Source of the DNA: Pedobacter sp. BS3
Lineage (GTDB): Bacteria > Bacteroidota > Bacteroidia > Sphingobacteriales > Sphingobacteriaceae
DNA length: 64,000 nt
Reading direction: 5' to 3'
Assembly: GCF_008274585.1 (NCBI RefSeq)
Contig: NZ_VTRT01000002.1
Span: forward strand, 62,001-126,000
Shown here: positions 1-64,000 of the stretch, piece by piece
Layout: each line of letters starts with the position of its first letter
Numbering within the stretch: position 1 is the stretch's first letter
Notes under the pieces: model-generated
Told to the model about the DNA's origin: nothing
The model's input: only the letters and a program-made list of their open reading frames with translations
Databases searched by the model: none
Position numbers and translations under genes: made by a program

Positions 1-110
1 GCCATTTGCGAGGCATTATATTTACCTAATGTAATATTGGTTAAAATTTCCTTAGCCTGCTGGCGGCTATATGTTTTATGCTCAAATAAGTAATTTAATA
101 TCTGCTTCAT
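1..110 (-). CDS. trpD: anthranilate phosphoribosyltransferase, N-terminal part
   Basis: Only the first 36 codons lie in the window; the gene runs off the left edge. The readable start (MKQILNYLFEHKTYSRQQAK, then EILTNITLGKYNASQMA) matches the usual N-terminus of Bacteroidota TrpD, which transfers phosphoribosyl to anthranilate in tryptophan synthesis. The assignment is from recalled family sequence over a short stretch. The trp-type leader peptide and attenuator directly upstream support it independently. It may be the first gene of a trp operon transcribed leftward. Confidence 0.72.
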   Translation of the reverse strand, partial: MKQILNYLFEHKTYSRQQAKEILTNITLGKYNASQM

Positions 111-134
111 TTTAGTTAAGCGAAAGTATTGTAT

Positions 135-162
135 AAAAAAAGGGGCTGCTTATGGCAACCCC
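135..162 (-). terminator. trp attenuator terminator
   Basis: On the minus strand GGGGTTGC (162-155) pairs with GCAGCCCC (149-142) over a 5-nt loop, with one G-U pair, followed by seven T (141-135). This is a strong intrinsic terminator between the leader peptide and trpD. Its 5' arm, read as GGGTTGCC (161-154), can instead pair with GGCAATCC (215-208) inside the end of the leader ORF, giving a competing antiterminator. Confidence 0.8.
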
Positions 163-200
163 TGCTTATTTTTTATTATTTCCTTTAAAAACAGAACATA

Positions 201-269
201 CTATAGCGGATTGCCGGAATTAACATTGCCGTGCCACCACCAGGTAATATGTTTGCTTGTATTGCTCAT
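201..269 (-). CDS. trpL: trp operon leader peptide
   Basis: A 22-codon ORF reading MSNTSKHITWWWHGNVNSGN then PL and stop, with three consecutive TGG codons (242-234). Codons 19-21 (GGC AAT CCG) contain the antiterminator strand. A ribosome stalled at the Trp codons would leave that strand free to block the terminator. A ribosome reaching the stop codon would cover it and let the terminator form. This is the classical arrangement of ribosome-mediated trp attenuation; that it operates here is inferred from sequence only. Confidence 0.82.
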   Translation of the reverse strand: MSNTSKHITWWWHGNVNSGNPL

Positions 270-279
270 CACTTTGCGA

Positions 280-287
280 CAAATATG
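280..287 (-). promoter_or_regulatory. candidate trp promoter -7 element
   Basis: CATATTTG on the minus strand fits the Bacteroidota -7 consensus TAnnTTTG at 7 of 8 positions. It lies about 11 nt before the leader ATG, so the transcript would start only a few bases ahead of the leader peptide. No strong -33 TTTG is seen, only a weak TTG about 22 nt further upstream. Confidence 0.45.
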
Positions 288-394
288 AAAATTCTTTTTA
301 TTGCCTGCAAGTTATTTCTGATTTTTTCTAATATTTAAAAACAGATTCAGGCCCTGAATTCTTAAAAGAGTGAACCCACATAAATAAAGCATTC

Positions 395-1279
395 ATGAAA
401 ATCAACAAACGCTACAAACGTTATCTTAATTTAAAACGCGAAACAGTCCGTATCAGCTTTGTACTGGCAGGCATATTTCTGGCTGCTTTTGGGCTTAAAG
501 GCTTTTTAGTTCCTAACGGCTTTATTGATGGTGGTGTTACAGGTATTTCCCTGCTGATGCACCATATTACTCATCTTTCGGTTTCATTTTGGCTTGTTAT
601 TTTAAATATACCATTCATTGTACTGGCTGTTAAACAGATCGGGAAACGCTTCGCCATTACTACGCTATCTGCTATTTTGGTGCTGGCTACGCTGATATAT
701 TTCCTGGATTTCCCGGTTATTACCAATGATAAATTGCTGATAGCTATTTTCGGCGGATTTTTCCTGGGAGCCGGCGTAGGAATGTCTATACGCGGTGGTG
801 GCGTACTGGATGGCACCGAAATTATGGCAGTTTATATTAACCGCAGAAGCGTGCTTAGCATTGGCGATATTATTCTGGTGATCAATGTGCTGATCTTTAT
901 TTGTGCCGCCTTTGTTCTGAGCCTTGAAACGGCGCTCTACTCCATCCTCACCTATCTTTCGGCTTCAAAAACCGTAGATTTTATTGTGCAGGGTATTGAG
1001 GAGTACGCCGGTGTTACCATTGTATCAACCAAAAGTAACGAGATCCGCGAAGCTATTATCAATAACCTGGGTCGTGGTGTAACCATTTACAAAGGTGAAC
1101 GCGGATTTGGCGGAACAGGCGTAAAAAAGGAACTGGATATTGTTTTTACCGTAATTACCCGGCTGGAAGCCTCGCGATTGCGCCAGGAAGTTGAACGTAT
1201 TGACCGTAAAGCGTTCATCGTGATGAATGTGATCACTGATATCAGGGGCGGCATGGTTAAACGGCGACCGCTGCATTGA
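395..1279 (+). CDS. YitT family membrane protein
   Basis: A 294-residue protein with about six hydrophobic segments in residues 15-195 (for example FVLAGIFLAAFGLKGFLVPN, and a glycine-rich stretch near 115-130), followed by a soluble C-terminal domain of about 90 residues starting at the GVTIVST segment. This two-part layout is that of the YitT/DUF161-DUF2179 family of inner-membrane proteins, whose transport substrate is not settled. It is divergent from the trp leader and followed by a repeat-rich spacer. Confidence 0.85.
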   Translation: MKINKRYKRYLNLKRETVRISFVLAGIFLAAFGLKGFLVPNGFIDGGVTGISLLMHHITHLSVSFWLVILNIPFIVLAVKQIGKRFAITTLSAILVLATLIYFLDFPVITNDKLLIAIFGGFFLGAGVGMSIRGGGVLDGTEIMAVYINRRSVLSIGDIILVINVLIFICAAFVLSLETALYSILTYLSASKTVDFIVQGIEEYAGVTIVSTKSNEIREAIINNLGRGVTIYKGERGFGGTGVKKELDIVFTVITRLEASRLRQEVERIDRKAFIVMNVITDIRGGMVKRRPLH

Positions 1280-1281
1280 GG

Positions 1282-1347
1282 GAAGGCCTGAAGGTGGAAG
1301 GTGGAAGGTGGAGGGCGTGAAGGTGGAAGGTAGAAGGTTTAAGGTGA
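1282..1347 (+). repeat. degenerate 7-bp tandem repeat (GGTGGAA type)
   Basis: About nine heptamer units of the GGTGGAA/GGTAGAA type follow the YitT gene, with some imperfect units. Three other intergenic regions in the window carry unrelated heptamer arrays of the same period. Confidence 0.7.
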
Positions 1348-1751
1348 TATAATCTATAGTTATCGATTCTTATCATGACCAGTCAAATTTAAATTTAGTA
1401 CAAGGTAAGCCATGCTACAGGCAACTGCTTAACCCTGCACCAGGCTGTAAAATTTTTACCACCGAAGGGTCGGGGGTTCGCTTCGCTCAATCCCGGATAG
1501 TCGTATTCGTGTCAATTTAAGGGTAAATCCTCCCCCTACCCCTTCCAGCGGGGGACACGATCGACAACGGTATTGCTGACTTTTGTAAAAATTAGTGGCC
1601 AACTATGCCCGTTCTCCGCCAGTTGGCGGAGGGCGTGTTGGCAATGTGCGCAGGAAGGGGCAGGTATTTTTGCCTTTGTTGAACGTATTCTTTCTTAACT
1701 TGACGCCTGTGCGAATAGTCGGGATTTCACCACGTTCAACTTTTTACATTG
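1348..1751. other. intergenic stretch without a supported gene
   Basis: No ORF with coding character is visible; the 73-codon plus-strand ORF at 1595-1816 overlaps the end of the E1 gene and looks random. A compact hairpin CTCCGCC/GGCGGAG (1614-1620 with 1625-1631) is present. The words around 1714 (GGGATTTCACCACGTTCAAC) resemble a segment near 56607, suggesting a dispersed intergenic sequence. The E1 gene ends at 1752 on the minus strand, so the hairpin might serve as its terminator, although no T-run follows. Confidence 0.5.
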
Positions 1752-4163
1752 CTAATATATGGCAGGATATTTACCGGGATTGCTCTCGTTCATCATGGCG
1801 TAAACAACCTCAATAACATCATCTACCGATGGTTTACTGAAATAATCGCCGTCTGAACCGTAGGGAGGCCGGTGAGCCTGTGCGGTCAGGGTACGCGGCT
1901 GCGCATCGAGGTAATAGTAACCCTTCTGCTTTTCAAGCACCTGCTGCAATATAAATGCCGACGCTCCGCCGGGGACATCTTCATCAACTACCAACAGCTT
2001 ATTGGTTTTTTGTAAAGATTTTACGCACAACTCATCTAAATCAAAAGGTTGCAACGTTTGCGGGTCAACAATTTCAATAGATATACCTAACTCCTGCAAT
2101 TCATCGGCAGCTTCCTGGACAATACGCAGTGTAGAACCATAGGTTACAATGGTCACATCCGAACCTTCCAGTACAATTTCTGCCTTGCCTAAAGGAACAG
2201 TAAAATCGCCTACATTAACCGGGAGCTTTTCCTTCAGGCGATAACCATTCAGGCACTCAACCACCAGTGCGGGCTCATCACTACGCAATAAGGTATTGTA
2301 CATTCCGGCAGCCTGGGTCATATTTCGCGGCACACAAACGTGCAGGCCACGCAATGAGCCTAATATCATGCTCATGGGCGAGCCCGAATGCCAGATACCC
2401 TCCAAACGATGTCCGCGGGTGCGGATAATGACCGGGGCTTTCTGTCCCGCTTTGGTGCGGTAGCTTAATGAAGCCAGGTCATCGCTCAGCACATTAAGTG
2501 CATATAATAAATAATCTACATACTGGATTTCGGCAATGGGTCTCAATCCGCGTAAAGCGAGGCCTATTCCCTGCCCGGCAATCGTCATTTCGCGTATGCC
2601 GGTATCAAATATGCGTAGATCGCCAAATTTTTCCTGTAAACCGGCAAAGCCCTGGTTTACGTCACCAATAGCGCCTACATCTTCGCCAAAGGCAATGATA
2701 CGTGGATCACGGCGGAAATTAGCTTCAAAACAGGCATTCAGAATTTCACGCCCATCAAGCATTGGGGCATTTTCATCATATTCTGCCTCCACTACCGGGA
2801 CGTTGAACGGCGATTCAAGTCCATCGGTAAACAACTTGGTATTATAACGCTCGTAATTCAGCTTGCGCTGCTGGTTATACCAGTTTAACAATTTAGTTTT
2901 GGCGTCCGAATCTGTCCCACGAAGCATACGAAGAGCTTTGCGGGCCGTAGAAAAAATCTCCCTACGGGAATAGTCAACTGTGCTTTTCAGTGTCAGGCCT
3001 AAATGCTTAAGCTCAGCATAGCCTGTTTCAAGCAAAAGTTCATTGAGCTCATCGGCCTCTTTTTTTATCACAGCGATGTACGTACTCCATGCCTTCTTTT
3101 GCGATTCACGAACATGAATACGTGCATTATTCTCAATTTCCTGCAATTGATCTTCGGTTGCAATGGCCGATTCGAGCATCCATTTGCGCATCTGCACCAG
3201 GCAATCGTATTCTTTTTCCCAATCTAAACGCTCACGGGTTTTATAACGTTCATGCGATCCTGATGTAGAATGGCCCTGCGGCTGGGTCATTTCAGTTACA
3301 TGGATCAGCACCGGAATATGCTTCTCGCGGCAAATGCGAATGGCTTTTTCATACGTTTCGCACAAGCCCGGGTAATCCCATCCTCTTACTTTAAAGATTT
3401 CGTAACCTTCGCCTTTTTCATCCCGCTGGAAACCCCGCAGCACTTCAGATATATCCTGCTTGGTAGTTTGCAGCTCGGCGGGAACAGAAATACCGTAGCC
3501 ATCGTCCCAGATAGACACCGCCATGGGGATTTGCATCACACCGGCAGCGTTGAATGTTTCAAAAAATACGCCTTCTGATGTTGACCCATTGCCCACCGTG
3601 CCAAAGGCAACTTCATTACCATTAATCGAAAAGCCGGTTAAATGAGCCAATCCGGGATTATTGCGATACAGCTTCGATGCCTGTGCCAAACCCACCAACC
3701 GGGCCATTTGTCCGCCGGTAGTAGATATATCCGACGATGTATTTTTAGATTCGAGCTGGTTTTTCCAGCTACCATCATCGTTTACCACGCGTGTGGCATA
3801 ATGGCAGTTCATTTGCCTTCCGGCCGATGACGGATCATGTTCCACATCCGCATTAGCGTAAAGCTGCGCAAAAAGCTCTGTTACATCAGACATACCGGCT
3901 GCCAGCATAAACGTTTGGTCGCGGTAATACCCGGCACGCCAGTCGCCTTCTCTGAACACCTTGGCCATAGCCAGCTGAGCAACTTCCTTACCATCGCCAA
4001 AAATACCGAACTTGGCCTTGCCGGTAAGCACTTCCTTTCTGCCCAGCAAGCTGGCCTGACGACTGATGTAAGCTATCCTGTAATCGTTTACAACAATGCT
4101 TTTAAAGTCATCAAACGTAAGCTCAGATACCTCAAACGGACTGGTTAAATGCTGTTCATTCAT
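1752..4163 (-). CDS. 2-oxoacid dehydrogenase E1, alpha-beta fusion
   Basis: An 803-residue protein joining both halves of a thiamine-diphosphate dehydrogenase E1. The first half carries the alpha-subunit cofactor region (VGNGSTSEGVFFETFNAAGV, then SIWDDGYGIS). The second half, from about residue 450, is the beta subunit (IAFGEDVGAIGDVNQGFAGL; later a VTYGSTLRIV segment). The enzyme decarboxylates a branched-chain 2-oxoacid or pyruvate and passes the acyl group to E2 lipoate. I chose the ATG at 4163 because the longer frame needs a TTG at 4181. Fused E1 proteins are common in Bacteroidota; the exact substrate cannot be read from sequence. No E2 or E3 gene is nearby. Confidence 0.85.
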   Translation of the reverse strand: MNEQHLTSPFEVSELTFDDFKSIVVNDYRIAYISRQASLLGRKEVLTGKAKFGIFGDGKEVAQLAMAKVFREGDWRAGYYRDQTFMLAAGMSDVTELFAQLYANADVEHDPSSAGRQMNCHYATRVVNDDGSWKNQLESKNTSSDISTTGGQMARLVGLAQASKLYRNNPGLAHLTGFSINGNEVAFGTVGNGSTSEGVFFETFNAAGVMQIPMAVSIWDDGYGISVPAELQTTKQDISEVLRGFQRDEKGEGYEIFKVRGWDYPGLCETYEKAIRICREKHIPVLIHVTEMTQPQGHSTSGSHERYKTRERLDWEKEYDCLVQMRKWMLESAIATEDQLQEIENNARIHVRESQKKAWSTYIAVIKKEADELNELLLETGYAELKHLGLTLKSTVDYSRREIFSTARKALRMLRGTDSDAKTKLLNWYNQQRKLNYERYNTKLFTDGLESPFNVPVVEAEYDENAPMLDGREILNACFEANFRRDPRIIAFGEDVGAIGDVNQGFAGLQEKFGDLRIFDTGIREMTIAGQGIGLALRGLRPIAEIQYVDYLLYALNVLSDDLASLSYRTKAGQKAPVIIRTRGHRLEGIWHSGSPMSMILGSLRGLHVCVPRNMTQAAGMYNTLLRSDEPALVVECLNGYRLKEKLPVNVGDFTVPLGKAEIVLEGSDVTIVTYGSTLRIVQEAADELQELGISIEIVDPQTLQPFDLDELCVKSLQKTNKLLVVDEDVPGGASAFILQQVLEKQKGYYYLDAQPRTLTAQAHRPPYGSDGDYFSKPSVDDVIEVVYAMMNESNPGKYPAIY

Positions 4164-4235
4164 CGGTGTATATTTCGGCAATTATAAAAAGCAATTCTGT
4201 CAAAAATAGTAAAATAATGCAAACCCACCCAATGT

Positions 4236-4322
4236 AAGTCAAAAGTCAAAAGTCAAAAGTCAAAAGTCAAAAGTCAAAAGTCAAAAGTGAAAAGTGAAAA
4301 GTAAAAAGTAAAAAGTAAAAAG
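4236..4322 (+). repeat. 7-bp tandem repeat (GTCAAAA type)
   Basis: About twelve heptamer units, GTCAAAA grading into GTGAAAA and GTAAAAA, sit in the promoter-side spacer between the E1 gene and the DUF1573 gene. The gradual drift from one variant to the next suggests expansion by slippage. Confidence 0.85.
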
Positions 4323-4484
4323 ACTAAACGCCGGGCAACCCTGTGTTTTTGTATTTCTGAATGTTTGAATAAGACATTGTTTATAATATGGTGCCACTTA
4401 ATTATTAATGATGGAATACTTTTTGAAGTATTGAAAATTAAAATATATTTGTAAAGAGATATTTTAACAACTATCTGATAGATT

Positions 4485-4871
4485 ATGAAAAAAATCATTT
4501 TACTTCTGGCTGTGGTTGTTGGCTTTACCGCCATGACAGCTATGCAGACGGATAACAAGGCAGAATTTAAGTTTGAATCAGAAACCCACGATTTTGGTAA
4601 AATCCCTCAGGGCAAGCCCGTAACGGTAGATTTTACATTTACCAATGTTGGCCAGGAGCCGCTTATCATCAGCAGCGTTGAGCCAACCTGCGGTTGCACT
4701 GTGGCTAAATTTACCAATACTCCTGTTAAAAAAGGTGAGACCGGTACCATTACATTAACGTTTAATGCGGCAGTCGCATCACCATTCACTAAAGCGGTTA
4801 CGGTAAAATCAAACGCCAAAACCCCGGTTAAAGTGTTATATATAAAAGGAGAAGTGATAGCAAACAAATAG
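4485..4871 (+). CDS. DUF1573 secreted protein
   Basis: A 128-residue protein with an N-terminal signal sequence (hydrophobic residues 4-18). It is followed by one DUF1573 immunoglobulin-like domain with the diagnostic THDFGKIPQGKP motif, the FTNVGQEPLIIS strand and the PTCGCT motif with its paired cysteines. Such proteins are abundant in Bacteroidota envelopes; their role is unknown. A strong terminator follows. Confidence 0.88.
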   Translation: MKKIILLLAVVVGFTAMTAMQTDNKAEFKFESETHDFGKIPQGKPVTVDFTFTNVGQEPLIISSVEPTCGCTVAKFTNTPVKKGETGTITLTFNAAVASPFTKAVTVKSNAKTPVKVLYIKGEVIANK

Positions 4872-4895
4872 AAAAAAAATAATCATCAATTGTAA

Positions 4896-4928
4896 AAACC
4901 TCTCCGATAAAACGGGGAGGTTTTTTTA
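4896..4928 (+). terminator. intrinsic terminator after DUF1573 gene
   Basis: CCTCTCCG (4899-4906) pairs with CGGGGAGG (4913-4920), with one T-G pair, over a 6-nt loop. Flanking A and T runs extend the stem and give a seven-T tail. Confidence 0.9.
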
Positions 4929-4942
4929 TTTTTGCACAACTT

Positions 4943-6172
4943 ATGCCACAAATTTCAAATAAAGGCCAGCGTATACCGGCCTCACCAATAAGGAAGTTAG
5001 CCCCTTATGCAGAACAGGCTAAACGTGAAGGGAAAACTGTATATCATCTGAACATCGGGCAACCTGATATTGAAACACCGCAGGTGATGCTTGATGCCAT
5101 TAAGAATATCAGCTTTAAGGTATGGGCTTACACGCCCTCCGAAGGCATACTCTCTTTCCGCGAAAAGCTGGCGGAATATTATAATAAGCTGGGTTACAAT
5201 ATCGGCCCGGATAATATCATTGTTACCAATGGCGGTTCTGAAGGGTTTATTATTGCTACGCAGTCCTGCCTGGATGCAGGCGACGAGATTATCGTTCCTG
5301 AGCCCTTTTATGCCAATTATAATGGTTTTGCCTGCATGAGCGATGCCATTATTAAGCCTGTAACCGCAAGCATTAATAATGGATTTGCATTGCCGCCCAT
5401 CAGCGAGTTTGAAAAGCACATCACGCCGAAGACCAAGGCCATTTTTATATGCAGCCCGAATAACCCTACCGGCTATGTGTATTCACGCCAGGAACTGGAA
5501 GATCTCAAAACGCTTTGCTTAAAATATGATCTGTACCTGTTTTCTGATGAGGCTTACCGTGATTTTTGTTATGACGGACAGACGTTTGTTTCGCCCATGC
5601 ACCTTGACGGGATGGATGAAAATGTGATCATTATTGATACCGTATCTAAACGGTACAGTGCCTGCGGAGCACGCTTAGGTTTCCTGATCACCAAGAACAA
5701 ACAGATTTTAGCTACTGCCCTGAAATTTGCCCAGGCCCGCCTGAGCGCCGGATTAGTAGAGCAAATTGCCGGCGAAGCTGCTATTGATACACCGGCTTCG
5801 TACTTTGAGCATGTGAAACAGGAGTATACCGAACGCAGAAATATACTGGTTGAGGCGCTGAATAATATGAAAGGCGTTTACTGCCCTAACCCGGGAGGTG
5901 CATTTTATGTTACCGCACGTCTGCCTATTGACGATGCTGATAAATTCTGCCAATGGATGCTTGAAACATTCTCTTATGACAATAAGACAGTAATGATGGC
6001 TCCCGCGACAGGTTTTTACAGCACACCGGGCGCCGGGAAGGATGAAGTAAGACTGGCATACGTTTTGAAGCAGGATGATCTGAAAAATGCGATGGCCTGC
6101 CTTGAAAAAGCGCTGGAAGAGTACCCGGGTCGAACCGTGAGAAACCCGGAGTTGGCAGTAAACACCATTTAA
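4943..6172 (+). CDS. PLP-dependent aminotransferase (class I/II)
   Basis: A 409-residue fold-type I aminotransferase. Visible are the N-terminal HLNIGQPDIETP, the TNGGSEG cofactor loop near residue 95, SPNNPTGYVY near 175, the DEAYRDF motif near 205 and the Schiff-base lysine in TVSKRYSACGARLG near 235. It transfers an amino group between an amino acid and a 2-oxoacid, probably of the aspartate/aromatic type; the substrate is not fixed by sequence. It ends 16 bp before tmRNA. Confidence 0.85.
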   Translation: MPQISNKGQRIPASPIRKLAPYAEQAKREGKTVYHLNIGQPDIETPQVMLDAIKNISFKVWAYTPSEGILSFREKLAEYYNKLGYNIGPDNIIVTNGGSEGFIIATQSCLDAGDEIIVPEPFYANYNGFACMSDAIIKPVTASINNGFALPPISEFEKHITPKTKAIFICSPNNPTGYVYSRQELEDLKTLCLKYDLYLFSDEAYRDFCYDGQTFVSPMHLDGMDENVIIIDTVSKRYSACGARLGFLITKNKQILATALKFAQARLSAGLVEQIAGEAAIDTPASYFEHVKQEYTERRNILVEALNNMKGVYCPNPGGAFYVTARLPIDDADKFCQWMLETFSYDNKTVMMAPATGFYSTPGAGKDEVRLAYVLKQDDLKNAMACLEKALEEYPGRTVRNPELAVNTI

Positions 6173-6188
6173 CGTATCTTTGAAATAT

Positions 6189-6555
6189 GGGGCCGACCGG
6201 AATTGACAGGATGGCGGCAAGTATGTAAGCATGCAGCGCATTGTGAGTAAAGCGCTTAAATCTGAACTCTCAACCTTATAAATGGCGAAAATAACTACGC
6301 CTTAGCTGCCTAATTTAGAATTAGCATAGCTTTTGTCCCGCTAACGGTTTTGTTCTGTACCGGTAGCAAACGGGGCATCGATTCACAGAACTGGCTGTAT
6401 TAACGGTGCGATAATACGGCGAGATCAAGCACCTAAGGAAGACGGTACAGGCAAGCGACTGGCCTTCCCCTTCCCGACAATTGAACAGAAGCTAAGCATG
6501 TAGAAAGCATAATTTGTTCCATGTTTGGACGAGGGTTCGAATCCCTCCGGCTCCA
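6189..6555 (+). ncRNA. ssrA: transfer-messenger RNA (tmRNA)
   Basis: The 5' end GGGGCCG pairs with CGGCTCC at the 3' end to make the tRNA-like acceptor stem, and the T-arm GGTTCGAATCC is intact. The tag frame starts at the resume codon GGC (6284-6286) and reads GENNYALAA with stop TAA at 6311-6313, the Bacteroidota pattern. The RNA rescues stalled ribosomes. Prophage insertion lies in its 3' end. The encoded CCA found beyond attR (ACCA at 45486-45489) is replaced here by ACTT, so the lysogen must add CCA enzymatically. The original terminator is also displaced. Confidence 0.95.
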
Positions 6556-6556
6556 C
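6524..6556 (+). other. attL
   Basis: The 33-bp core starts TTTGGACGAGGG and ends GGCTCCAC. It is identical to 45455-45487. It contains the T-arm and acceptor 3' strand of tmRNA, so integration rebuilds the gene. Identity stops on both sides (ATG before and TTTT after here; ACC before and CACA after at attR). Confidence 0.95.
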
Positions 6557-6581
6557 TTTTAAACAACTGATTGTCAGTCGC

Positions 6582-7835
6582 ATGAAAATGCTGGCTGACA
6601 CAGCAGCTGACACGAGTTTAGAAAAATTACTCCCAGTGAAACCAAAATGGGAAGGCCCCTTTATTTACGAACCTCCAGGCGGTGATCTTACAAAAGATTG
6701 GTTTGTCTGGTTAAACTATCAACACCCTATTACCGGTCAAATGGTCCGGGCTGGCCGTTATAGTTATGGCTTTGCTCAGTACAATACCAAAACAGAACGC
6801 CGGCAGCATGCTCTTGCTCTGAAGGCCGTGATAGAAGAGCTGCTAAAGGAAGGCTGGAATCCCTTTGAAGAATACAATGTATTCGACCATCAGCAGGACA
6901 ATCGCGTTGTTACCCTTATTGATAATTACTTAAAAGAAATAAAAGGAAGCATCAGGCCTAATACTTATCGTAAATACGAAACCGAGCTGAATCTTTTCAA
7001 AAAGTGGCTTGAAACAAACGGCTTTTCCGGGCTTCAGATGAATGAAGTGAAAAAGGCTGTTGTTACTTCTTTTCTTCAGGAATATAAATTAAAAAAGGAG
7101 TGGAAGGGGAAAACCTACAACAACTACCTTAACGACATTACCACCTTTTTTAATTATTATCACGAGAATTACGATGAGGTCATCGAAAAGGTTCCTACGG
7201 TAAGTCTGAAGCGGCAACCTACATTATCACCAGGCAACCAAGCCTGGAACGACTGGCAGTTCAAAAAACTGAAAGAATGGATGCTGGAAGACGGCGAAGA
7301 CCTGCTCTATATCTTCTGCAGCTTTATATATTATGGAGCGCTCCGAAATGAAGCTGAAGCTAATTATCTGAGGGCCGGTGATTTTAATTTCAAAATCAGG
7401 ACGTTAAAAATCGAATCCGGAACAGCAAAGAACCGGACAACCGAATACATCCCGATTTACCCAGACTTCTTGGAGCTGTTGTATGAGTTGAAGATCGATC
7501 AACTTCCGGCCGATTATTATATTTTCGGAAAAACAAAGAATCAGCGCTTTGTTGCTAAAAAGGATTTTGTGATCGGCGCCCCGTACCAAATCGGCCAGGA
7601 TTATTTTGCACGTCATTTTCGACCTTATAAGAAACGATTAGGTATTCCGGATGAAGAACACGGGATATACCGGTACAAACACACCAGGGCTGTACACCTC
7701 GGCGAAGATGGGGAAGACCTGTACAAGATCATGAAGCTATTCCGGCACCGGGACTTAGCAACAACAATGATTTATATGCGAGGTCTGGGCGTTGACACCC
7801 AAAACACAGAGTATACGAAAGGGAGAAAGTTTTAA
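6582..7835 (+). CDS. int: phage tyrosine integrase
   Basis: A tyrosine recombinase with a SAM-like core-binding domain (residues about 125-220) and a catalytic domain. Visible are Arg in GALRNEAEANY, the KHTRA box (H..R), LFRHRD and the nucleophile Tyr in MIYMRG. It should catalyse recombination between attP and ssrA. The first ATG inside the prophage is 6582, with another at 6588; no good ribosome-binding site precedes them. The frame is open upstream through the whole att core. In the excised phage it joins the ORF starting at 45342, so the form in the prophage is probably an N-terminally truncated product. Confidence 0.92.
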   Translation: MKMLADTAADTSLEKLLPVKPKWEGPFIYEPPGGDLTKDWFVWLNYQHPITGQMVRAGRYSYGFAQYNTKTERRQHALALKAVIEELLKEGWNPFEEYNVFDHQQDNRVVTLIDNYLKEIKGSIRPNTYRKYETELNLFKKWLETNGFSGLQMNEVKKAVVTSFLQEYKLKKEWKGKTYNNYLNDITTFFNYYHENYDEVIEKVPTVSLKRQPTLSPGNQAWNDWQFKKLKEWMLEDGEDLLYIFCSFIYYGALRNEAEANYLRAGDFNFKIRTLKIESGTAKNRTTEYIPIYPDFLELLYELKIDQLPADYYIFGKTKNQRFVAKKDFVIGAPYQIGQDYFARHFRPYKKRLGIPDEEHGIYRYKHTRAVHLGEDGEDLYKIMKLFRHRDLATTMIYMRGLGVDTQNTEYTKGRKF

Positions 7836-8213
7836 ATCTTCCAAACCTTATCCTGGACAACCGCGGCGCCCTTGCATAAACGTTTTCGGGCTTTGCAATC
7901 GACCGGGGTTAAGCAACGCAGAAATAAACAGTACAAAACGATAATTAACAGATAAATTAAATTAATACCACGTCAGCCGGTTTGAAATAGAAATGTTGAA
8001 TATTTATTCGTCTGCTGATAGTAGCACTTCACGGCAATATTCGCCAATGCAGTGTTACAGGCTGGCGGGTGATTAAAAAAGTTCTTTGAAATTGAGGGGT
8101 TATAAATGTGGATAACTTTTACGGTAAAACGTAAAAATAAATTTAGATTGTATTACGCTGTAACGTATATTTGTGTTATCAAAGTAATTAATAACAATCA
8201 AAAATTAATCAAA
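7836..8213. other. gene-free spacer with promoter
   Basis: No coding frame is convincing here. The plus-strand end holds a promoter for the next gene. Short words such as ACGTAA/TTACG recur near 8120-8165 and could be operator sequence, but no clear palindrome is present. Confidence 0.4.
8147..8173 (+). promoter_or_regulatory. Bacteroidota-type promoter
   Basis: TATATTTG (8166-8173) is an exact TAnnTTTG element, with ATTG (8147-8150) at the expected -33 spacing. It lies 40 bp before the ATG at 8214. Confidence 0.65.
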
Positions 8214-8513
8214 ATGACAACACAATTCAAAATCACCGCAACTGCTCCAACTGCTTACCAGTACAATTCTTTAAGCCGCTTTGGAATGAACATCAAAAAA
8301 AATGGTAATGGCTCATTTACAAGTGAGCAAGTATTTGACAGCGAAGAAGAAGCTAAGGCTTACTTAGTTGAATGCGCTGAAAGATATTATGACGAATTTG
8401 AAGGACAGGTTGATGAACATTTGGAAGATATTGACAAGTACGGACAACTTACCATTGATGCAGTAACTGCACACATTGAAGAAGTTGAGCAGGAAGAAGA
8501 AGTTGAAGGTTAA
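8214..8513 (+). CDS. small acidic phage protein of unknown function
   Basis: A 99-residue protein starting MTTQFKITATAPTAYQYNSL. I chose this ATG because the longer upstream frame overlaps the promoter. The middle and C-terminal half are rich in Glu/Asp (EEVEQEEEVEG end). It has its own promoter and terminator and is one of few prophage genes on the plus strand, so it may be expressed in the lysogen. No family recognised. Confidence 0.6.
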   Translation: MTTQFKITATAPTAYQYNSLSRFGMNIKKNGNGSFTSEQVFDSEEEAKAYLVECAERYYDEFEGQVDEHLEDIDKYGQLTIDAVTAHIEEVEQEEEVEG

Positions 8514-8520
8514 AAAATAA

Positions 8521-8544
8521 GGCAGGGTAATCTCCCTGCCTTTT
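8521..8544 (+). terminator. intrinsic terminator
   Basis: GGCAGGG (8521-8527) and CCCTGCC (8534-8540) form a perfect 7-bp stem with a 6-nt loop, followed by TTTT. Confidence 0.85.
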
Positions 8545-8584
8545 CAAAGTAACTAATTCTTTCAAATTAATCGCTGCAAATATA

Positions 8585-8806
8585 ATGATAACGTCAGACC
8601 ATTTAGAAGCCTACGGTAAAATGATAAAGCAGTTGCGTTTATTTAGACAAATGAGCCAGGCGCAATTAGCTGAAGAAGCTGGATTAAGAGTTGCAACTAT
8701 CTCTGATATAGAAGCTGGGAAAGCAAATTTCAACATCAATACCTTAATTAGAATTTCTGCCGCATTGAAATGTGAAATAGAAATCATACTTACTCCCGTT
8801 AAATAA
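8585..8806 (+). CDS. XRE-family DNA-binding protein
   Basis: A 73-residue protein that is essentially one Cro/CI helix-turn-helix domain: QLRLFRQMSQAQLAEEAGLR (recognition region VATISDIEAGKANFN) and the helix-5 segment TLIRISAALKCEIEI. Antitoxin HipB-like proteins also have this size. It stands alone, with the late operon converging on it from the right. Confidence 0.8.
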   Translation: MITSDHLEAYGKMIKQLRLFRQMSQAQLAEEAGLRVATISDIEAGKANFNINTLIRISAALKCEIEIILTPVK

Positions 8807-8883
8807 TTTTCCCTCAATTTATTTTCAAATAATTACAGTGCTGGCTATCGCTGATGGTGGTAGCTTGCCTGTAACTGGTAGCT

Positions 8884-9378
8884 TTATCTCTTAAACACTA
8901 ATGCTACAACGAAAATTACAACAATAACCAGCAGAATCACCCTGCCGCCTGCATTGGAAACAACCGTCTTGTCCGCCTCAACCTGCTTATTTTTATTCAG
9001 ATTTTTACCTGCGCTGTCCACCTTAATCTTAGCCTCAACCTTAACCTTGGCACTGTTATCTTTTTTAACGGTCTTAGAGCCGCTAATTTTGCTGTTATCC
9101 GACTTGCTTTTTGTGCCTGTAGTGGTAGTTCGCTTGATAAGGCTGCCGGTTTCCCGGTCAAATTCTTCCTCTACCGTGGTAAAGGTGTCACGCTGCTCAA
9201 CCTTAACCTCAACCTGGGTCTTATCCTCAGTCTCAACCTTAACCTCAACCTCACTATCGGTTTTAACCTCTGTCTCCGACTTTAGCTCAACCGCCTGCAA
9301 AACTTTAGTTGTGGCGGCTTTGCGGGTGCCGCAGGAACATATTCCCGATATCAGGAAAACGATAATTAACGATCTCAT
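8884..9378 (-). CDS. probable unimolecular spanin
   Basis: A 164-residue protein with a lipoprotein signal at the N-terminus (SLIIVFLISGICSCG, likely lipidated Cys16). It has a long polar Lys/Glu/Val-rich middle and a single C-terminal transmembrane helix (VILLVIVVIFVVALVFKR). A lipid anchor at one end and an inner-membrane helix at the other is the design of u-spanins, which join the two membranes in the last step of lysis. It overlaps the putative holin by 4 nt and follows the endolysin, completing a lysis cassette. The function is inferred from architecture and position. Confidence 0.7.
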   Translation of the reverse strand: MRSLIIVFLISGICSCGTRKAATTKVLQAVELKSETEVKTDSEVEVKVETEDKTQVEVKVEQRDTFTTVEEEFDRETGSLIKRTTTTGTKSKSDNSKISGSKTVKKDNSAKVKVEAKIKVDSAGKNLNKNKQVEADKTVVSNAGGRVILLVIVVIFVVALVFKR

Positions 9379-9668
9379 TCTTCTTTTTTTATGGTCACCT
9401 GGTCACCTGATTTTATGCCGTCATCTGATGGCTCTTTATCCCGGTGAAAAAACGTCAGGATATTTTGAACGGTAACAATACCTATGAGCAATAATAATGT
9501 GATAAGCAGCGCAAAAAAAGCCTTTAGATGTATTTCTGTTTGTATACGGTTCCAAATTACCATATAGCAAATCAGGCACACGAACACAAAAGCGGTAATA
9601 CGCCGGTAACTTGCTTTGCCATCATTATCCTCAAATGATGGGCGAATCCAGTTTATTAATCTTTTCAT
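9375..9668 (-). CDS. putative holin
   Basis: A 97-residue protein with two predicted transmembrane helices (about residues 25-41 and 50-70) and a charged C-terminus. It lies between endolysin and spanin with 4-nt overlaps on both sides. Size, topology and position fit a class II-type holin; no sequence family is recognised. Confidence 0.6.
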   Translation of the reverse strand: MKRLINWIRPSFEDNDGKASYRRITAFVFVCLICYMVIWNRIQTEIHLKAFFALLITLLLLIGIVTVQNILTFFHRDKEPSDDGIKSGDQVTIKKEE

Positions 9669-10234
9669 ATAGCAACACGACTAAACCAGGAAGACAGAAA
9701 CACTTCCTGTGATGGTGAATTACGAATAATATTTAAGTATCGCTCACCCTGTAATATGTTGAGCAGTTTTAGCAACTGTTTTTTGTTCGGCTGCTTTTGA
9801 TAGGTGGCTAATGTTTTTGGCCCTATATCTCCATCTACAATTAAATCAGGATATGATGTCTGATTTTTATTGGAGTAGTTAAGGGCTTCCTGTAAGAATT
9901 TGGCCGCTACAGAAGTTCCCATGTTTACACCGGTATCAAATAACTCATTGGCTATATCCTGCTCCGAAATACTATCCAATTTGTTAATATCCCAGAAATG
10001 TACTTTGTAAAAGTCCTGAACCAGGTTTTGTAAATCCGTTCGCGATGCTAATGCTTTATCCAGACTTGCCGGCTTGGCATTCTTTACCTGGTCAACAATG
10101 GGCCACCCTTTCCATGACGGCCAGAAGTTACGGGCAATACCCTTATAGGTTTCGCCGCCACGGTCTGCGGGATTATTGGCATAACCGCCTTCATTTCCCA
10201 TTGTTAGCTGAAATGCTGTACTGAAATTTGCCAT
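9665..10234 (-). CDS. endolysin, glycoside hydrolase family 108
   Basis: A 189-residue muramidase-like enzyme. The N-terminus has the GH108 signature GNEGGYANNPADRGGETYKG with the catalytic Glu at residue 15. The C-terminal part (PDLIVDGDIGPKTLATYQ) resembles a small peptidoglycan-binding segment. It cleaves cell-wall glycan at lysis. No signal peptide is visible, so it should need the adjacent holin. Confidence 0.88.
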   Translation of the reverse strand: MANFSTAFQLTMGNEGGYANNPADRGGETYKGIARNFWPSWKGWPIVDQVKNAKPASLDKALASRTDLQNLVQDFYKVHFWDINKLDSISEQDIANELFDTGVNMGTSVAAKFLQEALNYSNKNQTSYPDLIVDGDIGPKTLATYQKQPNKKQLLKLLNILQGERYLNIIRNSPSQEVFLSSWFSRVAI

Positions 10235-10238
10235 AACT

Positions 10239-10544
10239 TTATTTTTTATTCTCCAATGTGGTTACACGTTGGTCAAGTAATCTAACCTGCGTTGACGTGG
10301 CATTGATTTGATTTTGCAACGACTGCATAAATATCTGTGTATCTTTTGTGCTGCCTTTGCCATCGTTTTTTAGTTCGATAATTTGAGCCTGAACATCGGT
10401 TATTTTATCCCCCTGACGCTCTATAGCCGAAGTTATTTTTGTGATAAACATCACCCCAGCGGTCAGGTAACTACAGAATAGTATCAAATCCTTTGCTTTG
10501 AATTGCAAATCTTCCCAGGCTGTTGGTTTTCTCTTGTCTTCCAT
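10239..10544 (-). CDS. small membrane protein with coiled coil
   Basis: 101 residues with one hydrophobic helix (LILFCSYLTAGVMFITKI, about 20-37) followed by a coiled coil with heptads to the C-terminus (VRLLDQRVTTLENKK). It is placed directly before the endolysin. It could be a second lysis-membrane protein, such as an XhlA-like holin partner, but no family is certain. Confidence 0.5.
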   Translation of the reverse strand: MEDKRKPTAWEDLQFKAKDLILFCSYLTAGVMFITKITSAIERQGDKITDVQAQIIELKNDGKGSTKDTQIFMQSLQNQINATSTQVRLLDQRVTTLENKK

Positions 10545-10546
10545 AG

Positions 10547-11395
10547 TTATTTTCTGTTTAAAATTGCTTGTGCTGCTCTTATATGATGAGATAGATAAAT
10601 AGCTTGTTGGTCACTCAAGGCTGATGAGCCTATGATAGCTATATTAATAATCCTACGTGTTATATTTGCAGCTACAGGCGGGCTTGCAAGAGGCGAATCA
10701 TTCCTTCCACAAATTACAAAATTATTATTTGGCTTAGATAAGGTAGAAGTATTTGAACCTAATAAAATCCCATTCTTACGAGCAAATTGCTGTGTTCCGT
10801 TTGATTTACTATATTGAATATGAAGTCCAATCCCATTAGGTACACCAACAGAAGTAATAGCAGTGGTATTACATCTTCCATCATAATTACCGGCATTTAT
10901 TCTGGTTGATATAGCTTTAATAATACCAGTATCATTAGTTCCTATTTCAATTGGAGTAACACCAGAAATTGGAGCATCATCTGAATATGTACTAACAGCT
11001 AACCATGAATCATCATCATCTTCTATTGAAGGATTATAATAAATTATACCATATCCAGTAGTTCCGTCACTTTGTATACCAATCGAATTAAAGTTCATTG
11101 TTCCTTTCCATACAATTCTAAAAGCATCATCTGCATCACGCGGATCTTTAAGGTTGTACATACAGGTAATATCAGTTCCTCCCATAAATGGGTGTATCGC
11201 TTTTATGCCGTCCCAAGCTCCACAGGCTTTTAAAGTCTTAACCATATAATCCACATATAACCTTGCTTCTTTACCAGTATAATTGCCTTCTCCGTTTATG
11301 TTAGCATCATTATCCAGTCCGGCAGCGTCAATAAAGTTGATAGCATCTTTATCGAAAAACCTTAACCTCTTATTATTGAATGTAAGTACTGCCAT
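10547..11395 (-). CDS. putative receptor-binding tail protein, paralogue 1
   Basis: A 282-residue protein related to the next upstream gene product. Both contain FIDAA, a Y-x-F/P-F-x-G segment, a W-x-GT-x-N segment and GIQSDG-TGYG. The body is beta-rich with many Gly, Asn and Ser, as in lectin-like tail tips. It lies after the tail fibre gene, where receptor-binding proteins usually sit. Function is inferred from position and composition. Confidence 0.5.
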   Translation of the reverse strand: MAVLTFNNKRLRFFDKDAINFIDAAGLDNDANINGEGNYTGKEARLYVDYMVKTLKACGAWDGIKAIHPFMGGTDITCMYNLKDPRDADDAFRIVWKGTMNFNSIGIQSDGTTGYGIIYYNPSIEDDDDSWLAVSTYSDDAPISGVTPIEIGTNDTGIIKAISTRINAGNYDGRCNTTAITSVGVPNGIGLHIQYSKSNGTQQFARKNGILLGSNTSTLSKPNNNFVICGRNDSPLASPPVAANITRRIINIAIIGSSALSDQQAIYLSHHIRAAQAILNRK

Positions 11396-12150
11396 TATAC
11401 TCCCCTATATGCCCGCTGAGCAGCTGTGATTAGATGTTGGAAATACAAGTTCTGATTAACAGTAATATCATATCCAATCATAGCAAAACCAACAGTATCC
11501 ATTCCCATAATCTGAATACCAGAAGATCCAGAATTAACTGCCAAGATGGTTATAGGATAAGTACTTTTGACTACAGCAGTATTAGTTGATCCTATCTGAT
11601 TATTTAAGCTATAATAAGTTGTTCCTGATACTCTAAATATGGAAGAATATCCAGTACGTATTGTTGTACTTAAACTCATAGTCTGACTGGAATTAGCTCT
11701 ACCTGTTCTTATTGATAAAGTACCATTCATATAAGCTCCACCTGCACCAGATGCATCATTTGATGTTCCTATATATCTAATAGTAGATTGAGTATTATTT
11801 TGAGCTGTAACATATACACCCAAATAAATATTATCTCCAAAATTATTAGGAATAAAATTAGTATTCCCATATCCTGTACTTCCATCTGACTGAATACCAA
11901 GAGCACTATGATTTACTGTTCCATGCCATTCTATACTATATTCTGCTGGATTCAAAAAATTAATAGCTCTACTATTAGAGTCGCTTCCAGCAAAAGGATA
12001 AACTGCTCCTGTTGTTAATCCAGTTATCTTACAAGCGTTATCAATAGCATTGATGTACAGCAGACTGGCCCTATCATTTCTGATATTACCATTGTCATCT
12101 GCTGCATCAATGAAATCTTTTGCCCGTTTTGAAAGATATATCCTGCTCAT
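11395..12150 (-). CDS. putative receptor-binding tail protein, paralogue 2
   Basis: 251 residues, sharing with its neighbour the sequence GIQSDGSTGYG and the FIDAADDNGN N-terminal region. It overlaps that gene by one base and starts 1 bp after the fibre stop codon. The DNA is strikingly AT-rich: 23-28% GC in sampled 60-bp rows, against about 52% in a sampled row of the adjacent fibre gene. That points to recent acquisition of a host-range module. Confidence 0.5.
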   Translation of the reverse strand: MSRIYLSKRAKDFIDAADDNGNIRNDRASLLYINAIDNACKITGLTTGAVYPFAGSDSNSRAINFLNPAEYSIEWHGTVNHSALGIQSDGSTGYGNTNFIPNNFGDNIYLGVYVTAQNNTQSTIRYIGTSNDASGAGGAYMNGTLSIRTGRANSSQTMSLSTTIRTGYSSIFRVSGTTYYSLNNQIGSTNTAVVKSTYPITILAVNSGSSGIQIMGMDTVGFAMIGYDITVNQNLYFQHLITAAQRAYRGV

Positions 12151-12151
12151 T

Positions 12152-14590
12152 TTACCACCTCCTTACTTCGTTATCATCTATGGCTAGATAGGTATAGGTA
12201 CCGTCATCATACATTTGTCCGAGGTACATTACCTTATCATCATCGGGTGTAATGGTAGCCCGGTCACTGGTATAAGTAGCTCCGGTTATGGCATCTATCA
12301 CATCGGTATCCATCACGAAGCCTTCAATCTCTTCATCATTCGCCGAAATATCCCCGTATTGGTTAACGCTTAGTGAGCGATTTGTAGAACCAGACAATAA
12401 AGCATTTGACAGAGCTTTAACCAGAGCATTTACATTTGTCCCATCGTAGAACTTCAATTCACCAGCGTTATTCCACACAGCACCGCTTTCAGTACCAGTA
12501 TAATCTGTAGATGACGGTGCAAGGTTTATTTGTGCATTAGTAGAGGTATTGGCCGCTACAGTTACATGGCTGTTTTTTGCCGTTGCAGTGCCGAATAAAC
12601 CCTTTGTAAAGCTCCACGATGCTGCGATGTTGACAGTTTGTGTTTTCAGCCAGTTCCAGAAGTAGATAAGGCCACGACGGCTAACAAACTTATTATCTTC
12701 AGAAGGAGTGGTTTGCGTTTGTAAGTCTGCATCTGCGGCCAGCGTGCCGGTTAATTTAGCGTCTATGGCAGATTGTAACCCGCTTATATCGGCTATAGTT
12801 GTGCCATGTGGATTGCCAGTTGTCTGGCTATGGTCATAAGCTATTTTACCTCTATCACCCCGATAGGCTGTAGAAGAAGTTTCACCTAAAGCTAAATCAC
12901 TGCCTATACTTATATAGGCACTTCCACTCCATCTATAGGTAATATTGGTATCTGTGTCTACATAAATCTTTCCCGTTTCTGGGGTATAAGGATTGCCATC
13001 AGAATCATTAAATGTTGTGGAATCTACATAAGTGCCTTCTAAAACATCATCAACAAACCCAGGTAGCTGCGAGGCGGGTATTAGTCCATCAACTAAATCT
13101 GCTTTTGCATCGAGGTAACCAGCTATACTTGCATTATCCCGGGCATCTCCTTCTATACTTTCAAAATCAGATGGCTTAGCATCCAGTTGAGACTTTGTTA
13201 CAAACTCATCAGGCTCTTCTGCTTCCTGGCCTTTGGCCTTACCCGAAAATGTTACATTACCTTCACCATCCACAAAGAATGCGATAAAGTCATCGGCTAC
13301 GCCACCATAAAGCCTGTTCCTTACACAGAAATTATTATCGCCGTCTATAAAGAAGTCCCAGAAAAATCGCTGTACTGTTCCGTCAAGAGTGTAGCTTATC
13401 AGCTCAACACTCGGAGCTGCTATAGCCGGCGTATCAGTGAACCGGCCTACACGGAGTACAGCATCGGTGCCAAGTAATTGAAATGCCCGGTTGATTCGTT
13501 CTTCAACATCACTCTTATTACCTACAGCGACCCGGTTAAGAAACTTATTTAAAGCCGAAAATGTATTCGGCTCATTCAGCTTCGCAAAATTACCAACCGG
13601 TACCGGCTGGCCTGATGCTCCGGAACTCGTAACAATAAAGCTGCGTAGCTTAATATATCCCTCATCAGGATCAGGCTCATCCGCAGCTTCCGTGGCTTCA
13701 CCTTCTTTCCAGGAATAAACACCGTCACTATTACCTTGTAAGATGTCAATTCGTGGATAATCTTCATCGCCCGGAGTAACATCCAATGTTGCAGGATCCT
13801 CCGGAGCAATTATATTACCACTTTCATCCCGCCATATCCATAGGTCTACCGTAACAGTCCATGGTTCATCATCCGTATTAAATACAGCGGTACCGGGTTC
13901 CACAACCCCGGGCGTAACAGTTCCGCCACCAGATCCGCCTATGTCTGAAGTACTAACCTTTACAACAGTGCCATCCGGTTTGATGGCCAGTATATAATCA
14001 GTCGGTACCGATGGTTGAACACCATTCAGCTGTACATCGCCGTTATTGACAGTTATACCTCCAACAGTCATACGACGGTTAGAAGTATCGCCAGTGGCCA
14101 ATACATTATCAAGGGTAGTTTTCAACTCCTGCGGTACCTTAAACCAGGTTGTACCATTACTAACCAGGTAATCACCAACTGCAAGATCAATCTCATCATC
14201 ATTGCCTGATAATTCTGGTGGTACTTGGCCTTCAACCGTAATGATATATGTCCAGCCGTTGTTACTTTCGTCAGGATCCGGAAGGTTAGGAATATTGTTT
14301 AAAGCATCATAGCCACCTTTAGGAATAAAGGCTCCGACAACCTCCAATTGCTCGGCCGGCACCTTTCCGTTTGCGTCCAGTGTGGCCACACCATTAGCCG
14401 CTCCCTTTTGGGTAACCGGTATATAATCGGCCGGGTTAAAATTTAAACCAGGTATGAGTGCGATAAGATCGTTTATTGTGAACGTTAAGTTCTCGGCGGT
14501 ACCGCCTCCACCGGGAACCCGGGCCACAATAAAGATGTCGGTGCCGAGCGGCGCCTTTCGGGTTACCTGCGATATTTTCTTATCTGCCAT
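12152..14590 (-). CDS. tail fibre protein
   Basis: An 812-residue fibre-like protein. The N-terminal region (MADKKISQVTRKAPLGTDIF) probably attaches to the tail. The remainder contains fibre-type modules: GVATLDANGKVPAEQLE twice in variant form (also LVDGLIPASQLPG), and STAYRGDRGKIAYDHSQTTG followed by NPHGTTIADISGLQSAIDAK, a motif found in many phage fibres. It lies between the connector-like gene and the two receptor-binding candidates. Confidence 0.78.
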   Translation of the reverse strand: MADKKISQVTRKAPLGTDIFIVARVPGGGGTAENLTFTINDLIALIPGLNFNPADYIPVTQKGAANGVATLDANGKVPAEQLEVVGAFIPKGGYDALNNIPNLPDPDESNNGWTYIITVEGQVPPELSGNDDEIDLAVGDYLVSNGTTWFKVPQELKTTLDNVLATGDTSNRRMTVGGITVNNGDVQLNGVQPSVPTDYILAIKPDGTVVKVSTSDIGGSGGGTVTPGVVEPGTAVFNTDDEPWTVTVDLWIWRDESGNIIAPEDPATLDVTPGDEDYPRIDILQGNSDGVYSWKEGEATEAADEPDPDEGYIKLRSFIVTSSGASGQPVPVGNFAKLNEPNTFSALNKFLNRVAVGNKSDVEERINRAFQLLGTDAVLRVGRFTDTPAIAAPSVELISYTLDGTVQRFFWDFFIDGDNNFCVRNRLYGGVADDFIAFFVDGEGNVTFSGKAKGQEAEEPDEFVTKSQLDAKPSDFESIEGDARDNASIAGYLDAKADLVDGLIPASQLPGFVDDVLEGTYVDSTTFNDSDGNPYTPETGKIYVDTDTNITYRWSGSAYISIGSDLALGETSSTAYRGDRGKIAYDHSQTTGNPHGTTIADISGLQSAIDAKLTGTLAADADLQTQTTPSEDNKFVSRRGLIYFWNWLKTQTVNIAASWSFTKGLFGTATAKNSHVTVAANTSTNAQINLAPSSTDYTGTESGAVWNNAGELKFYDGTNVNALVKALSNALLSGSTNRSLSVNQYGDISANDEEIEGFVMDTDVIDAITGATYTSDRATITPDDDKVMYLGQMYDDGTYTYLAIDDNEVRRW

Positions 14591-14592
14591 TA

Positions 14593-15183
14593 TTACCTCC
14601 CTATCGCATTAATACGGACATTACCTTTTACGGCTGAATAGTCCTTCTTATGAACACACTTACAGCTGCTACGGAAAAGCGGATAACTGTCAAGGTTCGC
14701 ATTTAGAAAGTCGATCATATCGGACTCATATACCCGGGCGCCCTCTTTTGCCTTAGCCACCAGCTCCGCCCTTGATGCCTTATCAATATTCTCAGAATAC
14801 TCATCCTTTTTATATCGGAGTCCGTATTCAGTGCTGGCTAAATTGGCCTCAGGCAGATAACGTGCGTACGAAGCATAAACCAGGAACGCCCGGCACCCCT
14901 CAAAGTGAATAGTGTACCCGTCCTGCTGGTAATCTTTTCCGTAAAGCAGATCCAAGTACTTCTGCTGATCAGCAGTAGCAACATATTCTGGATCAGCAGC
15001 AAGAGCTCCACGGTATTCATTTACTTTAGTCAAAAAATCATACAAAAGTCCGGCGCCAATGACCGGCTTCAGGTCGAAGTCTTGAGCTTCACGTATGTGT
15101 GGATCCAGCTTCGTAATATCATTCAGGTTCCTGGTAATATTACGATAGCCTTCAAAGTCCTCTATAGTTATTAACTTGTCCAT
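14593..15183 (-). CDS. putative head-tail connector protein
   Basis: A 196-residue soluble protein beginning MDKLITIEDFEGYRNITRNL. Its N-terminal pattern (LDPHIREAQDFDLKPVIGAG) resembles DUF6712-type proteins of Bacteroidota phages as I remember them, a family thought to act like gp6-type connectors. It overlaps the portal gene by one base. Moderate to low certainty. Confidence 0.45.
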   Translation of the reverse strand: MDKLITIEDFEGYRNITRNLNDITKLDPHIREAQDFDLKPVIGAGLLYDFLTKVNEYRGALAADPEYVATADQQKYLDLLYGKDYQQDGYTIHFEGCRAFLVYASYARYLPEANLASTEYGLRYKKDEYSENIDKASRAELVAKAKEGARVYESDMIDFLNANLDSYPLFRSSCKCVHKKDYSAVKGNVRINAIGR

Positions 15184-16295
15184 TATGCTCCGAATACAAG
15201 TTTTTTAATGGCATAATTGCCGGTAGGGTTAATTATATCTTTGTAAAGTGGAATTATCTCCATGAATAGCTCCTCAAACAGCTGACGATCATCGTTAGTG
15301 ACACTGTTATAGAACTTATAGGCGTTATCCAATTCATCGTTAGCACCTATTTTGTCTGCTACTTCGCCATTATGCAGGATTTGAGGCTGCATGAAGGATG
15401 TAATTATGCTTTTCCGGACCGATTTTTCAGTCACTTCAAAGATTTTATCACGGTCCGGAGCTTCAAAGGTTTCCAGAGTAGGGGCTTTTTCTCCTTCAGC
15501 CTCATCGACTTCAACATGCAGGATCCGCTTCGCCCTTGGGCCCTGAAATTTCTCGATACCCTTATTGAATTCCTGACGATCGGTATCCTTTTCAAACTTG
15601 CCGTAAGTGGTAAGTATAGCATCAATCATGAAGTTGCTTTCTACGTTGGTATTTCTCAATACCTGAAGCGCTCCATCGGTACGGATATCGTGTAAAACAG
15701 CATCATAATTGGGAACAGGATAAAGGATAGAATCATCTAAGCCGGTATAATAAATAATCTGGCCTTTGTAGTGATCCCAACCTCCAGCGACATCCACCTG
15801 AGCCTGTATAGCTTCTGGTTTTGGATTGAAAACATTAATAAAATCGATATCCTCCGGCTTTACCCTTCCTTTGCTACGGTCCCAATTGTCGTAAACAGCA
15901 ATCTTCCCGATAAAGCCGGTATCATCTGGAATAGCTAACCGGCAATGTTCAAAGGGAACGATATTAATTTCATCGATCTGGTATAAGGCATTATAGTTAA
16001 ATTGAACGGCATAGCCGTAAAACCGTGCATACTGCATAGATAAAGCCCGAAGCAACTGATCCAGGCGTAATCCTTTACGGTTGACCTTTGCTTTCCAGAA
16101 TTTCAGGTCCTCAAAACCGGCACCGGTGATAAATTTTGCGTGCTGACGGATGCAACCCATGGCAGTACCTGAGCGGCTGGTATCAGCCAGGATCCGCTGA
16201 GGATACAGGTTGTCTTTATCATAAGTGAGGATACCGTACTTGGTATCCTCCTTAATCTCTATAACCTGCTCTATTTCGGTAACGTTAGCACGCAT
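15183..16295 (-). CDS. portal protein
   Basis: A 370-residue protein with portal-like layout: early RILADTSRSGTAMGCIRQHAKFITGAGF, a central segment on conformation and DNA path, and a C-terminal helical region (ITSFMQPQILHNGEVADKIG; NAYKFYNSVTNDDRQLFEEL). Portals form the dodecameric vertex through which DNA is packaged. It lies downstream of the capsid genes instead of next to terminase, which is unusual. Confidence 0.7.
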   Translation of the reverse strand: MRANVTEIEQVIEIKEDTKYGILTYDKDNLYPQRILADTSRSGTAMGCIRQHAKFITGAGFEDLKFWKAKVNRKGLRLDQLLRALSMQYARFYGYAVQFNYNALYQIDEINIVPFEHCRLAIPDDTGFIGKIAVYDNWDRSKGRVKPEDIDFINVFNPKPEAIQAQVDVAGGWDHYKGQIIYYTGLDDSILYPVPNYDAVLHDIRTDGALQVLRNTNVESNFMIDAILTTYGKFEKDTDRQEFNKGIEKFQGPRAKRILHVEVDEAEGEKAPTLETFEAPDRDKIFEVTEKSVRKSIITSFMQPQILHNGEVADKIGANDELDNAYKFYNSVTNDDRQLFEELFMEIIPLYKDIINPTGNYAIKKLVFGA

Positions 16296-16301
16296 AGTAG
16301 G

Positions 16302-16814
16302 TTATTTTTTTTCGGTTCCAGGTTCGCCACTTCCTTTACCTTCAGTACCGCTTTTTGGCTCATCTCCAGCTGGCTTTGCAGGAGTAGACTTCTTACCACC
16401 GGTAGATTTTTCTCCAGCTGGCTTTGCAGGAGTAGACTTCTTACCAGGCTCAAAGCCGGCCGGTGTACTCTCAAACATTTTAGCCATCTTAGGATACTTT
16501 TCTAACACTTCAGCTGCAACCTTATCGGTAAGGTTGGCGTTGGTGTAGTGATCCCCTTTGTAACTCAACAGGGCATCCTTTTTAAGTTTAAACTGTTTTT
16601 CTGACATGTCAATTAAATTTTGAAGGGTTAAACGACTGATTTTAAAATAGGCCTTAGTGATGCAGTTCCCACAGGATTTCTCCAACCGCTCACCGAAGGC
16701 AGCCAGGTGCAATTTCCTGAGCTGCTCAACGGTTTGCGGCTCCCTCCGGCCTAATTCGGCATACCTGGACTGGAGTTCCAGGATGCCATTAAATATTTCT
16801 TCAGGAGACATCAT
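16302..16814 (-). CDS. hypothetical head-region protein with Lys/Pro-rich tail
   Basis: 170 residues. The first 100 are helical with a Cys pair (KSCGNCITKAYFKIS). The last 60 are low complexity with two copies of KKSTPAKPAGE/D. The gene lies between the portal and a structural protein. The tail may bind DNA or be a flexible scaffold; no family recognised. Confidence 0.5.
   Translation of the reverse strand: MMSPEEIFNGILELQSRYAELGRREPQTVEQLRKLHLAAFGERLEKSCGNCITKAYFKISRLTLQNLIDMSEKQFKLKKDALLSYKGDHYTNANLTDKVAAEVLEKYPKMAKMFESTPAGFEPGKKSTPAKPAGEKSTGGKKSTPAKPAGDEPKSGTEGKGSGEPGTEKK
16363..16446. repeat. 36-bp perfect direct repeat in gene
   Basis: 16363-16398 and 16411-16446 are identical (start TCTCCAGCTGGCTTTG, end CTTCTTACCA) with a 48-bp period, in frame. 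They encode the duplicated KKSTPAKPAG block. Confidence 0.9.
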
Positions 16815-17447
16815 CTATGCGCCTCCACCTCCTCCTTCATCTCCTCCCTCACCGTCATCATCAGGCTCAGTCTCATACAGACTATCAAAGATTGTCTTCG
16901 TAGCGCTGTATGTCTCTGCAAAAAGAGTTGCTGGCAGATGAGGCTCACCCTCAGTCTCCAGTGTCTGTGTGGTCAATACAAAAGCCCCCTGTGTGGCTGC
17001 ATCCTTACGGGCACGGGTAACAGTAGACTTCATGCCAACCTCAGCGCCACGAACCTCAAATGCCTGTTCTCCGTCAGCACCTTTCATGTTGTTCTCCGTG
17101 ATGATCACAACGCGGCCACGCACAAGCTTTTCAACTTGTTGCTTAGCAGCTGCTGAAGCTGAGAAAACACGAAAGGTTACTTTGTGTATATACACAGGTA
17201 AACCCATCTCCGGCTGTGTACTATTATCTTCCGGCTCGTGCGAACCGTTAATACCTTCGTACACATAACCGGTTGTATCAGCAGCTAATGCGATATTGGT
17301 AATCAACAGAGGATTGCTCACATCACGTGTAATGGTTGCTTTTTGCCAATCCTCAAAAGCAATAACAACCATCCGGTCCTTCACACCAGCTACCAGTGGA
17401 TTATCGCAATCCACTGTCATATTTTGATTAATTTTTCCGCATAACAT
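16815..17447 (-). CDS. putative structural (tail tube or decoration) protein
   Basis: 210 residues starting MLCGKINQNMTVDCDNPLVA. An AGGAG Shine-Dalgarno-like sequence precedes this ATG, which decides against the longer TTG frame at 17465. The body is beta-rich, and the C-terminus is an acidic/Gly run (EPDDDGEGGDEGGGGGA). Placed just after the major capsid gene, it may be a decoration or tube protein. Confidence 0.5.
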   Translation of the reverse strand: MLCGKINQNMTVDCDNPLVAGVKDRMVVIAFEDWQKATITRDVSNPLLITNIALAADTTGYVYEGINGSHEPEDNSTQPEMGLPVYIHKVTFRVFSASAAAKQQVEKLVRGRVVIITENNMKGADGEQAFEVRGAEVGMKSTVTRARKDAATQGAFVLTTQTLETEGEPHLPATLFAETYSATKTIFDSLYETEPDDDGEGGDEGGGGGA

Positions 17448-17465
17448 ATCCAGGTCTCCTTTCAA

Positions 17466-18527
17466 CTAAAATGCTACCTGAACCATGTAATTGAGGATAA
17501 CCTTTGCATCCAGCTTATACTTTCCACGCAGGTTATTTTCTTCCTCATCGATGTTATACCAGATGCTGAAGTCATCAATTGATGATTTAGCATCCAAACC
17601 GATACGCAGCTGCTCAGGCGTGGTGTACACGGCGAAGTGAGGCCCTAACGTATATTTAGTGCCATTCTTGAAGTCAGCACGGATATAACGATCAAGTAGG
17701 TTGAAGCCTATGATGATGGTATTCCGATACTTCAACACGGAGAAGCCTTGCTCAATCCGGATGAAAGATGCATCGATACTTTTGCTTTCCAGGTAATCAG
17801 CATAGTTGTTCACCAGCGACTGTGTAGCAATAATCAATTTCCCTTCATCTCCCTGAAGCCTGTAATCAGCGGTATTAACGAACTTGTTAAATACCTTGTA
17901 TGCGGTATCGGCTGCAAGGGTATCCTGCAAAGCATACGAAGCTGTAGCATTTTCACTGATTGTTACCCGGCGGCTGGTATCGTTAGTAGCAATAGCAATC
18001 AACTGCTTGATAAAACCATCAATCTGAGTGTAATCGGCAATGGCCACACCATCCAGAATTTTACCGCCATCGGTAACATTCTCAGCATCGGTATCACCTA
18101 ACCAGGCAATACGAAGCATATCTTCGTACAGTGCATCGGTAAATATCTCAACCAGGAAGAGATCCACGATTTCAGTATCGGTCATGTCCGATATCTCATC
18201 GCCTTTCTTTTTCTTCCATACCGGGAACATGGCTTCAACCTCTGTATGACAGAAGCTGATCCACGCTTTAATAGGTGCCGGATCCCAGAACTTTTCCGAC
18301 ATCGGAATTGTCTTTGATGACTTACCGTCACCGCAGCCTGGGTCGGTTCTGGATATCTTTGATAAACGACCGAGGATAGCAATCTGCTGCTTAGCGACGA
18401 TATCCTCCTCTACCGTATGAAACTCCTCTAATGCAGGTTTGGAAAATGCATTCTCGAGAACGGTTTCGGCAAATTCGCGCACTTCCTTACCGTTAAAAGT
18501 TAGTTGCGCGGCGTTAAATAATGACAT
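17466..18527 (-). CDS. major capsid protein
   Basis: A 353-residue protein immediately downstream of the prohead protease/scaffold gene. It has the size of a phage coat protein and features such as the long early helix (VREFAETVLENAFSKPALEE) and a C-terminal beta region ending VILNYMVQVAF. The call rests mainly on gene order and size; the fold would be HK97-like if correct. Confidence 0.65.
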   Translation of the reverse strand: MSLFNAAQLTFNGKEVREFAETVLENAFSKPALEEFHTVEEDIVAKQQIAILGRLSKISRTDPGCGDGKSSKTIPMSEKFWDPAPIKAWISFCHTEVEAMFPVWKKKKGDEISDMTDTEIVDLFLVEIFTDALYEDMLRIAWLGDTDAENVTDGGKILDGVAIADYTQIDGFIKQLIAIATNDTSRRVTISENATASYALQDTLAADTAYKVFNKFVNTADYRLQGDEGKLIIATQSLVNNYADYLESKSIDASFIRIEQGFSVLKYRNTIIIGFNLLDRYIRADFKNGTKYTLGPHFAVYTTPEQLRIGLDAKSSIDDFSIWYNIDEEENNLRGKYKLDAKVILNYMVQVAF

Positions 18528-18552
18528 TTCTTAGTCTCCTATAGTTAAATGG

Positions 18553-19668
18553 TTAATCCTTTTTTGCCGATTTTTTGAACTTAGCGAAACGGCCTTCGCC
18601 TGTTTTTTCTTTACTTGAAGCTGAAATCGGCGGTTTACCTGACTTTGGTTTGTATGATGACCGGGTGTTTTTGATGGTGTCGAATTGCTTTTTAAGCGAA
18701 TTAAACACAGTGGTCATCTCGGTCTCGTTAGCCTCCATCTCATCAACCCGAGCCTGAAGGCGGGTATTTTCGGCCTGAAGATTTTCAATGGTTTCCTCTG
18801 GATCATCATCATCTTCTTCCGCTGGTTTGATCTCACTGATCACACCATCCGCTACAACGATGGTCCGGCCATCAGAAAGAGTATACTCACCATCTGGTGC
18901 AGTATCTCCATCCAGCATTACAGCGTCACCGACTTCAGGCTCTTCGGAGTCACCGGTCTCAATGGTTAAAGTTTCTCCTGATTCCAAAGTCACATCAAGC
19001 GCTTTGACTGAACCAGACACAAAAGCCTTGATATCCTTCAACAGGCTCTTTGCATTTTGAATAAGGGTTTTTGACATTTTATTATGGGTTTTAGTAAACG
19101 ATGGGAGTACAGCCTTAGCAAATACAGGCTCAAGTATTTCGGTAGCGAAGCCAAGTTCAAGAGCTTCGGCAGGCTCGATATAAGTAGCTTCGTCCATATA
19201 GGCACGTATCTGCTCTTCTTTATCAGTACCTACGAACTCCAGGTATTTAGCCAGCAGTTTCTCTTCACTTTTCTTCACAGATTCACCATACCTGATAATT
19301 TCATCGCCTTCACCACAAACACCACCCCAAGGGTTATGAATCATGAATTCGGCATTCTTCGCCATCTTCCGAACAGATCCAGTAAGGAAAATAAGTGTAG
19401 CTGCGGACGCACAAAGGCCGTCAACGATCATCGTTAACTTTTTGCCGGTACCGAGAAGATAATCGTGTATTGCAAACGCCTCCACAACATCACCGCCAAC
19501 TGAATGAATATGCCCGATTATCTCATCGGAATCAGGATTGGCATTAATCTGGTCAACGATGTTTTTTAGTGAAAAGCAGCCCCAATCTGGAGCCTCCTTT
19601 GATTGGAAATTGACAATTTCCCCGTAGAAGTATAGATGAAGTTGTGACACACCTATAATGTCGAGCAT
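18553..19668 (-). CDS. ClpP-like prohead protease with scaffold domain
   Basis: 371 residues. The first 190 form a ClpP/S14-type serine protease: HSVGGDVVEAFAIHDYL, nucleophile Ser88 in GLCASAATLIFLTG and His111 in MIHNPWGG. The remainder is an acidic region followed by a coiled coil (ETIENLQAENTRLQARVDEM) and a basic tail, as in fused scaffold domains. It matures the capsid during assembly. The start codon lies in a large hairpin (19642-19693). Confidence 0.88.
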   Translation of the reverse strand: MLDIIGVSQLHLYFYGEIVNFQSKEAPDWGCFSLKNIVDQINANPDSDEIIGHIHSVGGDVVEAFAIHDYLLGTGKKLTMIVDGLCASAATLIFLTGSVRKMAKNAEFMIHNPWGGVCGEGDEIIRYGESVKKSEEKLLAKYLEFVGTDKEEQIRAYMDEATYIEPAEALELGFATEILEPVFAKAVLPSFTKTHNKMSKTLIQNAKSLLKDIKAFVSGSVKALDVTLESGETLTIETGDSEEPEVGDAVMLDGDTAPDGEYTLSDGRTIVVADGVISEIKPAEEDDDDPEETIENLQAENTRLQARVDEMEANETEMTTVFNSLKKQFDTIKNTRSSYKPKSGKPPISASSKEKTGEGRFAKFKKSAKKD

Positions 19669-19693
19669 TATAGGTGCCGTTATACTGTCACAA
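19642..19693 (-). promoter_or_regulatory. large hairpin enclosing the prohead protease start codon
   Basis: Perfect 11-bp arms CACCTATAATG (19650-19660) and CATTATAGGTG (19666-19676) are separated by 5 nt. Outer arms TTGTGACA (19642-19649) and TGTCACAA (19686-19693) add 8 bp across a 9-nt one-sided bulge. The ATG of the protease gene is at 19668-19666, inside the stem. In RNA it would hide the start site, or the DNA could be a protein-binding palindrome. Confidence 0.75.
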
Positions 19694-19705
19694 TTTTAAG
19701 AGTTA

Positions 19706-19930
19706 TTACTGATCCAGCATTTTGAGAGCCCGCCAGATTGTGCTTTCAGATTTTTTCAACTCCTCAGCAGCCTGCATTACCGCCGCTGTTTTGCTTTGAT
19801 TAGCAGCGATCTTCGCATTAACATAATGGCATATCTCAAGATAATAAACCGTCTTAGGGCTTACGAAGCCGTTCACGATCAATTTTTTCAGTGTTCCGGA
19901 TTGGTATAATTGGTAAAGTTCTTTGTACAT
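19706..19930 (-). CDS. small helix-turn-helix-like phage protein
   Basis: 74 residues, all helical. The segment AAVMQAAEELKKSESTIWRA followed by LKML looks like a DNA-binding helix-turn-helix of the kind seen in small phage regulators. It lies between tape measure and prohead protease, next to the large hairpin. No family assigned. Confidence 0.5.
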   Translation of the reverse strand: MYKELYQLYQSGTLKKLIVNGFVSPKTVYYLEICHYVNAKIAANQSKTAAVMQAAEELKKSESTIWRALKMLDQ

Positions 19931-19934
19931 ATTG

Positions 19935-22880
19935 TTAATTAAAATTAGCCCTTTCTGATACGGAAACTTTTCGATTCAGTCCGTTATCAATATCATCAAC
20001 GATTACAACCGGTGACGGCAAAGAGGTAAATGCACTGGCAATATCTTCCGCAATTGCCTTACTATCCACGACATCCTTACCCAAATATTGCGCTAAAAAG
20101 CCGCCGTCATAAATCCCACCATCCGCGAAAAAGGGTCTGGAAGCCGGTACCGAAAAGTCACGGCCACCAAAAGCAACATTGATTGCAGATATAACATTCC
20201 TGGCGTAAGGATTACGCATAGCTTCCGACACAACAACACCTTCTCCGGACCGCAGCCGGGCGTTCACATTATCAGCAGTACTGTAACCAGGTAACACATC
20301 TCCACGGCCATCAGATGTATACTGGCCGCCACCACTAAAACCGGGTGTTTTGGAGCTGCTTACTAAGCGCTTCACATTAGCAATCGCAGAACCTATTGTC
20401 GCAATGGTAGCGGCCACCGCTATAATGTTCATTGGGAACGGCTCTTTTAACTGAGAAGATATACCTAACAGTTGTTCCTTCAGGGTAAGGATATCCAAAC
20501 GCAATGACCGGGCTGCATCTATTTTCTGACTTATGATCTCAAAAGCTTGTGCCGTTTTTGAGTTTTGAGCCATAGCACCCTGAATGCTCTTCAAACCCTC
20601 ATTCGTTAATTCGATGCTTCTGTCTACCGTATTTTGGCGAAGCTCTGTGATTTGCCGCTCGGCATCAGCGATAACAGCCAGGCGCTCTTCCTGCGTTAGC
20701 TGCTCATTAGTTACAGCAGCATCCTTCTGTAATTGCAGTTGTTCAAGTTTTGCGCTATACTGTTCCGCTTCAGTAATGGCTTGAGCTGCACGAAGGTCAT
20801 TAATAGCAGCAATACGGCGGCCTTCCCATTCAACAGCCAGGTCATGTATTTTCTGATCGCTTTCTGCAATGATCGCCTGACGTTCGTCTTCGGTAAGTTT
20901 CTGATTATTGATAGCATCGGTCTTTTGCTGTTCGATCTGCTGAAGTTGAATCCGCAGCCGTTCCTCTTCAGACCTGGCATTAGCAGTGTCAATCCGGACC
21001 TGATTATCCTTACGACGCTGCTCAGCTGTCTGTAAGACATCGTCGATAGCCTTCTCACTTTCTGCTATAATCGCCCGGCGCTCCTGTTCGGTCAGCTGCT
21101 GGTTATTGATAGCACGCTTCTTTTGCTCCTCAAGCTTTTGGATTTCAATGGCCGCAATCTCATCAAGCGTATTAGCTTCAGCTTCCTTTTCCCGCAGCAG
21201 CTGATCCATTTTGAATTCAGTATCCTGTTTAACCAGGTCCTGCTCTTCTTTATTATATTTCGCGATCAGCGCTTTCTTTTGAAGCTCAGTCAGCTCCTGG
21301 TTCTGAAGGGTAATCTTACGCTCATAATCCAAGCGGTCGAGTTTGACCTTCAGAATATCATCAGCAGATTTTGCCTCAGCTTCCCTAATATCCAGGAGAG
21401 CGGCTTCATTTTCCTGCTGATACTTTTTATTTAGAGCTGATATCCGGGCATTACGTTCAGCGTACAAGGCAGCTTCAGCGGCGCTGCCTTTCTCTACAGA
21501 CTCCAGCCGGTCATTGATATCCTGATTGATAGCTGCCAGCTCCTTTTGCCGGGCGCTACCTGTAGCCTCCAGTATCGCACGATTTGAGGCTTTAACGGCA
21601 TCCAGGTTCTTTTTCCGAAGTCCCTCTTCAAACGCTTGCTGCTCAGCGAGCTTGTCCAGATAATCCTTCGAGGTCTTCCCGGATAGACCAGCAATCTCAA
21701 CTTCATTCTTCAGTTTCTGGCGCTGAATAGCATCAACATTTTTTCCACCGGCCTGAAGGATACTGATCTGCCTGTTTTGAGCATCGACAACTTTTTGAAG
21801 GCCTTGAATCCTGATCTTCTCGGCTTCATCTTCGTAACCCTCATTAAAAGCCTTAGCGAAACGTTGTCCTGAACTTTTTGCAACATCAAGGGCGTCGCCA
21901 AAATCACCATTAAACAAATCCTTAACTACTTCACCAATTATCTTAAAACCTTCCAGGTACGCATTCAGAAATCCCATGAAACCCTTTTTGATTTCATCCC
22001 AGATCTTTCCGAAGTTTTTAAAGATTGGAAACGCTTTTTGTACAGCTGCTGAAACTTTATCCCAATTGGCTATAATGGCGCCAAGCAGCACCACGAAAGC
22101 GCCAACACCGGTAGCGATAAGAGCACTCTTAGTGGTAAGGCCGAATATCTTACTTGCTTCAGTAGATGCTTCGGTAGCTACGGTAATGGCTTCCTGACCT
22201 CCAGCAACAGCTTCTGTAGCGGTAGCAGCTGCCAGATTTTCCTTAGCGAAAGCCTCAACACTATTCTTCATAGCATCAAAACCCGTTTTGATGGCACCCG
22301 CAAAATCGTTTATCTTCTCCAGGACGTCGGTAGGAAGTCCCAATGATTTTGAGAACTTGAATGCAAAATCGGTGCTTGTCTCATACGCATCAGACAGCTT
22401 AAACAAGGCATCGGCTTGCTTTTGCAAGGTCTTGCTTTCGTCAATGCCCTGGCTGATCCGCTTGGAAAGAAGTGACGGAAACTTCTCCTGTATTTCAATT
22501 TGCTCCTGGAGTGCCTTGGTAAGCTCATCTTCAACCTTGGTATAATTTTCAGTCCCGATGACAGCATTATCAAGGTCTTTCTTCAGTTGCTGGATACGCT
22601 GACGCAATGCTCCGTAACTTCCTTCAGCAAATTTCGCTGATGTATTAATACCACCAAGTGCATTCTGCTGAGCCTTGGTAGCATCTGTAAGCTCTTTTAT
22701 CCTGGCTCGTGTGGCTCCGACTTGGGCTTCAAGTTTTTTATAAGCATCTGATCCGATATCAGACTTCTCAAACTGTTGGTTGAGGTCCTTCTGAAGTTTT
22801 TTTAAGTCCTCAATATTTTTTACCGCTTTAATATCATCCAATGTGACTTTAAGCAATAATTCCTTAGTAACATCTGACAT
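19935..22880 (-). CDS. tape measure protein
   Basis: 981 residues, the largest phage protein here. It is mostly helical coiled coil with two hydrophobic segments (ALIATGVGAFVVLLGAIIAN near 255; MNIIAVAATIATIGSAIANV near 815). At least four copies of a repeat of 40-65 residues with an N-x-x-L-T-x-x-x-x-x-A-x-I-A core occur between about 500 and 740 (NNQQLTEQERRAIIAES, NNQKLTEDERQAIIAES and variants). The C-terminus is Gly-rich. It sets tail length during assembly. Confidence 0.85.
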   Translation of the reverse strand: MSDVTKELLLKVTLDDIKAVKNIEDLKKLQKDLNQQFEKSDIGSDAYKKLEAQVGATRARIKELTDATKAQQNALGGINTSAKFAEGSYGALRQRIQQLKKDLDNAVIGTENYTKVEDELTKALQEQIEIQEKFPSLLSKRISQGIDESKTLQKQADALFKLSDAYETSTDFAFKFSKSLGLPTDVLEKINDFAGAIKTGFDAMKNSVEAFAKENLAAATATEAVAGGQEAITVATEASTEASKIFGLTTKSALIATGVGAFVVLLGAIIANWDKVSAAVQKAFPIFKNFGKIWDEIKKGFMGFLNAYLEGFKIIGEVVKDLFNGDFGDALDVAKSSGQRFAKAFNEGYEDEAEKIRIQGLQKVVDAQNRQISILQAGGKNVDAIQRQKLKNEVEIAGLSGKTSKDYLDKLAEQQAFEEGLRKKNLDAVKASNRAILEATGSARQKELAAINQDINDRLESVEKGSAAEAALYAERNARISALNKKYQQENEAALLDIREAEAKSADDILKVKLDRLDYERKITLQNQELTELQKKALIAKYNKEEQDLVKQDTEFKMDQLLREKEAEANTLDEIAAIEIQKLEEQKKRAINNQQLTEQERRAIIAESEKAIDDVLQTAEQRRKDNQVRIDTANARSEEERLRIQLQQIEQQKTDAINNQKLTEDERQAIIAESDQKIHDLAVEWEGRRIAAINDLRAAQAITEAEQYSAKLEQLQLQKDAAVTNEQLTQEERLAVIADAERQITELRQNTVDRSIELTNEGLKSIQGAMAQNSKTAQAFEIISQKIDAARSLRLDILTLKEQLLGISSQLKEPFPMNIIAVAATIATIGSAIANVKRLVSSSKTPGFSGGGQYTSDGRGDVLPGYSTADNVNARLRSGEGVVVSEAMRNPYARNVISAINVAFGGRDFSVPASRPFFADGGIYDGGFLAQYLGKDVVDSKAIAEDIASAFTSLPSPVVIVDDIDNGLNRKVSVSERANFN

Positions 22881-25534
22881 TATACTACCCTCCCTTGATT
22901 AGTGAATTCGCTTGAATAATCCAGGTTATACAGCCGCATCATATATGCGTATGGGTTGCTTGACTTATAACCAGTAATTGCTTTGGCATCAGAATAATTT
23001 ATCCAGATCCAGCCTTGTGTATCGATATACCCTTTAATTGTTTTGCCATTGCCGGTACCATTAAGCTGAATTGTTGCCGGTGGATAAAACGCAGGATCAC
23101 CGAGCCTGGCAATACGTGCCTTCCCGAATGTTTCCACTCCATTTGGCTGATTGCCAAGTATTGCGTTCTTCTCATAATAAGAGTTAGGACCTTCACCTAT
23201 CCCTGACAATTTGAAGAACAGGCTAAATACATAATGGCCGGTCTTGGGATTCTTATAACAGTACGTACTGCCTATCTGATTATAAGGTGCCGGAGCATCG
23301 GACATGGTTAATGTCGAGTATGGAGTGACGTAGTAAGGTGAGAATACAATAGGTATGGCTGATATAAATACACACGTATCGATTAAAGCGACTTCACCAT
23401 CAGCATCTACCTGGTAGTACTTCTCACCATCTGAATAATAACCGGGTACCGCTTTAAAGAATAGATTCTCATCCTGGAAGAGGGCAGTTCCTAAAATGAT
23501 AGGAGTTTCACCGGCCCAAAACTTTGTTTTAACTTCTGTACCACCATTCATACTACAGGCCAGTTGGCTATCATTGTTACGGTACAGATCAAAGCTATAC
23601 CGTGCCGGTGGATCAATAACTGGCGGAACATTCTCCGTAAGATCAAAGTTTAACTTCACCAACTCCACGCTGCATATCTTACCGGCTATCCAGTTACTTA
23701 TTTTATTGACAAAGAAGAAAGACTGGTAATACTTAATGTACACTGGTATGGTATGATCGAACTCCTGAATATCGTTTTGCGTTAACAGCATTGGCACTAC
23801 AATACGCTTCAGGTTATTCATCATCAGCGAAAGCTTATCATAGAAATGATCAACCGCATACTGAAAGCTCAGGTTACCTGTAAGGAATGAGCTGGCCAGC
23901 ACCTTATTAGAAGTTAATGTCCTGGCACCATCTGTAAACGTTATTGTAGCAGTTAACGGATAAACGGTTAGTATCCGCGGCTCAACCTTGGTTTTAAATT
24001 CAGTCTTATCATCTTCAGTCACTAATTTATCGATGAATGCAACCGTATTGCCTCCAACCTTGATATGTTCTTCAGATGCTGCAAACGGAGCGGTTATAAT
24101 GGTTTTATCTTTATCCAGGTTCTCATTACCAATAGTAAGATTACCATCTCCAAGGCCATCCGGTACTGTTTCATCTTCCTTGTACTTAAACCAGTTGTTC
24201 TGGCCATAGCTACCGAATGTAAAGTACTTATTGTGCTGATCCGGGTTAACGATTTTACCACTCCAGTCCCGGGCCTTTGGCTTATTCTCATACAAAGTTG
24301 AAAATGGAATAAAGTCAACCTGGTTGCTACTGTTGGATATTGGGATGAGCGCAAAGAACCGCATGAAGTACATAACCAGGTCTTTCTTTTGGATATCGGG
24401 CAACCCCTTGCTAATAGATATAACCGAATTATACGCAGCTTCACCGAGCTCATTGCCAAATGTAGCGCCTGCCATGACACGGGTTTTCTTCTGGAACGTA
24501 ATGAACGGGAACTCCCTTTTTGCCCAAACTGATATTTTATCGCCGGCGACGAAAGACATATAGTCAGACTCCAGCTGTATCTCTACATTATCATCATTTG
24601 ACGCATACGTTTCAGTCGTTGTAAAAAGGTTGAGTATTGTATTTTTAGCAAAACCAACGGTCACCTTCTGCGGGTTCTCGCTATTTGATTGTACCGTGGC
24701 TTTGAACGTGAATTTCATTACACAATTACGGCGGAACACATAACAGCTGTTAGCTGTATCAAAATACCCGCCCTCATTATCCATCGATGCTCCACCATCA
24801 CTAAACGTGACCTTGAACCAATCATCATTATTATTAACCTGATTGACCGGCTTTTTAGCTGAGAACTTGAATTGTTCAGCCAGGCCATCAGGCGGCTCCA
24901 GTTTATCATTCACATTTGGCAGCACCATCCGGCTGAAGATATCGAATGCCTCTGGTGGAAGATAAGAGTAGTTGAATGTATAACCGATCTCATCAGCTAT
25001 TAACTGCATCAGATAGCTGACGTATATCGCCGGCCGGAGAAATTTTACATTGACGGTTGAGCCTTCAGTAACCAGGTTGCCGAAATCAATAATCGGATAG
25101 ATCAGGTTATCATTGGCATCATTGAGCTGAAGGATATTGTCGATATAATACAAATGGTCCAGGTCAGTTAATGGCAGGTCCTGGATAGATCCATCGATAC
25201 TATCAATAAATGAAGCATTACCGCTGACCAACTGCATGTTGATAAACCGGCCTTCAATGCTATCTATATAGGTCGGACAATTGACAAAAATCTCAACACC
25301 GTTCTGAATATACCTTCCGGCTTTCCGCTTGTATGGAAAAGTGGTTTCGGTAAGTATATTGTCAGCAAATTCAATAGCCATCCTGTTGCTACGTGTATCC
25401 GGCACCTTGAATTGATTGGTAGTATTAGCCTTACGATTATTTATATCAGCGATATCTATTGCCTGAAATGTCAGTGCAATGGGTTTATCATCTGCCAGCT
25501 CGATAGGCCTGTCTGCTATAAATAACTTTCTCAT
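22880..25534 (-). CDS. large tail-tip or baseplate protein
   Basis: 884 residues, beta-rich, overlapping the preceding gene by 4 nt. It begins MRKLFIADRPIELADDKPIA. The C-terminal part contains domains that look like carbohydrate-binding or fibre-like sequence. Position beside the tape measure and length suggest a tail-associated protein comparable to Tal, but no catalytic motif is seen. Confidence 0.55.
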   Translation of the reverse strand: MRKLFIADRPIELADDKPIALTFQAIDIADINNRKANTTNQFKVPDTRSNRMAIEFADNILTETTFPYKRKAGRYIQNGVEIFVNCPTYIDSIEGRFINMQLVSGNASFIDSIDGSIQDLPLTDLDHLYYIDNILQLNDANDNLIYPIIDFGNLVTEGSTVNVKFLRPAIYVSYLMQLIADEIGYTFNYSYLPPEAFDIFSRMVLPNVNDKLEPPDGLAEQFKFSAKKPVNQVNNNDDWFKVTFSDGGASMDNEGGYFDTANSCYVFRRNCVMKFTFKATVQSNSENPQKVTVGFAKNTILNLFTTTETYASNDDNVEIQLESDYMSFVAGDKISVWAKREFPFITFQKKTRVMAGATFGNELGEAAYNSVISISKGLPDIQKKDLVMYFMRFFALIPISNSSNQVDFIPFSTLYENKPKARDWSGKIVNPDQHNKYFTFGSYGQNNWFKYKEDETVPDGLGDGNLTIGNENLDKDKTIITAPFAASEEHIKVGGNTVAFIDKLVTEDDKTEFKTKVEPRILTVYPLTATITFTDGARTLTSNKVLASSFLTGNLSFQYAVDHFYDKLSLMMNNLKRIVVPMLLTQNDIQEFDHTIPVYIKYYQSFFFVNKISNWIAGKICSVELVKLNFDLTENVPPVIDPPARYSFDLYRNNDSQLACSMNGGTEVKTKFWAGETPIILGTALFQDENLFFKAVPGYYSDGEKYYQVDADGEVALIDTCVFISAIPIVFSPYYVTPYSTLTMSDAPAPYNQIGSTYCYKNPKTGHYVFSLFFKLSGIGEGPNSYYEKNAILGNQPNGVETFGKARIARLGDPAFYPPATIQLNGTGNGKTIKGYIDTQGWIWINYSDAKAITGYKSSNPYAYMMRLYNLDYSSEFTNQGRVV

Positions 25535-26778
25535 TGCTGTGTATTGATATCCTGGTTAATAAGAGTAGCTGAGAATGAAAAGAACTTACTATCTGCCTTA
25601 TGTTTCAAGTCCACATCAGACAGTGTTATATCTTTCCAAATCCCATCATCATATACCTGTACATTGTTAGAGAAGATTAAGCTTTGAAACCCTTCATACA
25701 GTTCATCAGCATTTAGAAAGTCAGCCTGAACTTTATCGGTCTTTCCTCCATTCACATAAAGCAGCCGGTTAATATTGTCAATGGTTCTGTAGTTTTGTGA
25801 ATCGCTTATTTTAGGCTTAGATTCTGAGTTCTGATCAAACCACCAGTAATTATATGCTCCCAGCTGACCAGTCCACCTGATATAAAATCCTTTCGGCCGG
25901 CATGAGTTGTATACCCTGATCAGCTTATCTTCACTGAAACGCATTTCGCTATTATTGATATTCAGCCTGAAATAATCCGTATTCGCCTCCGGCGTAAAAT
26001 TCAACCGTATTCCACGAATAGACGGCATGAGCGGGTTATCAATAGCTTGATTCGTTACCTTCAGTTGCTGGCCGTTGATATCATATTCCGTAATAGTAAC
26101 ACGCAGCGAGGTATCATTATCGGAACCGTCAGCCGCTGAAGCATCCTCCAATAAAATATTGAAGCCATCCTCTTGCAGCAGGTAGAAAGCATCTTCCTGA
26201 AGGATGGCAAAGTTAGATTCCCCGTACTGGCTGAATAAGTCCTCGGCATGAATGAAACTTATATCGAATGGCTTCCCTGGAAAATACCGGGGGCTTTTAA
26301 ATTCGGTAAGGAACAGAGCCTGGCCAGCTTCGGGCGCCCGGTCTAATACCAGGTAATTAAACAAGTTGCCAGACAGATTATCATATATCGGTCGTGCCGA
26401 ATGAGTGAAAGTATATACACGGTCTCCCAATTGCTTAACCGGTGATCCGGAATAGATTGCCGTCCAGCTGATCACGAATGAATCGAACAGATTGCTGTAC
26501 GTGTGAACGGCATCATTATAGGTTACGGCCGATACATCGGTAAGGAAAGCATTGAGCCAGCTGCTAATATCGGCATACACATGCCCGGATAGATCAGGCG
26601 TAAAGATGGCCGTTATGGTTTTATTGGCGCCAATGACATTAATATTTATTCGCAGCGCCTCCGGAATAGTAGCGCCGTCTTCCTGAAACTCAAAAACAAT
26701 AGGATTCCAAGCTGCACACCAACGGCTATACTTGCCAGCTTCATATTCATATTCCGGACGTTTAACAAGCTGCATCAT
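25531..26778 (-). CDS. distal tail-like structural protein
   Basis: 415 residues, beta-rich. Near residue 195 is a short tandem repeat, FAILQEDAFYLLQEDGFNIL followed by LED: three copies of an (I/L)LQED-type 8-9 residue unit. Such acidic beta repeats recur in Bacteroidota phage tail proteins as I remember them. It overlaps both neighbours by 4 nt in a tail operon. Confidence 0.5.
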   Translation of the reverse strand: MMQLVKRPEYEYEAGKYSRWCAAWNPIVFEFQEDGATIPEALRININVIGANKTITAIFTPDLSGHVYADISSWLNAFLTDVSAVTYNDAVHTYSNLFDSFVISWTAIYSGSPVKQLGDRVYTFTHSARPIYDNLSGNLFNYLVLDRAPEAGQALFLTEFKSPRYFPGKPFDISFIHAEDLFSQYGESNFAILQEDAFYLLQEDGFNILLEDASAADGSDNDTSLRVTITEYDINGQQLKVTNQAIDNPLMPSIRGIRLNFTPEANTDYFRLNINNSEMRFSEDKLIRVYNSCRPKGFYIRWTGQLGAYNYWWFDQNSESKPKISDSQNYRTIDNINRLLYVNGGKTDKVQADFLNADELYEGFQSLIFSNNVQVYDDGIWKDITLSDVDLKHKADSKFFSFSATLINQDINTQQ

Positions 26779-27230
26779 ACGGTTAAAAGGTTAGATTCAA
26801 GTGATGACAAATATTGATCTGCAAAAATTTCTACCAGGTTTGAAAGCCGCTGCTCAGTGATGACCGTACTGATCACGCCGGACTTGCCACCTTGCCGGTA
26901 TAGCTTAGTACCTTCAGCATGAATCTTCCTTGCTACAGCATAAGGGTTAAGATCAAGCTTCTTTGCTGCAATCCACTCCTTTATACTTTCAACTAAAGTT
27001 TTACCGGCACTTTGGAATGGTCCGGTATGAGATGTTGGTTTTCGTCCATCTTCCAATGCCATTACCCATTTTGCCGCCCAAAGTTCAGCCGAAACATCGT
27101 TAGGCGTTATTACTTCGAATGAATCGATAGTTTTGCGAGTTGCAACCTGGTTGTTTGCAATCATGTTCGCCTTTATCTCCAGCTCTATCTTACGCAGGAA
27201 GTCTACAAGTATCTCCAGGTCAGTCATCAC
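26775..27230 (-). CDS. putative tail completion protein
   Basis: 151 residues. The central sequence (AKWVMALEDGRKPTSHTGPF; IAAKKLDLNPYAVARKIHAE) resembles the HK97 gp10-like class in which a short basic loop follows a G-R-K-P motif. Overlaps its neighbours. Function inferred from position between terminase-proximal genes and tail genes. Confidence 0.45.
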   Translation of the reverse strand: MMTDLEILVDFLRKIELEIKANMIANNQVATRKTIDSFEVITPNDVSAELWAAKWVMALEDGRKPTSHTGPFQSAGKTLVESIKEWIAAKKLDLNPYAVARKIHAEGTKLYRQGGKSGVISTVITEQRLSNLVEIFADQYLSSLESNLLTV

Positions 27231-27702
27231 AGAATGAATATTCGTTAAATAACTTTAATCGGAAAGTGAGCACACAACCGCTCAGGCTGGCATCGCTCCA
27301 CTTTTTTACATTAATGGTTTTGATGTTGGTAATACCGTCTCCGGCCGTCCAGTTTACGGCCTCATGCCGGGCCAGCCTGGTAAGGAATAACCGGCGAAGC
27401 TCACGCATAGAATAGATGACAGGCTCCTCCTGCTCCGGGGTAGCATCCAGCGCCGTATTTTGCTGAGCCGTACGCTTACGATCCAGGAACATCATTTCGA
27501 TGTTAAAGAATTCAGTGAATGCCATTGACGACTCAAACCGGTCATCGCTGGTCAGCAAATCTTCCATGTATACGGCTGGCCAGATAACAAGCTTCTTACT
27601 GTTGTTGTCGGAAACAAAGTTTTGCCAGGCCTTGTGACCCAATACGAAAGTTGGTTCATTAGGTAATGTTGAAACAATTGAACGGATTAACTCAGTGACC
27701 AT
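27220..27702 (-). CDS. putative tail terminator or neck protein
   Basis: 160 residues, mixed alpha/beta, starting MVTELIRSIVSTLPNEPTFV. Size and position (before the completion protein and tail genes) fit a neck or tail-terminator protein. No domain is certain. Its ATG overlaps the end of the -1 frame of the upstream gene by 11 nt, suggesting translational coupling. Confidence 0.42.
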   Translation of the reverse strand: MVTELIRSIVSTLPNEPTFVLGHKAWQNFVSDNNSKKLVIWPAVYMEDLLTSDDRFESSMAFTEFFNIEMMFLDRKRTAQQNTALDATPEQEEPVIYSMRELRRLFLTRLARHEAVNWTAGDGITNIKTINVKKWSDASLSGCVLTFRLKLFNEYSFCDD

Positions 27703-28536
27703 TTTTCTTTTGTTTAGATTTCAAAATCTCTGTAAGCTCCTCCTTATAAATCCGCTCGGTTTTGTTCATCAATAGCTTGGTAAACACCCAGTTGTAAGGC
27801 ATATTCATGACATCTACCCAGCGAAGTAGATCGCCGCCAGCAAGAGTATTAATAGCGTTAAAATTACCATAAACGCTAAAGCTATCAATACCGGCCTGTA
27901 CTTCTTCGGGCTTGGGATTGTACTTAAGCTGCTCACTTCTCCGAGCTTGGAGTTCAGAAATTTGTTTAAAAAAAAAGTACCAAGAGGGATTATATCGGTA
28001 CAGGGATGCTCCAGGATCACCTTCTCAAACTCGTGGATCCTGTTTTCAAAATCGAGCGCCTCCAGTTCCTTTAGGTTGTTGTATGGCTTATATAAATAGC
28101 AGGCCACAACAAAGGGAATGTCAAACAGGAAAGCGTTCAGCCGCTTGACCGTAGCATGTGGTTCTGGTGTTCCTGGTTTAACTTCAGCCTTATCGAACGA
28201 TTCCTTCAGGCGCTCATCAACCAGGACGAACAGACCGTACTTCTCCAGATCCATGCTGGCCGGTGCTGTGATATACTTATCATTCAGCCGTAAAACAACC
28301 GGGGGTTTCGCACCGGTAACCGTATCAAGGGAATGAGTGAAACGGATGTGATCAGCAATCTTTTTAAAGGTCTTTATTGAACAGTTACGAATGACATCTA
28401 CAGGCAATCCCGTAAGAATTGTTAACCAGGTAACCTCGTCAGAGGCTTTTAATAGCTGTAAGTACGTTGCCGTGTTTACTTCTTTCCAGCTGGATGGGAT
28501 GCTGACTTTATGGATGCCTATTTTAAAACTTTTCAT
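27692..28536 (-). CDS. phage tail-chaperone-like protein made with a -1 frameshift
   Basis: The zero frame (ATG at 28536, stop at 27814) reads well until TFFLNKF, then turns into an odd hydrophobic tail. At 27970-27964 the RNA reads U-UUA-AAC in frame, a classical slippery heptamer, at the end of a nine-T run. Slipping back one base opens a normal-looking frame: KQISELQARRSEQLKYNPKP, then EEVQAGIDSFSVYGNFNA, GGDLLRW, MNMPYNWVFTKLLMNKTE, ending at 27692. That frame fills the otherwise empty gap and overlaps the next start codon. About 280 residues in total. Tail assembly chaperones are known for such frameshifts; here identity as chaperone is only suggested. Confidence 0.68.
27964..27970 (-). 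promoter_or_regulatory. -1 ribosomal frameshift heptamer UUUAAAC
   Basis: TTTAAAC on the minus strand, phased T-TTA-AAC with the upstream coding frame and preceded by six more T. An alternative is simple polymerase slippage on the T9 run, which would have the same protein result. Confidence 0.7.
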
Positions 28537-28575
28537 TGCCTGATTACGGCAAAGTATAATCAATAGGCATGATAT

Positions 28576-29778
28576 TTAAAAATTGAATTTCGCCCGTTTG
28601 GTAGGCTTAGCTGCATTATTTGAAAGTTTATTCAAAGCAACGTACCGGAGTGGGTCAATGATGTGGTTCTTAAAATCTACAGGAATATTAAGAGACTTGC
28701 CGGTGGCTTTGTCAACTTTCCATATATAACTTTGGAACTCTTTTTTTGTATTAGCAGATCTTCGGGTAATATTGATAACATACCTCTTCAGGATGTCAAT
28801 ACTATTCTTTACCGAATCTGGTCCCTTTTCAGCTGGAACTACCTTCCATCCTCCTAAGTTCTTAATTTCATCAATAGACTTTGGTTCGGCTGAATCGGCA
28901 ATGATTTCTCTTTTTTTGTCCCATCCGAACGATGTAAACCTATTGGCAATATCAAGATTAGTCATTCCGGTCTCGTAGATCTTCTCATCAACCCACAGCT
29001 GGCCATTAGCCATATAAACATCAATACATCCGGTAGGATCGTTGGTATATCCAAAATCGAGGCCTGTTGCTATAAATGAAGCATAATCCGGAATACTATC
29101 AACGATATTATAGTTACGGAAGATAAGGCCCTGAAGTTTACCGGTAATACCGCGACCATAAACTTTGAATAACTCATAGTCCTCATACCTCAGATTTTCA
29201 ATTTCCTGATGTTTTTCCTCAGGAATAAATCTGTTGTGCCGGTGGTCAGAGATGATCAGCTGTACCTCTGGTAATCCTAACAGTTCATCATGCACCCAAA
29301 ATTCAACAGTTGGGTTATAGTCAAGAAATATCCTTTTACCAGTCCTTAATGCAAGCTGCTTATAAATCGGATAGCTAATGCCGTTTGACTCATTAACAAA
29401 CAAGTAATCTCTTTTACCGGATTTGGCGTCCTGTTCGTTAGTGTAAGACTTAAACTCTATTATTGAACCATTCCAAAACGTAATCAGCTTCTCTGACTCA
29501 TTATAGAAATTGCCGTTACTTATTGGCTTTATAAACTTTTGCAGTAACGATGAATCACGAATGATATTCTTTGAATCACGGATTGCTCCTGACTTCAAGT
29601 TAGGTATATCCTGACCAACAATAGTAATAACCTGATTAGGCTCCTGAATGGCAAGTGTGAAAAGAACTTGCAGAATGGAATACGTCTTGGCGCTCCAGGT
29701 ACCGCCCTGATTTATTAATATCTTCTTTCCCTGCTGCGGGTATAGATTGACCTCATAAAGTGGCGTTGTGCTAAACAT
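28576..29778 (-). CDS. terL: terminase large subunit
   Basis: 400 residues. The ATPase half has the Walker A variant GGTWSAKT (25-32) and a Walker B-like YLFVNES near 125. The nuclease half has the acidic residues in GLDFGYTNDPTG, IIADSAEP and NHIIDPLRY. This motor-nuclease cuts concatemers and pumps DNA through the portal. It overlaps the small-subunit candidate by 8 nt. Confidence 0.92.
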   Translation of the reverse strand: MFSTTPLYEVNLYPQQGKKILINQGGTWSAKTYSILQVLFTLAIQEPNQVITIVGQDIPNLKSGAIRDSKNIIRDSSLLQKFIKPISNGNFYNESEKLITFWNGSIIEFKSYTNEQDAKSGKRDYLFVNESNGISYPIYKQLALRTGKRIFLDYNPTVEFWVHDELLGLPEVQLIISDHRHNRFIPEEKHQEIENLRYEDYELFKVYGRGITGKLQGLIFRNYNIVDSIPDYASFIATGLDFGYTNDPTGCIDVYMANGQLWVDEKIYETGMTNLDIANRFTSFGWDKKREIIADSAEPKSIDEIKNLGGWKVVPAEKGPDSVKNSIDILKRYVINITRRSANTKKEFQSYIWKVDKATGKSLNIPVDFKNHIIDPLRYVALNKLSNNAAKPTKRAKFNF

Positions 29779-30220
29779 CTACTTCATTCTCATTGCTGGC
29801 AAATGGTGGAACATCGGAATGCACAACTGTAACTTTGACTTCAGGGAAACTGAGCGGTACTCCATCTTTACCGGTTACCTCCAGCTTGTCAATCATGATG
29901 CCGTCGAGTTTAGCCATTGAGTCTAAAACCTTATTGATGGCCCGCACTCCGGACGGAGTCTTTTTGAAAGCTGGATCCATCTCTCTAATGAGCTTCTTTT
30001 TACGCTGAAGATAATACGCCTTTTTACTTTCGATAGATTTTTCAGTAAGCTCTTTGAATAAAGTGAATGCTTCTGAATAATAACGTTCTGCCTGACGTTC
30101 GCTGACGTCCCATCGAGCTACAGCAGATCGGATAATGTCAACCGTATTATGATCATCCATGATCCACTCCTGAACGGTGCGAATCCGCTTTGCCTTCTCT
30201 ACCTTGGTTGACTTGGCCAT
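29771..30220 (-). CDS. terS: putative terminase small subunit
   Basis: 149 residues: an N-terminal helix-turn-helix-like segment (IRSAVARWDVSERQAERYYS), a helical middle, and a C-terminal beta tail (PEVKVTVVHSDVPPF) of the kind that docks on the large subunit. Direct overlap with the large subunit supports the call. Confidence 0.7.
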   Translation of the reverse strand: MAKSTKVEKAKRIRTVQEWIMDDHNTVDIIRSAVARWDVSERQAERYYSEAFTLFKELTEKSIESKKAYYLQRKKKLIREMDPAFKKTPSGVRAINKVLDSMAKLDGIMIDKLEVTGKDGVPLSFPEVKVTVVHSDVPPFASNENEVDV

Positions 30221-30224
30221 ATCA

Positions 30225-30467
30225 TTAGACTATCATTCGCTTGATGACGGCGATATGCCGGGTTAATTCGTGGATACGGTCCCGAAGTTTTATAGCTTCG
30301 ATTTCACGCATCTTCTGGATTTCCGGATTAGTATCCCGCTGTTTAATCGGGTCGTCTCCGTTATCGTAGTTTTTTAAAGCTGCTGAATTGATGGTCAGTT
30401 CTTCAGTTAGATAATCAATTATCGTTTGTTTTACTTCTGCCATAGCCTTAATTATTTCGCTGCTCAT
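30225..30467 (-). CDS. small hypothetical phage protein
   Basis: 80 residues, helical, charged (MSSEIIKAMAEVKQTIIDYL start, ELTRHIAVIKRMIV end). It lies between the methyltransferase and terminase genes and overlaps the former by 20 nt. No family recognised. Confidence 0.5.
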   Translation of the reverse strand: MSSEIIKAMAEVKQTIIDYLTEELTINSAALKNYDNGDDPIKQRDTNPEIQKMREIEAIKLRDRIHELTRHIAVIKRMIV

Positions 30468-31920
30468 AAAAATCTGATATTGTAAGGTTACCGTTCAAAT
30501 GTGTGAAGGTAGGAACAATATCACGTTTAACACAATAGTTGATATACCGCTTAATGGTCGATTGTACGAACTTAGGCGAAATCTCGATAGCATAACAAAT
30601 ACGGCCAGTAGCTTCACAGGCTATCATCGTGGTGCCTGATCCATGGAAAAAATCTGTTACAACTTCCCCGGGATTTGTAGTATCAAGGATGGCATCGGCT
30701 ACCATCTGAACCGGCTTAGGTGTAGGATGATTTTTTATTTCATCCTTATCAGGATTAGCGATACTGATTGCCGAGGGGTAATTCCAGACATTAGTGCGGA
30801 TCCTGTCTTTTAAAGCCAGGTGTGATAAGTGCTTCGCCTTATCAGGATGCTTAAAGATGAATATCATTTCCTGATCGTTCTTGTAGAATCCCCCATGATC
30901 AAGCATATCCATGTTCCAGAGCGGTACTGCTGATGGTTCATTGAACACAAAACAAAGCTCATGCTTAGCCCGGTAAAACGAACCGTTTGCCATCATGTCT
31001 TTATTCCAGACACATACCTGCTTAGGTATAGGTGATCCGTAAGCCTTACGTGCAGCATCAGTCATGTGCCAGCAGTGTCGGAAGTCCATGAAGATATAAT
31101 GAATTGCACCTGGTACCGTGCGGGCTATTGCCATCATCATGATTGAAGTGAGAAACTCTGAGAACTCCTCATCACTCATCTCACCGGCACCCATTGCAAA
31201 GTTCTCATGATTGTTGTGCTTTTTATTGTCCTTCAGGAAAAAGTCAGTAGGTAAATTGTACGGAGGATCAGTGAATAAAATACGGGCCTTAACATCACCG
31301 AATAATAAATCAAGTGCATCACGATTGGAGAAGCTATCGCAGATTAACCGGTGCTTACCAAGTTGAAATATATCACCAGGTTTAACAAGTATAGGCTCAT
31401 CATCCGTTATCTCAACTTCAGGCTCCTCACACCCATCCAGGTTATAGACGTTAAATTTCTGCATGTACCGGTCTTCACTGAACTCAGGTAAATCAATCTC
31501 ATCAATCAATTCAGCAAAGCTCAGGTCGAACTCCTCAATAAAATCAAACAGTCCCTGCTGCGTGGTCTTTGCGTAAATAGATGAGTAGATCAGTACCAGC
31601 TTTGCAGCTTCCTTTATGCCGGAACAGTTAATATATGTCGCTGGTAACATATCCGGAATGATATGGCCGTCTCCGGCAAGTGATTCAAGAGCCAGTGTCC
31701 TATGCTTACCATCCAGACAATAGAGATACCCTGTTTCTGGATCCAACCAAACATAAAACGGCTGCGTGAAATCGTTAGCTAAAATTGAGTTTTTGAGCCT
31801 CTGGAACGCATCTTGAGGTAATTCTTTAAAGTTGTCGTCCTGGATGAACTTTAACTTTCTCCAGTCGATAAGTTCCGTTTTGATGATACGTGAACTGATG
31901 GGAGTGTCGATACTTTGCAT
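30448..31920 (-). CDS. DNA adenine methyltransferase with ParB-like N-terminal domain
   Basis: 490 residues from the ATG at 31920. A ParB/sulfiredoxin-like domain (FYVWLDPETGYLYCLDGKHR) is followed by an amino-methyltransferase with motif IV DPPY (218-221) and motif I FFHGSGT (424-430), the order of the beta class. Between them a block of about 28 residues is duplicated (WNKDMMANGSFY and WNMDMLDHGGFY). It probably modifies phage DNA against restriction; no cognate nuclease gene is obvious. An in-frame GTG at 31968 and an A11 run (31948-31938) lie upstream. Confidence 0.9.
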   Translation of the reverse strand: MQSIDTPISSRIIKTELIDWRKLKFIQDDNFKELPQDAFQRLKNSILANDFTQPFYVWLDPETGYLYCLDGKHRTLALESLAGDGHIIPDMLPATYINCSGIKEAAKLVLIYSSIYAKTTQQGLFDFIEEFDLSFAELIDEIDLPEFSEDRYMQKFNVYNLDGCEEPEVEITDDEPILVKPGDIFQLGKHRLICDSFSNRDALDLLFGDVKARILFTDPPYNLPTDFFLKDNKKHNNHENFAMGAGEMSDEEFSEFLTSIMMMAIARTVPGAIHYIFMDFRHCWHMTDAARKAYGSPIPKQVCVWNKDMMANGSFYRAKHELCFVFNEPSAVPLWNMDMLDHGGFYKNDQEMIFIFKHPDKAKHLSHLALKDRIRTNVWNYPSAISIANPDKDEIKNHPTPKPVQMVADAILDTTNPGEVVTDFFHGSGTTMIACEATGRICYAIEISPKFVQSTIKRYINYCVKRDIVPTFTHLNGNLTISDFYEQRNN

Positions 31921-31976
31921 GACAATAGGGTAACGAATTTTTTTTTTTAAAGCAAGCTGTACCGACACATGGTGAC

Positions 31977-32459
31977 TTATTGTATCGCTTGTTTAATTAA
32001 TTGTAATGTTTCAGTTGTGGCAAGTTGATTAGGTGTTCGCCGAATAACCTTCCACCCAAGCAAAGCAGCCTGAGTGTATTTATCCATATCCCGGAGTATG
32101 TTTTTAGGCCTTGAATGAGCGCCGCCTCCTTTACGCCAGATACCGCCCTCTTGCTCTATCGCTATTTTGCGGTCAGGATCCGCATAATCAAAACGCCAGT
32201 GTCTTTCCGGATGAAATTCATATTCCGGTACCAGGATGATGCCGAGCTCCTGTTCAACCAGGCGTACGAAAAGGTCAACCTTTGTTACGTTTTTGGAAAT
32301 TTTGGTAACAGTTTTGGGCCTTTTCCTGACAGTTTTGGAAACTTTTCGCTCAGTACTGGAAATTCCAGGAACACGGCCAGACGGGCAAAAATGTCCGGGC
32401 TCGCATTCAATGAATCCGAGATTATGAAGATCTTTCTCTGTGAACCTGGCTTTACTCAT
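31977..32459 (-). CDS. PD-(D/E)XK-type nuclease
   Basis: 160 residues. The C-terminal half has WRFDYADPDRKIAIEQEGG followed by a Gly/His-rich loop and KYTQAALLGWKVIRRTPNQL, the pattern of small phage nucleases of the DUF559/resolvase type (D...E-x-E). The N-terminal part has a Thr/Lys-rich repetitive linker (SKTVRKRPKTVTKISKNVTK). A role in recombination or DNA processing is inferred. Confidence 0.72.
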   Translation of the reverse strand: MSKARFTEKDLHNLGFIECEPGHFCPSGRVPGISSTERKVSKTVRKRPKTVTKISKNVTKVDLFVRLVEQELGIILVPEYEFHPERHWRFDYADPDRKIAIEQEGGIWRKGGGAHSRPKNILRDMDKYTQAALLGWKVIRRTPNQLATTETLQLIKQAIQ

Positions 32460-33187
32460 CGTTGATATTTTAATTTCACTTTTTCCGGATCCTGACCAGG
32501 ACGGATGTAAACAACTGTCTTAGCATCGATACGCAGCGGTATCTTATTACTCAGGTCCACTGGCTTGAATGTAACCGGCTTAACTTCCTTTAGAGATTCC
32601 TTCCGGAGTTGTTCTTCCAGTCGTTTCCGTTCGCGTTCAGCTGCGGCCTGTTTCTTTTTTTGCTCCTTCAGAATCTCCTTACGCTTACGTTCAGCATCTT
32701 TCCGTTTAGCCTTTGTCGATTGATAGGTTTGTTGATGCTTTTTATTTCGCTTCAGGTTTTCAGCCCGGGTAATAAGCTCCAGATTTGATAATACACAGTT
32801 AAGCGAATCACCATCCTTGTAAGACAGACAATAACCTTCAGGGATATCCTTTCCGACACTTCTCCAGAGATAGAGCTTCAACGGTTCCCATTCTCCAGCT
32901 GAAAGGCGTATCCATTTTTCAAGGCGTCCTTTATCGTTCCTGATGGTGACCTTCTTATCACGTAAAGCATTAACTGGTATCTGGCCGGGCTTGAACGTGC
33001 CATCATTCCGAAGCCGTAAAAGAGCTAATGCGGAAGCTGATTTTTTAAGTCCAAGATCGCGGGCCCTCCGACGAACGGCACTATCAGTGCAGCCGAGCTT
33101 TAACGCCAGCTCCTGGATAGTAAGAGGCTCAAAATACAGTACCAGGTTGAATAATTTAGTATGCGTCCACTTCATCGTTTTTCCCAT
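32456..33187 (-). CDS. HNH-like protein with helix-turn-helix and coiled coil
   Basis: 243 residues: an N-terminal helix-turn-helix (LTIQELALKLGCTDSAVRRR), an HNH-like core (LYLWRSVGKDIPEGYCLSYK then DGDSLNCVLSNLELITRAEN), then a long Lys/Glu coiled coil and a small C-terminal domain. The expected metal His residues are partly replaced, for example Ser-Tyr-Lys in place of H-x-D, so catalysis may be lost. It overlaps neighbours on both sides. Confidence 0.6.
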   Translation of the reverse strand: MGKTMKWTHTKLFNLVLYFEPLTIQELALKLGCTDSAVRRRARDLGLKKSASALALLRLRNDGTFKPGQIPVNALRDKKVTIRNDKGRLEKWIRLSAGEWEPLKLYLWRSVGKDIPEGYCLSYKDGDSLNCVLSNLELITRAENLKRNKKHQQTYQSTKAKRKDAERKRKEILKEQKKKQAAAERERKRLEEQLRKESLKEVKPVTFKPVDLSNKIPLRIDAKTVVYIRPGQDPEKVKLKYQR

Positions 33188-34149
33188 TTAATAGTATTCT
33201 GAAATCTGTCTTTAACCGGGTACAAACCCAATGACCGGAGATGAGCCCAATAGGATTGAAGCTGCTTAACATCCAGTTTCTTCTCATAATCCGATGACCA
33301 GTAATCAGGGAATGAGCTGCCTGTTTGATTTTGATTTGGCTCCTTGGCAATAATCTCATCAAGCCAGGCCTGGTTATTCAGATAGGTTTCCGGATTCTTA
33401 CGGTACTGTTTTTCAGGCTGAGAAGCGATATATTTCGGAATATGTTCCATGATCAGCACACGGTCACGGTTGGAAAGTTTCTCCCACTTCTTCCGTAGCT
33501 TAACGACATTACCAACTTTTTTCTTGTAAGCATCCCAAAAGTCCTCAAACGGGATATTGATTGATTTAACGACTACTTCAGGCGTGTCACTTTCATCCGT
33601 AACCGTCTCTGTGTTTTCATCATTTTTAATTTCAAAATCAATATCAGGAGCCTCAGCTCCGGTATCTGGGGATATAGGGGTATTTACTTTACTTTCCTTT
33701 ACTTTACTTTGTGTACTTCCGGTGTCATTAATCGAGTTATTGACGGAAGAAACAGAGTTATTGACGGAAGAAATTAAAAAACGCTGATCAAATTGAACAT
33801 CTGTACGCTTCGCCGAACCTTGTTTGAACCTTTTTTGAATCTCATCTGATGTTAATATCCCGTACTTTTCATACAATTCCTGGTTGAAAAAATTCACCTC
33901 GATAGCTTTGTTAATGATATCATTAACATCCTCTTCCGGAGTGCCGGTAACATCCGAAATATCAAAGGCCAAGTCATCATCAAATAGAATATAATAACCC
34001 TTGTACCGGTATATATTACACATCAGGCAGGATAATACCGTACCAGACACTGGTCCGCAGGATCTCATTATTTTCCGGACCTTCCGATTATCGTAGAAGT
34101 CCACATCAAATGAGAAGTAATCTAACCCTTGTTTTACCGGTCTTGCCAT
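33172..34149 (-). CDS. DUF4373 replication-associated protein
   Basis: 325 residues. The N-terminal 100 residues (GLDYFSFDVDFYDNRKVRKI and onward) are the Lin1244/Lin1753-like DUF4373 domain found in phage replication-initiation proteins of Bacteroidota and Firmicutes. A disordered Ser/Asn/Thr linker precedes a C-terminal helical domain (FEDFWDAYKKKVGNVVKLRK, then a P-E-T-Y-L-N-N-Q-x-W motif) like helicase-loader or DnaD-type proteins. It probably initiates phage replication. Confidence 0.75.
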   Translation of the reverse strand: MARPVKQGLDYFSFDVDFYDNRKVRKIMRSCGPVSGTVLSCLMCNIYRYKGYYILFDDDLAFDISDVTGTPEEDVNDIINKAIEVNFFNQELYEKYGILTSDEIQKRFKQGSAKRTDVQFDQRFLISSVNNSVSSVNNSINDTGSTQSKVKESKVNTPISPDTGAEAPDIDFEIKNDENTETVTDESDTPEVVVKSINIPFEDFWDAYKKKVGNVVKLRKKWEKLSNRDRVLIMEHIPKYIASQPEKQYRKNPETYLNNQAWLDEIIAKEPNQNQTGSSFPDYWSSDYEKKLDVKQLQSYWAHLRSLGLYPVKDRFQNTIKWEKR

Positions 34150-34595
34150 TATAGTCTCTCCTTAGCGAATGTGGAAACAGTTAATCGATGTACACCCAGT
34201 ATCCTGCCAATAGCACTGTAGGAAACATTTTTATCCAACAGGTCTTGAATTTTTTTCTCTTGTCCTGTCAATTTAGTTTTGGATGATTTACGTCCTATAG
34301 GCCTACCAAGAATGATATCTGACAGCTTACTTTCCATTTGCTTCTTACCTTTATTGGGGGGGGGAGTTCCAGGCTTGATACGATATCTAAGTCCTGATGC
34401 TGCTAACCTTTCTCCCTGTTTCTTTTTCTCCATGGCCTTAAAATCTTCAGACTTTTCGAGTCCCATTAAATAAGCCTGATTACTGACAGAGCAATAGCTG
34501 CAGTTCAACAGCTTACATATCTCAGCGGTATATGTATCAGGGAATAACCGCCTAAGCTCTTGCCGTTCCTCCGGAGTCCAAATTCTGCGATTCAT
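34149..34595 (-). CDS. DNA-binding protein with two helix-turn-helix segments
   Basis: 148 residues. The N-terminus (RRIWTPEERQELRRLFPDTY) resembles SANT/Myb-like DNA binding. The C-terminus (LTGQEKKIQDLLDKNVSYSA, then IGRILGVHRLTVSTF) resembles the resolvase-type helix-turn-helix. A nine-C tract encodes PPP in the middle (34364-34356) and could slip. No specific family assigned. Confidence 0.6.
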   Translation of the reverse strand: MNRRIWTPEERQELRRLFPDTYTAEICKLLNCSYCSVSNQAYLMGLEKSEDFKAMEKKKQGERLAASGLRYRIKPGTPPPNKGKKQMESKLSDIILGRPIGRKSSKTKLTGQEKKIQDLLDKNVSYSAIGRILGVHRLTVSTFAKERL

Positions 34596-34749
34596 GTTTT
34601 TTAATTAAAATTTCCAGCTTATCAAGATTTAAATCGATGAGGAGCTGCAACGCATTCTTTTTGTCAGCATAGTACTTGATCATTTCAGTACATTGCTCCA
34701 GCTCTTCAAACAGCCGTTTGTTTTGCGCTGACAACTCCTCATAATTCAT
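34552..34749 (-). CDS. small coiled-coil protein
   Basis: 65 residues, mainly one coiled coil (LSAQNKRLFEELEQCTEMIK and onward). It overlaps the next gene by 44 nt and starts 3 bp after the preceding stop. Unknown function. Confidence 0.5.
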   Translation of the reverse strand: MNYEELSAQNKRLFEELEQCTEMIKYYADKKNALQLLIDLNLDKLEILIKKHESQNLDSGGTARA

Positions 34750-34752
34750 AGC

Positions 34753-34995
34753 TTACCCCTCCAACTCTTTAAGCCTGGCATTCAGCTTGGCCTCCCTTCG
34801 GTCACGGTCTAACTTATCTCTCAACGGTATCATTTCAGCATTAAAGTCATCACTATCCGATACGCCAATCCCACCATCAATAAAGCTGTGCAACGTTTCA
34901 GCTACTTCTAAGGACATAGTGATAGTAACACTACGCCTAACAGGCAGTTTTGCGTCATTGCCGTCTAACGGTTTATTTTCAAGTTCTGTACTCAT
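34753..34995 (-). CDS. small phage protein whose N-terminus is encoded by an attC-like site
   Basis: 80 residues. Codons 1-18 (MSTELENKPLDGNDAKLP) lie within attC-like site 1 and the frame then continues through its terminal box into the rest of the gene (SLEVAETLHSFIDGGIGVSD and onward). The ATG at 34995 has an A-rich upstream stretch; an alternative is Met27. It is the first non-cassette gene downstream of the array, and may be the anchor into which the array was inserted. Confidence 0.5.
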   Translation of the reverse strand: MSTELENKPLDGNDAKLPVRRSVTITMSLEVAETLHSFIDGGIGVSDSDDFNAEMIPLRDKLDRDRREAKLNARLKELEG

Positions 34996-35072
34996 AATAT
35001 TATTTTGTTTATAAATTAAAGTTTATCGCTTTGGTTCGGCAACGAACGCAAAGCTGCTAAGACGTTAGGCGC
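34933..35072 (-). repeat. attC-like site 1
   Basis: Boxes GCCTAAC (34935-34941) and GTTAGGC (35064-35070) are exact consensus RYYYAAC and GTTRRRY. The inner arms GCAGTTTTGCGT and ACGCAAAGCTGC pair, then TTGCCG pairs with CGGCAA, leaving a large AT-rich loop. Total 136 bp between box ends. The loop carries the ATG of the 34753 gene. Confidence 0.85.
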
Positions 35073-35404
35073 TATGGTAAAATCTCAAAATGACCATCGC
35101 ATGCAAAATGATATTTTTCTTTGTCCAAATCGGCTCGTTTTTTTAACGTTTTTGACATTATTTCAAAATGTTGGCATGCTCTTGAATTGTGCCAAACAGG
35201 TTGTCTAATATCAGAATCAAGTAGTACTATATTGCCATTTCGGCTTTTCAATGTGCAGTCGTACAGTTCATTAGTTTTTCCGTTTTTAAACTTAACTGTT
35301 TTGCCGCCTTCAGCAAATAAACAATCGCCACAGCGCATAACAGGCAGTTTTGTGCTATTACTGCTATTGGAACTATCTTCAACTTTCTTTTTTCTATTTG
35401 CCAT
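35072..35404 (-). CDS. cassette A: Cys/His-rich protein
   Basis: 110 residues from the ATG at 35404, which lies inside attC-like site 2; about 22 polar residues ending NSTKLPV are encoded by that site. An internal ATG at 35338 overlaps the opening box (GTTATGC) and gives 88 residues. The body has CGDC, later C, and RACQHFE and HFACDGH, spaced like a zinc-binding fold. Stop TAG is 1 nt before the closing GCCTAAC box. Opening and closing boxes are complementary with one mismatch. Function unknown. Confidence 0.6.
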   Translation of the reverse strand: MANRKKKVEDSSNSSNSTKLPVMRCGDCLFAEGGKTVKFKNGKTNELYDCTLKSRNGNIVLLDSDIRQPVWHNSRACQHFEIMSKTLKKRADLDKEKYHFACDGHFEILP

Positions 35405-35472
35405 TGGTAAGTATTTAAACTTTAGTTTTTCAAATTCAGTAACAGACACAAAGCTGCTACCACGTTATATGC
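35333..35472 (-). repeat. attC-like site 2
   Basis: Boxes GCATAAC (35335-35341) and GTTATAT (35464-35470), 136 bp. Inner arms AGGCAGTTTTGTG and CACAAAGCTGCT pair as in site 1. The loop region contains an in-frame ATG (35404) for cassette A. Confidence 0.82.
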
Positions 35473-35477
35473 AATGG

Positions 35478-35657
35478 CTATTCGAGTAGTCCATGAAATT
35501 CATTGTTTCCACATTTAGGGCATACGTGGTCGGTTTGATACTCATTAATACGTTTATGAGCTTTTTCCTCATCTCTTCCCTGCCATTTACACTTTTTCTT
35601 CGTGCATTCATATCTTTTTGCTTCTTCACCCCATCGGGTATATTTTCTTTTTGCCAT
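35478..35657 (-). CDS. cassette B: 59-residue zinc-ribbon protein
   Basis: Reads MAKRKYTRWGEEAKRYECTK, then KKCKWQGRDEEKAHKRINEY, then QTDHVCPKCGNNEFHGLLE. Two Cys pairs (C-x4-C and C-x2-C) make a zinc ribbon. This frame has coding character, unlike a longer overlapping frame with a TTG start at 35465-35695. Stop TAG lies 6 nt before the closing box GCATATAAC. The opening box GTTATATGC is its exact reverse complement. Confidence 0.75.
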   Translation of the reverse strand: MAKRKYTRWGEEAKRYECTKKKCKWQGRDEEKAHKRINEYQTDHVCPKCGNNEFHGLLE

Positions 35658-35684
35658 ATTTCTTTAAGTTTTGTAACCGCCACT

Positions 35685-35785
35685 GCATATAACAAGCAGT
35701 TTTACGCTATGCCAGTGGACGGCTGTTAATAATAATTTTAGTTTACAAAGTTGGCACAGCGTAAAGCTGCTCCAACGTTAGCAGC
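35685..35785 (-). repeat. attC-like site 3
   Basis: Boxes ATATAAC (35687-35693) and GTTAGCA (35777-35783). Inner arms AAGCAGTTTTACGCT and AGCGTAAAGCTGCT are nearly perfect complements, followed by GCCA/TGGC. 97 bp. Confidence 0.85.
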
Positions 35786-35790
35786 AATAA

Positions 35791-35979
35791 CTACCGACCA
35801 CCTTCGACATAGTGTTCACGTATTTCTTCCGCTGCATCTTCTTGAGCATCAATTGCCCCTTCTTGATAACACTTTTCAGCAAAATCACGAAGGATAATTA
35901 CACTTGCTTCTATGTTTTTAGACTGCATCAAAAGTTCTGCTAACTCATAAATTTCTTTCTCTTGTTTTGACTGTTCCAT
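35791..35979 (-). CDS. cassette C: small helical protein
   Basis: 62 residues, a single long helical region rich in Glu (ELAELLMQSKNIEASVIILR; EGAIDAQEDAAEEIREHYVE). The start is 16 nt after the opening box GTTAGCAGC, and the stop is 5 nt before the closing box GCTGCTAAC, its exact reverse complement. Function unknown. Confidence 0.6.
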   Translation of the reverse strand: MEQSKQEKEIYELAELLMQSKNIEASVIILRDFAEKCYQEGAIDAQEDAAEEIREHYVEGGR

Positions 35980-35994
35980 TTTTAATCCGTTACT

Positions 35995-36089
35995 GCTGCT
36001 AACAAGGCATTGGCAATACCCGCTGGACAGCTTGTTTATAATTTAAAGTTTCTAAGTGCGGGCATCGCCAATACCCGACCGTTGGCGGT
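35995..36089 (-). repeat. attC-like site 4
   Basis: Boxes TGCTAAC (35997-36003) and GTTGGCG (36081-36087), 91 bp. Inner arms GCATTGGCAATACCCGC and GCGGGCATCGCCAATAC pair over about 14 positions. Confidence 0.82.
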
Positions 36090-36093
36090 AAAC

Positions 36094-36456
36094 CTATGGA
36101 TGCCACTCGGTAACATCAAACTCGGACGGCAACAAACCAAGTTTTTCACCATTGGGTAAAATGGCAGACACCGCACCGTATGAATTTACCCATACATAAT
36201 ACTCATTGTCTTTCAAGCAAATTGTATCGTCTTTAATACCTAATTCCTTTTTAAACTCCATCAGGTCGGGAGTTACATTTTTTGCAACTTTCACTTTTAG
36301 CGGAACTCTACCCCGAAAGTTTGCAGGGTAATCAAATCTACCACCCCTATCTGACTGCCATTTCAAAGCGGGAGAAGTAAGGGCAACCGCCAACATATTA
36401 TTGCCGTCAATGGCGGGTGAAGTGCTTAATTGGTCATTTGTGCTGTTCATATACAT
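36094..36456 (-). CDS. cassette D: hypothetical protein
   Basis: 120 residues. The first 20 codons (MYMNSTNDQLSTSPAIDGNN) lie within attC-like site 5. A second ATG at 36396 abuts the opening box GTTGGCG and gives 100 residues. The body contains WQSDRGGRFDYPANFRGRVP and YYVWVNSYGAVSAILPNGEK, typical of small mixed alpha/beta phage or plasmid proteins, with no known role. Opening box GTTGGCGGT and closing box ACCGCCAAC are exact complements. Confidence 0.6.
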   Translation of the reverse strand: MYMNSTNDQLSTSPAIDGNNMLAVALTSPALKWQSDRGGRFDYPANFRGRVPLKVKVAKNVTPDLMEFKKELGIKDDTICLKDNEYYVWVNSYGAVSAILPNGEKLGLLPSEFDVTEWHP

Positions 36457-36523
36457 TTGTTTTTAAGTTGAAATTTTGTACTATTTAAACCGCCACTGCG
36501 GCAATAATCGGAACGTTATGTGT
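36386..36523 (-). repeat. attC-like site 5
   Basis: Boxes CGCCAAC (36388-36394) and GTTATGT (36515-36521), 134 bp. Inner arms ATTATTGCCG and CGGCAATAAT are a perfect 10-bp match; TGGCGG/CCGCCA extend it. Carries the ATG of cassette D. Confidence 0.8.
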
Positions 36524-36528
36524 AATGG

Positions 36529-37050
36529 CTACGAACCGTAACCTAACAAATTTTGCATAAATTCGTACATACCTACTTTCTTTGAATTAACCCAATTCTC
36601 TTTTTTGTTTTGCTCATACATTTGTGTAAGTTTCTCCCAATTTTCAGATAATGCTTTCCATTCTTTTGACAATGTTGCTAATTCGGGGACACGTTCTTTC
36701 CATTCAGGTACAGCTTCTAAAAGTTCCCAACATCTCGAAAAGTCATCAGGGTCGTAGGGATGGTTTATTGGGAAATCTTTATTCCCTATAAAATAATTCC
36801 ACATTGTTTTTGAACTCATTCCTACGTGTCCGTTACCAATCCACCACATTGCTTTTTCTGTCACTGATTTGCTTTGGTCGGCTTTTGGTTCTGTCCACGT
36901 TTTTGCACAGTCTTTGTGCAACACATTGAAAGCATCAATTTTTTTAGTCATCTCGTTAATAGCAACAGGCATATTTAGAGGATGATTGCCACCGCAATTC
37001 AAACAAAAAAGAGAATTGTTTCTAATCGTTGTATGTTCTACTTTACTCAT
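36529..37050 (-). CDS. cassette E: phage-type accessory protein with Cys pair
   Basis: 173 residues. LFCLNCGGNH followed later by HKDC suggests a metal site. WWIGNGHVGMSSKTMWNYFI and the NHPYDPDDFSRCWELLEAVP segment, with a helical C-terminus, are the layout of an unnamed protein I recall from many phages. AAGGAAAC before the ATG could bind ribosomes. Stop lies 5 nt before the closing box ACACATAAC; the opening box GTTATGTGT is its exact complement. Confidence 0.68.
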   Translation of the reverse strand: MSKVEHTTIRNNSLFCLNCGGNHPLNMPVAINEMTKKIDAFNVLHKDCAKTWTEPKADQSKSVTEKAMWWIGNGHVGMSSKTMWNYFIGNKDFPINHPYDPDDFSRCWELLEAVPEWKERVPELATLSKEWKALSENWEKLTQMYEQNKKENWVNSKKVGMYEFMQNLLGYGS

Positions 37051-37076
37051 AATGTTTCCTTTTTATACCCGCCACT

Positions 37077-37212
37077 ACACATAACAAAGTGTTGGCAATA
37101 GGCGGGCTGAATTAATACTATTTTACTTTTGTTGTTTTATTGAGCTTTTGTGCTTCTATCGGCTTTGGTGCGTTATTGTCCGCCCATCGCCAACACTCGG
37201 CTCGTTATCGGA
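37077..37212 (-). repeat. attC-like site 6
   Basis: Boxes ACATAAC (37079-37085) and GTTATCG (37204-37210), 132 bp. Inner arms GTGTTGGCAATAGGCGG and CCGCCCATCGCCAACAC pair strongly. Confidence 0.83.
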
Positions 37213-37215
37213 AAT

Positions 37216-37461
37216 TCATTTTTTTTCCAACGCACATAGAACAGCATCAGCCAACTCAACCGCAGCACTTGCAAGCCTTTCTTTGTATTCATCCCAATCA
37301 TCAGGTGTTCTCATTGTTTTTACCCAATCGGGGTTAGATGCTAAGGCTTGCATAGCCAACGCAGTTAAGTGTTCTCTTTTTGTCAATCCGTCTTGCTGAT
37401 ATGTTTCAGACACACAGGCAAAAGCTGGTAATTCTCCGTTTGATTTGTTTACAGTGTTCAT
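37216..37461 (-). CDS. cassette F: phage-type accessory protein
   Basis: 81 residues. DGLTKREHLTALAMQALASN and the C-terminal AAVELADAVLCALEK are the hallmark ends of a small protein common in phages of many phyla (pattern G-L-T-K-R-E-x-x-A-x-x-A-M-Q), role unknown. Starts 41 nt after the opening box; stop TGA is 3 nt before the closing box TCCGATAAC, exact complement of GTTATCGGA. Confidence 0.7.
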   Translation of the reverse strand: MNTVNKSNGELPAFACVSETYQQDGLTKREHLTALAMQALASNPDWVKTMRTPDDWDEYKERLASAAVELADAVLCALEKK

Positions 37462-37502
37462 TTTGAAATTTGTTTATTGCCAACCCACAAAAAATAAAAC
37501 TA

Positions 37503-37604
37503 TCCGATAACACGGGTTTGGCGGAAATGCCACCAGATAGTTTGTGCCGTTGAAATTTAGGTTCGGAGTTGGTGGCACTTCGCCAAGCCCGAAAACGTAC
37601 CTGC
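37503..37604 (-). repeat. attC-like site 7
   Basis: Left box CGATAAC (37505-37511); right box GTACCTGC (37597-37604), which equals GTTACCTGC minus one T. Inner arms GGGTTTGGCGGAAATGCCACC and GGTGGCACTTCGCCAAGCCC pair with a few mismatches. Confidence 0.75.
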
Positions 37605-38086
37605 TACCCGTTGACCAACTTCAATAACAAGTCTGCATGACATTGTTCATCAAGTCCACACCAACAAGCCAAATGCTTCCCTTTTAGAGACAGTAAAGCA
37701 TCATCCATAACGACCATTGATTGATAAAAGTCCATCATTGAACCCTCTTTATGGCTGTACGGTAATAACCAAAAGCCATAGCATTTAATTGCATCAATAA
37801 CTGCTTCCTGTTTGGTGTCATACACAGCATGGCAGTGTTTAGTAAGTATCTCACTACATTTATCGCTGCCATCTGTTTTTATTGCCCATTTTTTATCCGA
37901 ATATTGGATAACTCTAAAAGGGTTTCCCCATCTGCTTCCACGACCAACATAAACAGTATTTTCAGGAATCTTCCACCCTTTTACTCTTTTTCGCTGAACC
38001 CTGACAGGAATGGCAGCAGGTAACATTTCATTGCTAAAATGCTGGCTGTTACCTATGCCTTCAACTTTATTTTCTTCTATGAACAT
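37604..38086 (-). CDS. cassette G: DUF4326 protein
   Basis: 160 residues. The core has IPENTVYVGRGSRWGNPF and the C-terminus LKGKHLACWCGLDEQCHADL, the defining ends of DUF4326, a small family found in phages and mobile elements with conserved Cys/His that may bind metal. The first 20 codons (MFIEENKVEGIGNSQHFSNE) are within attC-like site 8; an alternative ATG at 38026 overlaps the opening box GTTACC. The stop codon touches the closing box. Confidence 0.75.
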   Translation of the reverse strand: MFIEENKVEGIGNSQHFSNEMLPAAIPVRVQRKRVKGWKIPENTVYVGRGSRWGNPFRVIQYSDKKWAIKTDGSDKCSEILTKHCHAVYDTKQEAVIDAIKCYGFWLLPYSHKEGSMMDFYQSMVVMDDALLSLKGKHLACWCGLDEQCHADLLLKLVNG

Positions 38087-38149
38087 TTGTAGTTAATTAA
38101 TCTTTTGAATTTCTATTTCCAGCACTTCAGCAATGCTTCAACGTTACCG
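38016..38149 (-). repeat. attC-like site 8
   Basis: Boxes AGGTAAC (38018-38024) and GTTACCG (38143-38149), 132 bp. Inner arms CATTGCTAAAATGCTGG and CCAGCACTTCAGCAATG match at all but two positions. It marks the upstream end of the array. Its right arm encodes the last residues of the 38127 gene. Confidence 0.82.
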
Positions 38150-38447
38150 GCATTATATAACCATTGACCACCTCATCTATATATTCCACATTGTTATCCT
38201 TGTGATATAAATCGTCTGCTTTTTCTGCATAATGCGGAAGCTTGGATTTAGCAATTGGCTTTACCGGAACCAGGTTTAACAATTCGAAGCTTTTAATCTG
38301 TTCACGTATAGATTCCGTCTGGCCATTAACCAGTTCCTCGTAATTATCCCAGCCTTCCATCATAGTCTCATCTATCCCATTAAGCTGACCATAAATATCA
38401 GTCAGGAACTTTACCACGATTTCAGAATCTACCTTGTGCTTTTTCAC
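38127..38447 (-). CDS. hypothetical phage protein ending in attC-like site 8
   Basis: 106 residues, helical (SEIVVKFLTDIYGQLNGIDE and onward). It overlaps the helicase gene by 4 nt. Its last seven codons (VTLKHC region) are formed by the arm of site 8, which suggests the array was inserted at, or grew from, the 3' end of this gene. Function unknown. Confidence 0.55.
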   Translation of the reverse strand: MKKHKVDSEIVVKFLTDIYGQLNGIDETMMEGWDNYEELVNGQTESIREQIKSFELLNLVPVKPIAKSKLPHYAEKADDLYHKDNNVEYIDEVVNGYIMPVTLKHC

Positions 38448-40135
38448 GCTACTTTCTGATTGAATAGATTAATAAGGTCACTTATCACACTTTCTTCAAC
38501 CGCTTCAGCACTACCGGTAACCGCAGCGACCATTCCCCGTTTCTTATCGATGATATCATACACCTTCTCATCAATAGTATCTTTACCCAGGAAGTAGATA
38601 CAGCTCACACTATCTTTCTGGCCAATGCGGTGCGCACGATCTTCAGCCTGATCATGTATAGCCGGGTTCCACCATTGCTCTATAAAGGCCACACGACTGG
38701 CAGCTGTCAATGTTAATCCAACACCCGCGGCAATGATATTACCGACAAACAGTTTACAGTTATCATCATTCTGAAACTTGTCAACCGCAGCCTGTTTCTG
38801 TTTTTCATTATCATCGCCGGTCACGGTTACACAGTCCGGGTAATGCTGCTTAATAGCCTGTATGATCTCTTTTAGGTAGCCGAACAAAATCAGCTTCTCA
38901 CCGCTGGCCATAAGGTCATCGATATATTCGAAGATGGCCTCCATCTTTCCCCGGGCAGCAATGTTCTTCAGTATACCCATCTTTACCATGATCTCACCTC
39001 GTAGCGCCCGCTCAACCTTCTCATCATCGGCATTCTGATATTGCCGGAGATACTTCATCAGGTCCGCTTCAGCATCGTCGTACTCCTTACGGTTGGTAAT
39101 ATCACAGTAGACAATCTGCCTTATTTTTGGCGGCAAATCTTTCAGCACTTCAGATTTATCACGCTGGTAAAAGCAGTTAAGCCTGAGCTTATAATTAAGC
39201 TCCTTCAGGTTACTGGCATTATTCATGCCGGCACAATACCGGTTAATAAAGCCCTTATATCCTCCGAAAGCGCCGAGCTGGTCAATAATACCAAGCTGCG
39301 GTACGAGCTCCACCGGCTTATTCATTACCGGGGTACCGGTACACAATAAAATATTATCTTTTCCGGTACAGATACCCTTGACAAACTTGGTAGTGAGTGT
39401 AGCGAACGATTTACACCTATGGCTTTCATCAACGATAACAGATTTAAACATGCCAATCTTCTCAGCCAGGAAGACAATATCTTTAATTGTTATTCGTTTT
39501 TTTCGGCCATTTTCATCCGCTTCACGCTTAGGGAGGCTCTTAACAAAATACTTCTTCAGGCTTTCAAAGTTTACGATGAACACATCCGCCATGCCGTACT
39601 CCCAATATCTCGGAAAGGTTGTCCGGATTTTATCTTCCAGTACCATCGCTTTTTTATTGCTCCACTTCACCGACCATTCACGGCGCCAGTTTTCTTTTAA
39701 CGCTGACGGGCAAATAACAAGTGTAGGGAAGGCGGCAATACCTTGCTGCTCCAGTCCGATCAGTGTAGCGATGGCCTGAACAGTTTTACCAAGGCCTGGC
39801 TTATCTCCCAGGATTGTCCGGCGCTTTTGAAGATTATAGGCCACGCCCTGTTTTTGATATGGAAACATTTCCATTTTTAAAGGGATATCCATATCAAGAT
39901 CCGGCATAGGCGGTATCTCGAATACCTGCTCAACCTCCTGAGGCTTGCCGAATGTAAATTTATTTGCATGAGCAAAGCGCTCAACAGCTATCCTGTTTTC
40001 GATATGAACTTCCCAGCACTTGCCCAATGGATTGAACCTACGGCCGGGAATTTCTTTTACCCGGTCAACTATGCGGGCGTTGTACTGGAAGTATATTTTA
40101 AAGTAATTACCCTGCTGTTCGATGTAACCGCTCAT
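38444..40135 (-). CDS. SNF2-family helicase
   Basis: 563 residues. A short N-terminal HARP-like segment (IPGRRFNPLGKCWEVHIENR) precedes a two-lobed helicase: Walker A GDKPGLGKT (110-118), DESH box in VIVDESHRCKS, motif III CTGTP, and the C-terminal lobe with GVGLTLTAASRVAFIEQWWN and QAEDRAHRIGQ. It resembles SMARCAL1-type annealing helicases of phages and could remodel replication or recombination intermediates. Confidence 0.9.
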   Translation of the reverse strand: MSGYIEQQGNYFKIYFQYNARIVDRVKEIPGRRFNPLGKCWEVHIENRIAVERFAHANKFTFGKPQEVEQVFEIPPMPDLDMDIPLKMEMFPYQKQGVAYNLQKRRTILGDKPGLGKTVQAIATLIGLEQQGIAAFPTLVICPSALKENWRREWSVKWSNKKAMVLEDKIRTTFPRYWEYGMADVFIVNFESLKKYFVKSLPKREADENGRKKRITIKDIVFLAEKIGMFKSVIVDESHRCKSFATLTTKFVKGICTGKDNILLCTGTPVMNKPVELVPQLGIIDQLGAFGGYKGFINRYCAGMNNASNLKELNYKLRLNCFYQRDKSEVLKDLPPKIRQIVYCDITNRKEYDDAEADLMKYLRQYQNADDEKVERALRGEIMVKMGILKNIAARGKMEAIFEYIDDLMASGEKLILFGYLKEIIQAIKQHYPDCVTVTGDDNEKQKQAAVDKFQNDDNCKLFVGNIIAAGVGLTLTAASRVAFIEQWWNPAIHDQAEDRAHRIGQKDSVSCIYFLGKDTIDEKVYDIIDKKRGMVAAVTGSAEAVEESVISDLINLFNQKVA

Positions 40136-40395
40136 GCTCCTCCTCCTTCCTTGTAGACATCTTTTGTTAAAAGCGTTTCGATATCAAATCCAAGCTTATT
40201 AGATATCCTGAGCATCTGGTCAAAGCGTGGGAGCGCCCGGCCTTCTTCATAGGCGCCGACCGCTGACCGCTTTACATTCAAATGTTTAGCAAGTCTATCC
40301 TGGCTCATCCCCCACACTTTACGGAAATTTTGCAGGTTTTTACTGAAATTCAACTTGATGTCAGTCAACGTCAGTTCGAGCTTTGTTATAGTCAT
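40132..40395 (-). CDS. XRE-family DNA-binding protein
   Basis: 87 residues with a Cro/CI helix-turn-helix (NLQNFRKVWGMSQDRLAKHL, NVKRSAVGAYEEGRALPRFD). Lies among early genes, overlapping both neighbours. Perhaps a second regulator or anti-repressor of the phage. Confidence 0.78.
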   Translation of the reverse strand: MTITKLELTLTDIKLNFSKNLQNFRKVWGMSQDRLAKHLNVKRSAVGAYEEGRALPRFDQMLRISNKLGFDIETLLTKDVYKEGGGA

Positions 40396-40744
40396 CGCTT
40401 GATATATTTTGCCTTAAGTAATCCATCTTACCATTAATCATACGCATCTGAGCGCCGGTGCGGAAAGCTTCAGTAAATACACCGTTACGATAATCTTCAG
40501 CTAACCGAATGACACTGTGAAAGGTGTAATCAAGGTTTGAATCGCAAAGCTTCTCCAGAAAGCCTGTAGCTTCAGCGGAACTGAAACCACCAAGATCACG
40601 GCCGTTCTCCAGTAATACACTTACGCCCCAATCTTCCTGATCGCGGTTATACTCTTCATACACGTAACCGGTAAGGCCGTAATCACACCCGGCGAAGTTC
40701 CCATTTACGATGACCAGGTCACCAGATTTAATTTTTCTATCCAT
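40361..40744 (-). CDS. hypothetical early phage protein
   Basis: 127 residues, starts MDRKIKSGDLVIVNGNFAGC, beta-rich first half resembling an SH3-like fold, helical second half. Directly preceded by the repeated leader word at 40745-40758. Function unknown. Confidence 0.55.
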   Translation of the reverse strand: MDRKIKSGDLVIVNGNFAGCDYGLTGYVYEEYNRDQEDWGVSVLLENGRDLGGFSSAEATGFLEKLCDSNLDYTFHSVIRLAEDYRNGVFTEAFRTGAQMRMINGKMDYLRQNISSDDYNKARTDVD

Positions 40745-40762
40745 GGTACATTTGTTTAATGA

Positions 40763-40838
40763 GTGGCAAGAACAGGATTCGAACCTATACCAATGACTGG
40801 GAGTTCCCAGTTATTGCGCTACCAATTACGCTACCCCA
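40763..40838 (-). tRNA. degenerate tRNA-like element
   Basis: On the minus strand D-arm sequence GCGTAATTGGTAGCGC and T-arm ATAGGTTCGAATCCTGT are textbook. The anticodon region instead reads AACTGGGAACTCCCAGTC, with an extended stem and too few loop bases, and the acceptor 5' strand (TTTGGGG) pairs badly with TCTTGCC. It is probably a decayed or atypical phage tRNA; no anticodon can be assigned with confidence. Confidence 0.4.
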
Positions 40839-40890
40839 AATAGTCTTAATTTCAATTTTAGTTATCATTTTTCTATTAGTTTGGTTTTGA

Positions 40891-40916
40891 GAACCGGAAA
40901 CCGGTTCCCTTTTTTA
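40891..40916 (+). terminator. palindromic hairpin with T-run
   Basis: GAACCGG (40891-40897) and CCGGTTC (40901-40907) form a perfect stem with a 3-nt loop, followed by CC and six T on the plus strand. Orientation is opposite to the early operon, so it may block antisense transcription or be bifunctional. Confidence 0.6.
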
Positions 40917-41031
40917 TTCTCAACTATAAGTACGTGCCCGTGGTCTGCTATTTCCGTAACCATTTCACCACGCAGACCGTAGGGCCGCACTTTATGAAAT
41001 ACGCTGTAGATATCCTCAATGAGCCTGTACA

Positions 41032-41217
41032 TCAAAATGTGTTTACGTCTGCCTTTGTGTACGAACCTTTTTCACCTTTAGTAAGGCCGCTCCAACACCC
41101 CCAGCATACTGCAGGATAGCCGTGGACGTAAATTCCATCAGCTGTAGGATGTTCAAAATAACATCCACATAATTGACAGCAACTGCCATCAATTATATCT
41201 TCAGCCATCTCACCCAT
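41032..41217 (-). CDS. small Cys-rich phage protein
   Basis: 61 residues from the ATG at 41217, which overlaps the end of the nuclease gene. CCQLCGCYFEHPTADGIYVH then GYPAVCWGCW gives two CxxC pairs, a zinc-finger pattern I recall from small phage proteins. The longer frame to 41247 would lie inside the upstream gene. Confidence 0.65.
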   Translation of the reverse strand: MGEMAEDIIDGSCCQLCGCYFEHPTADGIYVHGYPAVCWGCWSGLTKGEKGSYTKADVNTF

Positions 41218-41959
41218 TGATCGCCTCCTCTTGCTGATCCATAGCAAACACCTTCTTATCCGTTATAAGATGCCGGTGCATTTCCAGAAAATTAATAAGG
41301 TGCATGCAGTGACTTTTCAATCTCTCAATATCACGCTCCGGGTTATACACATACTCTTCCACGTAGATATTACTAAAGTCAGTGATGTGATACCGGAACT
41401 TTGTTACAGGAATACCTTGCTGGTTGAGAGTAAAAGGATAAACCAGATGTTGGTAATTGTGAAGAAACTTTGGAAAGTCATATTTATCCGTAGTCTTAAT
41501 ATCAGTCACAATATCGCCTTCAAGCTCATCCAGGTTACCATAAAGCTCTACCAAGCCTAAAGGCGTATCCAGATATCCTACAGTTCTAAGTTGAGGTATA
41601 GCATTTTTATAAGCCTCAGCAAATGCAAACACAACCGCTGGTTTAAAATCAAACATCCAGGTACCGCCATCATTTGACGTATGTATGTATCTGATAACCT
41701 GATTATTTCTGACGATTCGCTCAGACAATAAACCATCGTCATACAATGACTGAATTTTACCCGCTGCTACCAGATCAACCAAGTTGTTGAAGGCAGTTCC
41801 CTTTTCAGCTTTCTCGCTGATAAAAGGCACCCGGTTAATCTTATCAATAAACTCCTGGAAGGTGCTATATTCATTGTTCAGATAATAATGAAACGAATCT
41901 AACAGCGTAGCGTAAAACTTATATTTAGGCTGAAACTGGTTGCTGTTTTGAAAGTTCAT
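41210..41959 (-). CDS. PD-(D/E)XK nuclease, phage exonuclease-like
   Basis: 249 residues. The active-site strand pair is visible in VELYGNLDELEGDIVTDIKT (D...DIK), followed by YDFPKFLHNYQHLVYPFTLN with the Q-Y-like helix of the Cas4/RecB/YqaJ nuclease group. It overlaps the Sak4-like ATPase gene, so the two probably form a recombination pair. Confidence 0.78.
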   Translation of the reverse strand: MNFQNSNQFQPKYKFYATLLDSFHYYLNNEYSTFQEFIDKINRVPFISEKAEKGTAFNNLVDLVAAGKIQSLYDDGLLSERIVRNNQVIRYIHTSNDGGTWMFDFKPAVVFAFAEAYKNAIPQLRTVGYLDTPLGLVELYGNLDELEGDIVTDIKTTDKYDFPKFLHNYQHLVYPFTLNQQGIPVTKFRYHITDFSNIYVEEYVYNPERDIERLKSHCMHLINFLEMHRHLITDKKVFAMDQQEEAING

Positions 41960-42884
41960 ATTGCTGTTCTTTAGGGTTGAAGACTAATTTTAATGAGTTG
42001 GTCTTTTCCTTGAAAAGACGGCCTGCCTGAAGTTTTGAATCCCAAACATGCTCAACACCTGATACCCACTTCACAAAGTCGTTTGCTGTTGAAGCATCTG
42101 TAATGGAATCGATCTGCTCCCTGATTACATCCATCAGGGAATTATAATTAGCAGTGAACTGCTTTCTGCTTTCCAGATATTTCTGATAGCTTACGATGAT
42201 GGTTGTAAGGAGCTCATTTGGTTTATCCTGGAGTGCATTCCCGGTAGAATCAATTAATACAGGTAGCTCGATGGTACTCGGTAGGTTGCAAGTATTCTTA
42301 CCGTAAAACTTCTCACAAGGGTTAAATGAGATAGTTCTCTTCAGGCCTTTAGCTTCCATATAGCCAACCAGGTCAAGTTCTTTAACCAGGTCACCGGAAG
42401 ATGATCCACCAATCTCCGGGCGGATGATCTTTTGCTCACCATCTTTGTCTTCCTTGTCATGAGCAATGAAAATAAGATGCTTGCCAAGGAACTCAACTTG
42501 CTTCAGGAAGTTGATGAACATGATCTTTCTGGCACCGTATCCCTGAAGCGTTAGTGAGCCGTCAGCTTTGCCGAGCTTAGGATCTGTCTTTATCAGGTAT
42601 AAAGACATGAAGTCTAACATCTTTCCGGCCGTATCAATCACAATGCTCTTGTAAGCTGACAGGTCATCTTTCAAAACCTCCTGTACATCTTCCCACGTAT
42701 CAACCTGCAAAGTATCTTTGTGGTGTGCAGGGTTAATACGGTGCACACCTCTGTCAAAGTCAAGATGTAGCGGTGTTGGAGCCGATAGGCCAAGCGTACT
42801 CTTACCAAGACCAGGCTGGCCATAAATTAACGCTTTCAGTGTTTTCTGAACTTCCAGTTCAGCGGGTTTTCTAATTTTACTCAT
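41925..42884 (-). CDS. Sak4-like RecA-fold ATPase
   Basis: 319 residues. Walker A YGQPGLGKST (21-30), Walker B SIVIDTAGKM near 85, and IFIAHDKEDKDGEQKIIRPE near 140. This is the AAA_24/Sak4 group of phage ATPases that support single-strand annealing and recombination. The C-terminus is variable. It starts one base after the repeated leader at 42885-42898. Confidence 0.82.
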   Translation of the reverse strand: MSKIRKPAELEVQKTLKALIYGQPGLGKSTLGLSAPTPLHLDFDRGVHRINPAHHKDTLQVDTWEDVQEVLKDDLSAYKSIVIDTAGKMLDFMSLYLIKTDPKLGKADGSLTLQGYGARKIMFINFLKQVEFLGKHLIFIAHDKEDKDGEQKIIRPEIGGSSSGDLVKELDLVGYMEAKGLKRTISFNPCEKFYGKNTCNLPSTIELPVLIDSTGNALQDKPNELLTTIIVSYQKYLESRKQFTANYNSLMDVIREQIDSITDASTANDFVKWVSGVEHVWDSKLQAGRLFKEKTNSLKLVFNPKEQQYELSKQQPVSA

Positions 42885-42895
42885 GGTACATTTGT

Positions 42896-43039
42896 TTATT
42901 TGGTGAAAAAATTATTTAGCAGTATTGTCGCTATCAGCAGAACAAATGCAATGATGATCATGGCTGATAAGATTGCTCCGTTTCGTTCTTCCCCGGGCCG
43001 CTTGCCCTGAGGATAGAAGTCCCAATCCTCATCGTTCAT
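42896..43039 (-). CDS. small membrane protein
   Basis: 47 residues from MNDEDWDFYPQG (ATG at 43039): acidic N-terminus and one transmembrane helix (ILSAMIIIAFVLLIATILL). Overlaps the next upstream gene by 4 nt. Function unknown. Confidence 0.55.
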   Translation of the reverse strand: MNDEDWDFYPQGKRPGEERNGAILSAMIIIAFVLLIATILLNNFFTK

Positions 43040-43221
43040 ATTGTTGCGAAATAGAAGATTAAAAATCCGATCAGAATGAAGGCTATCCATACCAGAAAGG
43101 CCTTTGCTATTTTGATAACCGCAGCCTTAATTTCATCGGCCTGGCTAACCTTAAATTTGTTTTCTGTTTCCTCACCCCTGGTACTGATCCGGTAGTGAAG
43201 TGCGTAATGATTATCGCTCAT
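43036..43221 (-). CDS. small membrane protein
   Basis: 61 residues from MSDNHYALHYRIST (ATG at 43221) with a C-terminal transmembrane helix (FLVWIAFILIGFLIFYFA). Overlaps the following small membrane protein gene by 4 nt. Function unknown. Confidence 0.55.
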   Translation of the reverse strand: MSDNHYALHYRISTRGEETENKFKVSQADEIKAAVIKIAKAFLVWIAFILIGFLIFYFATI

Positions 43222-43222
43222 G

Positions 43223-43456
43223 TTATCCTGCCTTTTCAAGTTCAAACTTTAAATCAGCTTCCATCTCAGCCACAAGATCATCGTACCCTCTCTTTTTAGC
43301 TATCTCAATCCACGATTGAGCGGCTGAGTCTACAGTAGCATGATCAAACATATTCCTGATGGTGTGTCTGATCATCTCTTCCAGGTGCTGTTTGTTCTCA
43401 TCGACCATTCGGTCAAGCTGCTGCTTGAAGTAATCTGTGTTATTCGTAATCAGCAT
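43223..43456 (-). CDS. hypothetical early phage protein
   Basis: 77 residues, helical (YFKQQLDRMVDENKQHLEEM and onward). Overlaps the upstream Cys-rich gene by 17 nt. No family recognised. Confidence 0.5.
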   Translation of the reverse strand: MLITNNTDYFKQQLDRMVDENKQHLEEMIRHTIRNMFDHATVDSAAQSWIEIAKKRGYDDLVAEMEADLKFELEKAG

Positions 43457-43643
43457 CTTCTACCTCCTCTCTTTCGGGAATGTGTCCATAGTCGTTTTTT
43501 TCGTCGAAAATGTCCCGGCATGAGTCTGTACAAAACCGGTGATTGAACCGCAGGTAATAATTGTGCGGATTGATCTTGCCACCACAGGTATAGCAGTGGG
43601 TAAGATCGTGGTCGATAAGAGATTTTTTACTCATATTTGTCAT
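43440..43643 (-). CDS. small zinc-finger-like protein
   Basis: 67 residues with CYTCGGKI and later RFCTDSCRDIF, a four-Cys treble-clef or FCS-like pattern. C-terminus acidic. Met4 is an alternative start. Confidence 0.6.
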   Translation of the reverse strand: MTNMSKKSLIDHDLTHCYTCGGKINPHNYYLRFNHRFCTDSCRDIFDEKNDYGHIPEREEVEDADYE

Positions 43644-43691
43644 GGCTTGAATTGATAATTGTGATCGATTATTTTATTCAGGTACATTTGT

Positions 43692-43883
43692 TTAAAGGGC
43701 TTTGGCCCGGGCCGGTAGCTGGTAACTACCGGCTTTTTGTTTTCTTATCCTCGCATTATGCTGTTCAATAAATGCTCTTTTTAATGCAGCCAGGTATTCC
43801 GGATCCTTGTGTAAAGGCAGTTTAGCTGCTGGCTTCTCAACCGGCATCTCCTCTTCATCCTGTATCCAGTCTACGTATAGCAT
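43692..43883 (-). CDS. small hypothetical early protein
   Basis: 63 residues, acidic N-terminus (MLYVDWIQDEEEMPVEKPAA) and basic C-terminus. The repeated leader word (43681-43694) overlaps its stop region and lies upstream of the next gene. Confidence 0.5.
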   Translation of the reverse strand: MLYVDWIQDEEEMPVEKPAAKLPLHKDPEYLAALKRAFIEQHNARIRKQKAGSYQLPARAKAL

Positions 43884-44099
43884 CTATGCGGTAACCCTGG
43901 ATGTGTACTCAATACCTTTAAGGGCTTTAATTATCCGCCTTGCTTCACCGATAACTTTGGGATTATAATTTGATTTAATCCTGGTTAGCTCATTGTTTAT
44001 GGTGCTGCGGTTAATTCCGGTAGTTTCATGAATCAGGGCGGCCAGGTTTCGCGGCCCGTTCTCCCTGAAAAAAACTAACTCATCTGCTTCGACTTTCAT
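43884..44099 (-). CDS. first early gene, helix-turn-helix-like regulator
   Basis: 71 residues from MKVEADELVFFREN (ATG at 44099); the longer frame to 44168 would run through the operator. The middle (LAALIHETTGINRSTINNEL) resembles a helix-turn-helix. As the first gene behind the early promoter and opposite the repressor, it is in the usual place of a Cro-type protein. Confidence 0.62.
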   Translation of the reverse strand: MKVEADELVFFRENGPRNLAALIHETTGINRSTINNELTRIKSNYNPKVIGEARRIIKALKGIEYTSRVTA

Positions 44100-44137
44100 T
44101 TGATACTCTATATTTGTGTTGAACTGATTTGTTGAAA

Positions 44138-44169
44138 CAAATATAATGTAGAAAATTCTACATATCAAA
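44138..44169 (-). promoter_or_regulatory. early lytic promoter with operator in the spacer
   Basis: On the minus strand TTTG (44169-44166) and TATATTTG (44145-44138) are the Bacteroidota -33 and -7 elements with a 20-nt spacer. The perfect 16-bp palindrome TGTAGAAAATTCTACA (44147-44162) fills the spacer. Repressor bound there would block the promoter. Confidence 0.8.
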
Positions 44170-44183
44170 TTGATATTAATAGA

Positions 44184-44256
44184 TTTTTCTACACAATCTC
44201 ACAACTATTTGATTTTCAACCTATAAATTTTTAAAATGGATTTAGAAAATTCTACA
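44184..44256 (+). promoter_or_regulatory. additional repressor operator sites
   Basis: TTTAGAAAATTCTACA (44241-44256) matches the main operator with one difference and lies over codons 2-7 of the repressor gene. TTTTTCTACACAATCT (44185-44200) shares the right half and the extension CTACACAATCT. Together these suggest cooperative binding and autoregulation. Confidence 0.65.
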
Positions 44257-44640
44257 CAATCTGATAGACTCATACAGTATATTGAATACAAAGGCTATTC
44301 GTTCAGAAAGGCTGAAAGATTATTAGGCTTAGGTAACGGTACCATAGGCAAACTAAAAGGTGAGTTAAAGCCTATAATTGTAGATGCGATAGTAAATACA
44401 TTCCCGGATATAAATAGGAGATGGTTGGAAACTGGAGAAGGAGATTTAGAGAAGCCGCCAGGCTCTACTGGATCAGACAGGGATGAGCTCATTAAAACCC
44501 AGAGAGATTTTATAGAAAATCTAAAAAATGACAAAATGGAGCTCAAGGCGGAAAATCAGGCCCTGAAGGAAGAAATAAGGAGTTTGAGAAGACAACTGGA
44601 AGAGCTGCAACCTAATGTAAATGCCAGCCGTGCGGGTTAA
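44236..44640 (+). CDS. CI-like repressor with coiled coil
   Basis: 134 residues. The N-terminal DNA-binding domain has YIEYKGYSFRKAERLLGLGN, GTIGKLKGELKPIIV and TFPDINRRWLETGEG, a pattern shared by small Bacteroidota phage repressors with an LLGLGNGTIGK helix-turn-helix. The C-terminus is a coiled coil (ELKAENQALKEEIRSLRRQL). No peptidase domain is present, so induction would not be LexA-like. Divergent from the early operon. Confidence 0.78.
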   Translation: MDLENSTQSDRLIQYIEYKGYSFRKAERLLGLGNGTIGKLKGELKPIIVDAIVNTFPDINRRWLETGEGDLEKPPGSTGSDRDELIKTQRDFIENLKNDKMELKAENQALKEEIRSLRRQLEELQPNVNASRAG

Positions 44641-44692
44641 AGGTTGTGTATATTAATAAAGATATTATAATTTAGCTTAAAATTTACATGCT

Positions 44693-45148
44693 ATGAGAAA
44701 ATTTTTACTTATTGCATTTATCGCTGTAGCAGCTACAGCCTGCAAAAAAGATAAAGATGATAGTCCTTCAGATCTGCTTATCGGCACCTGGGTGCAAACA
44801 AAATTCAAAGTCGATTATTATGACGAGAATGACCAGATTAAAATTAGTGAGAGTGATGAGGATGTGTCTTATTTAAAATTTGATGGTTCTAATTGCCAGG
44901 GAACCTCAGGTAGTGGTAACACGGATAATTCAGCTTACACCATTACAAGTGAAAACGGTAAGAAATATATCAGCTTTGCTAACCCTGAATTTTCAGATTT
45001 TCCAAAATTTGAGATTACCACACTAACTAAATCAAGTCTTGTATTTAAGGTTGAGAGACCACATGAAGTATACCTATACGAAGACACTAATGTTTCATGG
45101 GAGTCTGAAAAGGCAGTCTATACAGCTGAATATACTAAACAACAATGA
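44693..45148 (+). CDS. lipoprotein, candidate lysogenic conversion gene
   Basis: 151 residues: signal peptide with lipobox ATAC (Cys17) followed by KKDKDD, then a beta-rich domain with the LLIGTWVQTKFKVDYYD start of lipocalin-like lipoproteins. The gene is on the plus strand next to the repressor, so it could be expressed in the lysogen and alter the cell surface. Overlaps the next gene by ATGA. Confidence 0.7.
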   Translation: MRKFLLIAFIAVAATACKKDKDDSPSDLLIGTWVQTKFKVDYYDENDQIKISESDEDVSYLKFDGSNCQGTSGSGNTDNSAYTITSENGKKYISFANPEFSDFPKFEITTLTKSSLVFKVERPHEVYLYEDTNVSWESEKAVYTAEYTKQQ

Positions 45149-45345
45149 TTGTTATTGCCGGCATAATTGTTTTAATAGCTGTAGCCTGGTTCTGGATGAG
45201 ATGGATCCGGAGCTTGTATGTTTTAATATGGAGTAAGGTCAGGTTAAGAAAAGCCAGGAAGCATTACCGGCAAATACATGAGAAGTATATCCTGGATGAG
45301 AGCCATAGAGCGAAGCTGATAGCCCTAAAAAATCTTTATAAATGA
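45145..45345 (+). CDS. small membrane protein of the conversion operon
   Basis: 66 residues: N-terminal transmembrane helix (MIVIAGIIVLIAVAWFWMRW) and a basic cytoplasmic tail. Overlaps both neighbours by four bases, pointing to translational coupling. Function unknown. Confidence 0.62.
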   Translation: MIVIAGIIVLIAVAWFWMRWIRSLYVLIWSKVRLRKARKHYRQIHEKYILDESHRAKLIALKNLYK

Positions 45346-45503
45346 GCGCTTTAAAAAAAATAATAGCTGACCGGCTGACTGACTGGGAGTCAGAAATCGG
45401 AAGCGAAAAAGCCGCTTTAAAGCTCAAAATAGCTGGTTTAGATAATAAAAGACCTTTGGACGAGGGTTCGAATCCCTCCGGCTCCACCACACGGGGCAAA
45501 TGA
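45342..45503 (+). CDS. attR-spanning ORF, N-terminus of integrase in the excised phage
   Basis: 53 codons starting MSALKKIIADRLTDWESEIG, running through attR and stopping in host DNA (TGA at 45501-45503). It overlaps the membrane-protein gene by ATGA. In the circular phage the same frame crosses the att core and continues straight into int (…SNPSGST-FKQLIVSR-MKML…), for 474 residues. So in the prophage this is the truncated 5' part of int. Confidence 0.7.
   Translation: MSALKKIIADRLTDWESEIGSEKAALKLKIAGLDNKRPLDEGSNPSGSTTRGK
45455..45487 (+). other. attR
   Basis: Second copy of the 33-bp ssrA 3'-end core, identical to 6524-6556. The native acceptor end ACCA and the ssrA terminator follow directly in host DNA. 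Confidence 0.95.
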
Positions 45504-45530
45504 AATTCAGTTTCATTTGCCCACTTTTTT
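45494..45530 (+). terminator. original ssrA terminator, displaced by the prophage
   Basis: GGGCAAATGAAA (45494-45505) and TTTCATTTGCCC (45511-45522) form a perfect 12-bp stem with a 5-nt loop, then AC and six T. It now stands 39 kb from the tmRNA gene and instead ends the conversion operon. Confidence 0.9.
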
Positions 45531-45966
45531 GACTTCATCGAAGTAATAGATCTTATTGTATGGCATCAATAGGCATCCTGCAAAATAGTCTGCTTCTAAT
45601 TCGATTGGATCGCTCTTACTGATGTCCGTAATTGAACCATGTGGTTCCAATACCATTTTGCAAACCAATACGATGTTCGTTTATATAATAGTGGGCAATT
45701 TCATGAGCCAGACTAAATCTTCCCCCGGTAGTATCTAAACTGTTCCTTCGGTCGATATTAAGGTAAATATGAAATTCTCCTTCATCGAAAACCAGCATCC
45801 TATCAAAGAAATTCTCATAATGGTCAATATAGAGGTTGATCTGCTCAAATTCAACGATCAAATCAAGTTCGGTTACATTCTTAACTGAAAATTGGGCTGA
45901 AACGAAATCCGCTATCCTACTCAGTTCCTTTTTCCGATGATCCGCTATTTTCTTTTGATCTTCCAT
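45513..45966 (-). pseudogene. frameshifted ImmA/IrrE-type metallopeptidase
   Basis: The frame from 45966 carries FSLAHEIAHYYINEHRIGLQ with the zinc motif HExxH, then ends early at GHQ (45616). A second frame continues with GSITDISKSDPIELEADYFA and GCLLMPYNKIYYF, the expected downstream part with the third zinc-ligand Glu. A shift of one base near 45650 would join them. Such proteases cleave phage-type repressors. Probably a remnant of another mobile element. Confidence 0.75.
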
Positions 45967-46269
45967 CCTGGTTCTTCTTCATTTTGTCCAAAATATATTG
46001 TGGAATTGTCGACCCCTTTCCGGCAACCATTTTCAAAGGAATAATATCTTTTCCTCTGCCTCTTTTTTTAAGGGTATTATCCGAGTTTTCAATGTTCCTT
46101 TGAAAATCTTATCGAAATTAACTTGAAAATCAGAAACATCTTCCGATTCATCTGGATAAAGTTTATCAAAACGAGCCAACTCAAGCTCATTCCGTGGAAA
46201 CAAAAATCCAGTGGAAGCCAACCATTCGGTTATGTTTTAAGGAGTGATATGTAATTTATTTTGAGCCAT
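45917..46269 (-). pseudogene. decayed partner gene upstream of the ImmA-type remnant
   Basis: From ATG 46269 the frame reads MAQNKLHITP, hits TAA (46239-46237), then continues NITEWLASTGFLFPRNELEL and onward to LKTRIIPLK. A frameshift near 46060 leads into DIIPLKMVAGKGSTIPQYIL and onward to a stop at 45917. One nonsense and one frameshift mutation thus break one gene. No family recognised. Confidence 0.65.
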
Positions 46270-46459
46270 AAATAATAATTAAATTTATTATTTCAATAGA
46301 TTTACCCCTTCTTTTGGATATTTTAGATGCTGAAAATAAAGCATTTCAGCTGTAAAATTTATGCTAATAAGACAACAGGTAGTTTGTTATATTTGTTTTC
46401 TATAAAGTGTTGATATTGGGCTTGGATGTTGATTAAAGTAAAAATTATTAATTTTAGCA

Positions 46460-47064
46460 TTGGCAAAGGGTAAAGAACTTTCTGGATATTGGACTGCTTT
46501 TGTAGAAGAAGGGGTGAGGATGCTTTTTATAAATTATATACCCATTATCATGACTATTTTACCTATCTGGGCCTGCGTAAAAATGTAAATTCTGTAAAAG
46601 TTAAAGACTGTATAAATGACCTTTTTCTATACCTCTTTGAAAAGAGAGAAAAACTGGTTAATGTTGCAGACCACCACAATTATCTGGTAACGGCCTTTGT
46701 TAGAAAATTGTTTAAAAAAGAGCATTTGAGCATTGCTGAAGAACTCGAAGCTTTAAATTTATCAGATGTGCCTTTCCTTCCATCTGTGGAAACCGAATTT
46801 ATAGTTCAAAATACAAAAACACATATATCGGCGCTGCTCAAAAAACATATCGACAGGCTATCCCATAGCCAGGCCCAGATGATATACCAAAAATTTTATA
46901 TAGGGCTTTCTTATGAAGAAATTTCCATCTCAAATGGAATTAGTGTGAAAACTGCTTATAATACGATATATAATGCAGTAGAAAAACTCAAAAAAGTTGT
47001 TGGTAAAGAATATCTGGAAGCATTATTGGCAATTACCCTTTTAGGATTGACATTTATTTTTTAA
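46460..47064 (+). pseudogene. ECF-type sigma factor, probably frameshifted
   Basis: The intact part from 46489 has a region-2-like block (EDAFYKLYTHYHDYFTYLGL, CINDLFLYLFEKREKL) and a region-4 helix-turn-helix (LSYEEISISNGISVKTAYNT). Its first codons (MDCFCRRRG) look wrong. In the other frame the DNA upstream reads AKGKELSGYWTAFVEEG, the expected N-terminus, joined near 46511-46516 by a GT excess. The start would then be TTG at 46460. Either a pseudogene or a sequencing indel. Confidence 0.6.
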
Positions 47065-47167
47065 AAAAATATAGGTAAAATTTCCTGTGTGCTGCTCTTT
47101 TATATCTAGAAATGAAGATTAATGAACAAAAATAGGTTAGAGAAAAATAAAGTATTTTTAATTTTAA
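47065..47167. other. short AT-rich spacer
   Basis: Nothing recognised between the sigma factor and the transposase remnant. Confidence 0.4.
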
Positions 47168-47628
47168 TAATCGGCCGAGATCGTGCTGCCATCACAGAAG
47201 TAGTTCTCCATTCTGATGTAACCATGATCCATTAAAAACAAAAGCATCTGCTGAAATAGCTGTTTTATTGCTTCCTTTGCCTTTGAACTGCGAAAGTTAT
47301 TGATTGTTCGGAAATCAGGTCGGCTCATGCCCGATAACCACATAAAGTGAATATCCTGCCGAAAAGATTTAGCTATCTTACGCCCGTATAGATTTTTACA
47401 CTGTAAGCATACAGTAGTAGCTTCAACAGCATCCGCGGATGATAAGCTGTCGTTCCTCCGCCTTTGTATTGGTTTATCAGACCGCTGATGTCCAGCGAAT
47501 CCACTACCCGGTTAACTACTCTTACCAGGATCATGTCCCCCGATTAACTCACCTAACGAAGGAGGCAATAATAGAATTTGTTACGGCTGGTAACGTTTGA
47601 ATTGTGCTGAACTTTGTATCTTAGCCAT
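47168..47628 (-). pseudogene. IS1182-like transposase remnant
   Basis: From ATG 47628 it reads MAKIQSSAQFKRYQP then a stop. It continues in frame with ILLLPPSLGELIGGHDP, then after a shift VRVVNRVVDSLDISGLINQY, KGGGTTAYHPRMLLKLLLYA, GRKIAKSFRQDIHFMWLSGM and MENYFCDGSTISADY. This is the N-terminal part of an IS1182-family transposase; the catalytic C-terminal half is gone. Confidence 0.8.
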
Positions 47629-47948
47629 ATAGTAAATTTCTTTCGCACTTAAATTTACCAAACAGCCGCTACTTTTTCAAGCAACGGCTGTAATTTTTAT
47701 TCCCTTTTTGGTCAGCCCTCCCAACTATCAAACTCAAAACTATGTACAGCACTGCCCCACTCTATCTAAACCGGATGGCAGCGGATACCGGCCTGTGACT
47801 AAGGCCTTGCAGGCGTATGAGCGTACAGCCGGACTACCGGAACCCATCATTACAGAACCCTGCTTTTCTAAAACCCTCCGGACTAACAGTTTATAACGGG
47901 TAAGCCGATAACCGCAAAAAAATGTAACTTTGCCGCAAATTTTAACCC
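47629..47948. other. gene-free region upstream of purB
   Basis: Contains a 6-bp-stem hairpin CAGCCG/CGGCTG (47663-47668 with 47685-47690), possibly the end of the old insertion sequence, and the purB promoter at 47925-47932. The 62-codon ORF at 47708 shows no coding features. Confidence 0.5.
47925..47932 (+). promoter_or_regulatory. purB promoter -7 element
   Basis: TAACTTTG is an exact TAnnTTTG match, 16 bp before the purB ATG. Confidence 0.65.
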
Positions 47949-49292
47949 ATGAATGTTTCTGCTCTATATGCCATTACCCCTATTGATGGCCGTTACCGGA
48001 ATACTACACAGGAGTTATCTGCCTATTTTTCTGAAGCGGCATTGATAGAATACCGTGTGTATATTGAAATTGAGTATTTTATTGCACTTTGCGAGCTGCC
48101 TTTACCACAGCTAAGCCATTTTGATAAGAGCTGTTACGCCGACTTACGGAAGATCTACGAGCGTTTTCACCAGGACGATGCAGAACGTGTGAAAAGTATT
48201 GAAAAAACTACCAATCACGATGTAAAAGCGGTTGAATATTTCATCAAGGAGAAATTTGATGCGCTGGGTTTGGCGCAGTATAAAGAGTTCATTCACTTCG
48301 GGCTGACATCGCAGGATATTAACAATACCGCTATACCTCATTCGTTTAAGCTGGCTATTGAGAAAACGTATCTGCCGGCCATTAATGAGCTTCGTGCCGC
48401 CTTACAGAAGCTGGCTAACGAGTGGGCCGGTATTCCCTTGCTGGCGCATACACATGGTCAGCCGGCTTCGCCAACACGCCTGGGCAAAGAGATCATGGTA
48501 TTTATTGAGCGGCTGGATAACCAGCTAAACCTGCTTAACCATATCCCGTTTTCGGCAAAGTTTGGCGGTGCAACCGGCAATTTCAATGCGCACCATATTG
48601 CTTATCCGGAAATAGACTGGGTAATATTCGGGAACAACTTTGTAAACAAGAATTTAAAGCTAAACCGCTCGCAATACACCACGCAGATTGAGCATTACGA
48701 TAATTTTGCGGCTCATTGCGATGCGCTGAAACGTATTAATAATATCCTGCTTGATTTAGACCGCGACATGTGGACGTATATCTCCATGAACTATTTCAAG
48801 CAGAAAATAAAGGCAGGGGAAGTAGGCTCATCGGCTATGCCGCATAAGGTTAACCCGATAGATTTTGAGAACTCTGAAGGTAACCTGGGACTGGCCAACG
48901 CCATGTTTGAGCATCTGGCAGCCAAGCTGCCGGTTTCGCGTTTACAGCGTGACCTGACCGACTCAACCGTATTAAGAAATATTGGCGTACCTTTGGCGTA
49001 TACGCTTATTGCGATAAAGTCAACCTTGCGGGGATTGAACAAGCTGCTGCTGAATGAGGCTGCCATAAACCGCGATCTGGAAGATAACTGGGCTGTTGTA
49101 GCCGAAGCGATACAAACTATTTTACGCCGCGAAGGCTACCCCAATCCGTACGAAACGCTGAAAGACCTTACCCGTACCCATCAGCAGGTAAACGCACAAA
49201 CCATTGCCGAATTTGTAGATACGCTACAGGTATCAGATAGCGTTAAGGAAGAAATTAAGCGCATTTCACCGGCAAATTATACGGGTGTATAA
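47949..49292 (+). CDS. purB: adenylosuccinate lyase
   Basis: 447 residues of the fumarase/aspartase superfamily. Visible are the TPIDGRYR start, HFGLTSQDINNTA, LLAHTHGQPASPTRLGKE with the catalytic His, and the signature loop GSSAMPHKVNPIDFENSEGN with the catalytic Ser. It splits adenylosuccinate to AMP and SAICAR to AICAR in purine synthesis. Length matches the E. coli-type enzyme. Confidence 0.96.
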   Translation: MNVSALYAITPIDGRYRNTTQELSAYFSEAALIEYRVYIEIEYFIALCELPLPQLSHFDKSCYADLRKIYERFHQDDAERVKSIEKTTNHDVKAVEYFIKEKFDALGLAQYKEFIHFGLTSQDINNTAIPHSFKLAIEKTYLPAINELRAALQKLANEWAGIPLLAHTHGQPASPTRLGKEIMVFIERLDNQLNLLNHIPFSAKFGGATGNFNAHHIAYPEIDWVIFGNNFVNKNLKLNRSQYTTQIEHYDNFAAHCDALKRINNILLDLDRDMWTYISMNYFKQKIKAGEVGSSAMPHKVNPIDFENSEGNLGLANAMFEHLAAKLPVSRLQRDLTDSTVLRNIGVPLAYTLIAIKSTLRGLNKLLLNEAAINRDLEDNWAVVAEAIQTILRREGYPNPYETLKDLTRTHQQVNAQTIAEFVDTLQVSDSVKEEIKRISPANYTGV

Positions 49293-49374
49293 CAGTCATT
49301 GTGATGTAAAACCTGGCAGACAGCACCCGGTACTGACAAATTCTTAATAATTTTGTAGTCTAAAATTTCAGGCA

Positions 49375-49926
49375 ATGACTATAAATGTATATACCGAATC
49401 TACTCCGAACCCGGCAACCATGAAGTTCCTGGTTAATAAGCTGTTAATAAACGGCAGTGTAGATTATCCAACCCGCGAAAGTGCTGAACGGTCGCCTTTT
49501 GCATCAGAATTGTTCAAATTCAGTTTTGTGAATGGCGTGTTCTTTGCCAGCAACTTTGTTACCATTACCAAAACAGATGATACGGACTGGAATGATGTGG
49601 AAGAAATACTGAAAGCCTTTGTAAAGGGTGCTGTTGAATCTGAGCTTGCCATAAAACCCGACGAACAAGCCGAAGCCACACAATTTGAAGGCGATGAAAC
49701 AGAAGTAAAGATACAGCAGATATTACATGATTATGTTCGCCCGGCGGTAGAACAGGACGGCGGCGCTATTCACTACAAATCATTTGACAATGGCGTAGTT
49801 ACCGTAGAGCTCAGAGGTTCCTGCAGCGGCTGTCCGTCATCAACCATTACCTTAAAAGCAGGTATTGAAAGCCTGTTAAAACGTATGGTTCCCGGAGTTA
49901 CTGAAGTAATTTCCGAAGCGATGTAA
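49375..49926 (+). CDS. NifU-family Fe-S scaffold (Nfu type)
   Basis: 183 residues with two domains: an N-terminal Nfu domain (TESTPNPATMKFLVNKLL) and a C-terminal NifU-like domain (VRPAVEQDGGAIHYKSFDNG) with the cluster motif GSCSGCPSS. It carries iron-sulfur clusters to target enzymes. Ends before a shared terminator. Confidence 0.9.
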   Translation: MTINVYTESTPNPATMKFLVNKLLINGSVDYPTRESAERSPFASELFKFSFVNGVFFASNFVTITKTDDTDWNDVEEILKAFVKGAVESELAIKPDEQAEATQFEGDETEVKIQQILHDYVRPAVEQDGGAIHYKSFDNGVVTVELRGSCSGCPSSTITLKAGIESLLKRMVPGVTEVISEAM

Positions 49927-49950
49927 ATTCAAATCCCAAGTTTATACCAT

Positions 49951-49982
49951 AAAAAAGCCACTCTAATCAGAGTGGCTTTTTT
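49951..49982. terminator. bidirectional terminator
   Basis: AAAAAAGCCACTCT and AGAGTGGCTTTTTT form a perfect 14-bp stem with a 4-nt loop, between the convergent Nfu and OmpA-family genes. Confidence 0.93.
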
Positions 49983-50005
49983 ATTCAGCAATGTAGGTTA
50001 CACTT

Positions 50006-51322
50006 TTAGTAAAGCGTAAATTCTACACGGCGGTTTTGCTGACGGCCTTCGGCTGTTGCGTTTGAAGCAATAGGCTGTGTTTCGCCATAACCCACGGCTT
50101 CTATACGTGAAGCATTGGCGCCTTTGCTTACCAGGTATGATTTTACAGACTCGGCACGGTCTTTAGACAGCTTCATGTTAGCGGCATCACTACCTACATT
50201 ATCAGTATGTCCGGCTAATTTCAGACTGAAGTTTTTACGTACCAATAATTCAGCTACGCGATCAAGTGTAGGATATGATTTGGCACGAATAGTAGATTTT
50301 CCGAAATCAAATTCCAGGTTCTGGATAGCATCACGAACTACTTTACGATCTTCCTCGGTAATAATTACCTTGTTGGTTTGTACCGGCAGCGGACATCCGG
50401 AACCATCTACTTTAGTTCCCTGTGGAGTATCGGCACATTTATCCAGCTTGTCTATTACACCGTCACCATCGGTATCAGCTAAAGCAGCGTTCAGTTGCTG
50501 TTTCATATCAGCCAACTGCTGGGCGGTATTGGCTTTTTCGGCAGCCAGTTCATCGCGTAAAGCCTGGTCTTGCGCTACATAATCATCGTACATTACCTTA
50601 ACGGGATTATGAGCCGCTAACTGTGGTTTTGATGAACTGCCCAGGGCAAATTCCAAACCGATGTGGCCGTAACCAAACCTGTCGTTAGTAGTACCCAGGT
50701 TATAACCATCCACATTATCCACATTGGCAAAGTTCATGGTGTAACCTAAATCAAGATTGATACCCTTGGATAACAGGAATTTAAACCCGGCTCCTATCGG
50801 GAAATACAGCTCATGCTGGTTATCGCCTGCATAAACTTCGGTTTTCGTTCCGCTGTTATCAACCAGGTACGGATTGTAAGCCAGAATACCGGCACCGGCA
50901 GTAATGTAAGGGATCATCACGCTTTTATCGTGCATGAAATTTACGTTAGCGAGGTTTACTTCGCCACTTAATGCACCGGCCCAGTTTAAATCGGTTTGAA
51001 ACGATGAATAAGCACCATCGCGTGATTTGGTAGCTTCGAGCTTACCGCGAAGGAAATCGGCCCGGATACCAATACTGTGATTAATTTGCTTTTTAATGTA
51101 AGCCCCATAACCAATATCAACCTTAGCTCCGCTAAAGTCTTCTTTACCGAAAAATAAGTTTGGTGTTAAAACTCCGCCATGTACGCCTAACGACCATGTA
51201 CGATAAGAACTGGCCGGAGCAAAAGGTTTAATGGTTTGGGTAGATGCATCCTGTGCAAACAACTGAGTTGATAAAAATACTCCACTTGCTAATAATGAAG
51301 TTTTAATTAAATAACTTTTCAT
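50006..51322 (-). CDS. OmpA-family outer-membrane protein
   Basis: 438 residues from MKSYLIKTSLLASG (ATG 51322), with a signal peptide cleaved after FAQ. An eight-strand type barrel (WSLGVHGGVLTPNLFFGKED and onward) is followed by a coiled coil, a TSP3-like calcium motif DTDGDGVIDKLDKCADTPQG and a C-terminal OmpA peptidoglycan-binding domain with LAGHTDNVGSDAANMKLSKD and RVEFTLY. It links the outer membrane to the cell wall. The longer frame to 51373 precedes the signal peptide and is unlikely. Confidence 0.92.
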   Translation of the reverse strand: MKSYLIKTSLLASGVFLSTQLFAQDASTQTIKPFAPASSYRTWSLGVHGGVLTPNLFFGKEDFSGAKVDIGYGAYIKKQINHSIGIRADFLRGKLEATKSRDGAYSSFQTDLNWAGALSGEVNLANVNFMHDKSVMIPYITAGAGILAYNPYLVDNSGTKTEVYAGDNQHELYFPIGAGFKFLLSKGINLDLGYTMNFANVDNVDGYNLGTTNDRFGYGHIGLEFALGSSSKPQLAAHNPVKVMYDDYVAQDQALRDELAAEKANTAQQLADMKQQLNAALADTDGDGVIDKLDKCADTPQGTKVDGSGCPLPVQTNKVIITEEDRKVVRDAIQNLEFDFGKSTIRAKSYPTLDRVAELLVRKNFSLKLAGHTDNVGSDAANMKLSKDRAESVKSYLVSKGANASRIEAVGYGETQPIASNATAEGRQQNRRVEFTLY

Positions 51323-51692
51323 AATTTTCAATTTTAAGGTACGGCTTTCGTAATATGTTGCCATAATTGCCATTTACTATAACAAAACCCTGCCAGTTGT
51401 AAAGATGCTAACGGGATTCACTATATTTTTTGCATCATAATTTTTTGATTATCAACCGGTAACAAATATTATAGAATGCTCACGGTTGCGATATCAGGCC
51501 ATTGGCGGAAGTGTGTATTTTGACTTCAATTCTATACAGCCGGTGTATCAATTATCGGCTATATGGACAATAAAGAGAGGACAATGGACAATGGATAATG
51601 GATAATGGATAATGGACAATCTCAACTATCAGTTGTCAGTTGTCAACTGTCAACTGTCAATTAAACCAACAAATGGATATATTTGCACCTGA
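51323..51692. other. intergenic region with two heptamer arrays
   Basis: Contains six GGACAAT/GGATAAT units (51579-51620) and a mixed AGTTGTC/AACTGTC block (51631-51661), itself palindromic. TATATTTG at 51678-51685 is a promoter element that would start transcription almost at the Fic start codon. Confidence 0.7.
51579..51661 (+). repeat. 7-bp tandem repeats (GGATAAT and AGTTGTC types)
   Basis: Six uninterrupted GGAYAAT heptamers are followed, after 10 bp, by four heptamers whose two halves are inverted copies. Confidence 0.85.
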
Positions 51693-52481
51693 GTGAAACG
51701 TTTTGATTTACATATTATACCGCTTGATTTGCTTGAAGTGTACAAAGAAACAGTTGGCAAAACTACCAGGCAAACATTTGAAAATCTGCATGATAGCGAA
51801 CTAAGTATTCAAACATTCAGTTTTTACACATCCGTATCAGCTGTTTTCTCCTCAAAGATTGAAGGAGAGAGCATAGAACTTGACTCTTTTATCAAACATA
51901 AGCGGTTTGGTGTAAAGTATCGGCCGGATTATACCCGGAAAATTGACGATCTGTACAATGCCTATGTATTCGCACAGCAAAACAAACTTACACCTGCTAC
52001 CCTCGCAAAAGCTCATGCCCTGCTTACCCTGCATATTTTACAAAAATCGCAACAGGGAAAATTCAGACAGGGAAATATGTTTGTTGCTACTGACGATGGA
52101 AAAATTGAATACATAGCCCCTCCTCCGGAACTGGTAAATACCGAAATGCAAAAACTTTATACAGATATATCTACACTTCTTTTAAACGATTTGACTTTTG
52201 AAGAAGTGCTGTTTTTTGCTTCATTACTACATCTGGTATTTGTAAAAATACATCCTTTTGAAGATGGTAACGGCAGAATGGCAAGATTGCTGGAAAAATG
52301 GTTTATTACCCAAAAATCAGGTGAAAACGCGTGGTTTATCCAATCCGAAAAATATTATTATGATCAGCATGCCGCTTATTATGCTAATATCCGCCGTCTG
52401 GGTATTGAATACAATGAATTAAATTACGGGGAAGCATTACCATTTTTAAACATGCTGCCTGACAGCCTGTTATCAAAATAA
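51693..52481 (+). CDS. Fic domain protein (putative AMP transferase)
   Basis: 262 residues starting at GTG. The Fic active-site loop HPFEDGNGRMARLLEKW is complete, including the His and the phosphate-binding GNGR. An inhibitory helix with SSKIEGES lies near residue 55, the class II arrangement where the Glu blocks ATP until relieved. The enzyme would attach AMP to a hydroxyl of an unknown target. The start codon is only about 8 nt after the promoter, so the mRNA is nearly leaderless. Confidence 0.9.
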   Translation: MKRFDLHIIPLDLLEVYKETVGKTTRQTFENLHDSELSIQTFSFYTSVSAVFSSKIEGESIELDSFIKHKRFGVKYRPDYTRKIDDLYNAYVFAQQNKLTPATLAKAHALLTLHILQKSQQGKFRQGNMFVATDDGKIEYIAPPPELVNTEMQKLYTDISTLLLNDLTFEEVLFFASLLHLVFVKIHPFEDGNGRMARLLEKWFITQKSGENAWFIQSEKYYYDQHAAYYANIRRLGIEYNELNYGEALPFLNMLPDSLLSK

Positions 52482-52490
52482 AAGCTAAAA

Positions 52491-53423
52491 ATGAAGTCTC
52501 AGCTTTCCGCACACAGCAAATTCATTAAAGAAAAAGCCAACGAATTAGGCTTCTTTTTTTGTGGCATTGCCAAGGCTGATTTCCTGGAAACCGAAGCTCC
52601 GCGACTTGAGAACTGGCTTAAGAACGACTATCATGGCGAAATGAGCTATATGGAAAACCATTTTGATAAACGCCTTGATCCGCGGAAACTGGTAGAGGGC
52701 GCAAAATCGGTTATTTCGCTGGCGCTGAATTATTATCCCGGCGAGCAACAGCTGTCAGATTTGAAAATATCCAAGTACGCCTATGGTGAAGATTATCATT
52801 TTGTCATAAAAGATAAATTGTTTCAATTGCTTACCGCGATACAGGAAGAGATCGGCGAAGTGCATGGCCGGGCTTTTGTAGACTCTGCGCCTGTTTTAGA
52901 CAGGGCCTGGGCGCAAAAGGCCGGTTTTGGCTGGATAGGAAAAAATGCTAACCTGATCAGCAAACAGGCAGGCTCATTTTTTTTCCTGGCCGAACTGATC
53001 GTGGATATAGTGCTGGAGTACGATAATCCGACGGTAAAGGATTATTGCGGAAGCTGCACCCGCTGCATGGATGCCTGTCCTACCGATGCCATTGTTGCAC
53101 CTTATGTTGTCGATGGCAGCCGCTGTATATCCTACCTTACTATCGAACTAAAAAATGAGATCCCTGCGGAGTTCCAGGGAAAAATGGATAACTGGATATT
53201 TGGTTGCGATATCTGCCAGGACGTTTGCCCGTGGAACCGTTTTTCGTCTCCCCACCAGGAAGAGCGTTTTTTACCCCATACCGGTATCCTGAACTTAACC
53301 GACTGGGAAGAGCTGACGGAAGATACGTTTAAGAAAATCTTTAAAAATTCACCTGTTAAGCGCACAAAATATACAGGCATCAAACGGAATGTAGCGTTTG
53401 TAAAAAGAACGGATAGGATCTGA
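52491..53423 (+). CDS. queG: epoxyqueuosine reductase
   Basis: 310 residues. The cobalamin-binding N-terminal domain includes [20 protein letters not shown] and [20 protein letters not shown]. Two [4Fe-4S] clusters are bound by [15 protein letters not shown] and [11 protein letters not shown]. It makes queuosine in tRNA wobble positions in the last step. It begins 9 bp after the Fic gene and probably shares its transcript. Confidence 0.95.
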
Positions 53424-53540
53424 CGGCCTAAAAAGATATTACACAATATCTGGATTTATTAATTGCTATTTTTTTGAAAAGCAAGGTTTGGTAACTATCG
53501 GCTCCGATAGCCCGGCTTTACGCTTATACGCCTGCAGCCT

Positions 53541-53562
53541 GCCCCCGATACCTCTTGGGGGC
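53541..53562. repeat. GCCCCC/GGGGGC hairpin in intergenic spacer
   Basis: 6-bp GC stem with a 10-nt loop lies in the roughly 290-bp convergent spacer between queG and mutS, and no T-run follows. It may act in termination. The rest of the spacer holds no gene. Confidence 0.5.
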
Positions 53563-53713
53563 CTAACCGCACAAGGCCGGTGTCCGCTCCAATCCGGTTT
53601 AGCTAACCCAAGACAATGCAAAAATATAAGCAAGTTTTTTATACCGGAGTTCCAGTACCTTCTAAATCTTACAGTAACCTTTTTTACTTTTTAATTTTGA
53701 CTTTTTACTTAAC

Positions 53714-56323
53714 CTACGTTTTCAGCAGCCGCTGTATCTCGTCTAATTTCATCAGCGCTTCCACCGGCGTAAGCGTATTAACATCCAGGTTATTCAACAA
53801 ATCCCGGATTTTCACCAGAACAGGGTCATCAATAGAGAACATCTGCAACTGGTAAGCCTGCTGCTGCACTTTTTTAATGCTGTCCTTGATATTTTCGCCG
53901 CCGGTACGTTCCTGCTCAAGCCGTTTCAATATTTCGGTTGCCCGGTTTATCAGCTTCGGAGGCATTCCGGCCATCTTAGCAACATGGATACCAAAGCTAT
54001 GCTCGCTGCCTCCCGGAACCAGCTTACGCAGAAAGATAACTTTATTACCAACTTCTTTTACCGATACATTGTAATTTTTAATCCGTGGAAACGATGTTGA
54101 CAGTTCATTGAGCTCGTGATAATGTGTAGCAAACAAGGTCTTAGCCCGTGCCGATGGTTGATTATGGAGAAATTCTGCAATAGCCCAGGCAATGGAAATA
54201 CCGTCGTAAGTAGATGTTCCGCGACCAATTTCATCCAGCAAAATGAGACTTTTATCCGAAAGGTTGTTCAGGATGCTGGCAGTCTCGTTCATCTCTACCA
54301 TGAAGGTAGATTCGCCCGAAGACAGGTTATCCGATGCGCCTACCCGGGTAAATATTTTATCGACCAGCCCAATCTGCGCCTCTTTTGCCGGAACAAAGCA
54401 TCCCATTTGTGCCATCAGCACAATCAACCCGGTTTGGCGTAACAAAGCCGATTTACCGGCCATATTTGGCCCTGTGATGATGATGATCTGCTGATTTTCG
54501 GCATCCAGGTAAACATCGTTGGTAATATAATCTTCACCTACCGGCAGATTTCTTTCAATAACCGGATGCCGGCCACCTTTTATATCCAGCACATTACTAT
54601 CTTCAATAACCGGCCTTACATAGTAATTTTTCAGGGCAACAACCGCAAAACAAAGCAGCACATCGAGCTGAGCTATTAACTGGGCATTCAGTTGGATAGG
54701 CTTAATATATTCAGCCAGATCGGCAATCAATGCGTTGTACAACTGGGTTTCAAGGGCCAGTATTTTTTCTTCGGCACCCAATATCTGCTCCTCGTACTCC
54801 TTTAATTCGGGCGTAATGTAACGCTCGGCATTCACTAGTGTTTGCTTCCGTATCCAGTCGGTGGGAACCTTATCCTTGTGTGTATGGGTTACTTCCAGGT
54901 AATAACCGAAAACATTATTAAATGCCACCTTTAAGGATGGAATGCCGGTAGCTTCGGCTTCACGCTTCTGTATCTCAACCAGGTAATCTTTCCCGCCAAA
55001 GGCGATCTTCCGTAGCCTGTCCAACTCTTCATTTACGCCATCGGCAATAACGCTGCCTTTAGCAAGAAGCGCCGGAGGTTCCGCCTGCAACTCTTTTTCT
55101 ATCCGGTTACGGATTAACGAGCAGGGATTCAACTGTTCGGCGATAGTGCGCAACGCATCATTGCTGGCCTGCTCACAAAGCTGCTTGATACTCTCAATAG
55201 CATGCAATGCACGTTTTAGCTGGCAAACCTCACGGGGATTGGCCCGCTGTAATCCTATTTTTGAGATCAGGCGCTCTAAATCACCAATCTGCCGGATCTC
55301 ATGCTCCAACTTTTCACGTAGTTCGCTCTCATTTACCAGGAACTCAACCACCTGTAAGCGTGCCTCAATAGGCTTTTTCTCCTTTAACGGCATCACTATC
55401 CAACGTCTCAGCAGCCTTGCACCCATGGGCGAGCAGGTTTGATCAAGCACATCAACCAGCGTTTGAGCATTCTCGTTAGGTGAGTGAACCAGCTCCAGGT
55501 TGCGGATGGTAAACCGATCAAGCCACATATACCGGTCTTCCTCAATGCGTGAAATAGCCGAAATATGCTGCAAATTGCGATGCTCCGTTTCATTGAGGTA
55601 ATGCAACGCAACACCGGCCGCCGTTATGGCCGTATTTAACCGCTCGATACCAAAGCCTTTCAGCGATTTAACATCAAAATGTTTCAGCAGCGTTTCGGTA
55701 GCGTAATCGCCGCTATAGGGCCATTCATCCAGCGTATAAGTATAGAACCGGTCGCCAAATTGTTCAATAAAATCGCGGTAGCGGCTTTTCTGGAAGATTA
55801 CTTCTCCGGGCTTAAAGCCCTGCAACAACTTATCAATATAATCGCGGTTTCCCTGCGCTACCAGAAATTCGCCGGTAGAAATATCAAGAAAGGAAATACC
55901 AATGGTACTTTTTTCAAAGAACAGTGAAGCCAGGTAATTATTAGACTTCTGCTGAACAATATTATCGCTATAAGCCACACCGGGCGTAACCAGCTCGGTA
56001 ACACCACGTTTAACAATGGTTTTTACCGTTTTGGGATCTTCCAGCTGATCGCAGATAGCCACCCGCTGCCCTGCCCTGACTAATTTCGGGAGATAAGTTT
56101 CCAGTGAATGATGCGGAAATCCGGCCAGCTCAATGTGCGATGCCGAGCCATTAGCCCGCTTGGTTAACACAATACCCAGAATCCCCGCTGCCTTCACGGC
56201 ATCATCTCCAAATGTTTCATAAAAATCGCCCACGCGGAACAACAGCAAGGCGCCGGGATACTTTGCCTTAATGGTGTTGTACTGCTGCATTAAAGGCGTT
56301 TCTTTAGATGCACTTTTAGCCAA
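53714..56323 (-). CDS. mutS: DNA mismatch repair protein MutS
   Basis: 869 residues. N-terminal mismatch-reading motif [20 protein letters not shown] (with the conserved Phe-x-Glu), the clamp and lever region, and ATPase motifs [41 protein letters not shown] and FATHYHEL. It recognises mismatches and recruits MutL. The start is TTG; the first ATG (56290) would remove 11 residues that are usual in this family ([10 protein letters not shown]). Confidence 0.96.
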
Positions 56324-56656
56324 AACTATCTTTATTTTAAGCCTGCTAAGTTAATTTTTTAGCGCTCATTAACGGCAACTTGTGGAAAAATGGATGGTTG
56401 TTGGTTTTTAGACAGTGGACAATGGATAGTGGATAGTGAATAGTGGATAGTGGATAGTGGATAGTAGCTAACGGCTAACAGCTAACGGCTAACGGCTAAT
56501 GGCTAACGGCTAACAGCTAATGGCTAACGGCTAATGGCTAATGGCTAACAGCTAATGGCTAACAGCTAACAGCCAGTAGCTAATAACTAACAAACAATCC
56601 CAAAAGGATCGGACGGGATTTCACTCGCTCAACAACGAAAGACAAAAGACGAATAA
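56324..56656. other. intergenic region dominated by heptamer repeats
   Basis: Apart from the repeat array there is a word GACGGGATTTCACTCGCTCA near 56617, related to one at about 1714. No gene supported. Confidence 0.65.
56411..56592 (+). repeat. 7-bp tandem repeats (GGATAGT then GGCTAAC types)
   Basis: About seven GGATAGT-type units run into about 17 units of GGCTAAC, AGCTAAC and GGCTAAT. This is the longest heptamer array in the window. Confidence 0.88.
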
Positions 56657-57703
56657 CTACAAAAAATAATTCAGATTCTCCCTGACCACAATGTCCAGGG
56701 GAAGGTATCTCAATGCCGGAACTTCTTTTTTAAACACCAGGTAATCGGTAAGATAAGAAATGCCCCAATACCCCTGTCCTTTCGGGTTCTGATTGATCAG
56801 GAAATTAATTGCTCCTTTATTCAGGTAGTCAATATTTTTCGGCACAAGGTCATAACCGGTTATTTTAATGTGTTTAATATTCCGTTGCTCCAGGTAAGCA
56901 GCAATTTCAAAGGCCTTGGAAGTGGTGACATAAATATGCTTCAAATCCGGATTTTTTGCGATAATATCATCGAGCTGCTGGTTAAATGCCTTCAGGTCCG
57001 GGCGACTTAACTCAGCCCGCAATATTGTATAGAACAAGTTGTTGTTCTGGAAGTAATCTTTAAAGCCTTGCTCTTTTTTTACCAGGTGGGCCGAATTGCT
57101 GAGATCTTCGTCAATGTGCGCAATAAGCACATGACATGGCTCTGGACTACCCTGGTGCACAAGCCTGCCGGCCACCTGTCCGCTCTGATAAGAATCCTGC
57201 CCGATGTAACTCAGCGGGTTAAACTCGGTTACCTGCGTATTGAAAATAGCAAAGGGTATCCGCATCTGCTTCCATTTTTCAAAAAATGCCAGCGTCTCCC
57301 TGTAAAAGATCGGCGAAAGCAGGATACCATCAGGCTTACCGGCCGTGATCTCAGCAGCTTTTTCCAGAAATATGTTTACATCATGCGGATCAAACCTATA
57401 TAACCGGACGCTGATGCCATATCCACGCAGGTCTTTTTCAGCGTTTTCAATACCTAAACGGGCATCATCCCAATAGGGGTCTAATGTATAATCGGGTATT
57501 AAAGCCGCAATCCGGTAGGTTTTATTGCTTCCCAATGCACGGGCCATCAGGTTCGGCTCATAATTCAGCTCGTTGATGATCTTCAACACTTTTTCTCTCG
57601 CTTCCTCCGAAACCCGCCCACGTTTGTGTAACACTCTATCTACCGTTCCTGTTGACACTCCGGCTTTGAGCGCAATATCTTTGATACGTACCGATCTACT
57701 CAT
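56657..57703 (-). CDS. LacI-family transcriptional regulator
   Basis: 348 residues from ATG 57703. N-terminal LacI helix-turn-helix (VRIKDIALKAGVSTGTVDRV, hinge near NLMARALGSN) and a periplasmic-binding-type sensor domain (IAALIPDYTLDPYWDDARLG and onward). Divergent from the sulfatase gene, so it probably senses a sugar and controls sulfated glycan use. The effector is unknown. Confidence 0.88.
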   Translation of the reverse strand: MSRSVRIKDIALKAGVSTGTVDRVLHKRGRVSEEAREKVLKIINELNYEPNLMARALGSNKTYRIAALIPDYTLDPYWDDARLGIENAEKDLRGYGISVRLYRFDPHDVNIFLEKAAEITAGKPDGILLSPIFYRETLAFFEKWKQMRIPFAIFNTQVTEFNPLSYIGQDSYQSGQVAGRLVHQGSPEPCHVLIAHIDEDLSNSAHLVKKEQGFKDYFQNNNLFYTILRAELSRPDLKAFNQQLDDIIAKNPDLKHIYVTTSKAFEIAAYLEQRNIKHIKITGYDLVPKNIDYLNKGAINFLINQNPKGQGYWGISYLTDYLVFKKEVPALRYLPLDIVVRENLNYFL

Positions 57704-57800
57704 ACTACGCAAATGTATTAATTACTTTAAAAACAGGGGCGATAATCTGTAAGAACAGGAATAAATCAGCATTATATTTTTACCTGCCTGCCAATAAACC

Positions 57801-57808
57801 TATATTTG
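57801..57808 (+). promoter_or_regulatory. sulfatase promoter -7 element
   Basis: TATATTTG, exact TAnnTTTG, 26 bp before the sulfatase ATG in the divergent spacer with the LacI gene. Confidence 0.6.
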
Positions 57809-57834
57809 GCTCAACATAACCAATCAATTATCCA

Positions 57835-59349
57835 ATGAAGAAATACGTACTCCTTGCCTTTTGCCTGATTGCAGCCAACCAGTTGCTGGCACAAAAAGCG
57901 CCCAACATTATTTTAATTATGGCTGATGACTTAGGCTATGGCGATTTAAGCTGCTATGGAGCCACAAAGATCAGCACACCCAATGTGGATAAGCTGGCCA
58001 GCCAGGGTATCAGGTTTACCAACGGACATGCCACTTCCGCTACCTGTACCCCATCGCGTTATGCCCTGATGACCGGCAGTTATCCCTGGCGGAAATCCGG
58101 TACCGCTATATTACCCGGCGACGCAGCATTGATCATCCCTACAGATAAAACCACACTTCCATCCATGCTGAAAAAAGCAGGATATACCACCGCCATTGTA
58201 GGGAAATGGCACTTGGGTCTCGGCTCGCAGGTTGAAAAAGACTGGAACGGAGATATTGCTCCGGGGCCGAATGAAACAGGCTTTGACTATTCGTTCATTT
58301 TTCCGGCTACAGCCGACAGGGTGCCAACCGTTTTCCTCGAAAATCACCGAGTGCTGGCAACCGATCCGGCCGATCCCATCCGTGTGGATTATAAACAACC
58401 CGTAGGCAATGATCCGACAGGGAAGGAACATCCCGAGCTGTTAAAGATGCATTCATCTCCCGGGCAGGGACATGATCAAACCATTGTGAACGGTATTGGC
58501 CGCATTGGTTATATGAGCGGCGGAAAAAAAGCCCGGTGGGTAGATGAAGAAGTATCCAGCACCTTTCTTTCTAAAGCAAAAGGCTTTATCGAAGAGCATA
58601 AAGCCAAACCCTTCTTTTTGTGCATGACATTGACCGAGCCGCATGTTCCGCGTATGCCTGCTACCGTTTTTAAAGGGAAAAGCCAGTTAGGTTATCGTGG
58701 TGATGCCATTTTACAGCTCGACTGGACGGTGGGGGAAATTATGAAGCAGCTGGAATACCTGGGTATTTCTAAAAATACGCTGGTTGTTTTCAGCAGCGAT
58801 AACGGCCCCGTATTAGACGATGGCTACCAGGATGGTGCGGTAACCCAGCAAAACGGCCATCAGCCGGCCGGCCCTTTTCGGGGTGGAAAATACAGCGCTT
58901 TTGAAGGCGGAACCCGTGTGCCTTTTATCGCAGCGTGGCCCGGCACTATCAAACCGGCAACTTCAGATGCGCTGATCTGCCAGGTAGATCTGCTGGCCTC
59001 ATTAGCTAAGCTTGTGGGGCAGCCGTTGCCGGCAAACGATGCACCCGATAGCTTTAATATGCTAAATACCTTGCTTGGAAAAACCCAAACCGGCAGAAAC
59101 GTACTGATTGAACAAGGCGGCGCTTTATGCGTTGTTAAAGGCAACTGGAAATACATTGAGCCGCACAAAGGTCCGGCGGTATTCAAATTGACCAATATTG
59201 AATCGGGTAATTCGCCCGAACCGCAACTATATGATCTGAGCAAGGATAAAGGCGAACAGCATAATGTTGCCGGCCAGCATCCGGAAATAGTAAAAGAGCT
59301 GGCAGCGCTGTTAGAACAAACAAAAACAGCAGGCAAAAGCCGGCCTTAG
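57835..59349 (+). CDS. secreted sulfatase, family S1
   Basis: 504 residues. A signal peptide is cleaved near LLAQ. Metal site NIILIMADDLGYGDLSCYG, formylglycine motif CTPSR (Cys71), GKWHLG and the later DNGPV give a complete arylsulfatase-type active site. It removes sulfate esters from glycans or other substrates in the periplasm, and needs a sulfatase-maturing enzyme elsewhere. Pairing with the LacI regulator suggests carbohydrate-controlled expression. Confidence 0.92.
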   Translation: MKKYVLLAFCLIAANQLLAQKAPNIILIMADDLGYGDLSCYGATKISTPNVDKLASQGIRFTNGHATSATCTPSRYALMTGSYPWRKSGTAILPGDAALIIPTDKTTLPSMLKKAGYTTAIVGKWHLGLGSQVEKDWNGDIAPGPNETGFDYSFIFPATADRVPTVFLENHRVLATDPADPIRVDYKQPVGNDPTGKEHPELLKMHSSPGQGHDQTIVNGIGRIGYMSGGKKARWVDEEVSSTFLSKAKGFIEEHKAKPFFLCMTLTEPHVPRMPATVFKGKSQLGYRGDAILQLDWTVGEIMKQLEYLGISKNTLVVFSSDNGPVLDDGYQDGAVTQQNGHQPAGPFRGGKYSAFEGGTRVPFIAAWPGTIKPATSDALICQVDLLASLAKLVGQPLPANDAPDSFNMLNTLLGKTQTGRNVLIEQGGALCVVKGNWKYIEPHKGPAVFKLTNIESGNSPEPQLYDLSKDKGEQHNVAGQHPEIVKELAALLEQTKTAGKSRP

Positions 59350-59447
59350 CTTACAAAAAAGCTGTTTAAAAAATGGCTTAGCGTTATCCGGCGCCGATCC
59401 ATTGATAGAAAGCGCCATAAACGTATGCATTTATTACTTTTGCAGGC

Positions 59448-60500
59448 ATGAACACCGACGAACGCTACATGCAACGTTGTATTGAGCTGGCCCGGTTGGG
59501 AATGGGCAGCGTCAGTCCTAACCCGATGGTAGGTGCTGTAGTGGTTCACCGGGATCGCATTATCGGCGAGGGCTGGCACCGGCAATTCGGCCAGGCCCAT
59601 GCCGAGGTAAACGCGATAACCCACGTTTTTGAGCAGCACGATAATGGTGAAGAGCTGCTCCGGGCATCTACCCTGTATGTCTGTCTTGAGCCTTGCGCCC
59701 ATTTCGGGAAAACGCCTCCCTGTTCCGACCTGATCATCCGGCACAACATTCCAAAGGTGGTGATCGGCTGCCGCGATCCGTTTGATGCAGTAGACGGCAA
59801 AGGCATTGAAAAACTGCGAAATGCGGGCGTTGAAGTTGTTCAGGATGTGCTAAAAACCGAATGCGAAGCGCTTAACAAACGCTTTTTTACCCGTATCTGC
59901 AAGCAACGGCCGTATATTATTTTAAAATGGGCGCAAACTGCTAACGGGTATTTCGCCCCGGCAGATAAAACGCAGCAATGGATAAGCGGCACCGAAGCAA
60001 AAACGCTGGTACACAAATGGCGCAGCGAGGAGGATGCAGTTCTGATCGGGAAAAATACAGCATTAGCCGATAATCCGCAGCTAACCACACGATTGTGGCC
60101 AGGCAAAAATCCCATCCGCATTGTGATTGACCGTAACCTGCAATTACCCGCAACACTCCACGTTTTTGACAATTCGGCAGATACCATTGTTTTTAATGCC
60201 CTAAAAACGGAACATCAGGATCATCTTCGCTACATTGAGGTAGAAGATTTTAACCATTATCTGCCGCAATATATTGCTTACCAGCTTTACCTCATGGATG
60301 TACAGTCTGTGATCATCGAGGGTGGCGCACAAACGCTCAATCTCTTTATAAAAAGCGGTTTGTGGGATGAGGCCAGGATGTTCGTATCGCCTGTAAGCTG
60401 GCAATCAGGTATCCCGGCGCCGCAAATTAACGGGCAACTTACCGCACAGGAAACCATCGGTCAGGATCTTTTACAAACGTTTATTCCCCTTGTGCAATGA
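59448..60500 (+). CDS. ribD: bifunctional riboflavin deaminase/reductase
   Basis: 350 residues. The deaminase domain has the zinc motifs HAEVNAI and CLEPCAHFGKTPPC; the reductase domain begins about residue 145 (RPYIILKWAQTANGYFAPAD) and has VIIEGGAQTLN. It catalyses steps 2 and 3 of riboflavin synthesis. Overlaps the next gene by ATGA. Confidence 0.95.
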   Translation: MNTDERYMQRCIELARLGMGSVSPNPMVGAVVVHRDRIIGEGWHRQFGQAHAEVNAITHVFEQHDNGEELLRASTLYVCLEPCAHFGKTPPCSDLIIRHNIPKVVIGCRDPFDAVDGKGIEKLRNAGVEVVQDVLKTECEALNKRFFTRICKQRPYIILKWAQTANGYFAPADKTQQWISGTEAKTLVHKWRSEEDAVLIGKNTALADNPQLTTRLWPGKNPIRIVIDRNLQLPATLHVFDNSADTIVFNALKTEHQDHLRYIEVEDFNHYLPQYIAYQLYLMDVQSVIIEGGAQTLNLFIKSGLWDEARMFVSPVSWQSGIPAPQINGQLTAQETIGQDLLQTFIPLVQ

Positions 60501-61354
60501 TCTATATCGCGTTAAGCATCTGTTGCAGCATTATTGTTTCGGTTATGCTTAAGCTGGCCAAACGCTATGAGATTGATGTAAACCAGGCCATTACCTGGAA
60601 CTATTTCATGGCCATTATCCTGGGTCTGATCTTTCTGAAACCTGATTTCAGGAGCTTAAGCCCCGAACCTTTCCCGCTTTATACTGCCCTGGGAATATTA
60701 CTGCCTGTTATATTCATTGTCATCGCGGCAGCCGTGAGGCAGGCAGGCATTATCCGTACCGATATTGCACAACGCCTGTCCTTATTTCTACCGCTTGGCG
60801 CATCATTTTTTCTTTTTAACGAACAGGTTTCCACCTATAAGGTTACCGGGATATTGCTGGGCCTTACGGCGATAGTATGCACCATTCCCCGGCGTACAAC
60901 TGATCACCCTAACCATAGAAATACCGGCTGGTGGCTGCTATTGCTCACCTTCGCGGGCATGGGTTGTATTGATATCCTGTTTAAGGAAGTGGCGTTATAT
61001 CGCACAGTGCCCTACACCACATCGCTCTGCGTTATTTACATCCTGGCAGCTATCGTCTCGTCTGCTATTTCCATCGGGCTGATCCTGACGGGAAGATCGC
61101 GGCTGTCGTGGATAACCATCGGATGCGGCTGGCTGCTGGGCATCTTCAATTTTGGCAATATTCTGTTCTACCTGAAAGCTCACCAGGCACTGGCACAAAA
61201 GCCCTCTGTGGTGTTTACCAGCATGAATATTGGCGTTATTATATTGGGCACACTGGTTGGTTACTTTGTCTTTAAAGAAAAGCTCACCCTCGTTAATAAA
61301 ATCGGGATTATATTAGCTGTAGCAGCCATTATTATCATAGCCAGCCAGCAATAA
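60497..61354 (+). CDS. EamA-family (DMT) transporter
   Basis: 285 residues with about ten transmembrane helices in two five-helix repeats (first starts IYIALSICCSIIVSVMLKLA). Overlap with ribD and closeness to yigZ show one operon; a link to riboflavin transport is only a guess. Confidence 0.82.
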   Translation: MIYIALSICCSIIVSVMLKLAKRYEIDVNQAITWNYFMAIILGLIFLKPDFRSLSPEPFPLYTALGILLPVIFIVIAAAVRQAGIIRTDIAQRLSLFLPLGASFFLFNEQVSTYKVTGILLGLTAIVCTIPRRTTDHPNHRNTGWWLLLLTFAGMGCIDILFKEVALYRTVPYTTSLCVIYILAAIVSSAISIGLILTGRSRLSWITIGCGWLLGIFNFGNILFYLKAHQALAQKPSVVFTSMNIGVIILGTLVGYFVFKEKLTLVNKIGIILAVAAIIIIASQQ

Positions 61355-61356
61355 CC

Positions 61357-61968
61357 ATGTTCGACAATAGTTATAAAACCATAGCGAAACCTTCTGAAGG
61401 ATTATTTAAGGATAAAGGCAGCAAGTTTATCGCTTATGCGTTCCCGGTAGCTACAGAGCAGGAGGCCCGCCAAAAACTCGATGCCGTAAAAGCCGAACAT
61501 CCTAAAGCCCGCCATCATTGCTGGGCATACCGTCTTACTCCCGACCGTTCTGTTTTCCGTATAAACGATGACGGCGAACCTTCCGGAACCGCCGGCCGGC
61601 CCATATTGAACACGCTGTTATCGGCTGATGTAACGAATATCATGCTGATCGTAGTGCGTTATTTTGGCGGAACCTTGCTGGGCGTTCCCGGGCTGATCAA
61701 TGCGTATAAAACGGCTGCTGCCGATGCCCTGAAACAGGCTCAGATCATAGAGAAACCGATAACCGATATTTACCGGCTTGAATTTGCTTACCTGTACATG
61801 AACGATGTGATGCGCATTGTTAAAGAAGGCAATCTGCCTATTCTCAAACAGCAATTTGATAATACCTGCACTATCGAGCTGGCTGTCCCCAAATTACAGG
61901 TTAATGCGGTAGTTGATAAGCTGGAGCATATCGAAAATATTCAGCTGACTTACCTTTATACCAGTTAG
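61357..61968 (+). CDS. YigZ/IMPACT-family protein
   Basis: 203 residues. N-terminal UPF0029 domain with KDKGSKFIAYAFPVATEQEA, HHCWAYRL, INDDGEPSGTAGRPILNTL and VRYFGGTLLGVPGLINAY; C-terminal DUF1949-like domain. Related proteins bind RNA or ribosomes and affect stress translation. Last gene of the ribD operon. Confidence 0.9.
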   Translation: MFDNSYKTIAKPSEGLFKDKGSKFIAYAFPVATEQEARQKLDAVKAEHPKARHHCWAYRLTPDRSVFRINDDGEPSGTAGRPILNTLLSADVTNIMLIVVRYFGGTLLGVPGLINAYKTAAADALKQAQIIEKPITDIYRLEFAYLYMNDVMRIVKEGNLPILKQQFDNTCTIELAVPKLQVNAVVDKLEHIENIQLTYLYTS

Positions 61969-62042
61969 GCGTGGTTTAACTGATTTGTTTAACCGTTCAT
62001 CATGCACAAATACCATTTTTACCAATAGCCGTTCAACCAAAT

Positions 62043-63350
62043 TTACACCGTCTTCACATCTTTCGTGTCAAATTCCTCGATATCGGTAATGTAATTATTA
62101 CGCACCAGGAACTCAAAAAGCGGCTTAGCCTCGTACGATACGGGCATATTTTGCGTGGTAACGATCTCATTGGTCTTTTTATTGAGATAAGGATACGCAT
62201 ACAGCTTTACGTTACGGCTAAACAGATCGCTGATATAGGATAACAGCTCGTCGGTATAATTTTCGCCAAAGCTTTTAGAATCAAAGATACGTCTCAGGTT
62301 GGCAATGTTAGTGGATATGCCCACACTATTCGGCTTGCACCGGGAAAGGTAACGGGCCAGCTTATGGTTACGCGAAAAGTTAGATACAATTACGTAATTA
62401 CCGGTAGCGCAAAGTTCTTCGGCACGGTCGGCAAATGCCTGCAGATCGTCGTTAACGATCTCTTCTTCGTTAAGCAGGTTGCTCATCAATACTTCAATCA
62501 ATACCACCAGGTTTTTATCATCTACCTGCTGTGAGCGCTTAAACTGCTCTACTGCCCGGTTAAACAGGTCAAAGTTAGGGGTAGATCTTTGCCGGTATTT
62601 GGTGCGCAGTATCATCACATCCTTTTTGTACAGCACGTCTTTAGCCTGCTGAGCATTGGCATTTTTATCAAATATTGCCGCTCCCGAAAATCCTTTGGCT
62701 ATGAGATACAGGTTTACCAGCCTGTCGTTAACATTTTTAAATAAATCGCCTTGTAAGCTGATCAGATCAATCTCAACCGAACCTTCCGAAAGATTATCCA
62801 CCAGCGATTCTATCATAGTTTGTGTATCGTTATGGTGATAATAGGCTGCATACACCAGGTTTACGCCTAAAATACCCAGTACATTCTGCTGCAGGCTGGT
62901 ATCGTTATCAAGCAGCCTGACGTGGAAAATAATTTCATTTTGAGGGCCATTTGGGGTTACCTGGAAATGAATGCCGATCCAGCCGTGAGGGTCGTTGGTT
63001 TTATTGAAGTTGAGCGTAGTAACCGTATTGGCAAATGAAAAGAATGTACAGCCACGATACTTTTCGCCAACCAGGCGCTCGGTTAGCAGGTTGTATTCAT
63101 GGTTCAGCATTTTTTGCAACCGCGATTTGCTGACATATCTTCCTGAGGTTTCTTCGCCATATATGGAATTACTAAAAACCATATCGTATGCCGAAATGGT
63201 TTTGGCAACTGTTCCTGAGGCGGCACCAGCAGTAAAAAAGTTGCGGGCAACCTCCTGCCCTGCTCCAATTTCTGCAAAAGTACCGTAGATAGGCTGGTCT
63301 AAATTTATTTTTAATGCTTTACGCTTGGTTTCAAGTATCTCTCTGGCCAT
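62043..63350 (-). CDS. conserved Bacteroidota protein of unknown function
   Basis: 435 residues from MAREILETKRKALK (ATG 63350; the longer frame to 63377 adds nine weak residues). The opening INLDQPIYGTFAEIGAGQEV, ARNFFTAGAASGTVAKTISA and YDMVFSNSIYG is strongly conserved across this phylum and elsewhere. Databases give it conflicting names (often TonB receptor or a nucleotidyltransferase) that the sequence does not support. No signal peptide or membrane helix. A possible small RNA lies upstream on the same strand. Confidence 0.75.
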   Translation of the reverse strand: MAREILETKRKALKINLDQPIYGTFAEIGAGQEVARNFFTAGAASGTVAKTISAYDMVFSNSIYGEETSGRYVSKSRLQKMLNHEYNLLTERLVGEKYRGCTFFSFANTVTTLNFNKTNDPHGWIGIHFQVTPNGPQNEIIFHVRLLDNDTSLQQNVLGILGVNLVYAAYYHHNDTQTMIESLVDNLSEGSVEIDLISLQGDLFKNVNDRLVNLYLIAKGFSGAAIFDKNANAQQAKDVLYKKDVMILRTKYRQRSTPNFDLFNRAVEQFKRSQQVDDKNLVVLIEVLMSNLLNEEEIVNDDLQAFADRAEELCATGNYVIVSNFSRNHKLARYLSRCKPNSVGISTNIANLRRIFDSKSFGENYTDELLSYISDLFSRNVKLYAYPYLNKKTNEIVTTQNMPVSYEAKPLFEFLVRNNYITDIEEFDTKDVKTV

Positions 63351-63391
63351 GCTACTAAAATACGTTTTTGAGATCAATCACAGGAAAATCT

Positions 63392-63467
63392 AAAAAGAAA
63401 AAGGGCCGAATAACAAGTATTCGACCCTACATCTACCTATGAAAAACATGCCCTTTTGGGAGGGCAT
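63392..63467 (-). ncRNA. candidate small RNA with own promoter and terminator
   Basis: On the minus strand a TATATTTG promoter element (63477-63470) is followed by hairpin ATGCCC/GGGCAT (63467-63462 with 63453-63448), a single-stranded linker, and the hairpin AGGGTCGAAT/ATTCGGCCCT (63428-63419 with 63411-63402, one G-U pair) with a T-rich tail. This gives a transcript of about 75 nt. It could instead be an attenuated leader of the 62043-63350 gene. Confidence 0.6.
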
Positions 63468-63469
63468 CA

Positions 63470-63477
63470 CAAATATA
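63470..63477 (-). promoter_or_regulatory. promoter -7 element for small RNA
   Basis: Minus-strand TATATTTG, exact TAnnTTTG, only 2 nt before the first hairpin. Confidence 0.62.
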
Positions 63478-63675
63478 AATATAAAATCAATATTCAGCTA
63501 TTTTTTTAACAAAAAAAATTGTTCAAACTTACATTAGCAAAATCACTTGATACACAATTAGATACACAAAAACAGATCCGTATATTTTTATCCATTTGGT
63601 CTGCCGGTTCAAAATATTTGGTTTATTTCTGCTTTTTTTAAAACCAATCCGGAAAAAATCCGTTAAAAAGCTACG

Positions 63676-63927
63676 ATGGTGATTTCCCAAGATATATTGA
63701 AAAAGTTCAAAATAGAACCGGAGCTATTAACTAATGGAAAGATTAAGTACAAATTATTTAATCACTATTTTATTGAGGTGCTGGAAAAAAATGGCAGGTA
63801 TTTGTATGAAGTTTTCTGGGAAAACTGGGGCAGAAAAATTGGCTTTAGTACCGGTGAATTATTAAATGAAAATGATTTTATCTATTTTCTTGAATATACA
63901 CGTTCCTGCCACAGTTCTCATGAATAA
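63676..63927 (+). CDS. small hypothetical protein
   Basis: 83 residues, mixed alpha/beta (FNHYFIEVLEKNGRYLYEVF and onward). No family recognised. The 200-bp spacer before it, up to the small RNA promoter, is AT-rich and shows no other gene. Confidence 0.5.
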   Translation: MVISQDILKKFKIEPELLTNGKIKYKLFNHYFIEVLEKNGRYLYEVFWENWGRKIGFSTGELLNENDFIYFLEYTRSCHSSHE

Positions 63928-64000
63928 GTTCTCTTAGTTGTTTTTGGGTTATTCTACATTAGAGCTAAGGCCTTGCATCTGCCGTTTCAAAACATGCTTA

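Follow-up and report, generated by a model that had tools for sequence, protein, structure and literature searches.

The 64-kb window, by which we mean the whole stretch of DNA that was analysed, contains a complete prophage in which an array of seven integron-type gene cassettes is embedded. The array itself is real, and one of its cassettes has an identical counterpart in a second, unrelated prophage of the same genome. We consider it likely, with a probability of roughly 0.78, that this is a seven-cassette integron array on a temperate phage, the units of which are moved in trans by a XerA-like recombinase of the host.

The Prophage and Its Cassette Array

The prophage spans positions 6524–45487 (39 kb) in a Bacteroidota host and is integrated in the tmRNA gene (6189–6556), the 3' end of which carries the first of two attachment repeats (plus strand, 6524–6556 and 45455–45487) that form a perfect 33-bp match. 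Its sole integrase by Pfam (Phage_integrase) and PHROG (integrase) is a phage tyrosine enzyme encoded on the plus strand (6525–7835), which serves tmRNA integration and is not an integron integrase; with these libraries, no integron integrase was found beside the array. Upstream of the array, in the phage early region, lies a SNF2-type helicase gene (38444–40135, minus strand; Pfam SNF2-rel_dom and Helicase_C), and a small phage gene (38127–38447, minus strand) immediately precedes the array and has its stop codon inside site H8. The first phage gene past the array (34753–34995, minus strand) has an open reading frame that emerges from the loop of site H1, and a Lin1244-type phage protein is encoded downstream (33172–34149, minus strand; PF14297, 4.6e-27). 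An earlier note on this DNA had placed the array between helicase and replication genes. More exactly, the array is flanked by the SNF2-type helicase and the small gene (38127–40135) on one side and by the Lin1244-type protein and its neighbours (33172–34995) on the other.

Between these flanks are seven cassettes, all on the minus strand and bounded by eight attC-type hairpins, as the same note had described. The gene of cassette A (37604–38086) belongs to DUF4326 (PF14216, 1.4e-18) and has homologues, at 77% and 65%, in attC-flanked cassettes of other viral contigs (L064 and L065). Cassette B (37216–37461) encodes a phage protein of unknown function (phrog_2201), and cassette C (36529–37050) matches phrog_1229 and phrog_15291 and has a 67% homologue in viral contig L062. 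The gene of cassette D (36094–36456), compared with 247 genomes of the class, found a match in its own genome only. Cassettes E (35791–35979), F (35465–35695; 100% identical copy in L247) and G (35072–35449) are of unknown function, and the probable start of G is an ATG made by the R' box. The functions of the cassettes are inferred.

The attC Sites

In the direction of transcription, the minus-strand sites and their covariance model scores are H8 (38016–38151, 45.9 bits), H7 (37503–37604, 39.3 bits), H6 (37077–37212, 47.1 bits), H5 (36386–36523, 46.8 bits), H4 (35995–36089, 46.4 bits), H3 (35685–35785, 43.0 bits), which belongs to the transferred unit discussed below, H2 (35333–35472, 36.6 bits) and finally H1 (34933–35072, 36.5 bits). 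They meet the canonical attC criterion of imperfect RYYYAAC...GTTRRRY hairpins, and their geometry is typified by 5-6/1-2 spacers and by stem arms that are shifted by about 4 nt against each other. The top and bottom strands are predicted to fold with similar energy. A conserved sequence is also present in the hairpin sites. Site H7 has one A missing from its left box, GCAGGTA-CG (about 37597–37604), which derives from GCAGGTAAC by the loss of that base; in the homologous cassette of L064 the box is intact. The nearby GTTGACC is not the left box.

A scanner for the AAC-stem-GTT arrangement found seven sites scoring at least 11 in the 3.2 kb of the array, whereas 60 dinucleotide shuffles yielded 0.32 sites on average and never more than 3. 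The remainder of the window gave four weak matches at other positions. With the covariance model, which was built from N-padded hairpin arms under a predefined structure, the eight sites scored 36–47 bits and the next match in the window 15 bits. These scores are not independent, as the model was derived from the eight sites themselves. Moreover, whole-genome searches with it overlook sites of 136 nt, among them five of the window's eight, and for this reason the resulting counts were not taken as evidence of absence. An Rfam scan of the window left the hairpins unmatched, though its library possibly lacks an attC family.

Pairing of the Recombination Boxes

An independent test of the array is offered by a hallmark of integrons, the pairing of the R' box before each gene with the R'' box after it. 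Six of the seven window cassettes pair at 6/6 and the remaining one at 5/6. Across all 71 site pairs, 50 match at 6/6 and 7 at 5/6, while only 2.3% of random box pairs match at 6/6; the two ends of a single hairpin do no better than random (3.1 vs. 2.9 of 6). The reading of these elements as attC sites and gene cassettes, first proposed from sequence alone, thus holds on the box-pairing rule.

Transfer of a Single Cassette

The mobile unit made of H3 and gene F (35463–35782, minus strand) is identical at 320 of 320 positions to a segment of a Mu-like prophage in the same genome (G000:C25; L247, 7474–7793), and the identity ends at the recombination boxes. The second element carries Mu portal, Mu F and Mu gp36 genes and is unrelated to the window prophage. 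This copy is direct evidence of single-cassette transfer between phages, of which it is the one clear case in this genome, and its complete identity between box ends indicates that the movement was recent. Among segments common to different loci, 10 of 67 have a box no more than 12 nt from each end; with the 320-bp unit, these ten box-ended segments meet the integron criterion of single-unit cassette movement. Because the cassette F unit recurs letter for letter in the second prophage, phages appear to trade single genes via a widespread integron system, which supports the earlier suggestion of such a trade.

Distribution and Polarity

The same type of site was found in at least 120 stretches of viral DNA and at least 119 of genomic DNA, the latter nearly all from Bacteroidota. 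Inversion of the gene with respect to its attC is the rule in viruses (202:12) and the exception in genomes (11:103). The first viral pattern brought in new contigs, of which L080 alone scored with the covariance model. At the far end of the size range, the complete chromosome CP058707 has about 300 sites across about 500 kb, ending at a XerA-like recombinase that is followed by housekeeping genes. When the nucleotide sequence of the array was compared with 50,697 phage records, no match was obtained. An empty insertion site was sought in the close relatives L030, L031 and L032 and was not found; their helicases are 61–75% identical, but the adjacent genes differ. Two outcomes had been named in advance as refuting the cassette reading, namely that a covariance search would give no attC-like score and that related phages would carry the same seven genes in fixed order. 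Neither occurred: the site type scores strongly elsewhere, and in related phages the array is missing or other cassettes are present.

A Recombinase without the IntI Additional Domain

Canonical IntI above the TIGR02249 cut-off was found in none of 30 genomes with such sites, and the standard integron-integrase model does not recognise this widespread system. In the phylum sample, canonical IntI is present in 105 of 395. Within the family of the host it is present in 1 of 301 genomes, and the host genome has none above the cut-off; two true IntI genes in a family member (G028) were excluded as a source, having no attC sites nearby. The canonical-integron criterion of an IntI with its additional domain is accordingly not met in genomes with such sites.

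At their ends, arrays adjoin a XerA-like tyrosine recombinase without the IntI additional domain, next to which an attI core is predicted. The host chromosome itself encodes such a recombinase at G000:C21:431991–432908, where it neighbours a predicted attI core and an array built of this site type, and the earlier note's claim that no integron integrase lies nearby consequently holds for canonical IntI only. The additional-domain insertion measures 31 residues in IntI and 0 in the 34 recombinases compared. These score 197–234 bits against NF040815 (XerA; cut-off 220), which is their best or near-best family match, and the HxLRH and LGH...Y catalytic motifs are found in nearly all of them and an N-terminal extension in most. 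They split into three groups outside the IntI clade and form no single supported clade. Of 31 genomes that carry such sites, 26 gave a recombinase match, vs. 126 of 247 in the class.

A 9-bp attI core is predicted beside the recombinase at five of seven loci tested, with eight of nine bases at a sixth, in keeping with the integron requirement for an attI beside the integrase; the phage has no attI. Specifically, the partner box of the first attC was found at 9/9 in Chryseobacterium FH1, Maribacter 4G9, Chitinophagaceae BAC18, SSA2 and the window's own host, and at 8/9 in Kaistella, while in C. salipaludis an attI core was looked for beside the recombinase and not found. As a control, boxes of other sites reached 9/9 beside the recombinase in 0–0.6%. 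Speaking against the proposed role of these recombinases, half of the class has a loose match to them regardless. Published work holds the IntI additional domain to be essential for integron function, and a recombinase without it must therefore handle attC differently. That the host-type recombinase catalyses cassette movement is an inference, made without a recombination assay.

Proposed Mechanism and Alternative Explanations

In the mechanism we propose, the mobile unit would be one attC hairpin with the minus-strand gene that follows it, and cleavage would take place at the box that has the 5-6-nt spacer (RYYYAA^C; the exact cleavage point is inferred). The mover would act in trans and would be the XerA-like tyrosine recombinase of the host chromosomal integron, situated beside its own attI and array; its catalysis is inferred. 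The attC would presumably fold as single-stranded DNA for recombination, and cassette transcription may be supplied by the phage early operon. On a larger scale, we lean, with reservations, toward the view that Bacteroidia own a class of integron whose XerA-like integrase is without the IntI additional domain, whose attC geometry is distinct and whose arrays reach about 500 kb, and that their phages share a separate, gene-inverted cassette pool from which single genes are traded, the host integron acting as hub and enzyme source.

The array could alternatively be an inert CALIN (a cluster of attC sites without an integrase) that a canonical IntI assembled in a previous host and that is now a passive phage passenger. 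The absence of IntI above the cut-off from the host and its rarity in the family would fit this, and CALINs without IntI are common in surveys (PMC9024848). However, the box-ended 320-bp unit points to recent movement, the IntI arrays of the phylum have clearly different sites (at most 22.6 bits with the window model), and arrays of this site type abound in IntI-free genomes, so we regard this explanation as unlikely. It is similarly improbable that another recombinase, either housekeeping XerC/D or a phage-encoded enzyme, moves the cassettes. The candidate enzymes are indeed Xer-like (NF040815), and a related recombinase is encoded in three viral stretches near arrays and in L062; yet the candidates sit at array ends with the attI core adjoining, and any related recombinase is present in only 4 of 125 viral stretches.

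The remaining possibility, that the hairpins are ordinary repeats such as terminators or MITE-like elements and the gene order merely that of a phage operon, is all but excluded. Terminators can be hairpins between co-directional genes, and the sites do contain conserved sequence, but terminators and MITEs predict no box pairing and are contradicted by the gene-end matches of the 71 pairs, which the ends of single hairpins do not share.

Relation to Known Integrons

Phage CALINs are already known. Integrase-free attC clusters have been described in temperate and virulent phages, including the Bacteroidota phage Polaribacter P12002L, and phage attC sites were found to recombine with IntI1 and attI1 (Qi et al., 2023; Front Microbiol 14:1091391, PMC9892861). 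The earlier note's impression that this is not an established phage system must be amended in this light. The window meets the criteria of a phage-borne CALIN, with eight sites, seven cassettes and no adjoining integron integrase, but it stands apart from those published: it has seven cassettes in a prophage, its spacer geometry (5-6/1-2) is distinct, one unit recurs unchanged in a second prophage, and the host recombinase is not an IntI. Judging by the literature that we searched, this kind of recombinase, the arrays that go with it and the split in polarity appear to be new.

Surveys of Bacteroidota had found almost no integrons, only In0 elements and then one complete integron in Salinibacter (PMC9024848). 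If our reading is true, integrons extend to a large bacterial group in which almost none had been found, an integron enzyme exists without a part thought essential for integron recombination, and it becomes clear why current surveys overlook such arrays. It also provides a concrete route by which phages would exchange single accessory genes and renders attC recombination without the IntI additional domain testable.

The chromosomal arrays resemble sedentary IntI super-integrons in having an integrase at one end, an attI core, a long array of one polarity, the box-pairing rule and defence genes among their cargo. They depart from them in that the recombinase lacks the additional domain and falls below the IntI cut-off, the two stem arms are shifted by about 4 nt, and the SSA2 array reaches the very large size of about 500 kb. 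The family match and the catalytic motifs are shared with XerA and other simple tyrosine recombinases (NF040815; Smyshlyaev et al., 2021, PMC8138268), but the enzymes described here mostly have an N-terminal extension, and several adjoin attC arrays and a predicted attI core, which are absent at chromosome-dimer resolution genes. In P12002L, the window-site model reached 23.7 bits at one place only. The IntI integrons of the phylum's other classes (L121 and L122) show similar spacer asymmetry and the box-pairing rule, but carry true IntI above the cut-off, and their sites score 17–23 bits with model R1; by inspection, L122 has the same gene polarity relative to attC.

A Phage-Borne Cassette Array

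The window array appears to belong to a new type of integron, here carried by a phage; the favoured explanation, in which a XerA-like recombinase of the host moves its cassettes in trans, is held as likely (probability about 0.78). The element that bears it is a complete prophage, whose ends are marked by a 33-bp repeat of the tmRNA 3' end (6524-6556 and 45455-45487), with an integrase gene adjoining the first copy. Eight long imperfect hairpins (H1-H8), with seven minus-strand genes (A-G) between them, occupy 34933-38151; the earlier note had placed hairpins and same-strand genes at 34933-38149, and this held. All eight hairpins have a common geometry: RYYYAAC, 4-7 unpaired bases, stem, loop, stem, 1-4 unpaired bases and GTTRRRY. 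Seven were recovered by a generic AAC/stem/GTT scanner at scores of at least 11, compared with a mean of 0.32 and a maximum of 3 in 60 dinucleotide shuffles; the eighth, H7, has one A missing from its AAC box. Elsewhere in the prophage, the minus strand of window positions 40764-40837 shows a weak resemblance to a tRNA, its 29.2 bits only just reaching the Rfam threshold; ARAGORN makes no call there.

The boxes on either side of the gene in a real cassette pair with each other, since the two derive from a single circular molecule. Within an array, the ends of a single hairpin are under no need to match. Of the seven window cassettes, six have boxes that agree at 6/6 variable bases, and the remaining one reaches 5/6. 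When consecutive sites from many loci are taken together (71 pairs), 50 pairs score 6/6 and seven 5/6, against 2.3% of random box pairs at 6/6; in the same comparison, the ends of a single hairpin agree no better than random. The pairing rule is obeyed, and the initial reading of the array as attC sites and gene cassettes held.

Transfer of a Single Cassette

What moves is a single hairpin together with the gene that follows. Positions 35463-35782, comprising H3 and gene F, are identical (320/320) to a segment on contig C25 of the same genome (G000; stretch L247, 7474-7793). At each end the identity stops within or at an AAC box of the long-spacer side (where the unpaired spacer before the stem is longer), and the sequences diverge outside. 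Mu-type portal, Mu F and gp36 genes mark the second element as a prophage of a different kind, which has a short cassette array of its own. Ends at both boxes are not what one would expect of homologous recombination. The limits of the identity point, by inference, to which box is cut, though the exact cleavage point is not shown. The earlier suggestion that phages trade single genes is thus supported by this unit. Both ends fall within 12 nt of a box in 10 of 67 shared segments (200-4000 bp) among the loci compared. Homologues of cassette A (77% and 65%) occur in two metagenomic viral contigs, both beside such attC sites, and one of these has boxes identical to those of cassette A.

Distribution and Polarity

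The earlier note had proposed a covariance search for like sites elsewhere. This was run with a model built from the eight window sites only, and the same type was found in phages and genomes (one related phage and three further viral contigs, besides several genomes). The exact pattern occurs in at least 119 stretches of GTDB genomes, almost all Bacteroidota, and in at least 120 of IMG/VR. Scanner sites are present in 98/119 and 108/120 of these, respectively, with 78/103 and 120/177 consecutive pairs at 6/6. A very large example lies at 3,475-3,984 kb of CP058707 (L263-L268, L255-L258, L271-L273, L306-L318), the complete, metagenome-assembled chromosome of the Bacteroidota bacterium SSA2, where 336 scanner sites span about 500 kb, 307 share one polarity and 179/298 pairs stand at 6/6. 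Since the scanner gives some false positives, about 300 is a fair site count. In two other stretches (L031, 12154-12349; L080, 3956-4152), a conserved small protein starts in the loop of an attC site about 196 nt long, its ORF crossing the site; in L069 (1249-2977), IS200/IS605-like TnpA and TnpB, identified by inspection, adjoin an attC array.

In viral contigs (L326-L445), the long-spacer box is where 202 of 214 genes end (202:12), a pattern the window array follows, whereas in genome contigs (L128-L246) they end at the opposite box in 103 of 114 (11:103). Phage cassettes therefore look like a separate pool, with the gene reversed relative to attC. Conceivably, phage replication constrains the orientation of attC and the phage operon that of the gene.

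Relation to Known Integrons

Phage attC clusters without integrase (CALINs) have been published with assay data, one Bacteroidota phage included (PMC9892861); the earlier note knew of no established phage system of this kind but allowed for single related reports. In integron surveys, complete integrons are almost absent from Bacteroidetes (PMC9024848). No paper on the recombinase type, the arrays or the polarity split was found in the open-licence literature searched, preprints and most subscription papers being outside its scope.

Among 30 genomes with such sites, not one has a match to the canonical integrase IntI (TIGR02249) above the cut-off; the same search was positive in 105/395 genomes of the phylum and 1/301 of the host's family. 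One genome of that family (G028:C1; L035, L036) has a pair of true IntI genes, scoring 346 and 301 bits; the 20 kb on their array side is free of attC sites. IntI integrons of another class in the phylum (L121 and L122, from G762 and G793) show a similar attC spacer asymmetry, which may link the two systems.

What stands at the end of the Chryseobacterium FH1 and SSA2 arrays is a XerA-like tyrosine recombinase. The array-end recombinase aligns to TIGR02249 in two pieces. An additional domain has been used to define or describe integron integrases (PMC2426708, PMC8138268); unlike IntI, with its 31-residue insertion, recombinases of this type lack it (none in 34 compared). IntI forms its own clade (support 100/99), with the recombinases outside it in three groups. 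Relatives occur in 26/31 genomes with these sites versus 126/247 of the class, and because they are so common there, a loose match alone says little. Proximity carries more weight, and about nine genomes have a site no more than 1.5 kb from the recombinase gene.

The near box of the first attC needs a pairing partner at the start of the first cassette, and this partner box is predicted to lie beside the recombinase. It is present at 9/9 in FH1, Maribacter (4G9), BAC18 (Chitinophagaceae), SSA2 and our own host, and at 8/9 in Kaistella; none was found beside the C. salipaludis recombinase. Boxes of other sites reach 9/9 there in only 0-0.6% of cases (six foreign loci; host not included).

The Host Chromosomal Integron

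The earlier claim that no integron integrase was nearby holds for canonical IntI, but the host chromosome has a XerA-like recombinase (305 aa) beside an array at 432-459.5 kb of contig C21 (L269, L249, L270). Its predicted attI core lies 90 bp off, and the six sites of the array have boxes that pair in order, also across a 10-kb cassette. This recombinase may move the prophage array, an inference only, as its activity is not shown. The cargo comprises a Ser/Thr kinase-TPR protein, a large helicase-nuclease with an MTES_1575 domain, type I restriction-like proteins (from translations, by inspection) and, in a small cassette, a phage-type DNA methyltransferase. TerD/vWA-like cargo was also seen, as were three small cassettes of phage-type polarity.
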